Below, in pieces: positions 1-38,142 of a stretch of DNA of 38,142 nt. This DNA comes from Methanococcus voltae. Lineage in GTDB: Archaea > AGJL01 > Methanococci > Methanococcales > Methanococcaceae. The notes under the pieces were generated by a model that was not told the origin of the DNA, searched no databases, and saw only the letters and a list, made by a program, of their open reading frames with translations. Within the stretch, counting starts at the first letter, position 1; every line of letters begins with the position of its first letter. Where the stretch lies: NCBI RefSeq assembly GCF_024807655.1, contig NZ_JANUCR010000009.1:1-38142 (forward strand), given 5' to 3'. The position numbers were made by a program, and so were the translations under genes.

Positions 1-102
1 ATCATACATGAAACTTCTTCCGTTTCAAGTATTCATCTTAATTGCATAATATGTCAACGAGATGGTACATGTAATGTTTTGAGGTTTAAAACAATTAATG
101 TA
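1..102 (+). repeat. Terminal inverted repeat, left copy
   Basis: These 102 bases align, without gaps, to the reverse complement of 38041-38142. Positions 40-102 are identical. The outer 39 bases carry 7 mismatches (positions 1, 4, 8, 20, 28, 30, 39). Similarity stops abruptly after position 102. One frame running inward from base 1 is open in both copies; it stops at 115-117 here and immediately after the repeat in the other copy, so this may be the 3' end of a gene carried by a multicopy element such as an insertion sequence. I do not recognise the product. A short inverted pair, GAAAC/GTTTC, lies at 10-26. Confidence 0.85.
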
Positions 103-215
103 CAAATATGGTATTAAAATATTAGGATATTAAAAAATACAATATAAAATTACAAATAGTTTAACTTAGATATTTAAATTAAATATCAATATATTTTAAA
201 AAAATTGGTGATTAA

Positions 216-482
216 ATGATTCAAGATAAAAATGGAAAAAATATAGAAATTGGTAATTTTGCAAGATATATAAATACAGGTACTGAAGGAGTTGTAAAAG
301 AATTTAAAAACTTAGATAATGAAAAATTGGTGGTTTTAGACAATAATTTAGCATACAAACCTCACTTAATAGAAATAATTGAAAAAATAAATACTAAAAA
401 TAATAATAAAAAAATAGAAGTTAAAGATGATGATATAAATCTTAGTAATTCAGATGAAATTGATTCTTGTGGTGCCGGGTAA
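216..482 (+). CDS. DUF2098-like small archaeal protein
   Basis: An 88-residue acidic, soluble protein preceded by a good ribosome-binding site (GGTGAT, 5 bases before ATG). The N-terminal half (about residues 10-52) has the pattern of small archaeal DUF2098 proteins: a G-N-F-x-R-Y-I-N-T-G-T-E-G-V-V core followed by a predicted beta strand and the segment AYKPHLIEI. After an Asn/Lys-rich linker, the chain ends in SCGAG, a short Cys/Gly tail that I recall from this family. No catalytic function is known to me. It is convergent with the PLP enzyme next to it. The family call rests on memory of the motif and is moderately sure; the gene itself is well supported. Confidence 0.72.
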   Translation: MIQDKNGKNIEIGNFARYINTGTEGVVKEFKNLDNEKLVVLDNNLAYKPHLIEIIEKINTKNNNKKIEVKDDDINLSNSDEIDSCGAG

Positions 483-498
483 GTAGTAATAAAATTAA

Positions 499-528
499 AA
501 TATATTTTAAAATATATTATTTTTTATT
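499..528. terminator. Bidirectional terminator between convergent genes
   Basis: 499-518 is a perfect 20-base palindrome (AATATATTTTAAAATATATT), followed by a T-rich run on the + strand. It lies in the 34-base gap between the stop of the DUF2098-like gene and the stop of the convergent PLP-enzyme gene, overlapping the latter stop codon. T-runs are the usual archaeal termination signal; the hairpin role is inferred. Confidence 0.5.
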
Positions 529-1650
529 AATTACTGCAAGTATGGCATTCAATATTGAATTTTTAATATAATTATCTGAAACTTTATCCGCATCTTTTGA
601 AGTAAAATCAAACCTTAAGGTTTTACTTGCATCAGGCATACCCATTGTGGTAATTGTTATTACACGATAGTTTTTTAACAGCTCCAAAGCTACATCAAAG
701 CTCTTTTTTGGTTCCATATTTATAATAAAACCAGTTGGTGTTTTTTCCAAAGATATATTATCATAATTACATAATTCATCGAATGTAAAATTAATTGCTC
801 GTTGTTGTGCTTTTTTAATCCTATCAAAACTAAAATTTTTTAAAGTATAGACCATTGCTGCCAATATAGGCGCTTGAGCTTCCAAACCATACTTTAAACC
901 TTCTGAATATATTTCTTTTATTAATTCTTTATTACCTGCCAACAAACCAGCCCTTGGTCCAGTCATTAATTTATCCATACTCGTAACCACTAAATCAGCA
1001 CCCATATTTAAAGCGGTTGGTTGACCATTTAATAAACGTATTCTTGCACCCGATGCATCATCAAATAAAACATTTACATTATTTGAATGACAATATTCGA
1101 TTAATTTCTTTGTATTTTCTAAATCAACAATCTTATGATTCATTGTAGAACCAGTGATTATTAAAAATTTACCAGTTTCAATAAGTGCCAATATTTCTTC
1201 AATATTATCACTTTCATAATAAGGTATATTTAAGATATTACAACTTTTAGGTATTGACGGGTGAGATGGTTTTTCAGGTACATAATGTAATATTTGAGAT
1301 ATCTTTTTATTTTTTAAAGTAATAATAGTTGCCAAAAGTGCAGAAGAAGTTCTATTAAATCCCACAGCCATTTCTGATTTACAATATTCTTCCAATGATT
1401 CTATTTTATTTTTAATATCTGAATCTTCATTAAAATCATTGTGTAAATAAGCCAATCCGTGCCTATTTAATTTTTCAGTGAATATTGCAGGTCCAGTATA
1501 AGTTTCTAAAAAATCTAAGTTCTTATTTTCAATATAAAAACCACCGGTTAACCCCGTTAAATCATAAATATTATCTCTTCCGTGTTTTTTTATAATATTC
1601 CTTAATATTTCCCTTGTATTACTTATTCTTTCAAATTCTAAATCCTTCAA
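517..1650 (-). CDS. SelA-like PLP-dependent enzyme, MJ0158 family
   Basis: Fold-type I pyridoxal-phosphate enzyme of the archaeal MJ0158/SelA-like family, about 377 residues. The start chosen is TTG at 1650, because GAGGGAT lies 5 bases before it; an upstream in-frame TTG at 1662 would place that site inside the gene. Numbered from the upstream TTG, the likely Schiff-base lysine is K231 in VVTSMDKLMTGPRAG, and the cofactor-binding aspartate is around D202 in LFDDASGARIR. Family members resemble bacterial selenocysteine synthase, but archaea make Sec-tRNA through SepSecS, and the M. jannaschii homologue is, as I recall, not a selenocysteine synthase; the true substrate is unknown. It stands alone, convergent with the small gene before it. 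Confidence 0.85.
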   Translation of the reverse strand: MKDLEFERISNTREILRNIIKKHGRDNIYDLTGLTGGFYIENKNLDFLETYTGPAIFTEKLNRHGLAYLHNDFNEDSDIKNKIESLEEYCKSEMAVGFNRTSSALLATIITLKNKKISQILHYVPEKPSHPSIPKSCNILNIPYYESDNIEEILALIETGKFLIITGSTMNHKIVDLENTKKLIEYCHSNNVNVLFDDASGARIRLLNGQPTALNMGADLVVTSMDKLMTGPRAGLLAGNKELIKEIYSEGLKYGLEAQAPILAAMVYTLKNFSFDRIKKAQQRAINFTFDELCNYDNISLEKTPTGFIINMEPKKSFDVALELLKNYRVITITTMGMPDASKTLRFDFTSKDADKVSDNYIKNSILNAILAVINKK

Positions 1651-1813
1651 AATATCCCTCAAATAATATATAATAGAAAATAATTACAATAATTTAATAG
1701 ATTAAATATATAATTGTATATGTATTGATTTGATATTTAATTAAAATAATATCAGTAATAATATTGTTGTAAAAAAATTAAAAATAATATATTTAAATTT
1801 GGTTATTGTATTG

Positions 1814-1840
1814 AATAATAATAATAATAATAATAATAAT
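1814..1840. repeat. (AAT)9 microsatellite
   Basis: Nine uninterrupted AAT units on the + strand, ending 6 bases before the stop codon of korA, so in the 3' untranslated region of that gene. On the korA coding strand this reads (ATT)9. Confidence 0.9.
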
Positions 1841-1846
1841 AGTATA

Positions 1847-2971
<1,125 letters not shown>

Positions 2972-3131
2972 AATATCACCCATAATTCTCAAATGATGGA
3001 AAAATAAAATATATAAAAAATTATAAAAATACAGTAATTAAATATATTAATTTAATATATATACCAATTATAAAATATAACAATATATTATATATTATTA
3101 ATCTTAGTATTATATTTTTTTATAAAATATT

Positions 3132-4139
3132 TCAGTTAATAAATTGTTCAAAACTCTCGAGTTGGTCATAAGTACCAAATACATAAATTTGGTCATCCAA
3201 ATGCAATATAGTATCTTTTGCAGGATTAACATTTAAAGAACCATTTTTGGATTTAATACCTATTATTGAAACGTTATAATTTATTTGAGTTAATAAATCA
3301 AAAATTGAAATTCCCTCATATTTTTTTAGAATATTATATTTCCTAAGGTCAATATCTTCATTATATTCGTAGTTAGCTATAGACATAAAAGTGGAAAAGA
3401 AATCCAAAACATCTGGTTTTATAGCCAATTCAGCTAAACGCATACCACCTATCATATACGGCGAAACGACTTTGTCAGCACCTGCAATTAATAATTTATC
3501 CATGGAAACAGTTTCTTCAGCCTTGGAAACTACATGTATATTCGGATTTAATCTTTTCGCAGATAATGTAACAAATACATTGTCTGAATCTCTTGGCATT
3601 GTAGAAATTAATGTTTTTGCATTTTTAATATTAGCTTCAATTAAACATTCATCTAATGTAGCATCACCACAGATGTAATTAAATTCAGGGTTTTTTTCAA
3701 ATTCTGAAACTAAATTTTCCTCACTTAAATCTAAAACTACGAAATCAGCTCCCCGTTTAGCCAATCTATTTGCAACTACTTTTCCAATCCTACCATAACC
3801 ACATAATACATAATGGTCTTTCATATTTTTAATTCTGTTTTTCATATTTCTCATCCTGTTTGCTTTTCTAAAATATCCTTCCACAAATAATTGTAATGTA
3901 CTACCAAAAGTAAAAAGTCCAACACTCGTACCTGTTAAAGCCAATAATATTGCAGTTAACCTCCCCATATATGTTATTGGATGAATATCGCCATAACCTA
4001 TCGTAAACATTGTTATTATAGTTAAATAAAACGAATCAAACATTGAAAGACTTTCAAAATATGAAAACGAAATAGAAAAAAACATTACGATAAAAAATAT
4101 TACAAAAAGACCTATTTTAATTTTCTTTATAGGTTCCAT
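3132..4139 (-). CDS. MthK/TrkA-type potassium channel with RCK domain
   Basis: A 335-residue two-helix K+ channel. Hydrophobic segments at about residues 8-27 and 58-85 flank a pore loop with the selectivity filter TIGYGD (46-51). The cytoplasmic part begins at about 108 with an RCK/TrkA-N Rossmann domain (VLCGYGRIGKVVANRL, then VVLDLS with the acidic residue ending strand 2, and GDATLDE), followed by a TrkA-C domain at about 250-335. This is the architecture of MthK, a ligand-gated (Ca2+ in MthK) channel of the cytoplasmic membrane that controls K+ flux. An internal Met start for a separate soluble RCK ring, as known for MthK, might exist near residue 106 (M-K-D-H-Y), but no strong ribosome site is seen there. 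It stands as a single gene, transcribed away from the amidotransferase gene at 4359. Confidence 0.9.
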   Translation of the reverse strand: MEPIKKIKIGLFVIFFIVMFFSISFSYFESLSMFDSFYLTIITMFTIGYGDIHPITYMGRLTAILLALTGTSVGLFTFGSTLQLFVEGYFRKANRMRNMKNRIKNMKDHYVLCGYGRIGKVVANRLAKRGADFVVLDLSEENLVSEFEKNPEFNYICGDATLDECLIEANIKNAKTLISTMPRDSDNVFVTLSAKRLNPNIHVVSKAEETVSMDKLLIAGADKVVSPYMIGGMRLAELAIKPDVLDFFSTFMSIANYEYNEDIDLRKYNILKKYEGISIFDLLTQINYNVSIIGIKSKNGSLNVNPAKDTILHLDDQIYVFGTYDQLESFEQFIN

Positions 4140-4358
4140 AAAATCACTTCTCGAGATTAATAATATATGAGGTCATGTTTAAAAATACTATATTATTATT
4201 TATCTAATCATTGTTATTTAATATATTACTTATAATTATATAAATATTTCAACTCTATAATATATAATAAAATAACATTTAATAATTAAGATAATTAATA
4301 AATTAAATAATAGTTTAATCATATTAAAAATAATTTTAATAAAAATGGTTGTGATAAT

Positions 4359-5915
4359 ATGGAAATTGGATTATTAAGTGTTAAAAATACATTACCTTTT
4401 TTTGAAAATTTTGGAAATCTACCCACTAAATTAATATCCGAATCTAATATAAAAGATATTAATGATTTGGATTTTTTTATAATACCTGGGGGTAGTTTAA
4501 TTGAATGTAATGATTTATTGAATAATAATGAATTTACAAGCACAATGTCTAATTATCAAGGTTATATATTAGGCATCTGTAGTGGATTTCAATTATTATC
4601 TTATAATATAGATATTGGAAGAAAAAGCCAAACACCAATATTAAAAAAAGGATTAGGTCTTTTAGATGTAAATATAGCCCCATTAATATGTACAGACAGA
4701 GTAAATTTTAAAATAGAAGATAAAACATTATTTAATACATTATATAAAAGCGATAAGAATAACAATGTTCTAAAAAACAATTATAATAAATTATACGAAG
4801 GATTTCACTGCCATACTTATGGCCACATCACTCCCGAAAACTCTAAAGTGTTTACAAAATCAATAGTCAATAAATTAAACTATAAAATGCTTGAAACGTC
4901 TAATGAATTAATATCTGGAGCTTATGATGGTAAAATATATGGTACTATGATACATAATTTTTTAGATAATAAAAATATAAAAGAATCATTATTGTCCAAA
5001 TTTAAAATTAAAGAAGATGAATTAAAGGAAATAACGGATAAAAATCAAAAAATAAAATTAAATTCTAAAAAATATAGATTTAACGGAAAAACAGATATTA
5101 ATAAAATAGATAATATTAAAAAAGCTAAAAAAGGAATTATATTGTTAGGAACAGGCTCTGAAAGTGGTAAGACATTTATAACCACCAGTATTGCTGGAAA
5201 ATTAGCCGAAAAAGGTTATAAGGTATTTTCAGCGAAAATAGGTCCTGACGTGAGAGATATTGTGCCTTCATTATATATTACAAATGAAACTATGACAAAA
5301 TACAATAGTATCAAAATATATGATAGAGGTTGGTCCACAATTTCAGAATTCAAAAAATATATTGAAACCTCAGATTATGATTATTATATAATAGAAGGAG
5401 TTATGGGTGCATTTACTGGTTGTTTAAATAAAGCAGGCTATAGTAGTGCGGAAATAGCTAAATTTTTAAATATTCCAACATACGTCGTCTCGTCATGTAG
5501 TAAAAGTGGAATAGAAGGTGCATATATAGAATCATTAATATATTACAAATTATTGGAAAAAATAGGTGCAGATGTAAAAGGAATTATATTAAATAAAACA
5601 TATAATGATAGAATAGCCGAAAAAGTTAAAAAAATAGGTGATTTATCAGATATTGATATAATACCAATTAAAAAAGCAAAACAAAATATAAATATAAAAA
5701 ATAGAGGCTTAATGCCTGAGATAGAAATAGATTATGACCTATTTTGCAAGTTGGCTTTAGAATTAGATATTAATATGGACTTATTTAATATGACTATAAA
5801 TAATAAAAATAATTTAAACGATGAAATTATACAGAAATACTTTGAAAATTCAGACGATACAACATATTTGGAACAAAAAATACAAGAATTATCCCAAAGC
5901 TTGAAAATAATTTAA
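4359..5915 (+). CDS. Amidotransferase/CobB-like fusion, reversed domain order
   Basis: A 518-residue protein with two domains of the cobyrinate amidase families in the opposite order to CobB, CobQ and CfbB. Residues 35-210 form a class I (triad) glutamine amidotransferase of the CobQ type: PGGS (43-46), nucleophile C74 in LGICSGFQLL, KGLGLL (97-102) and H199 in YGTMIHNFLDN. Residues 257-470 form the ATP-binding synthetase domain: P-loop GTGSESGKT (264-272), KIGPD (293-297) and IEGVMGAFTG (345-354), which match the CobB signatures K-x-GPD and EGVMG-x-x-DG. The likely reaction is ATP- and glutamine-dependent amidation of a carboxylate, perhaps on a tetrapyrrole or another cofactor; the substrate is unknown. 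It is monocistronic, between the K+ channel and mcm. The last 45 residues are unassigned. Canonical CfbB of F430 synthesis should lie elsewhere in the genome. Confidence 0.75.
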   Translation: MEIGLLSVKNTLPFFENFGNLPTKLISESNIKDINDLDFFIIPGGSLIECNDLLNNNEFTSTMSNYQGYILGICSGFQLLSYNIDIGRKSQTPILKKGLGLLDVNIAPLICTDRVNFKIEDKTLFNTLYKSDKNNNVLKNNYNKLYEGFHCHTYGHITPENSKVFTKSIVNKLNYKMLETSNELISGAYDGKIYGTMIHNFLDNKNIKESLLSKFKIKEDELKEITDKNQKIKLNSKKYRFNGKTDINKIDNIKKAKKGIILLGTGSESGKTFITTSIAGKLAEKGYKVFSAKIGPDVRDIVPSLYITNETMTKYNSIKIYDRGWSTISEFKKYIETSDYDYYIIEGVMGAFTGCLNKAGYSSAEIAKFLNIPTYVVSSCSKSGIEGAYIESLIYYKLLEKIGADVKGIILNKTYNDRIAEKVKKIGDLSDIDIIPIKKAKQNINIKNRGLMPEIEIDYDLFCKLALELDINMDLFNMTINNKNNLNDEIIQKYFENSDDTTYLEQKIQELSQSLKII

Positions 5916-5964
5916 ATAAATATAATTAATATAAAAATAACTCATTTTTTTATAAAATATATAT

Positions 5965-5974
5965 AACCCGAAAA
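5965..5974. repeat. Partial origin-type motif upstream of mcm
   Basis: AACCCGAAAA is identical to 10 bases of the motif at 9741-9756. It lies about 145 bases before the mcm start, in a gene-free gap just after a T-run. It could be a protein-binding half-site shared with the origin candidate, or chance in AT-rich DNA. Confidence 0.35.
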
Positions 5975-6117
5975 CTCAAAAATCAAATGATTAAATATAT
6001 ATTTGATATGGGATATATTAAAAATTTACCAAATTTATTTTTATAACTTTTAAAAATATAAAACTCATTTATGAAATAAAATTTATTTATGAAATAAATA
6101 TGCCTGCTGGTGAATTA

Positions 6118-8163
6118 ATGGATTCAGAAATATTAAAAAAAGAGATAGAATCTTTAAAGAATAATAAAAATATGTTAAAAGATTATCTTAAAAGAAAATA
6201 TAGTAATGATATAATTTTTGATAAGAATAATATATTAATTGATTTAACAGATTTACAGAAAGAAGGCTTCTTTAAAGAAATAGATTTATTAGAATATAAT
6301 CCAAAAGAAGTTTTAAATTTTATTAGGGATACATATATCGATGCATATGAATCATTGAAAATAGTTAGGAAAGATATTAATATAATCCCATATCAATTAC
6401 CAGATTCCATTAATAAAAACAGTAAAAACAAACCAATGACTATAGAAGATATAAAAAGTAATAAATTAGGAAAATTGGTCGAATTTGAAGGAGTAGTAAC
6501 CGTATCTACAAAAATAAAATCTGCATTAAAAAAAGCAAAATTCATATGTCCTAAATGTGGGAATATTATAGATATAAATGTTGAGAATCCATTTGAAGGA
6601 TATATTGAACCAATGTGTAGTAATAAAAATTGTGGCGAATTAATGAATTTAAATGAAGAAAATTCAAAATATATAGATTATCAAGAGCTTAAAATTCAAC
6701 AACCATTGGACTTAATGGATGACCCTGAAGAACCACCCAAATATATAACAGTTCTATTGGAAAATTCTCCCGGCATATATTGTGGAAGGGTAAAAATAAC
6801 AGGAATTCCCGTTAAATCACAAAAAAATAAAAAAATACCAATATATGATATAATTGTAAAAGGTTTGAATTGCGAAATTATAGATAATAAATTAGAAGCA
6901 ATTCTTAATGAAGAAGATGTTGAAAAAATCAATAAAGTGAGTAAACATGATGATATTATCAATATATTATCAGAACGACTCATTCCTGAAATAAAAGGAT
7001 ATTCCACAATTAAAAAAGCAATATTATTACAACAAATTAAAGGCGTAAAAAAAGGAAACAAAAGGGCAGATAGCCATGTTTTATTAATAACTGACCCAGG
7101 TATAGGTAAATCAGTGATGTTAAGGAAAATAGCAGAAATACCTGGTAATGTTTATGGTTCTGCGACTACTGCCTCAGGTGTTGGTTTAACCGCAGCAGTT
7201 GTACGTGAAAAAACAGAAATAGGAGATGACACTTGGGTTATAAAACCAGGTCTTTTAGTTAAAGCAAATAAAGGTACTGCATGTATAGACGAGCTTACGG
7301 TAAATAGGGATTTACAAAGCTATGTTTTAGAAGCTATGGAAAGCCAAACAATTCATATTAACAAAGGAGGTATAAATACAAAATTATCCTCTGAATGTAG
7401 TATTCTTGCTGCATGTAATCCTAAATGGGGTCGTTTTGATAACAATGAAGCAGTTTCTGAGCAAATAAATATACCTGCACCAATGTTAAGCAGATTTGAC
7501 TTAATATTTCCTTTAAAAGATGAACCAGACCGTGCAAGAGATAAAGAAATAGGTAAACATATTATAAACATACATAAAGCCTATTTGGATAAAAATATAA
7601 AAGTAGATATGAAATTAGACAATATTATAATAGATGATATTCTAATAGATAATGACTTTATTATAAAATATATTATATATGCTCGACAGAAGCAGCCTAT
7701 AATATCTAAAGATGCTGAGAATATATTAGTAGAATATTATACTAATATGAGGAAAAGTTCAGTTCAGATTACAGCGAGACAATTAGAAGCTACAATTAGA
7801 ATTGCTGAAGCACATGCTAAAGCAAGACTTCATGATGAAGTTGATGAAGTTGATGCAATAGAAGCAATAAATATAATCACAGAATCGTTGAAAGAAATAG
7901 CCTATGACCCTGAAACAAATTCATTTGATATAGGTAAAGTGACGGGTGTTTCTAAAAAAGATGTAAATTATATGAAATCAGTATATCTGATTATAAAAAA
8001 TTTATCTAATGAATTGGATAATGAATTAGTTATTTATGAAGATATTGTCGATAAAGCAAATAAGGAAAATATCGACGAAACCCAAGTTAAAACGGCTTTG
8101 AAAAAATTAAAACAAGTTGGGGACATATATGAGCCGAAAAATAGAAAATATAGGATTATGTAA
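6118..8163 (+). CDS. mcm: MCM replicative helicase homologue
   Basis: Minichromosome maintenance AAA+ protein, about 681 residues; MCM hexamers unwind DNA ahead of the replication fork. ATG at 6118 is chosen because GGTGA lies 5 bases upstream; the ATG at 6100 has none and precedes that site. Numbering from 6100: zinc-binding Cys 150, 153, 173 and 178 in the N-terminal domain, Walker A TDPGIGKS (331-338), Walker B ACIDEL (394-399), sensor-1 AACNPKWGRF (N440), arginine finger LSRFD (R465), and a C-terminal winged helix. Oddity: the MCM box, normally IDEFDKM, reads IDELTVN and the following segment is about one residue shorter, so this is a divergent paralogue. Methanococcus species are known to carry several MCMs. 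It is followed 97 bases later by an Orc-like gene, supporting a replication role. Confidence 0.93.
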   Translation: MDSEILKKEIESLKNNKNMLKDYLKRKYSNDIIFDKNNILIDLTDLQKEGFFKEIDLLEYNPKEVLNFIRDTYIDAYESLKIVRKDINIIPYQLPDSINKNSKNKPMTIEDIKSNKLGKLVEFEGVVTVSTKIKSALKKAKFICPKCGNIIDINVENPFEGYIEPMCSNKNCGELMNLNEENSKYIDYQELKIQQPLDLMDDPEEPPKYITVLLENSPGIYCGRVKITGIPVKSQKNKKIPIYDIIVKGLNCEIIDNKLEAILNEEDVEKINKVSKHDDIINILSERLIPEIKGYSTIKKAILLQQIKGVKKGNKRADSHVLLITDPGIGKSVMLRKIAEIPGNVYGSATTASGVGLTAAVVREKTEIGDDTWVIKPGLLVKANKGTACIDELTVNRDLQSYVLEAMESQTIHINKGGINTKLSSECSILAACNPKWGRFDNNEAVSEQINIPAPMLSRFDLIFPLKDEPDRARDKEIGKHIINIHKAYLDKNIKVDMKLDNIIIDDILIDNDFIIKYIIYARQKQPIISKDAENILVEYYTNMRKSSVQITARQLEATIRIAEAHAKARLHDEVDEVDAIEAINIITESLKEIAYDPETNSFDIGKVTGVSKKDVNYMKSVYLIIKNLSNELDNELVIYEDIVDKANKENIDETQVKTALKKLKQVGDIYEPKNRKYRIM

Positions 8164-8260
8164 TATTATTTAATAATATAGTAAAAATAAGAATAATAAA
8201 ATAGAAATATTAAATATACTATAAATTAAACTCAATGAATTAAGTTAAAAAGGGGCTATT

Positions 8261-9298
8261 ATGAAATTAATTAAAAATTATCCTAAAACATATGATACTG
8301 GTGATTTATGGATTCAACCTACAAATCAATCCACCATATTAAATTATGATAATTGTTTTGAATTTAATTATATAAATAAAACCCCAATAATTAGGATATT
8401 AGGTAGCCCTTCAGTCAGTAAGATGATAAATAATCTATTAAATGCGATATCTAAAAAATTCGCATATGGAAAATATGATGTAAATCATATGAATAATATA
8501 TTTGAATATATAAATAAAGAATATAGAATAAATGGAAAATATAATCGTGCCAAAATAGGATGGTATAAAGTAATAGGCGATACTTTTAACGATTTAAAAA
8601 AAAATAATTTTGAAAAAGTACTTTTTAAATTAAATACATTACTTAAAAGTATAAAACCATTGATTGTAATTGATACCAATAACACATACGCCTGGAATTA
8701 CAATCATTCATTTAAAAGATTTGTAAATTGGTTAAATAATGATTTTTCAATAATTATAAGGACTCCTTTTAAAAATATAAAAAATATTAAACAACATTTT
8801 TCTAATTCAAAAATAAATAATTGTGCAGCATTAATCAATTACGCAAAAAATTTTGGTATATTAATAAAAAATTGCAAAGTAGCGGAGCGAATACTAAACA
8901 TATCGCATGGAAACATTACTGCAATAGAAATTATATTAAAAAATAGCAAAAGGGAATTAAAAACATTGCGTGATTTAAAAATACCTTGGAAAAAGGTGGC
9001 ATATCAAATAATACCAACTAATTTAAAAAAATTATACGAAAAGTGTATGCAGCTAAAAAAATTCAAAATACAAGATATCTACGAATCATATGATGAATTT
9101 ACCAAACCAACATTATATAGATATTTAAGTGAATTATGCAATATGGGTATATTATCAAAAAATAAAACTAAAAAAACAATTACGTTTAAAGTATTGATTA
9201 ATAAATTATTATTTAATCAAAAAATACACTATAAAAACTACATAAAGTTGTATGAAGAACTGTATCTAAAGAAAACGTTCTACCAGGATATGATATGA
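8261..9298 (+). CDS. Degenerate Orc1/Cdc6-like protein, C-terminal winged helix
   Basis: A 345-residue, very basic, Lys/Asn-rich protein. I do not recognise it by direct homology, but its layout is that of Orc1/Cdc6-like AAA+ proteins. It has an eroded P-loop, IRILGSPSVSKM (45-55), where the glycines of GxxGxGK[ST] are replaced but the lysine is kept. A strand PLIVIDTN (133-140) resembles Walker B but has Thr where the catalytic Glu should be. A helical sensor-2-like segment NISHGNITAIEIIL (213-226) and a winged helix at about 265-312 (TLYRYLSELCNMGILSKN) follow. ATP hydrolysis is therefore doubtful. A ribosome site, AGGGGCT, lies 4-5 bases before the ATG. It lies between mcm and the repeat-bounded AT-rich stretch at 9.3-9.75 kb. 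An alternative is an unrelated archaeal ATPase with HTH; the Orc assignment is inference. Confidence 0.6.
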   Translation: MKLIKNYPKTYDTGDLWIQPTNQSTILNYDNCFEFNYINKTPIIRILGSPSVSKMINNLLNAISKKFAYGKYDVNHMNNIFEYINKEYRINGKYNRAKIGWYKVIGDTFNDLKKNNFEKVLFKLNTLLKSIKPLIVIDTNNTYAWNYNHSFKRFVNWLNNDFSIIIRTPFKNIKNIKQHFSNSKINNCAALINYAKNFGILIKNCKVAERILNISHGNITAIEIILKNSKRELKTLRDLKIPWKKVAYQIIPTNLKKLYEKCMQLKKFKIQDIYESYDEFTKPTLYRYLSELCNMGILSKNKTKKTITFKVLINKLLFNQKIHYKNYIKLYEELYLKKTFYQDMI

Positions 9299-9367
9299 AA
9301 ATAATTAGTTTCGTTAGATAATATTCATTTTTAATCGTTTTTAGAATATATTATATCTTTTTTTAAG

Positions 9368-9381
9368 TTTCGGGTTTTCGA
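9368..9381 (+). repeat. Origin-type repeat, left copy
   Basis: TTTCGGGTTTTCGA, flanked by G on each side. It is matched 14 of 14 in inverted orientation at 9742-9755. C+G content is far above its surroundings. Confidence 0.75.
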
Positions 9382-9498
9382 GTGTGATGTATGTATAATA
9401 TAATTCGTTCATTTTTTTAAAAGTTTAACTTTTTACTGATAAAAATACTATCATTTTTAGACTATTTATTATATTATTATATATATCTACTATAATAG

Positions 9499-9530
9499 TA
9501 ATAATATAATAATATAATAATATAATAATA
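9499..9530. repeat. Tandem TAATAATA x4, likely unwinding element
   Basis: Four exact 8-base units in a stretch made almost wholly of A and T, lying between the inverted origin-type repeats. It is a good candidate for the DNA-unwinding element, though simple AT repeats are also common by chance in this genome. Confidence 0.6.
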
Positions 9531-9723
9531 TATAATTATGAATATTATGTTAAAAATGTGTTAAAATACTTCAAAAACGTAAAATACATATTTAAGCAAC
9601 ATGACAAAAGTTTTTTAATAAAAAAAATAGTAAAATACAAAAGTTAACGTTATAACATTAAAAAAAGTTTTAAAATAAAAAGAGACATATTATAATATTT
9701 TTACACCTTATATTTTAAAATGA

Positions 9724-9733
9724 TTTATATATA
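9724..9733. promoter_or_regulatory. TATA box inside the origin candidate
   Basis: TTTATATATA, close to the methanogen box-A consensus, preceded by an A/T-rich BRE-like stretch. On the + strand it would start transcription at about 9755, within the right-hand repeat and antisense to the HTH gene. The sequence is nearly symmetric, so leftward transcription into the AT-rich core is equally possible. No gene is served by it. Confidence 0.35.
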
Positions 9734-9741
9734 GCACTAAT

Positions 9742-9755
9742 TCGAAAACCCGAAA
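9742..9755 (-). repeat. Origin-type repeat, right copy
   Basis: TCGAAAACCCGAAA is the exact reverse complement of the left copy at 9368-9381, about 374 bases away. It abuts the stop codon of the HTH gene at 9757. Confidence 0.75.
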
Positions 9756-9756
9756 A

Positions 9757-10254
9757 TCATAAAGTATCTAGTAATTTCTTTAACTCTTCAACATGTTCAC
9801 AATTTTTGGATTGGCAAGATATGCACCAATATTGTTGGTCTGGTAGTTCATATATTTCATAGTCTTTTAAATATTTTTTAAATTGGATTTTATAAGTTTT
9901 AGCACCGTATTTATCGATTATTTTATCAAAACTTTTAATATTTTTATTATTTACTTCATCAAAAGTTTTTATATTGTTTTCTTCACAATTTTTGTTTTTT
10001 TTATCTACTATTTCTTTTAATATAGAAGTATATGCTTTATTTACATTATATATCTTTGTTTTACCTTTAGTATTGTAATATATAACTTCAAAGCTGTTTA
10101 AAACATTTAAATATTGGGATATGAACCCTTTTGATAATTTGGTATTTTTTTCTATATCGTTTATACAGTTGTTTTTATGTTCCAATATATATTTTATTAG
10201 TTTATACCTTTGATTGGTATTTATTATTTTATTAATATGGTCTTTATCGCTCAT
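9757..10254 (-). CDS. HTH protein with C-terminal Cys/His zinc motif
   Basis: About 165 residues. The first 75 form a winged helix-turn-helix of the ArsR/MarR type (YKLIKYILEHKNNC, then SKGFISQYLNVLNSFEVI). A Lys/Asn/Asp-rich linker follows, and the C-terminus carries C-x2-C-x4-C-x-H in WCISCQSKNCEH, a likely zinc site somewhat like a SWIM finger. The chosen start is ATG at 10254, preceded by GGGTAA; an upstream ATG at 10272 adds six residues. I do not recognise the family. It lies between two AT-rich gene-free regions and two Orc-like genes, its stop touches an origin-type repeat, and two tandem 18-base repeats lie just upstream of its start. A role in origin or initiator-gene control is possible but unproven. 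Confidence 0.65.
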   Translation of the reverse strand: MSDKDHINKIINTNQRYKLIKYILEHKNNCINDIEKNTKLSKGFISQYLNVLNSFEVIYYNTKGKTKIYNVNKAYTSILKEIVDKKNKNCEENNIKTFDEVNNKNIKSFDKIIDKYGAKTYKIQFKKYLKDYEIYELPDQQYWCISCQSKNCEHVEELKKLLDTL

Positions 10255-10291
10255 AATTACCCATTTACTCATTAATTATATTATTTATATC

Positions 10292-10328
10292 ATTTTTTTC
10301 AATCATATGTATTTTTTTCAATCATATG
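10292..10328. repeat. Tandem 18-base repeat, possible operator
   Basis: ATTTTTTTCAATCATATG occurs at 10292-10309 and again, identical, at 10311-10328 (period 19, about two helical turns). It lies 37-75 bases before the HTH gene start, next to an A/T-rich TATA-like stretch, which is where an autoregulatory operator would sit. Confidence 0.55.
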
Positions 10329-10773
10329 CTTTAAAATTCACGTAATAGAAATTATTACCTTTTATAATAATTTTATTACATATTGATTTTATTAATATAT
10401 ACTTATTTTTAAAATATATCGTATTATATACTATATTTATATCCCATTTATCTTTTTTAATTGATAATATTATATTGTTGATTTTATTAATGTCTTTTTA
10501 ATTATTTATTATAATATTCACATTTTTAATAATATTTATTAAGTTATACCTTAGTATTTTAGTTTATTAAACTTATTTTTATTACATAAGGATATTTTAA
10601 ATATATTATTAAATTTTATTAAACTTATTTTTATTTATTTTTATTATATTTAATATATATAATATTCTTTATTTTTTAAAAATTACAATATATTCATAAT
10701 ATTACAAGGATTAATAATAATATTCACAATATTAATTATTTATTATATATTATACTATTAAATATTAATCTCT

Positions 10774-10788
10774 TTCGAAAATTCGAAA
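10774..10788. repeat. Origin-type motif upstream of Orc-like gene
   Basis: TTCGAAAATTCGAAA matches 13 of 15 bases of 9741-9755 (TT in place of CC) and is itself made of two TTCGAAA half-sites 8 bases apart. It lies about 105 bases before the start of the intact Orc-like gene. It could be an initiator-binding or autoregulatory site. Confidence 0.5.
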
Positions 10789-10893
10789 CATATAAAAATA
10801 TCCAATATCATATAATATATTCTTATGAAAATCCTTATAAATGTTAAAAATATTTAGAAATATATTTAAATATTATTGTGTATTGGTGGTTTT

Positions 10894-12117
10894 ATGATAG
10901 ATCCTATTGAGTTTATACACAATGCATCATCTATATCTAAAAAATCTATGAATAGATTAAAATTAAAGTCCAATCCATTTTCTGAAAAACCTATTCGGGG
11001 AAACACTAAATTTTTTGTAGGTAGAAATTCAGAACTTTCAGAAATAGCTGACATTTTAGGTGCGGCTCAATATGGTAGTGTAGCTAATGCAGCAATTGTT
11101 GGTACTAAAGGTATTGGTAAGAGCTCCATATTAAATATACTATATTACGCAGCAAAAAGACATGGGCACTGGATTGTGCAGTTAGAGGCTTCTCAGGTAA
11201 CTGCAAGACAATTTTTAATTCAGCTGATGCATAGTATTATAGGAGATAATTTATTTTCTGTAGATGGTACTTTATCTACGAATTATATGGAACATTCTAA
11301 AAAAATAATAGAAATATATCGACGTTTAAATACATACAGTGATAAAACGCCCGTTCATTATCCTCGTGAAAAAATTGAAAGGGATTTAAAATATTTATTA
11401 CATAATGTTAAAGAAGAGGGTAAATTATGTGTTATATTGGTTGATGAGGCGGATCAATTTGCAAAAAGAAGCTGTTTGGGGTTATTGCAATTTTTCCACT
11501 CTTTCTTATATGAGGATGATATTTTAGCCTTCTTTGCAGGGCCTCCTACTATGATGGAAGATTTAACCAAAATATCGCCTGCAATAAGAGACCGTATTCC
11601 TAAAGTTATTAATATGCCCCCTCTTGATAAGGTAGAAGCACATGATTTAATATTGAGGCGTTTAGAAGATGTTCACACTAATGGAGCTTCTGAATATGAT
11701 CCATTTACTCCAGAAAGCATTGAGAAAATAATTGAAGAGTGTGATGGTATACCAAGACGTATTATTATGACGTGTTCTGAAGCTATATCTATTGGTCTAA
11801 AAAATAGCTCTACAATTGTTGATGAGGCTATGGTGGAATCTGCATTGAAAAAATTAGGTATAAGTGTTGGTCATCAAATATTAAACCACTTAACACCTGC
11901 TCAGTCTAAAATAGTTAGGGCTATGGCGGATTTGGGGGGTAGTTCTACAGTTACCGAACTTTCGGGTGTATTGAATAACTCACCAGGTACGATAGGTACG
12001 CATTTGTCAGATATTTACGAAATGGGTTATGTATATAAGGAAAGAGATGGTTATAATGTATATTATACATTATCTAAAGAATTAAAAGATGTTTTGATTA
12101 TAGAAAAGGATGAATAA
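10894..12117 (+). CDS. Orc1/Cdc6-like AAA+ ATPase, MJ0774 family
   Basis: A 407-residue AAA+ ATPase with C-terminal winged helix. The start is ATG at 10894, with GGTGG 4 bases upstream. Numbered from it: FVGRNSEL (41-48), typical of Orc/AAA_16 proteins; Walker A GTKGIGKS (70-77); Walker B CVILVDEAD (179-187) with the catalytic Glu; a sensor-1-like AFFAGPP (212-218); a sensor-2 region DGIPRR (284-289); and a winged helix at about 335-395. Gene order (just before mptA) matches M. jannaschii MJ0774, which has been proposed as a distant Orc1/Cdc6 homologue. Its likely job is to bind the origin and help load MCM. It is separated from mcm by 2.7 kb holding the origin candidate. The ATPase call is firm, the initiator role is probable. 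Confidence 0.82.
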   Translation: MIDPIEFIHNASSISKKSMNRLKLKSNPFSEKPIRGNTKFFVGRNSELSEIADILGAAQYGSVANAAIVGTKGIGKSSILNILYYAAKRHGHWIVQLEASQVTARQFLIQLMHSIIGDNLFSVDGTLSTNYMEHSKKIIEIYRRLNTYSDKTPVHYPREKIERDLKYLLHNVKEEGKLCVILVDEADQFAKRSCLGLLQFFHSFLYEDDILAFFAGPPTMMEDLTKISPAIRDRIPKVINMPPLDKVEAHDLILRRLEDVHTNGASEYDPFTPESIEKIIEECDGIPRRIIMTCSEAISIGLKNSSTIVDEAMVESALKKLGISVGHQILNHLTPAQSKIVRAMADLGGSSTVTELSGVLNNSPGTIGTHLSDIYEMGYVYKERDGYNVYYTLSKELKDVLIIEKDE

Positions 12118-12237
12118 TATTATCTTTTTTTTTAAAATATATTTTATATTTTACTATTTATTATTAATATCAAAGAGTATGTTTTATATTTAATAGAATA
12201 TAATATTTAACCAATATTTTATTTAGTCGGTGATTAT

Positions 12238-13173
12238 ATGTTATGTGACGTTCAATCTAAAGAACCAGATATTAAAGTTTCACTTACTCGAGTGGGTGTT
12301 ACTAATTTGAAAAAATTAGTTAAAATAAAAAGGGACCCTACTAAAAGAGATGTAGTTTTAGTACCTACTTTTGAAGTTTTTGTAGATTTGCCATCTAATC
12401 AAAAGGGTATACACATGTCAAGGAGTCCTGAAGTAATAGGGGAAGTAATTGAAAGAATATTGTCTGAAGAAGAAATATATGGTGTTGAAGACTTATCTAT
12501 TGAAATTGTAAAGCGATTATTTGAAAAACACGAATATGCCAATAGGGCAGAGGTTTTTTTAGTTAGTGACGATTATATTATGGAAGAAAAATCACCTGTA
12601 ACTCATAAAAAATCACAAGAAGTATGTAAAATAATGGCTCGAGCATACGGCGTTAAAGAAGATGGTAACTTAATAATGAAAAAAATGGTTGGTGCGGAAG
12701 TTGTTGGTATGACTGCTTGTCCATGTGCTCAGGATTTATTAACTCAGAATGCAATAACTGAACTTAAAAATAATGGGTTCAATGATGAGGAAATCGTTAA
12801 AATATTGGATTCAGTTACTATTGCAACACACAATCAAAGGGGAATCGGTACAATTATGGTAGAAGTACCTGATAATTATGATATTGGAATTTCTAAAATA
12901 ATTGATATTATTAAATCTTCTATGAGTGGTGAAGTATATGAACTTTTAAAAAGAACTGATGAAGCTTATGTGGTTGAATATGCTCATAAAAATCCAAAAT
13001 TTGTAGAAGACTGTGCTCGGGAAATGATTAAAAGAGTTGTAGATGAGTTCACCGAATTGCCGGGTGATGCGGAAGTTTTAATAAGGCAGGTAAATAAAGA
13101 GAGTATTCATAGGCACGACGCATTTGCAGAACGTTTTTCTACAATGGAAGAATTGAGAAATGAATTAATATAA
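12238..13173 (+). CDS. mptA: GTP cyclohydrolase MptA (methanopterin biosynthesis)
   Basis: Fe2+-dependent GTP cyclohydrolase of the FolE2/COG1469 family, 311 residues. It opens the tetrahydromethanopterin pathway by converting GTP to 7,8-dihydroneopterin 2',3'-cyclic phosphate. Visible signatures are MTACPCAQDLL (the conserved Cys pair region at about 159-169), ATHNQRG, and the C-terminal VEDCARE and RHDAFAE segments with metal-binding His. A GGTGAT site lies 3-4 bases before the ATG. It is 120 bases after the Orc-like gene and the gene order matches MJ0774-MJ0775. Genes for an ATP-grasp protein and TFE follow on the same strand, the first after a 160-base gap. Confidence 0.95.
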   Translation: MLCDVQSKEPDIKVSLTRVGVTNLKKLVKIKRDPTKRDVVLVPTFEVFVDLPSNQKGIHMSRSPEVIGEVIERILSEEEIYGVEDLSIEIVKRLFEKHEYANRAEVFLVSDDYIMEEKSPVTHKKSQEVCKIMARAYGVKEDGNLIMKKMVGAEVVGMTACPCAQDLLTQNAITELKNNGFNDEEIVKILDSVTIATHNQRGIGTIMVEVPDNYDIGISKIIDIIKSSMSGEVYELLKRTDEAYVVEYAHKNPKFVEDCAREMIKRVVDEFTELPGDAEVLIRQVNKESIHRHDAFAERFSTMEELRNELI

Positions 13174-13332
13174 AGTATTTAATTTTAAATTATAATACTC
13201 TTTTAAATTATATATTTATATAAAATTACATTTTTTTATATATTATTTGATAAATTATTAATATGATTACGAATATATATTTTGTTTACAAGAATGATGA
13301 ATTTTATAAAATTAAATATCTTGGTAGTAAAA

Positions 13333-14454
13333 ATGTCTAAAATATTAGTCGTCGGTGTAAATACACGTCCTGTGGTTAATTCTTTTAAAAAATTAGGTTT
13401 TGAAGTTTATTCAGTATCTTATTATAATCCTATCGATTGTCATTCTGATAAGTCAGAGTATTTAATTAATGATATGAGTCATGGCAATTTTTATAATAAT
13501 TATTCTGAAGATGAATTATTAAATCTTGCAAATAATTATGAAGATATGGTTGATAATTATATAATATGTTCAGGAATTTTTGAATCAACCAATTCCAAAA
13601 TTCCAAAATGGGATACTATTGGTAATTCGCCTAAAAAAATAAATGAAATAAGTAATAAATACAATATTACAAAAAATCTTCAGAAATTGGGGTATAATAC
13701 ACCAATAACTAAAAAAATAAATAATAAATATCAACTTGAAAAATTTATAAATGAATTTGAAGAAGTTATTTTAAAACCATTATTTGGTTGTGGTGGTATT
13801 GGGGTAATATATATAAATAATAAAATGTTAAATATAGAATTCGATTTATTAAATAGGCTGGATATTAAATATCCTATTTTGGTACAAGAATATATTAATT
13901 CAGAATCATATAGTATATCATATATAAATTCTAATTATTTAGCTTTCAACAAGCAAATAATTTCAAGAAGTGATTTTGGAAATATGTATGTTGGAAATAT
14001 AACACCTTACAGTCCAGAGTTAATTTCAAAAGGATTTGAAACACAAATAAATCAATTTTCTGAATTAATTGAAACACTCGATTTAACAGGTATGAATGGT
14101 TTTGACTTTATGGTTAAAAATGGCGAACCTTATATTATAGATATAAATCCAAGAATTTTGGGTACTTACGAGACTTTAGAAATGTCTTGTAATTATAATC
14201 TGGCAAAGGTATTATTGGGTTCAGAATGTCCAAAAATGGAAGAAATATATTATAAAAGAGTATTATTTGCCAACAAAGATATTGTATTTAAAAAAGATAT
14301 TTTTAAAAAATATGGTATTAATATTGAAGATTATATTCGAGATTTACCTATGGAAGGAGCTTTTATTTCTAAAAACGAGCCAATATGTACATTAATATAT
14401 CCTGAGTTAAATAAGGATTTAATTTCGGATGAATTTATTAAGAGGTGTATTTAA
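13333..14454 (+). CDS. ATP-grasp protein, COG2232-like
   Basis: About 373 residues. ATG at 13333 ([13 protein letters not shown]) is chosen since it begins the Rossmann-like first domain and follows GGTAGT by 5 bases; the frame continues upstream without such a site. The middle holds an ATP-grasp fold: [13 protein letters not shown] (about 146-158) binds ATP, and GFDFM and [15 protein letters not shown] near residue 265-290 carry the Mg2+ ligands. Proteins of this kind ligate a carboxylate to an amine or thiol through an acyl phosphate. The substrate is unknown; the position between mptA and tfe recurs, as I recall, in M. jannaschii (MJ0776), so a role in methanogen cofactor synthesis is a guess. 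Its stop codon shares one base with the tfe start, implying coupled translation. Confidence 0.75.
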
Positions 14455-15005
14455 TGAAATATGATAAAGATGATATGTATGTTATGTTAGAGAATCCGTT
14501 AGTTCAACAGGTGCTTTTTGAAGTAATGGATGAGGATATGATGGGATTTGATGTATTATCTATATTAATAGATTTGGGTGAAGTTACTGATGATGAAATA
14601 TCTCGACAATTAGATGTAAAATTAAATAATATTCGTAAAATATTATATCGATTGTATGAAGCCAGGTTGGTTAATTATAACAGGGAAAAGGATGAGGAAA
14701 CAAATTGGTACACTTATACTTGGATGCCTGCTTTAGAAAAATTACCAGGATTGGTTAAGAAAAAAATGGAGAAACTTATCACTACTTTAAAAGACCAACT
14801 ATCTATGGAAGAAGATAATTTGTTTTTTTACTGTCAAGAGTGTGAAATAAAATTTACATTTGAGGACGCAATGGATAATAGTTTTAAATGTCCACAATGT
14901 GATGGTACTTTATATGAATACGATAATAAAGATGATATCTTAAATATAAAAAATCAAATAATTTATTTGGAAAAAGAATACACTTTAAATTCATTATTTA
15001 GTTAA
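14454..15005 (+). CDS. tfe: Transcription factor E, alpha subunit
   Basis: Archaeal TFE-alpha, 183 residues, homologue of TFIIE-alpha; it helps open the promoter with RNA polymerase and TFB. The start is ATG at 14454, with GAGGTG 6 bases upstream inside the previous gene; the frame to 14445 adds only three residues. The extended winged helix is residues 10-90 ([27 protein letters not shown]), followed by a basic helix ([16 protein letters not shown]) and a zinc ribbon with Cys 127, 130, 146 and 149. The 1-base overlap with the ATP-grasp gene and the 32-base gap to the HD gene indicate one transcript. Confidence 0.95.
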
Positions 15006-15037
15006 TTAAAATTTTTAATATGCTTAAGTGATATGTT

Positions 15038-15664
15038 ATGAAAAATTGTTTTGAAAATTATGTTGAATTAAATAAAACCTCTGAACCAGAACTTATTTCT
15101 TTTTTATTAGACTCTTCAAACGAAAATCCGAATCTTAAAAAAACATATATTTCAATTTTTGATACACCTGATTTTATTAAATATTTGAATATATTGGTTG
15201 AAAAATGTGATATTAATATAGTATGTCATTGTATTACAGTTTCAGCTTATGCTTATGATTTTGCGAAATCTTTAAAAAATAATACTTTGGATATTAATCT
15301 TATAGTGTTGGGTGGTTTATTACACGATATTGGTCGTTCAGAATCACAAGACTTAAATCATGGAATAATTGGTGCTAAAATACTTAATAATATGGATTTG
15401 CCAAAATTGGCAAAGATTGCTGAAACGCATATTGGTGCAGGAATCTCAAAAGAACAGGCAAAATTGTTAAATTTACCTATTAAAGATTATATTCCTGAAA
15501 CTTTGGAAGAAAAAATTATAGCAAATGTTGATAATTTAACATTTGGAACAAAAAGAGTTTCAATTAATGAAGTTATAGTTAAATTTAAAAGTAGAAATTG
15601 TTCAAATGAAGGATTTAATCGAATTTTAAACTTATACAATGAGCTAAACGAATTAAAAAAATAA
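15038..15664 (+). CDS. HD-domain phosphohydrolase, TIGR00295 family
   Basis: A 208-residue protein of the archaeal TIGR00295 HD family. Metal ligands visible are H64, the HD pair H96-D97 in GGLLHDIGRSE, H109 or H131 (AETHIGAGI) and D in IANVDNLTFG. HD proteins hydrolyse phosphate esters, often of nucleotides; the substrate of this family is not known to me. GTGAT precedes the ATG. It closes the mptA-ATP-grasp-tfe-HD run and is convergent with the pilus genes. Confidence 0.85.
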   Translation: MKNCFENYVELNKTSEPELISFLLDSSNENPNLKKTYISIFDTPDFIKYLNILVEKCDINIVCHCITVSAYAYDFAKSLKNNTLDINLIVLGGLLHDIGRSESQDLNHGIIGAKILNNMDLPKLAKIAETHIGAGISKEQAKLLNLPIKDYIPETLEEKIIANVDNLTFGTKRVSINEVIVKFKSRNCSNEGFNRILNLYNELNELKK

Positions 15665-15733
15665 TATATGCTATTTATAAATATATGATATTTAAATTAA
15701 TTTTTTAATTAACTTTTTTTAATTATTTTATTT
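15665..15733 (+). terminator. T-rich convergent intergenic terminator
   Basis: A 69-base gap between convergent genes holds three T-runs (about 15698-15704, 15714-15720, 15725-15735) on the + strand, fit to end the upstream tfe-HD transcript. No hairpin of note. Confidence 0.45.
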
Positions 15734-16618
15734 TTAGGTGAATATAATAATTGATAAATTATAAACGATGTAGAATGACAAAATACCCAACGTCATACAT
15801 ATTGTTGACATAATAACCATTCTATTGAGCTTTATTCCAAACATTGGAATAGCTACTAAAAATCCAAAAATTCCTGTACCTATTTGTATAATTTCTATGG
15901 TTTTAGCAATCTGTTCAGGATGTACTGCAGTAGCTGTCGAAGATATGGCAGATATTAAGTTTAAAAAACTACCTACTAAACCCGCAGTGGCTGGTATCAT
16001 AATACATAATATAATAATACCAACAGATAAACCATTAGAAGCAACACTTAACAATTGATTTTTTAAATTTGTAAGGTCTTCCAACGTTTTAGCTAAAGTA
16101 TTCAAACTTTCTGCTAAATTACCACCGTATTTTCTATTTTCGATAATTAACCTACCTAATTGTTTAAACAATTTAGAATCAAGTGAGTTTGAAACTATTA
16201 ATACAGAATCTTCGAAACTTAATTTTCTTTCACTCATTAATAAAATTATTTTTGAAAATGCAATATTAACTTCTTTAATATCACTATTAATAATTTCATT
16301 AATTGATTCTATAACTGAACGACCTGAATTTAATGATAATACCATAATATACAAAGCTTTAGGTAGATTCTTTTCAAATTTATCTATTTTATTTTCATAA
16401 AGTATTGATGGGATAACCATTAAACTGAATAAATACATAAATGTTAGTATTAATGTACTTTTAATTGTAAAATTTAAGAATATTTTGAATATCAAAGGTA
16501 TGAATGATGTTAATAATATGGCAATTAAAAAATTCTTTTCAGTGATGTTAAAACCTGATTTTTTTAATATATACAAATTTCTTCGTATAATGTAATTATA
16601 TAGTTTCTCAAATTCCAT
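15734..16618 (-). CDS. Type IV pilus assembly membrane protein (TadC/GspF-like)
   Basis: About 294 residues, GspF/PilC-type membrane platform protein. Hydrophobic segments lie near residues 24-75 (two), 175-215 and 225-290 (numbering from the chosen start), with the T2SSF helical domain at about 80-180 (LYIMVLSLNSGRSVIESINEI, KYGGNLAESLNTLAKTLEDL). The start is ATG at 16618, preceded by GGGGTAAT; a longer frame begins at 16630 and overlaps the upstream stop as ATGA. With the neighbouring ATPase and second platform protein it forms the motor base of a type IV-like pilus or secretion machine. I recall that the matching genes of Methanococcus maripaludis are needed for its type IV-like pili. Confidence 0.85.
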   Translation of the reverse strand: MEFEKLYNYIIRRNLYILKKSGFNITEKNFLIAILLTSFIPLIFKIFLNFTIKSTLILTFMYLFSLMVIPSILYENKIDKFEKNLPKALYIMVLSLNSGRSVIESINEIINSDIKEVNIAFSKIILLMSERKLSFEDSVLIVSNSLDSKLFKQLGRLIIENRKYGGNLAESLNTLAKTLEDLTNLKNQLLSVASNGLSVGIIILCIMIPATAGLVGSFLNLISAISSTATAVHPEQIAKTIEIIQIGTGIFGFLVAIPMFGIKLNRMVIMSTICMTLGILSFYIVYNLSIIIFT

Positions 16619-16626
16619 ATTACCCC

Positions 16627-17691
16627 TCATTCTATTTTCATCTTAATAAATATCCCGAAGACGATAGTTGATAAAGGTCCAATTTTAAATAAAACTAATT
16701 CTACGGCATTAATGACGCCGTCATAGCCTTGTTGTCCACCCAATGAAGCTTGTAATAATCCCGCAAATGGTAATATTAGACCAGCACCAAATACTAAATT
16801 CCCTAAATTCCCAATTTGGAATTTTGCAGAGTCTATTTTTGACATCGAAGACCTTACAATGTCTTTATATAGATTTTCTAATAATAATTGTGTTCCACCT
16901 TTGCTTGAAGAAATTATTAATTGAGAATATAATTCTTTCATCAAATTTACTTTAGTTCTTGTTCTGGCTCTTTCAAGTGCTCCTTCGAAACTATAACCTC
17001 CATTATTAATATCTTTTATAATATTTCTAAATTCATAAGATGGTATACCATATTCGGGATTATCCGCGATATTTTTAATAGATTCTTGAACTGAAGCACC
17101 GGAATTTAACATTGAAATAATATGTAATAATGTCATTAATATTTGGATTTTAATTTCTCCTTTAAATAATGTTAGTTTAATTTTTGGATAAAATATACTA
17201 CCTAACATAATCAATATAAAAAATGTTAAGCCATTTAAAACGCCACCTATAAAGTTTCCAAAAACTGTTTCAAATACTATTAAAAATACGGAAACTATAA
17301 TGGATGTCATTATCGCTTTTAAAAAATATAACCTTTCGTCGTCAATACCTGCATATTGGTAATCACGACGAGATGGAAAAATCGAGGTTTTAGTTACAAA
17401 GTCACTAAAAGAGCTCGCATAAGCTCCCATAACGCCTTGACTTGGTTTATCATATAATAATTCATCTAAGTTAATATCTAAATCACTGGAATCTTCTTCA
17501 ATATATGCTTCATAAAATTGAATTTCATCATCATCTTTTTTACTATTTTCAAATATCTTTTTTAGATATTCTGATCTTTGAAGGGCATATTTATTTTTTT
17601 TAGAATTGTAATTAAATATGTAATAAATCATATCTTTCAATTCATTTATTAGTCCGGTTTCTTTCTTTTCTGAAACTGTCTTTTTTTTCAT
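16627..17691 (-). CDS. Type IV pilus assembly membrane protein (TadB/GspF-like)
   Basis: A 354-residue membrane platform protein. The first 110 residues are charged and cytoplasmic; membrane segments follow at about 125-160, then a T2SSF helical domain (LHIISMLNSGASVQESIKNI, GGYSFEGALERARTRTK) and further membrane segments near 290-350. AAGGT lies 7 bases before the ATG, and the gap to the ATPase gene upstream is 8 bases. Archaeal systems often have a split pair of GspF-like proteins beside the ATPase, as here. The two proteins are paralogous in layout, not near-identical. Confidence 0.85.
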   Translation of the reverse strand: MKKKTVSEKKETGLINELKDMIYYIFNYNSKKNKYALQRSEYLKKIFENSKKDDDEIQFYEAYIEEDSSDLDINLDELLYDKPSQGVMGAYASSFSDFVTKTSIFPSRRDYQYAGIDDERLYFLKAIMTSIIVSVFLIVFETVFGNFIGGVLNGLTFFILIMLGSIFYPKIKLTLFKGEIKIQILMTLLHIISMLNSGASVQESIKNIADNPEYGIPSYEFRNIIKDINNGGYSFEGALERARTRTKVNLMKELYSQLIISSSKGGTQLLLENLYKDIVRSSMSKIDSAKFQIGNLGNLVFGAGLILPFAGLLQASLGGQQGYDGVINAVELVLFKIGPLSTIVFGIFIKMKIE

Positions 17692-17699
17692 AATATACC

Positions 17700-19316
17700 T
17701 TATATCATTTTTAAGATCGATTCTGGATTTTCTTGATATCTCCTTACAATTTCACTTACTTTTTTAATATCCGATATGTCATTGTTGGACATGTATTCTA
17801 ATACTCTTTTTCTATTTGCTCTATCTAATAATAATTCATCTCTGGTTATACCTGTTATTTTACAGACTTCATCTTCCCACATGCAAATACCTACTTTTTC
17901 GATTCCATCAGTGGCACCATTGTATTTAAATAATTCTGTTTTGGTGATTTCATCACCTTGTCCACCAACTTCTACGACACTAAGTATTCTCCTTACGGTT
18001 TTTTTATTTCTTTTTATCCGTTGCTGGTTTATAATGAAATTTATAGATGATAACATTATTTTTGGAACATTCATAGGTGGATTTATTAATCTAATCATGG
18101 CTTCGTCAGCACTATTTGCGTGTAATGTGCCTGAACAACCATCATGCCCTGTATTCATGGCTACAAGTAATGAGTGAGCTTCAGCACCCCTAACTTCCCC
18201 CACATAAATACGGTCAGGTCTCATTCTTAATGAGTTTTTGATTAAATCATCCATTGTTATTTCATAATTATCAATTCCCGGTCTTCCAGGTCTTGTAATC
18301 ATTTTTATAGTATGGTCTAATGGTATTTGCAATTCGGGCGTATCTTCAATAGTTATTAACCTATCATTATACATTGAAAACATAGAAACTACATTTAGTG
18401 TAGTTGTTTTACCTGAACCTGTACCACCCACAATTAGAGTATTTGCAGGCTTTGCTCCATAATATCCTTCAACAGCTTGCCATATAAATGCCCCTAATTC
18501 AGGGTCTATTGTATTATATTTAATTAAATTGACAATAGTTAATGGATTTTTGCTAAATTTACGAATGGTTAATGTATTACCCATTGTTGTAATATCTGCG
18601 GTTGTAGCATTTACCCTGCTACCGTCAGGTAAATAAGCATCTAACATAGGTATTCTTGAATCTATATTCCTACCTGCTAAATACGCAATACTATCTATTA
18701 TTCTTGCCAACTCTGATTTATCTAAGATAATATTGGTTTTACACATTTGATATTTTCTATGGAATATATATATTGGTATATCTACTCCATTTATCATAAT
18801 CTCTTCTAATTCCGGGTCATTTATTAAAATTTCAATTAAGCCCAATTTTCCAATTATTAAATAAAAATATTGAGATATATAATGTATTTCAATATCTTTT
18901 ATTTTTATATTATTTTTTAAGAAATAATTTTTTAAATAACCTTGTATTTGCCCTATTGTTTTCAATTCGCTATCTGATAATTCAGTTTTTAGCTCTTTAT
19001 GCATTTCCGGAGTTAATTTTGATAATGCAGAATTTATATAATTGATATTTGATATATTGTATTTTTTAACTCCTTCTTTTTTCTCAATGGATACATTAAA
19101 ATCTAATTTATCTATATTTATTAAATATTTATCAAGTAAGCTAGATTTTAAATCATCAATTGGATTGAGTTTGTTAAATTTATTCGTATTTTTCTCACTA
19201 ATTTTAATTTTATCATTTGTACTATTTGTACTATTTGGACGAGGTTCAAATTTTTCTATGTCATTTTCTTCAAATTTTTTGGTTTCTTTTTTCTGAATCC
19301 TATCAAAAAGCCCCAT
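17700..19316 (-). CDS. Type IV pilus/secretion ATPase (GspE/TadA family)
   Basis: A 538-residue hexameric ATPase that powers pilin assembly from the cytoplasmic side. Residues 1-80 are a low-complexity Asn/Lys/Ser-rich tail. The N-terminal domain spans about 90-260; the RecA-like core has Walker A VGGTGSGKTT (about 297-306), an Asp box ITIEDTPELQIPLDH, Walker B RMRPDRIYVGEVRG, and a His box TGHDGCSGTLHANS. GGGTGA lies 5 bases before the ATG. It is 18 bases after tfb and 8 bases before the first platform gene, so pilus genes are read together with tfb. Archaellum FlaI is the closest alternative, but no archaellin or fla accessory genes are nearby. Confidence 0.92.
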   Translation of the reverse strand: MGLFDRIQKKETKKFEENDIEKFEPRPNSTNSTNDKIKISEKNTNKFNKLNPIDDLKSSLLDKYLINIDKLDFNVSIEKKEGVKKYNISNINYINSALSKLTPEMHKELKTELSDSELKTIGQIQGYLKNYFLKNNIKIKDIEIHYISQYFYLIIGKLGLIEILINDPELEEIMINGVDIPIYIFHRKYQMCKTNIILDKSELARIIDSIAYLAGRNIDSRIPMLDAYLPDGSRVNATTADITTMGNTLTIRKFSKNPLTIVNLIKYNTIDPELGAFIWQAVEGYYGAKPANTLIVGGTGSGKTTTLNVVSMFSMYNDRLITIEDTPELQIPLDHTIKMITRPGRPGIDNYEITMDDLIKNSLRMRPDRIYVGEVRGAEAHSLLVAMNTGHDGCSGTLHANSADEAMIRLINPPMNVPKIMLSSINFIINQQRIKRNKKTVRRILSVVEVGGQGDEITKTELFKYNGATDGIEKVGICMWEDEVCKITGITRDELLLDRANRKRVLEYMSNNDISDIKKVSEIVRRYQENPESILKMI

Positions 19317-19334
19317 TTTTTCACCCTTACTGGG

Positions 19335-20348
19335 TTATAATGTAACATCAATGTCTAAATGTTCTGTTAATTCTTTATATCTGTTTCTTATAGTAACTTC
19401 AGTTACTCCAGCCACATCTGCAACTTCACGTTGTGTTCTTCTCGTACCTTGTAAAACACTTGCAATATATATAGCTGCTGCGGCTACACCCGTAGGACCT
19501 CTACCACTCGTTAATCCTTTTTTACCCGCATCTTTTAATATAGATATAGCTTTTGATTCTACTTCACCAGGTAATTTAAGTTCTGAAGCAAATCTTGGTA
19601 CATAATCTACTGGATTTGTAGGTGCTAATCTAATATTTAATTCTCTCGATATAAATCTGTAAGTTCTACCGATCTCTTTTCTATCTACTCTTGATACTTC
19701 GGCTATTTCATCCAATGTTCTTGGTACTTTACATCTTCTACAAGCTGCGTATAATGCGGCTGCTGCTACACCCTCAATACTTCTTCCTCTAATTAATCCT
19801 TTTTCGACAGCTCCCCTATATAATACTGCAGCATTTTCTCTTACATTCCTCGGTAATCCTAATTTTGAAGCTATTCTATCTAATTCTGATAATGCAAAGG
19901 CTAAATTTCTTTCTGAAGCATCTGAAACTCTAATTCTTCTTTGCCATTTTCTTAATCTATATAATTGAGCTCTTTTATCTGCAGATATGTCTTTACCATA
20001 ACTATCTTTATTTCTCCAATCGATAACGGTGGATAAACCCTTATCGTGGATAGTATAAGTCATAGGAGCTCCTACTCTACTTCTTTTTACACGCTGTTCG
20101 TGGTCAAATGCTCTCCATTCTGGTCCAACATCAAATAAATTTTGCTGTAAAACGCAACCACAAACTTCACAAATTATTTCGGCTCTTTCATAGTCTTTAA
20201 TGATATTTTTACTATTACATACGGGACAAATTAACTCTTCTTCTTTTTCAAGAATTACATTTTTATTTGAGTAATCTTCAGGGTTTACAATAGATATTTT
20301 CTTTTGTTCGAGCCTTTTTTTACTTTGGGTTATAGATTCGGTTTTCAT
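19335..20348 (-). CDS. tfb: Transcription initiation factor B
   Basis: Archaeal TFIIB homologue, 337 residues; it binds the TBP-TATA complex and BRE and recruits RNA polymerase. Zinc ribbon Cys 41, 44, 60 and 63 (CPVC, CEVC); B-reader/linker region with [17 protein letters not shown]; two cyclin-like repeats at about 130-230 and 235-335 ([37 protein letters not shown]). M. jannaschii TFB is interrupted by an intein; this one is not. GGTGTTATT precedes the ATG. It follows gar1 by 11 bases and precedes the pilus ATPase by 18, so it is the second gene of a five-gene run. Confidence 0.97.
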
Positions 20349-20359
20349 AATAACACCAC

Positions 20360-20644
20360 TTAATTCTTACGGGCTTTCTTATTTCGGTATGATTTTTTCG
20401 AGTTATTTTTAGGTTTTATAATTAAATATTTATTTTTTAATGCAATCTCAGCTTTTGCACTATCATCAGGTATTATTTTAACATAAGGTCGGGTTATGGG
20501 GCCAAATATATCATAGATAATACCAATTCTTAAAAATTTTTTATTTTCTGTTATACCCACCATAGATCCAATAGGTATTTGATTTTTACCAAGACCTATC
20601 AATTTTCCCTTGGGCGTTTCATGCAGAAGTTCTATTTTTTCCAA
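20360..20644 (-). CDS. gar1: H/ACA RNP protein Gar1
   Basis: Gar1 of the archaeal H/ACA ribonucleoprotein, which with Cbf5, Nop10 and L7Ae makes pseudouridine in rRNA. The start is TTG at 20644 ([16 protein letters not shown]), since GGAGG lies 7 bases before it; the longer frame from ATG at 20671 has no such site. 94 residues: a six-stranded beta barrel ([34 protein letters not shown]) with the conserved G-P-I-x-x-P-Y and a Lys/Asn-rich tail (about 75-94). The gap of 11 bases to tfb suggests co-transcription. Confidence 0.9.
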
Positions 20645-21069
20645 AAATATTCCTCCAAAATAACCATTCATATATTTAATTTATTAAATTAATAAGTATT
20701 TTATTTAATTAATAATATATAGTTTGTATGTATTATTATTTATATGTTTCGAAAACTTTATATAGAATATTAGTGTGGCAATTAACAATATCTTAAGTTT
20801 TTTAAATTACATCATCAAAATATTTATAAATATCCCTTTATTCTATAAATTAACTATTTAATATAGGTTTATCATTAATTAAAGGTTAATTAATCATTTA
20901 ATGTATATAATATTTATTTTTATCATATCTTCATGTTTTCAAATTTTTCATTTACATTATTTTTTATATTATTTTACACATATACTATGCTATTATAATC
21001 ATAACAAATTTAATTAAAATAATATTGGAATTTATAAATTATGGGTTAATAATATATAGGTGGTAATAG
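20645..21069. promoter_or_regulatory. Divergent promoter region of gar1-tfb and fni
   Basis: A 425-base gene-free region between divergent transcripts. CTTTATATAG at 20757-20766 is a near-symmetric TATA box preceded on the + strand by TTTCGAAAAC (20747-20756), which shares 9 bases with the origin-type motif. Leftward TATA-like sequence CATATAAAT lies at 20737-20745 (minus strand), suitable for gar1. Rightward, TTTATAAATT at 21031-21040 is close to fni. No gene, RNA fold or further repeat was recognised. Confidence 0.5.
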
Positions 21070-22131
21070 ATGAATAATTATGATATTGAATATAGAAAAC
21101 TAGAACACTTAATAGTTTGTGAACATTGTAATGTAGAATACAAAAAAGGAACTCTCTTAAATAATGTGGAATTAGTTCATAAGGGGATATCTAAAAGTTC
21201 TTTAGAAGATATAGATACTTCTATAGAGTTATTTGGAAAAAAATTAGATGCACCTATAATAGTCGCTGGAATAACTGGTGGACATGCAATTGCGAAGGAA
21301 ATTAATAAAAACATTGCAATTGCGGTTGAAGAAATGAATTTAGGTATGGGCTTAGGTTCTCAAAGAGCTGCTATCGTTAAAAAAGGATTGGAAGATACTT
21401 ATTCGGTAGTTAGGGATTATACATCTTCACTAATTATTGGAAATTTGGGTGCAGTTAATTTTATGAAAGATAATTGGAATTATGAGACTGTAAAAAAAGC
21501 AGTCGATATAATAGATGCAGACGCAATGGCCATACATTTTAACCCTCTTCAAGAGGCAATACAACCTGAAGGGGATACGGATTTTAGGAATTTGGACTAT
21601 TTATCTGGCGTAATTAATGATTATAAGAAGTATTTTGGAAATATGCCATTCATCGCAAAACAAGTTGGTGAAGGTTTTTGTCAAAATGATGGATTATATT
21701 TAAATAATTTAGGATTTGACGCTATAGATGTAGGTGGAAGTGGTGGCACATCATGGTCTGCAGTTGAATATTATCGAGTAAAAGATGAAGAACATAAAAA
21801 TTTATCTGAGAAATATTTGGAATGGGGAATACCTACTGCGGCTTCGATATTAGATGTTAGGAAAGAATTTTCTAAGCCATTAATTGCCACAGGTGGTATT
21901 AGGTCAGGTGTGGATATTGCTAAATCTTTAGCTTTGGGTGCAGATTGTTGTGGTATTGCACTACCTGTATTAAAAGCAGCGATGAAATCCCCTGAAGAAG
22001 TTGTTAAATTATTTGAAAGTTTAATTAAGGAACTTAAAATAACTATGTTCTTAACAGGATGTAATAATATAAAAGAATTAAATTCTGCAAGATATATTAT
22101 AAAAGGAGAGTTAAAAAATTGGATTGATTAA
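21070..22131 (+). CDS. fni: Isopentenyl-diphosphate delta-isomerase, type 2
   Basis: FMN-dependent type 2 IPP isomerase, 353 residues; it interconverts isopentenyl and dimethylallyl diphosphate for archaeal lipid synthesis. TIM-barrel signatures are AGITGGH (66-72), GSQRAA, IGNLGA, HFNPLQEAIQPEGD, KQVGEGF, the GGSGGTSW phosphate loop and TGGIRSG near the C-terminus. AGGTGG lies 6 bases before the ATG. It heads a + strand run with the RNase J and idsA genes, the order I recall in M. jannaschii, so the isomerase and prenyl transferase are made side by side. Confidence 0.95.
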   Translation: MNNYDIEYRKLEHLIVCEHCNVEYKKGTLLNNVELVHKGISKSSLEDIDTSIELFGKKLDAPIIVAGITGGHAIAKEINKNIAIAVEEMNLGMGLGSQRAAIVKKGLEDTYSVVRDYTSSLIIGNLGAVNFMKDNWNYETVKKAVDIIDADAMAIHFNPLQEAIQPEGDTDFRNLDYLSGVINDYKKYFGNMPFIAKQVGEGFCQNDGLYLNNLGFDAIDVGGSGGTSWSAVEYYRVKDEEHKNLSEKYLEWGIPTAASILDVRKEFSKPLIATGGIRSGVDIAKSLALGADCCGIALPVLKAAMKSPEEVVKLFESLIKELKITMFLTGCNNIKELNSARYIIKGELKNWID

Positions 22132-22297
22132 TATAGCTTATAAATAATCAATATCGATTATATTATTAAATTATACTAAATAATATATTAATAATAATAT
22201 GAATTTTTTTATCAAATTTTCATATTTTTAATTATTATATATGATAGTATATGTTCATGTTCACAATTATTCAAGATGTCTTAAAGGATGTGATATT

Positions 22298-23644
22298 TTG
22301 CAATTAGAAGTGGTTGCCATAGGAGGCTATGAAGAAGTCGGTAGAAATATGACTGCAGTTAACATCGATGGAGAGATTATCATATTTGATATGGGTATTA
22401 GATTAGATAGGATAATGATTCACGAAGATACTGATATTTCAAAGATGCATAGCTTAAATTTAATTGAAATGGGTGTAATACCTGACGATACAGTAATGAA
22501 AAACATAGAAGGTGAGGTTAAAGCAATAGTTTTAACTCACGGACACTTGGACCACATTGGGGCAGTGACTAAATTAGCACATAGATATAATGCTCCAGTA
22601 ATTGGTACGCCATATACTTTGGAATTGGTTAAAAGAGAAATTTTAAGTGAAAAGAAATTTGATGTTAGAAATCCATTAATTACATTAGATAATGGTAATA
22701 AATTAGAAATAACTCCAAATATTACTTTAGAATTTGTAAAAATAACCCACAGTATACCAGATTCAACAATGGCAGTATTGCACACACCATATGGTGCAGT
22801 AGTTTATGCTAATGATTTCAAATTTGATAATTTCCCAGTAGTTGGTGAAAAACCAGATTACAAGTCTATTAAAAAAGTTGGAAAGCAAGGCGTAGTTGCA
22901 ATGATTTCTGAAAGTACTCGTGTAGGTTATGAAGGAAAAACTCCTTCTGAGGGCGTTGCAGCAAGTTTATTGAAAAATGATTTATTGGGTACCGATAATG
23001 ATAAAAATGCAGTCGTAGTAACTACATTTTCCTCACACATTGCCAGAATTAAATCTTTAACTGACATAGCTGTTAAAATGGGTAGAACACCCGTTTTAGT
23101 GGGTAGGTCAATGGCAAAATATTGTGGAATTGCCCAAGACATTGGCATTGTAAAATTCCCTAAGGAAACTAAAATATGTTGGGATCCGTCATCAATCGAT
23201 AAAACACTTAATACAATCATGAAAGATGGTAAAGAAAATTATATGATGATTGTTACAGGACACCAAGGTGAAGAAGGTGCGGTTTTATCAAGAATGATTA
23301 CTAATAAAACAGCTTTTAAATTTGAAAAATATGACCAGGTTGTATTTTCTGCAGATGTGATTCCTAACCCTATGAATTCGGCACAAAGATATTTATTAGA
23401 AGCTCGTTTAAAGCTTGCAGGTGTTAGACTTTTCAAAGGTGCACACGTATCAGGACACGCAGCAAAAGAAGACCATAGGGATATATTAAGATGGTTAAAT
23501 CCAGAACATTTAATCCCTTCACACGGTGATTTTAACTTAACTTCTGAATATGCAAAATTAGCTGAAGAAGAAGGTTATAGATTAGGTGATGACGTTCATT
23601 TACTTAGAAATGGTCAAAGTTTGAAATTTGAAAGGGTAATTTAA
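22298..23644 (+). CDS. rnj: Archaeal RNase J (MBL/beta-CASP ribonuclease)
   Basis: Archaeal RNase J, about 448 residues, a metallo-beta-lactamase/beta-CASP nuclease; characterised family members are 5'-3' exonucleases acting on RNA. The start is TTG at 22298 (MQLEVVAIGGYEEVGRN), since GGATGTGAT lies just upstream and the family begins there; an ATG at 22241 would add 19 residues lacking family similarity. Motif 2 is HGHLDHIG, further His/Asp motifs are ITHSIPDS and VVYANDFKFD, and the beta-CASP part ends with HVSGHAAKEDHRD and IPSHGD. It sits between fni and idsA. A 12-base-pair hairpin follows its stop. Confidence 0.93.
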   Translation: MQLEVVAIGGYEEVGRNMTAVNIDGEIIIFDMGIRLDRIMIHEDTDISKMHSLNLIEMGVIPDDTVMKNIEGEVKAIVLTHGHLDHIGAVTKLAHRYNAPVIGTPYTLELVKREILSEKKFDVRNPLITLDNGNKLEITPNITLEFVKITHSIPDSTMAVLHTPYGAVVYANDFKFDNFPVVGEKPDYKSIKKVGKQGVVAMISESTRVGYEGKTPSEGVAASLLKNDLLGTDNDKNAVVVTTFSSHIARIKSLTDIAVKMGRTPVLVGRSMAKYCGIAQDIGIVKFPKETKICWDPSSIDKTLNTIMKDGKENYMMIVTGHQGEEGAVLSRMITNKTAFKFEKYDQVVFSADVIPNPMNSAQRYLLEARLKLAGVRLFKGAHVSGHAAKEDHRDILRWLNPEHLIPSHGDFNLTSEYAKLAEEEGYRLGDDVHLLRNGQSLKFERVI

Positions 23645-23670
23645 TTTACAATACCTACCATTTTTAAATA

Positions 23671-23703
23671 TTAATTAAATATATTTTTAAAATATTTAAT
23701 TAA
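23671..23703 (+). terminator. Hairpin downstream of RNase J
   Basis: TTAATTAAATAT (23671-23682) pairs with ATATTTAATTAA (23692-23703), a perfect 12-base-pair AT stem with a 9-base loop, 27 bases after the stop codon. No long T-run follows directly. It could protect the 3' end or mark termination. Confidence 0.4.
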
Positions 23704-23845
23704 ATTCCATATTTATATATTTTATATACAATTTGATATTGTTATATTGTTTACAAAAATATTATACTTTGTTTAGGTTTATATTTATCATTTATCGCAT
23801 TGTTTGATAATATTAATAAGATACTCTTCTTATTAGAGGTGCAAT

Positions 23846-24796
23846 ATGTTTAATGAAGAAATTTTAAATAGTATGTCTAAAGAGCTTGAAAAATATTTTG
23901 AAAAGGATTCTAATTTATATAATGCGTCAAAACATTTATTATTGGCAGGGGGTAAGAGAATAAGACCTTATTTGTCAATAATGGCGTATAATCTTAAAAA
24001 AGATGGTCTTGACGAGATAATGGCTCCAGCTTTATCAGTGGAGTTAATCCATAATTATACGTTAGTTCATGATGACATTATGGATAATGACGATGAAAGG
24101 AGGGGCAAACCCACCGTTCATAAGGTATATGGCGAACCTATCGCAATATTAGCAGGCGACTTATTATATGCAAAAGCATTTGAGGCTTTATCTACAATTG
24201 ATGATAGTATAAAGGCCCATAAAGTTTTGAAAATTTTATCAAAAGCATGTGTTGAAGTTTGTGAGGGTCAAACTGACGATATGGAATTTGAAACTACATT
24301 TCCAACAATGGAGCAATATGTTAATATGATTTCTAAAAAAACAGGAGCTTTGATTGAAGCACCTATATTAATTGGAGCAATAATGGCGGATTGCACTATG
24401 GAAGAAACAGAAGCTCTTTATCAATATTCAAAAAGAATTGGAATTAATTTCCAAATTCAAGATGATATTTTGGATTTAATTGGGGACCAAAAAACAATTG
24501 GAAAACCTGTGGGTAGTGATATATTAAGTGGTAAAAAAACTATGATGGTAATTCACGCTTTAGATACTCTTTCAAATGATAAAAAAGAAAGATTATTACA
24601 AATATTAGGAAATGAGAATGCAAAAAGTGAAGAAATAACTGAAGCAATAGGTCTATTAAGTAATTCAATAGAATATGCCAAAAATTTAATGAATGAATCA
24701 ACAATCGAAGCTAAGGAATTCTTAAAAATATTTGATGAAAATAGAAGGAAGCCTTTAGAAGATATTGCAGACTTCATTGTTTCAAGAATTATGTAA
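23846..24796 (+). CDS. idsA: Short-chain isoprenyl diphosphate synthase
   Basis: A 316-residue trans-prenyltransferase making farnesyl/geranylgeranyl diphosphate for ether lipids. GGKRIRP (32-38) binds IPP; the first Asp-rich motif is DDIMDNDDERRGKPT, the second is QDDILDLIGD, with K-T and Q-x-D helper motifs between. AGAGGTG lies before the ATG. The product length is set by the residues before the first Asp motif (NYTLVHDD); these suit C15-C20 products, but this is inference. It lies downstream of fni and RNase J, 201 bases from the latter. Confidence 0.95.
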   Translation: MFNEEILNSMSKELEKYFEKDSNLYNASKHLLLAGGKRIRPYLSIMAYNLKKDGLDEIMAPALSVELIHNYTLVHDDIMDNDDERRGKPTVHKVYGEPIAILAGDLLYAKAFEALSTIDDSIKAHKVLKILSKACVEVCEGQTDDMEFETTFPTMEQYVNMISKKTGALIEAPILIGAIMADCTMEETEALYQYSKRIGINFQIQDDILDLIGDQKTIGKPVGSDILSGKKTMMVIHALDTLSNDKKERLLQILGNENAKSEEITEAIGLLSNSIEYAKNLMNESTIEAKEFLKIFDENRRKPLEDIADFIVSRIM

Positions 24797-24853
24797 AAGT
24801 TTAATTTTTACATAAATTCACTTTTAATTTTATTTATTTTAATATATTATGGT

Positions 24854-24883
24854 ATACTATATTGTACTATATTATACTATATT
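24854..24883. repeat. Three tandem 10-base TATA-like repeats
   Basis: ATACTATATT, GTACTATATT and ATACTATATT follow each other with a period of exactly one helical turn. They lie about 82-111 bases before the start of the next gene. Confidence 0.6.
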
Positions 24884-24964
24884 TTTACATATCTTATTTT
24901 GATTTAATTTAAGTTAATTCCTATTTTTAATCATTTTTTAAAACTTAATATTATGGTGATAATG

Positions 24965-25447
24965 ATGAAAATTCCAAAATTATATGTTGAAAATAATATT
25001 TTTGAAGATAATGAACCTTGCGAAAAAATTGCAGTATCTGAAAAAGAAATTATATTTTTAGATTCTGATGAAGTTGTTGATAATTATAAAAATACTCATA
25101 AAATACTATATAAGGTTAGATATGATGATATAAGGAGTTATATAGACAACGATGTATTAAAAAAAGACATCTTTGTAAAATACCCTGGTAATCATACATT
25201 TACTCATATAAAAGCAGGAACTTATATAACTTGCGTATTGGCAGATTCTAAAACCACTTATCCTATATTGGATGCAGGAAGTGTAGTTTTAAGAGATGGA
25301 ATACTTGCTACTTTAAAAAGTAATAAAGGTGTAATAAGATATTTAAAAAGCCCAGTTTCTGGAACTGTATTTTTTATGAATGAGATATTTGAAGGTAATA
25401 ATAGTATCTATCTTTTTGCAATTGTGGAAAATTCTGAAGTTCTATAA
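24965..25447 (+). CDS. DUF2118-like protein with lipoyl-type domain
   Basis: About 160 residues. The start is placed at the ATG at 24965 (MKIPKLYVEN), 4 bases after GGTGAT; the longer frame at 24953 contains that site. The second half (about 95-155) has the repeated beta-hairpin pattern of a biotinyl/lipoyl carrier-like domain (LDAGSVVLRDGILATLKSNKG, YLKSPVSGTVFFMNE) but no visible modified lysine in an MKM-type motif. This fits archaeal DUF2118, whose function is unknown to me. It follows idsA by 168 bases on the same strand. Confidence 0.65.
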   Translation: MKIPKLYVENNIFEDNEPCEKIAVSEKEIIFLDSDEVVDNYKNTHKILYKVRYDDIRSYIDNDVLKKDIFVKYPGNHTFTHIKAGTYITCVLADSKTTYPILDAGSVVLRDGILATLKSNKGVIRYLKSPVSGTVFFMNEIFEGNNSIYLFAIVENSEVL

Positions 25448-25502
25448 TCGAGTTAACAATTAGGTTATAAGATATTTTTAATTAAAAATAATATTTATTT
25501 AT

Positions 25503-26672
25503 TTATTTATTTATTTTTTTCGTTGAATCATACTGATGACTCCAAGAGCCACTAATTTGACCTTTTTTTGCCATACTACCCAATATTTTAATAGTTTCTT
25601 TATCTAACTCTGTTGGTTTTTCTTTTTCAAAATAAGTTCCAGGTAATGGCATAAAATAATGTGCGTGGACTGTTCCATTCTTTTTTATTATATATTTCAT
25701 TAATTCAATACTTTTTAATCTATTTTCGATAGTTTCATTGGGAAATCCAAATATAAAATCCACTTTGGGCATTAATTTATTTTTTTTACATAAATCAATA
25801 GCATTTAATACATCATTTACTGTATGACCTCTTCTGATATATTTTAGCATTTCATCGCAACCACTTTGCGCCCCGAAGTGTAAATATTTGTTATCACAAT
25901 ACGTTAATATTAAATTTAGAGTTTCTTCATTTATAAATTCAGGTCTAACTTCTGAGGGAAAAGTACCTAAAAATAAACGTTCTTTAAATTCCGAAAGTTT
26001 TTTTAGTAATTCTTCAAGTTTTTCAAGATTTGGTTTTGTCGCATACTTAGAACCATAAGATAATGCATTGGGTGTTACGAACCTTATATCTTTCATATTT
26101 TTTACAATTTTTACGATATCATCAATTTTCCTATGCCGTATATTTTTTCCGAATATTTGGGGAGTTTGACAAAATCTACAATTATAGGGGCAACCTCTTG
26201 TTATTTCAATGGGTGCTAAGGGGTATATTTTATCATAACCTTCAAAAGAATCAATAGGTACGCCTTTTATAATTCTATTTTCTATTTTTTGATTATTTTC
26301 TATTTTATTTACTAAATCAGGTAATGATATTTCACCTTCTCCAATAATAACATAATCAAAGCCCATTTTCAATGTATCTTCCGGAGCACCTGAAGCATGT
26401 GGTCCACCAGCTATTAAAACAATGTTTTTAAAATTTTTTCGTAAAATATTTAATTCTTGTAAAACGATTGATTTTTGCAATGACATAAATGAATAGATTA
26501 TAATATCTTTAGAATTTACTATTTTAAAACAATTTGATTTATTTTTTTCTTTTTCAGATTCTTTTAATTCATATATTAATTCATCTAAATTATTGAATAA
26601 ATTTCCTTTAGTTAATGGATATAATTTTGAAATACTATATTTATTTTTTGAAGTTAGTCGATATCCAATCAT
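25503..26672 (-). CDS. B12-binding/radical SAM protein
   Basis: A 389-residue protein with an N-terminal cobalamin-binding-like domain (about 50-130: YSFMSLQKS, AGGPHASGAPEDTL, IIGEGE) and a radical SAM domain with the [4Fe-4S] cluster cysteines C161, C165 and C168 in RGCPYNCRFCQTP. This matches the archaeal B12-binding/radical SAM families named after M. jannaschii proteins (MJ_1487 or MJ_0865); the reaction is unknown. No ribosome-binding site precedes the ATG, and a TATA box is centred about 27 bases upstream, so the mRNA is probably leaderless. It is convergent with the DUF2118-like gene. Confidence 0.85.
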   Translation of the reverse strand: MIGYRLTSKNKYSISKLYPLTKGNLFNNLDELIYELKESEKEKNKSNCFKIVNSKDIIIYSFMSLQKSIVLQELNILRKNFKNIVLIAGGPHASGAPEDTLKMGFDYVIIGEGEISLPDLVNKIENNQKIENRIIKGVPIDSFEGYDKIYPLAPIEITRGCPYNCRFCQTPQIFGKNIRHRKIDDIVKIVKNMKDIRFVTPNALSYGSKYATKPNLEKLEELLKKLSEFKERLFLGTFPSEVRPEFINEETLNLILTYCDNKYLHFGAQSGCDEMLKYIRRGHTVNDVLNAIDLCKKNKLMPKVDFIFGFPNETIENRLKSIELMKYIIKKNGTVHAHYFMPLPGTYFEKEKPTELDKETIKILGSMAKKGQISGSWSHQYDSTKKINK

Positions 26673-26694
26673 AAAGTTAAATAACCAGAAATAC

Positions 26695-26704
26695 TATATA
26701 AATT
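26695..26704. promoter_or_regulatory. Shared divergent TATA box
   Basis: TATATAAATT on the + strand (AATTTATATA on the minus strand) lies in the 60-base gap between divergent genes. Leftward, it is about 27 bases before the radical SAM ATG, giving a leaderless transcript. Rightward, a start near 26722 would just include the AGAGGTG ribosome site of the next gene. Confidence 0.5.
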
Positions 26705-26732
26705 AGATGGATTTTAGAGTAGAGGTGTAATA

Positions 26733-27014
26733 TTGAAAAAAAGACCATCACTATATATAAAAATACATTACCCAGGAAGCGTTTTAGAAGGAGATTTTGA
26801 TTTTGAAGCAGTCGTTAACTTAAAAGACAAATATTTAAAATACTTAGATACTGGAAAACATAAAGGAACAGTTTTATTTAATGAAGATACTAAAAAGTTT
26901 GTCATTGTTAATTTTAAAGAAGTATGTGCGATAGAAGTTGACAAAACACTTATATTTATGGACGAATACGAAAGAGAATGGGATAAAGTTTCAAAATATA
27001 AATATGAATTATAA
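26733..27014 (+). CDS. Hypothetical protein, 93 residues
   Basis: A soluble, charged protein of 93 residues starting with TTG, 5 bases after AGAGGTG. Predicted mainly beta strands in the first half (LYIKIHYPGSVLEGDFDF, KGTVLFNEDTKKFVIVNF) and a charged helix at the end (DEYEREWDKVSKYKYEL). No metal or catalytic motif is seen. It resembles small conserved methanogen proteins, but I cannot name the family with confidence. It shares its promoter region with the radical SAM gene. Confidence 0.7.
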   Translation: MKKRPSLYIKIHYPGSVLEGDFDFEAVVNLKDKYLKYLDTGKHKGTVLFNEDTKKFVIVNFKEVCAIEVDKTLIFMDEYEREWDKVSKYKYEL

Positions 27015-27045
27015 TATTAAATATTTTTATTATTAATGGTATTAT

Positions 27046-27059
27046 TTACCATATGGTAA
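27046..27059. promoter_or_regulatory. 14-base palindrome TTACCATATGGTAA
   Basis: A perfect palindrome in the 156-base gap before the carbonic-anhydrase-like gene, upstream of TATA-like sequence at about 27100-27115. A 12/14 relative, TTGCCAAATGGTAA, lies in the mer leader at 33633-33646. It could be a dimeric regulator site. Confidence 0.4.
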
Positions 27060-27170
27060 GTATTTAGATATTTCAATTTCTAAAATTATGGCTAATTATA
27101 TATACTATATATTATTTATATCTCAATAACTATTATTTCAAATTTAAAAGTAAGATAATATGGTGGAATT

Positions 27171-27626
27171 ATGGCAAAAATAGCAAAAAATGCTACAATA
27201 ATCGGCAAGGTTATTTTTGAAGAGGATGTAAATATATGGTATGGCGCCGTTATTCGTGCAGATATGAATACAATTACTATTAAAAAGAACTCAAATGTTC
27301 AAGATAATTGTGTTGTACATTGTTCTAAAGATTATCCTACCACAATTGGTGAAGGCGTTTCTGTAGGTCATTGTGCGGTAATTCACGGATGTACAATAGG
27401 TAACAATGTATTGGTCGGTATGAATGCTACGGTTTTAAATGGTGCCAAAATAGGAGATAATTGTATAATTGGTGCAAATGCTTTAGTTCCTCAAAATAAA
27501 GAAATTCCTGCAAATAGCTTAGTGATGGGAGTTCCTGCTAAAGTTATTAGGGAATTAACTGACGAAGAAGTATTTTCTATTAAGAAAAATGCTGAACAAT
27601 ATTTTGAAATATCAAAAGAATTATAA
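27171..27626 (+). CDS. Gamma-carbonic-anhydrase-like hexapeptide protein
   Basis: A 151-residue left-handed beta-helix protein with the [LIV]-G-x(4) hexapeptide repeats (TIGEGVSVG, TIGNNVLVG, KIGDNCIIG). Three histidines in the positions of zinc ligands, H50, H67 and H72 (CVVHC, VGHCAVIHG), fit the gamma-carbonic anhydrase/YrdA-type group. Members may hydrate CO2 or be acyltransferase-like; activity cannot be judged, as the acidic catalytic loop of Cam is missing in this short type. GGTGGAATT precedes the ATG. ribH and hisE follow on the same strand, an order I recall in M. jannaschii. Confidence 0.88.
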   Translation: MAKIAKNATIIGKVIFEEDVNIWYGAVIRADMNTITIKKNSNVQDNCVVHCSKDYPTTIGEGVSVGHCAVIHGCTIGNNVLVGMNATVLNGAKIGDNCIIGANALVPQNKEIPANSLVMGVPAKVIRELTDEEVFSIKKNAEQYFEISKEL

Positions 27627-27709
27627 AAATATGATTATATAATATTTTAATAATTTCATAAATTTATATAACTAATAATCAATATCTTATAAAATTTTAA
27701 GGTGGTATG

Positions 27710-28126
27710 ATGGATAAAATTAGTATTGGAATGGTAATCGCTGAATTTAACAGAGATATTACATTTATGATGGAAAAATTGGCAGAAGAACATGCTGAGT
27801 TCTTAGGTGCAGATATAACCTGTAAAATAATGGTTCCTGGGGCTTATGATATGCCACTAGCAATACAAAAAATGCTTGAAAAGGACGATATAGATGCAGT
27901 TGTTACAATTGGTTGTGTTATTGAAGGAGATACTGAACACGACGAAATTGTAGTTCAAAATGCAGCAAGAAAAATAACTGATTTATCCTTAGATTATAAT
28001 AAACCAGTAGCTTTAGGTATTTCAGGTCCTGGAATGACAAGATTACAAGCTGAAGAAAGAATTGATTATGGTAAAAGAGCAGTTGAATCTGCAGTTAAAA
28101 TGGTTAGAAGACTCAATAAATTATAA
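27710..28126 (+). CDS. ribH: 6,7-dimethyl-8-ribityllumazine synthase
   Basis: Lumazine synthase, 138 residues, the penultimate step of riboflavin synthesis; riboflavin also feeds F420 (via the deazaflavin precursor) and FMN pools. Seen are AEFNRDIT (substrate pocket), VPGAYDMPLAIQ, GCVIEGDTEHDEIV with the catalytic His, and GISGPGMT. The second ATG (27710) is chosen, as AAGGTGG is only 1-2 bases from the first. Archaeal members are short like this one. Confidence 0.95.
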   Translation: MDKISIGMVIAEFNRDITFMMEKLAEEHAEFLGADITCKIMVPGAYDMPLAIQKMLEKDDIDAVVTIGCVIEGDTEHDEIVVQNAARKITDLSLDYNKPVALGISGPGMTRLQAEERIDYGKRAVESAVKMVRRLNKL

Positions 28127-28314
28127 TTAATTTTACATTTATTGTAATGTAGTATTTATAAAAGTACAATTTAAAATTAATATTTTATAATTTTATATTA
28201 TTTTTGATATTATTTTGTAGAAACAATTAAAAAATTAAGAAATTAGTTTAAAATTATTTTAAAATATATTATTTGTTGCTATATTATTTTTAAACACATA
28301 AACTTGGTGTAATT

Positions 28315-28617
28315 ATGGAATCAACCCAAAATGTTATTAAAGAAGTGTATAAAGTAATTCAAAGTAGAATGGTTGAAAAACCAGAAAGCTCCTATGTAGT
28401 TAGCTTAGCTACAGATGGTAAAAAAAGTTCAGTAAATAAAATCTGTGAAAAAATAGGTGAGGAATCAGCAGAGGTTATTTTGGCTGCTAAAGATAATGAT
28501 AAGTCTGAAATAATCTATGAATCAGCAGATTTGATATTCCACACTTTAGTTTTACTTTCTAAATTTGAAATATCTTACGAAGAACTCGAAGAAGAGTTTA
28601 AGAAAAGAATGAAATAA
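28315..28617 (+). CDS. hisE: Phosphoribosyl-ATP pyrophosphatase
   Basis: HisE, 100 residues, second step of histidine synthesis (PR-ATP to PR-AMP). The MazG-like helical fold shows [21 protein letters not shown] with the E-x2-E metal ligands and [25 protein letters not shown] precedes the ATG. It stands as an individual protein; hisI is not in the window. There is a 188-base gap after ribH. Confidence 0.95.
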
Positions 28618-28642
28618 GTAGTAATCAATATATCATACTCAT

Positions 28643-28690
28643 TTAATTTTTTAATTAATTTTTTTTATTTTATTCTTATTTTCATTTTTT
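28643..28690 (+). terminator. T-rich terminator between convergent genes
   Basis: The gap between the stops of hisE and the convergent CBS gene is T-rich on the + strand with runs of 6, 8 and 6 T, fitting archaeal termination of the hisE transcript. Confidence 0.5.
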
Positions 28691-28699
28691 AATCTATTT

Positions 28700-29602
28700 T
28701 TAAAATTCTATTAGTTTTGGGTAGATAGTACCCTCTATTAAATTTAGAATATCAGTTCTTGTTAACATGCCCACAATATTTTCACTATCATCTACAACGA
28801 CCAACCTTCCAATATTTTCTGTTTCCATTTTAACCAAGGCATCATATATTTTTTCATACTGGTTAATAGTCCATATATCTTTAGTCATTATAGCATCTAT
28901 CTTTTCATTTTCTTTATTTTGAACTAATGCCTTTGCAATATCGTGTAAACTAACAATACCTTTTAATTTTCCATTTTTTATTATGGGAATACCACTAATA
29001 CTATTTTCTGCTAATAATTTAGCAGCATCTCGTACAGTCTTTCCCGAATCCATAATTATTAAGTTTTCTTTTAAACTTATACTTCCAACGTCGATATTTG
29101 GGACACTGATAACTCCTAAAACGTCTATTAGTAAAATATGGTTTATATCATCCCTCCCTACAATATTTCCCATAATTACAATTTTATTATGTAATGTAGG
29201 TCCAACTCTGACCAAATCCCCTTCTGAAAACTGTTTGGTATCTCCATTTATATAAATTTTAGAAGAACAAGATTTTTCTTGTGTTACTGTATCAAATATG
29301 ATTTGTGTAACATTTACGTTTTTTATTTTTTTATCCCCTTTATATATTGGAATCTTTATTTTTTCATCTAATTCTAATCCTAATGACCGATATGTATCGC
29401 TTGTAGGTATATACCCACCTTTTGGACCCGGTACTCCATCAACTAATCCCAAGGCTCTTAAAGCTTGCATCTGATTTCTTATGGTACCAGGATTCCTACT
29501 TAGGTTTTTAGCAATTTCAGTTCCTTTGACTGCTTTATTTTTTTGTTTATATATTAAAATTAATTCCTGTAAAATTTCCTTCTGAACAATCGTAAGATCC
29601 AA
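28700..29602 (-). CDS. HTH transcriptional regulator with CBS domain pair
   Basis: A 300-residue archaeal regulator starting with TTG, 4 bases after GGGTGA. A winged helix at about 5-70 (GTEIAKNLSRNPGTIRNQMQALRALGLVDGVPGPKGGYIPT), a middle beta domain at 75-165 typical of the DUF293-type archaeal regulators, and two CBS motifs at about 185-240 and 245-300 (ENSISGIPIIKNGKLKGIVSLHDIAKAL, ENIGRLVVVDDSENIVGMLTRTDIL). CBS pairs bind adenine nucleotides or SAM, so it probably links transcription to energy or SAM level. The target is unknown; its own upstream region holds a near-palindrome ATATCTAAGATAT at about 29660. Confidence 0.88.
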   Translation of the reverse strand: MDLTIVQKEILQELILIYKQKNKAVKGTEIAKNLSRNPGTIRNQMQALRALGLVDGVPGPKGGYIPTSDTYRSLGLELDEKIKIPIYKGDKKIKNVNVTQIIFDTVTQEKSCSSKIYINGDTKQFSEGDLVRVGPTLHNKIVIMGNIVGRDDINHILLIDVLGVISVPNIDVGSISLKENLIIMDSGKTVRDAAKLLAENSISGIPIIKNGKLKGIVSLHDIAKALVQNKENEKIDAIMTKDIWTINQYEKIYDALVKMETENIGRLVVVDDSENIVGMLTRTDILNLIEGTIYPKLIEF

Positions 29603-29872
29603 TATTTCACCCTATTTCTTAAACTATGGATATAATATATATTAAACTTATACTATTAAATATCTAAGATATCTAACTTTTTAAAGTAATTATTAATTAT
29701 TATATATGATATTTTAAAAATATATACCTTTATTAAATTAATTAATAACTAATAAAATATGAGCTGTATATTATTAAAACTTTACTTATTTAAAATATTA
29801 TAAAAATATGGTATAAAGTAAAATAATATATGGTAATATCTAGTAAACCCAATGGCTACCATTTATAAAAAT

Positions 29873-30613
29873 TTAAAAATCCAAAGATATAATCTCACAA
29901 TTTAATTTTTCTAATTTTTTCATAAAGTTTTTTAAACCATAAACTTCAGTTCCATAATGTGTTCCATCAATAACACATAATTTTGATTCTATCGCCAATA
30001 TTTCAGAATGATGAGTTAAATCTCCAGAAATATAAACATCTGCAACTTTGCTTACATATTCAATACTTTTCTGGGACAATCCATAACCTGATAAAATTGC
30101 TACTTTCAAAGTATGTTTTGCTTTCAAATGCTCGTAATTAGTTATATAGGGATTTGAGCAAATGTTTTGTTCTGTAATCTTTATTAATTCACCAACAGTA
30201 CCTTTAAAAGTACCAATTCTACCAAGTCCATCCTCATATAGGTTTTTTACATTTTCTAAATGGTATAATTTTGCCAATTCATCATTTAACCCATCTTTAC
30301 AAATATCTAAATTAGTATGTGCAGAATATAATATTATCCCATTACCCATTAGAATCTTTAATTTTTCATATAATGGACCTTGGAAAGTTCTAACGGGGTC
30401 TTTCATTATAGGGTGGTGAGTAAATAGAAAATCCACGTTATTTTGGCTTGCTTTTTTAATAACATCCAATGAAGGGTCTAATGCAACCCCTATTTTATTT
30501 ATTTTTTTATCCATCGAATCACAAACTTGTATTCCTATATTATCACCAGGAATAGCTAACTCTTTAGGGGCATATTTTTCAATATGTGATATTATTTCAT
30601 TTGCTTTAACCAT
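29873..30613 (-). CDS. NIF3/DUF34 family protein
   Basis: A 246-residue NIF3-like protein with the conserved metal-binding residues: THHP (about 65-68), AHTNLD, GDLTHHSEILAIE and GTHYGTE. The family forms hexameric rings with a dinuclear metal site and is sometimes annotated as GTP cyclohydrolase 1 type 2 homologue; its role is not settled. GGTGCAATA lies before the ATG. The gap to the upstream methylase gene is only 17 bases, so the two form an operon, as I recall for MJ0927-MJ0928. Confidence 0.92.
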   Translation of the reverse strand: MVKANEIISHIEKYAPKELAIPGDNIGIQVCDSMDKKINKIGVALDPSLDVIKKASQNNVDFLFTHHPIMKDPVRTFQGPLYEKLKILMGNGIILYSAHTNLDICKDGLNDELAKLYHLENVKNLYEDGLGRIGTFKGTVGELIKITEQNICSNPYITNYEHLKAKHTLKVAILSGYGLSQKSIEYVSKVADVYISGDLTHHSEILAIESKLCVIDGTHYGTEVYGLKNFMKKLEKLNCEIISLDF

Positions 30614-30630
30614 TATTGCACCATTAATCG

Positions 30631-31314
30631 CTAATTTTTTATTTCCTTTTTATTTCCAATATATATTCCTGATATGAGTTGTAATTCTTCAAAAGGGTAT
30701 TTTTTAAAATCTATTTTTTTAGCAATTATTCCCACTTTCTTCAAATTTTCAATTGTTTTTACTTCATTAGTTAATGAAGATTGTAATATTTTTACAACCC
30801 CGCCTTTTTTAAGATATTTTGGAAGTTCTTTTATAAATTTATCTAAAACTTTTCTACCATCCGAACCTCCATCAAAAGCATAATTTAGGTATTTTTCTAA
30901 TTTTTCATCTTCTGAGGTTGGTAAATATGGAGCATTAAATAATATAACGTCAAATTTCTTAATTTTTGATTTAGTAATGTTTTCAAATAAATCACTATAT
31001 AAAAATCTAATTTTTAAAGTTTCTAAATTATTTGAGTTTTCAATATTAAAATTAAGTTTTAAGTTGTCATAGGATGTTTTTATTGCATAAGGGTTTATAT
31101 CTACTCCTAAGACATAATCTGCCCCATTTTTAAATGCACTTAATGCCTGTATCCCTGACCCAGTACCTACATCTAATACGGTTTTATTTTTAACATCTTT
31201 TAAATTATTAAAGAGTAATTCACTATCTTCTGCAGGAATATATACTTTAGGATGCGTTTTTATTTTTAAATCATTTAATTTTATAATTTCTACATTTTTC
31301 ATATTTTCATACAA
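30631..31314 (-). CDS. HemK/Mtq2-like SAM methyltransferase
   Basis: A 227-residue class I methyltransferase. SAM-binding motif I is VLDVGTGSGIQAL (about 45-57), the acidic residue is in LGVDINP, and the catalytic motif is FNAPYLP (about 125-131), a variant of the NPPY found in glutamine/nucleobase N-methylases. Archaeal homologues pair with Trm112 and methylate the GGQ glutamine of release factor aRF1; this is the likely role here. No ribosome-binding site is visible; Met 5 is another possible start. It is the first gene of a pair with NIF3. Confidence 0.88.
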   Translation of the reverse strand: MYENMKNVEIIKLNDLKIKTHPKVYIPAEDSELLFNNLKDVKNKTVLDVGTGSGIQALSAFKNGADYVLGVDINPYAIKTSYDNLKLNFNIENSNNLETLKIRFLYSDLFENITKSKIKKFDVILFNAPYLPTSEDEKLEKYLNYAFDGGSDGRKVLDKFIKELPKYLKKGGVVKILQSSLTNEVKTIENLKKVGIIAKKIDFKKYPFEELQLISGIYIGNKKEIKN

Positions 31315-31396
31315 TTATTTTTTTAATTTAGTAAATTTTAATATTTTATAAAATTAGATTATTTAAATTAGTTAATCTGTTTAATTGAAACCAAGT

Positions 31397-31876
31397 TTAA
31401 AATTTCCAAATTTCATCGCCAATATAATGTAAAGTAGAGATTGCTTTTCCTTTTTTAGATTCTACCATTGTTTTACCATCCATTAATGCAATACCTACAG
31501 ATAATGGTTTTCCATGAGTTTCTTCGACCGTATATACCAAACTTCCTTCTTCAATTTCAGGATTTGCGTTAACAATACCTGGTGCCATTACATCCGCTCC
31601 GTTTGCCAAAAATTTCACTGCACCACTATCAACGACTACCCTCCCTTTTGCACTGTTTTTAGTTAATAATAGTTTTAATGTAGGTATTATATTACCATCT
31701 TTACAAATTGCTATTGGAGTATTATCTAATACTATTATATCCATTTCGTTTGTTATTATTTTTTCTACTATTGATTTTTTATCGAATATATCGTCTACAT
31801 CAATTATTTTATTTAATTCTTCTTTTATTTGTTTTAATTCTTTCTTTTTTAACATATATCTTCTTTTAATTTCCAT
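31397..31876 (-). CDS. PUA-domain RNA-binding protein (DUF1947-PUA)
   Basis: A 159-residue protein: an N-terminal pre-PUA (DUF1947-like) domain (1-75) and a C-terminal PUA domain (about 80-155: GRVVVDSGAVKFLANGADVMAPGIV, EIEEGSLVYTVEETHGKPLSVGIALM). It is the archaeal relative of the MCT-1 family, which acts with ribosomes and initiation factors in eukaryotes. Its gene lies next to cofH, the order I recall for MJ1432-MJ1431, but is separated from it by 225 bases. Confidence 0.9.
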   Translation of the reverse strand: MEIKRRYMLKKKELKQIKEELNKIIDVDDIFDKKSIVEKIITNEMDIIVLDNTPIAICKDGNIIPTLKLLLTKNSAKGRVVVDSGAVKFLANGADVMAPGIVNANPEIEEGSLVYTVEETHGKPLSVGIALMDGKTMVESKKGKAISTLHYIGDEIWKF

Positions 31877-32101
31877 AATATCACATAAATACGTAAAATA
31901 TATTATATAATATAAGTATATTGTTATATACTATATTTTATTTTTTCATAATTTTATATATTTAATGATTTTATATATAAAATATATCTTATAATTTAGT
32001 ATTTTTTAAAATAATCGATATATGAACTTAAATAATGTTGGTAAATTTTTTAAACTAAATTTAAAATAATATTTATACAAAAAAATTAAATTTGAAAGTA
32101 T

Positions 32102-33169
32102 TTAATCTAAAATATCATATAATGTACTTCTTTCTTTTGGAACTTTATGAACTGCTAATATTGCATTTCTTAATTCTTCTTTAGTCATTGAAACTTCATC
32201 AGCACCTGCAGCTTCACTTACTTCATCACCCATGAGTGTACCGCCAACATCATTTGCACCACAATGTAAGCTAAGCTGTGTTAATTTAATACCTAATTTT
32301 ACCCAAGGAGCTTGAATATTAGGTATTGTATCTTTTAAAATTATCCTCGATAATGCAGTAACTAACAAATCATAATCTCCTGAAGCGCCTCCTGAAACAA
32401 TACCTGATGCATATAAGGGGGTATTTTTATGTAAATATGACATTAGTATCATTTCTGTAAAGCCTTTTGTTTCTTCTTGTATTTCTTTTATTAAGAACAA
32501 ATGATTTACAATATGTTCTGGTTTTTCAACGTGTCCATACATTATTGTAGATGAAGTTTTTATTCCTTGTTTATGTAATTCTTTGATTACCTTTACCCAA
32601 TCTTTAACGCATATCTTATTTGGGCATATTACTTGTCTTACTTCATCATCCAATATTTCAGCAGCCGCTCCTGGTACTGTATGCAATCCTGCTTCTTTTA
32701 ATACAGCAACGGCTTCTTTAATATCAAGACCTGCACTTTCTGCACCAATAAGTATCTCATATGGCGAATAAGCGTGCGTGTCAATATATCCTGTTTTTTC
32801 AATAATTTTTTTAATTATTTCCGCTTGCATATATGTATCTATTTCTCTTATTACGCCACCCATAAGTGTTACTTCTGTAGCACCATTATTTTTTGCCCAA
32901 AGGGCTTTTTCTGCTATTTCAGAAGGTGTCATATAATATTTATCGATAACTCCTTTTTCATGAGGGAATGCACAAAATTTACAATTGCCTTCACACATAT
33001 TTGTGTAGTAGATATTTGCATTGTTTACATAAGTTACTACATCGCCACAAATATTTTTTCTTAAATCATCTGCTAATTTTAACGTATCATAAAAGTTTTC
33101 CGGGTTTTTTAATAACTCAACGGCTTCTTTTTTAGATATATCTCTTTCTTTAAAGATTTCATAATCCAT
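32102..33169 (-). CDS. cofH: FO synthase subunit 2 (CofH)
   Basis: 5-amino-6-(D-ribitylamino)uracil-L-tyrosine 4-hydroxyphenyl transferase, 355 residues. This radical SAM enzyme makes the F420 chromophore precursor together with CofG. The cluster motif is NMCEGNCKFCAF (C-x3-C-x2-C, about 58-67); further CofH-like features are MGGVIREID, YSPYEI, and the SSTIMYGHVE segment. GGTGAG lies before the ATG. cofG is not in the window. It is divergent from mer, whose product uses reduced F420, so the two genes share a 522-base upstream region and could be jointly tuned. Confidence 0.95.
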   Translation of the reverse strand: MDYEIFKERDISKKEAVELLKNPENFYDTLKLADDLRKNICGDVVTYVNNANIYYTNMCEGNCKFCAFPHEKGVIDKYYMTPSEIAEKALWAKNNGATEVTLMGGVIREIDTYMQAEIIKKIIEKTGYIDTHAYSPYEILIGAESAGLDIKEAVAVLKEAGLHTVPGAAAEILDDEVRQVICPNKICVKDWVKVIKELHKQGIKTSSTIMYGHVEKPEHIVNHLFLIKEIQEETKGFTEMILMSYLHKNTPLYASGIVSGGASGDYDLLVTALSRIILKDTIPNIQAPWVKLGIKLTQLSLHCGANDVGGTLMGDEVSEAAGADEVSMTKEELRNAILAVHKVPKERSTLYDILD

Positions 33170-34706
<1,537 letters not shown>

Positions 34707-34781
34707 ATAGTTGTTTTAAAACTTTAACTTAAAAATATATTTTAAAAATTTGAATATTAAAAAATAGTATTTTTGTAGTAG

Positions 34782-35198
34782 TTATTTGCTTTTTTCAATA
34801 AATTTATCCATAGTTTTAACATCGATATGTGTTTTTATACCCAATCTTTCCAAAATGATATTTGTTAAGACTACTTTCAAAATATCTTTACCTTCTTTTA
34901 AATCTGTTAATTTTCCGAGTTTTTTTGTGGTTGCAGGGGATTTTAATTTAGCTAAAGCTTGTGAAATGTCTTCTTCTTTCACACGTCCTTTTTTTGAAAC
35001 ATATATTTCATCTGCAATTTCTTCAAGCTGTATCATATCAAATGGTAAGTAATCCTTTATTTTTTTACCTAAAGTTTCTTCGATAGATATTAATATTCTT
35101 GAAATTTCGACATCTTGGGTTTTTTCATCTATTTTCAATTTTTTGGATACGTACCATTTTCCTTTTTTTGCATTAAATGTTATTTTTTCTTCACTCAT
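34782..35198 (-). CDS. Conserved archaeal protein, possibly DUF2666
   Basis: A 138-residue Lys-rich soluble protein. GGTGAA precedes the ATG. The pattern F-x-A-K-x-G-x-W-x-V-x-K-K-L-K-I followed by EISRILISIEETLGKKIKDYL resembles, from memory, the archaeal DUF2666 repeat; the second half is predicted helical (DLKEGKDILKVVLTNIILERLG). No catalytic motif is visible. It is convergent with mer and stands alone. Confidence 0.6.
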   Translation of the reverse strand: MSEEKITFNAKKGKWYVSKKLKIDEKTQDVEISRILISIEETLGKKIKDYLPFDMIQLEEIADEIYVSKKGRVKEEDISQALAKLKSPATTKKLGKLTDLKEGKDILKVVLTNIILERLGIKTHIDVKTMDKFIEKSK

Positions 35199-35279
35199 TA
35201 TTTCACCAAATATAATTTTATGAAAATATGATTATCTATTTTGAATCATATATTAAATATGTTAATTACAATTATTGTT

Positions 35280-35299
35280 GAAATAATATATATTATTTC
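35280..35299. repeat. 20-base perfect palindrome
   Basis: GAAATAATATATATTATTTC equals its own reverse complement. It lies about 80 bases upstream of the DUF2666-like gene in a 253-base gap with no other feature. It may be a regulator site or chance in AT-rich DNA. Confidence 0.4.
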
Positions 35300-35451
35300 T
35301 TAATAAATATGAAGTAGCTATAAAATAACAAATAATCTCGTAATTTTGATTTAAAATAGTATCTGAAATATTAATAAAACATTAATAATCGTAAGTATTC
35401 AATTGTAAAATAGTTAAAATAGATTATTTATAATTAAATTATTATAAATAA

Positions 35452-35682
35452 TTAGTTCATTTCTATGAATTTCTTCAAGCTGTGGTTTTTAATATCTTCC
35501 AAACTTACTTCTTCAATGCTGTTGATTTTGATGAAAGCTCTTTTAACATGGTGTTTACTACCAATTTCTGAGTACATAATTTCTAAAGCATCTTCTTCTT
35601 TTAAAACATTGTATTCTTTTGAGAATACCATTGGTTCATCTTTACCAAGGATTTCTCCGTTGATTTTTATTATTTTAGCCAT
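35452..35682 (-). CDS. rplX: Ribosomal protein LX (L18a/L20a)
   Basis: 50S protein LX (eL20 family), 76 residues. ATG at 35682 (MAKIIKINGEIL) is chosen, since AAGGTGA lies before it; a longer frame from GTG at 35691 contains that site. Conserved parts are KINGEI, FSKEYNVLKEEDALEIMYSEIGSKH and KRAFIKI. It lies downstream of aIF6 and L31e on the same strand, the classic archaeal grouping, although a 107-base gap separates it from aIF6. Confidence 0.93.
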   Translation of the reverse strand: MAKIIKINGEILGKDEPMVFSKEYNVLKEEDALEIMYSEIGSKHHVKRAFIKINSIEEVSLEDIKNHSLKKFIEMN

Positions 35683-35798
35683 TTTATTCACCTTGAATAT
35701 AATCTATATTTAATATTTTATCATTATACTGGTTATTTTAATAATTATAATTTATAATTTTTATTTAAATTTAATATTATTTTTAAGATATATGTATA

Positions 35799-36482
35799 TT
35801 AATCTATTAAATCAAGATATTCTTCAATTCTTAGTATTTCAGGTCCTGTAGTTTCTACACCCACGAGTGCACCGTTGCTATTGGCAATTATGCCTGAACC
35901 AACTTGCATGGCTCCTTTGTTTACCGTACTTTTGCCAATAACTTCTATATTTAGAATTCCTCTGACCCATTCTAATTCCACGTCTGTAGTTAGTGGATTT
36001 AAAACGCATCCCTTGTTTGTGGCAATACCATTAGAGCCTACTGTAGGTAATTCACAGAAATTTCCAACGCCTACTTTAACTTTAAGTATTTTTTCTACAT
36101 CTTTTTTAAGATTAGATATTTCTTTTGAAATAATGCCACCATAATCATTGGCGAGTATTAAATTTCCGAATGCAGTATTATTTGATTTTAGAATATTAAC
36201 ATTTATATCTAAATTATTCTCTTGGATGAAATTTTCAATTTTTGAAAATTCATCTTTCAATGTAATTTCTGGTAATATCAATCCATTGGAATTTCCTACA
36301 CATAATGAACCCATCAATGAACTGTTTGCTATTTTTGTTTGAAGTATTGGTATGTTTAATATTTCTTCAAACTTTTCAATAGTATCTTTTTCCAAATCTA
36401 TTGGAAAAATACCGTATTTATCCGTAGCAATAGCTTGAATTCCTATGTTTGATACGCCAGAAAATAATGTTTTATATATCAT
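35799..36482 (-). CDS. eif6: Translation initiation factor 6 (aIF6)
   Basis: aIF6, 227 residues, a five-bladed pentein that binds the 50S subunit and prevents premature joining with 30S. Repeated blade motifs are visible: ASLMGSLCVGNSNGLILP, TAFGNLILANDYGGIIS, VGSNGIATNKGCVLNP and VGSGIIANSNGALVG. It is between L31e and LX on the minus strand, with 120 bases to L31e. Confidence 0.96.
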   Translation of the reverse strand: MIYKTLFSGVSNIGIQAIATDKYGIFPIDLEKDTIEKFEEILNIPILQTKIANSSLMGSLCVGNSNGLILPEITLKDEFSKIENFIQENNLDINVNILKSNNTAFGNLILANDYGGIISKEISNLKKDVEKILKVKVGVGNFCELPTVGSNGIATNKGCVLNPLTTDVELEWVRGILNIEVIGKSTVNKGAMQVGSGIIANSNGALVGVETTGPEILRIEEYLDLID

Positions 36483-36602
36483 AAATTATCCCAACTAATA
36501 TTTTAAGAATATCAATGTTTAATAAATTAATATGTAATTAATAATAATTTAAGTAATTAATATATTAACAAGATGTATTTATTAAGTATTTAGTTTGCGT
36601 GA

Positions 36603-36854
36603 TTATTCAACTAATGTAGCAATAACAACATCGTCTTGTTTGACTGCTTTTACTCTAACTCTAGCAGGGATTTTGTTTAAACTTCTTTCCCATACTTTTT
36701 CGTTAATTGAATTATCTAATTTTACATTATCTGATTTCATATGTTTTTGCAAGTATTCTCTAATTTTCTTTATAGCTCTCGGAGCTCTTTTGGTTGTTGG
36801 TACTTTGTTTGTTACATCTCTTAATGGTATTGTGTATATTCTTTCGTTTTCCAT
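36603..36854 (-). CDS. rpl31e: Ribosomal protein L31e
   Basis: 50S protein eL31, 83 residues, which lines the exit tunnel rim. ATG at 36854 ([14 protein letters not shown]) is preceded by GGAGGTG; the longer frame from 36875 covers this site. Seen are [17 protein letters not shown] and [20 protein letters not shown], typical of the family. L39e, often next to it in archaea, is not found upstream; argB lies divergently there. Confidence 0.95.
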
Positions 36855-36951
36855 AATTGCACCTCCAGTATACAAATATATATATGATATAATATTAAAT
36901 CATATACAATATAGATAGACAATATTTAAATATTTTGGTGAGTGGATTAAA

Positions 36952-37833
36952 ATGGATGACTATAGCAAGGCAGAAGTGTTGATGGAAGCGCTACCATATA
37001 TATGTAAATTTCATGGTCAGAAGTTTTTGATTAAATATGGCGGACATGCAATGGTAAATGACGATGCAAAGAACTGGGTGGCTAAAGATTTAGTTTTATT
37101 GAAATATGTGGGTATGAATCCTATTGTAGTACACGGTGGCGGTCCAGAAATAAATAATGCTATGAAAAAGATGGGAAAAACACCCGAATTCATACATGGG
37201 TTGAGGGTTACTGACCAAGAAACACTCGATATTGTAAAAATGGTGTTAATTGGAAAAATAAATGGTGATATAGTATCTAAATTAGAAAAATACGGCGGTA
37301 AATCCGTGGGTCTTTCTGGAAAGTCAGGTCATCTTATAAAGGCTAAAAAGAAACTTCAATACCTTTTAAAAGATAGTCAAAAAATTGAAGTAGACTTGGG
37401 AATGGTTGGAGAAGTAAGTCATATCGATACTAAATTAGTAGATTTATTGGTGGAGCAGAATTATATACCGGTAATTTCCCCTATTGGTGTAGATGAATAT
37501 GGTAATGATTTAAATTTAAATGCAGACATTGCAGCGGGAGATATTGCTGGAGCTACCTGTTCAAAAAAATTAATAATGGTTACTGACGTTGACGGAATTA
37601 TGGAAGATATAAATGACCCAAGTACATTACATAAAAAAGTAAATGTCGAAAAATTGGAAATGATGATTGAACAAGGAATTATCCAGGGGGGAATGATTCC
37701 TAAAATAGAAGCTGCGATAAATGCACTAAATAAAGGTGTAGATAGTGTACATATCATAAACGGAAGAACTCCTCACGCAATTTTGTTGGAAATTTTCACT
37801 GAAACGGGTATTGGGACAATGATTGTAAAATAA
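36952..37833 (+). CDS. argB: N-acetylglutamate kinase
   Basis: Acetylglutamate kinase, 293 residues, second step of arginine (ornithine) synthesis, amino acid kinase fold. Signatures are IKYGGHAM (24-31), VVHGGGPEI, GKSGHLIKAKK, NADIAAGDIAG and VDGIMEDINDP. GGTG lies 11-12 bases before the ATG, which is longer than usual, yet no other start fits. It is divergent from L31e across a short AT-rich gap that must hold both promoters. Confidence 0.96.
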   Translation: MDDYSKAEVLMEALPYICKFHGQKFLIKYGGHAMVNDDAKNWVAKDLVLLKYVGMNPIVVHGGGPEINNAMKKMGKTPEFIHGLRVTDQETLDIVKMVLIGKINGDIVSKLEKYGGKSVGLSGKSGHLIKAKKKLQYLLKDSQKIEVDLGMVGEVSHIDTKLVDLLVEQNYIPVISPIGVDEYGNDLNLNADIAAGDIAGATCSKKLIMVTDVDGIMEDINDPSTLHKKVNVEKLEMMIEQGIIQGGMIPKIEAAINALNKGVDSVHIINGRTPHAILLEIFTETGIGTMIVK

Positions 37834-38040
37834 TTAATAATTAGTTATGTTATATTTAATGAATAATTTAACATATTTAGTAAATTAACAAATTAGTAAT
37901 TCAATATGTAATGAACTTCATTTTTTATTATTTTTTTAATAAATTAATCTATTTTTTAATATTCTCAATAATTTTTAAAACATTTTATTTTAGTATATTT
38001 CATAGTTTATTGGTAACTATATAACTATATCATAAATTTA
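37834..38040. other. Gene-free AT-rich stretch after argB
   Basis: No gene or fold recognised. T-runs at about 37922-37940 (including runs of 6 and 7) probably terminate argB. The region ends at the inverted repeat. Confidence 0.5.
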
Positions 38041-38142
38041 TACATTAATTGTTTTAAACCTCAAAACATTACATGTACCATCTCGTTGACATATTATGCA
38101 ATTGAGATGAATGCCTGAAACGAAAGAAGTTTCAAGTACGAA
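38041..38142 (-). repeat. Terminal inverted repeat, right copy
   Basis: Reverse complement matches 1-102 in 95 of 102 positions, the innermost 63 without a mismatch. On the minus strand one frame is open through the whole copy, ending in TAA at 38040-38038 right at the repeat boundary. See the left copy for its possible nature. Confidence 0.85.

Follow-up and report, generated by a model that had tools for sequence, protein, structure and literature searches.

An inverted box pair beside putative initiator genes is probably part of the Methanococcales replication origin

The window, meaning the whole 38,142-nucleotide stretch of Methanococcus voltae DNA analyzed here, contains the gene of the replicative helicase (mcm, 6100..8163, + strand), which in Methanococcaceae lies directly upstream of a gene for a divergent Orc-like protein that we call OrcL (8261..9298, +). 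Convergent with OrcL is HTHZn (9757..10272, -), encoding an ArsR-like winged helix with a C-terminal zinc motif (WC..CQS..C.H). An AAA+ Cdc6-like protein is encoded on the other side of HTHZn (10894..12117, +), in a reading frame that opens at a TTG at 10876, and beyond it lie folE2, an ATP-grasp gene, a TFE-like gene and an HD-domain gene. A preliminary description of this DNA had placed mcm and two Orc-like genes within 5 kb, and we recovered exactly this arrangement (mcm, with flanking genes at 8261-9298 and 10876/10894-12117). Near mcm of M. maripaludis, Berthon et al. (2008, PMC2643942) described a Cdc6-like homologue that is related to the candidate of M. jannaschii.

We followed these genes in 36 Methanococcales genomes (the order and phylum sets are identical). 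OrcL was found in 26 of them. Its AF2 model (pLDDT 84) predicts an AAA+-like fold followed by a C-terminal winged helix, with a weak resemblance to AAA+ proteins (Apaf-1, RFC, ORC, Cdc6/Orc1); Foldseek gave 1.5e-4 for Apaf-1 and 0.02-0.06 for ORC and Cdc6/Orc1, at a TM of about 0.2. The Walker A position has no glycine-rich loop (GSPSVSKM), no profile match to Orc1/Cdc6 was obtained by sequence in NCBIfam or PDB, and the only domain matches were weak ones to wHTH and, in some relatives, to Hda_lid. As the likeness is weak and based on fold, "Orc-like" is used here as a lead and not as family membership. Homology by sequence between OrcL and the AAA+ Cdc6-like protein was also considered and rejected as not significant. 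In the 85%-complete genome G009 (L018), the OrcL reading frame harbors an internal TAG.

HTHZn (165-176 aa) adjoins OrcL in 26 of 26 loci, and its C-terminal WC..C....C.H motif is invariant. The AAA+ Cdc6-like protein is 68-99% identical in 27 of the 36 genomes and has both an intact Walker A (GTKGIGKSS) and Walker B (LVDEAD) as well as a C-terminal ArsR-like winged helix. It weakly matches the orc1/cdc6 family TIGR02928 (E about 1e-7 to 6e-4, below the cut-off); the M. voltae protein reaches 30 bits, compared to a curated cut-off of 181. No Orc1/Cdc6 above the curated cut-off was found in any of the 36 genomes, and no AAA+ Cdc6-like gene was found on plasmids. This gene is adjacent to OrcL and HTHZn in all locus-bearing genomes except G003, where, uniquely, it has been relocated to a site (G003:C1:297336-298538) some 190 kb from OrcL, HTHZn and the boxes.

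The gap between the convergent genes (9299-9756) contains the 14-mer TTTCGGGTTTTCGA at 9368-9381 (+) and at 9742-9755 (-). Both copies are exact, confirming the perfect inverted pair of the preliminary description, and they are the only exact copies in the whole genome (1,857,959 bases, 18 contigs). The single one-mismatch copy sits outside the locus. Clustering of the 14-mer at this place is seen in the exact copies; at up to two mismatches, the 25 matches are at the level of the reversed-pattern control (23). A longer inverted box, the 29-mer TTTCGRRTTTTCGANNNNNATRTATRTAT, proved to contain the 14-mer as its outer half. The left box, in its extended form TTTCGGGTTTTCGAGTGTGATGTATGTATAAT (9368..9399, +), points toward the core of the gap and has no mismatch to the order-wide 29-mer; the inverted right box, TTTCGGGTTTTCGAATTAGTGCTATATATAAA (9724..9755, -), retains the outer 14 bases exactly, and its inner half is degenerate in M. 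voltae.

When the 36 genomes were searched with the 29-mer, allowing one mismatch, all 40 matches fell at the origin-candidate locus, and the reversed control gave none at the same stringency. Together with the genome counts, this confinement to one locus rules out a chance 14-mer. The box pair TTTCGRRTTTTCGA (up to two mismatches) lies inverted just downstream of OrcL in 26 loci. The region is therefore kept throughout the Methanococcales (26 of 36 genomes with an OrcL-box locus), as the preliminary description had anticipated for an origin. A related-locus search in named genomes returned four loci, two of them named Methanocaldococcus. The inverted 14-base pair is spaced by 346-375 bp in 25 of the 26 locus-bearing genomes, the exception being G018, with boxes 627 bp apart; for G009 the pair listing gives 361 bp, the matrix script having chosen another weak site there. 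Extended inward, the order-wide form of the box is TTTCGRRTTTTCGA-N5-ATRTATRTAT, and a matrix built from 52 boxes holds about 41 bits. The full 29-mer is usually present twice per genome in Methanocaldococcus, and both copies also occur in several Methanococcaceae; some Methanococcus species have one full copy, as is often the case in this genus. G016-G018 have none at up to one mismatch because the inner or outer half of the box has drifted.

In 16 of the 26 relatives, though not in M. voltae, OrcL itself carries a third box at the 3' end of its coding sequence. The Methanocaldococcus copy (around 5466-5490 in L034, for example) encodes the FEFS-type C-terminal tail of OrcL; since this box is written in OrcL codons, constraint on the DNA site may shape the end of the protein. 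Strict 14-mers distant from the locus were rejected as extra origins: those inspected lie mostly in coding sequence and lack the inner half, and none in the 36 genomes matches the 29-mer. No match to the box was found among viruses in IMG/VR. As separate observations, a strict 14-mer sits in an rRNA operon of several Methanococcaceae, in the space between the genes for 5S rRNA and RNase P RNA (L047:3183, L048:5738, L077:5045), about 11 kb from the origin candidate in G022 and G033, and G035 has two identical intergenic 14-mer boxes (L041, 739310; L044, 1260591), each 106 bp from the end of one of two near-identical 221-aa genes for putative Cas family proteins.

Between the boxes lies the AT-rich core (9400..9723), for which both A/T content and computed stability suggest a role as unwinding region. 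The A/T content is 84.1% in the whole gap (9299-9756), 87.0% in 9397-9726 and 73.6% in the 38-kb window; "almost pure A/T", as the core had been called, is thus right in kind and slightly overstated. The least stable 100 bp of the entire window are found at 9439-9538, between the boxes. Across 10 loci, the least stable 100 bp fall between the boxes in 7 and in the divergent gap in the other 3. The sequence of the core itself is barely conserved. Four exact tandem TAATAATA units are indeed present at 9499..9530, as first described, but they are species-specific and were rejected as part of the origin because they are not kept in relatives. Repeated boxes around AT-rich, easily melted intergenic DNA, as expected of an archaeal origin, are thus present at this locus.

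The second gap of the cluster, between the divergent HTHZn and AAA+ genes (10273..10893), measures 600-850 bp in relatives and contains direct ATTCAYR(A) repeats, the clearest of which in M. voltae are at 10692 and 10722, 30 bp apart. Counted from the HTHZn start, the ATTCAYR repeats keep their positions in equivalent gaps, at about 90, 271/301 and 457/487, and are often paired at 30 bp, about three helical turns. Upstream of the AAA+ gene, a box-like TTTCGAATTTTCGA (10775..10788, -) adjoins a TATA-like sequence; it probably belongs to the promoter of this gene or serves as an autoregulatory site. Zhang and Zhang (2004; cited in PMC5333045 and PMC4164010) reportedly predicted an oriC of Methanocaldococcus jannaschii in silico; the divergent gap of G004 (about 694,540-695,226) presumably coincides with it. 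That prediction falls in the same gene neighborhood, about 0.5-1 kb from the boxes. Furthermore, the "Methanococcaceae ORB" of Ori-Finder 2, TT[TA][GT]ATTCA[TC][GA]AT[AT]T[AT]T[AT] (PMC4164010), matches the divergent gap in most of the 26 genomes and has no match in the box gap of any of them. The published repeats and the inverted boxes therefore belong to the same locus, in neighboring gaps of one gene cluster, and differ in that the boxes have another sequence and the published repeats are direct and confined to the divergent gap. The box also fails the canonical ORB/mini-ORB consensus (TCCA-GAAA type) and matches no entry of the archaeal ORB list in PMC4164010, the Methanococcaceae one included, in agreement with the initial impression that the motif was unlike either.

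Given the earlier predicted origin and the published repeats in the adjacent gap, the locus is not wholly new: it was already suspected as an origin, and the new part is the inverted boxes. As the published repeats occupy the neighboring gap, the boxes are apparently an undescribed second element of a bipartite origin; no earlier record of them was found in the openly readable papers.

The same position of the predicted origin and its repeats could also mean that the divergent gap (10273-10893) alone is the origin and that the boxes are an accessory site titrating or regulating the initiator, a role proposed in Haloarcula hispanica for the ORB cluster close to oriC2 (PMC4010727). This is the main rival of our reading. 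The restriction of the published ORB to the divergent gap, the M. jannaschii prediction (reportedly 694,540-695,226) coinciding with this gap and the three loci whose least stable DNA lies there all speak for it. However, the boxes exceed the ATTCAYR repeats in length and specificity, they flank the least stable DNA at the seven remaining loci and are inverted like archaeal ORBs, and in G003 they stayed with OrcL and HTHZn when the AAA+ gene moved off. We therefore regard an origin restricted to the divergent gap as unlikely.

It is improbable that the boxes are a centromere-like site for chromosome segregation, bound by HTHZn or OrcL. Such sites are usually near origins, and AspA, the centromere protein of an archaeal plasmid, is one of many proteins that the winged helices of HTHZn and of the AAA+ protein resemble; yet this match is generic to winged helices, the module has no ParA-like partner, and a layout around unstable DNA fits unwinding better. 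Very improbable, in our view, is that the boxes are inward-facing promoters or operators (a BRE-like TTTCGA followed by a TATA-like stretch) for an RNA transcribed from the gap. Such a role would fit the upstream region of the AAA+ gene, where TATA-like DNA follows TTTCGAAA, and the strict 14-mer that some Methanococcaceae have between the genes for 5S rRNA and RNase P RNA. However, the flanking genes converge on the gap with their 3' ends, which excludes that it holds their promoters, and within it neither an Rfam match to a known structured RNA nor a conserved reading frame was seen. Moreover, the inner half CATGTATGTATATG makes a poor methanogen TATA box, and no other promoter in the 36 genomes carries the full 29-mer.

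We then determined GC skew at third codon positions in five module-bearing genomes, with gene strand regressed out and significance assessed by block permutation, in a sample of about a quarter of each genome that was denser near the locus. The skew optimum was at 775 kb in G033 (box at 777; scan maximum p 0.003), at 960 kb in G015 (box at 977; p 0.007), at 1205 kb in G018 (box at 1049; p 0.027) and at 1205 kb in G022 (box at 1203; p 0.03 at the locus, scan maximum p 0.47). At-locus values were below p 0.04 in four genomes, and the scan maximum was unusual in G033, G015 and G018 and not in G022. In the sampled stretches of G004, coding DNA showed no turn at the locus, and the intergenic skew alone turned, at 700 kb (box at 694; p 0.026). 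The skew turn foreseen in the preliminary description is therefore present with origin sign at or near the locus, but it is clear in two of five genomes (G033, G015), weak in G022 and G018 and limited to DNA between genes in G004. Inverted sites and a skew turning point mark replication termini too, but a terminus or resolution site can hardly be upheld here, as the skew goes from C-rich to G-rich rightward, which is the sign expected of an origin if, as usual, the leading strand is G-rich, and initiator-like genes and mcm adjoin.

Boxes, OrcL, HTHZn and the AAA+ gene are missing together from G021, G024-G028, G031 and G032; the fragmented genomes G029 and G011 were left out of this count. The module-less subclade is part of one Methanococcaceae genus, and several of its genomes are 96-99% complete, G028 being a single contig. 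Synteny around folE2 is broken in both module-less genomes inspected (G021 and G028), and G028 shows no origin-type skew turn around the folE2 region. MCMs of G021, G024, G025, G026, G028 and G032 are only 42-51% identical to the origin-linked MCM, whereas in module-bearing genomes the best copy reaches 58-66%, a difference that suggests, from protein identity, that the linked MCM was lost along with the module. The joint absence is probably one evolutionary event, and the subclade represents a natural deletion experiment.

The origin reading put forward in the preliminary description is favored by every check of it that could be run; with boxes that are clustered and conserved and a skew that turns, it is supported, not proven. 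We consider it likely that the region is part of a two-part chromosomal origin of Methanococcales, in which the boxes are the initiator-binding and unwinding part. In the convergent gap (9299-9756), the two inverted boxes, each about 30 bp long, would be bound by an initiator; the least stable DNA between them would then melt, and MCM could be loaded there. In the divergent gap (10273-10893), the direct ATTCAYR repeats may bind a second initiator component. HTHZn and the AAA+ Cdc6-like gene would also be transcribed from promoters in this gap, and since the repeats share it with both promoters, initiator supply could be autoregulated. OrcL, HTHZn and the AAA+ Cdc6-like protein are the likely players. 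A further reading, less likely than not, is that these three proteins, of which OrcL lacks a Walker A, form a lineage-specific initiator acting on the bipartite origin, with the boxes recognized by a protein that is not a canonical Orc1, and that one subclade discarded the module, apparently with the origin-linked MCM orthologue, and replicates by another route.

According to reviews, Methanococcales have no recognizable Orc1/Cdc6 or only very divergent ones, an analysis of M. maripaludis S2 led to no conclusion, and initiation there is unexplained (PMC3984812, PMC5333045). The start point of replication has long been sought in this order, and the inverted box pair beside putative initiator genes probably belongs to it. 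As the box marks one place per genome and three candidate initiators adjoin it, the question of initiation becomes directly testable in M. maripaludis, a species with good genetics.

Like the locus described here, Pyrococcus oriC, Sulfolobus oriC1 and haloarchaeal oriC1 occupy one chromosomal place next to initiator-like genes and have asymmetric boxes in inverted orientation on both sides of an AT-rich unwinding region, which in Methanococcales is a putative one. However, the sequence of the Methanococcales box is unrelated to the TCCA..GAAA ORBs of these origins. Additionally, it lies between convergent genes, whereas in orc1/cdc6-linked origins the boxes are upstream of the initiator, and the locus further differs from those in its very divergent initiator candidates and in having a second gap with other repeats. 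For the proteins, a parallel is Sulfolobus oriC3 with its winged-helix initiator WhiP: here, too, the origin may be bound by a winged-helix protein that has no normal AAA+ ATPase, although the ArsR-like fold and zinc motif of HTHZn may set it apart from WhiP.
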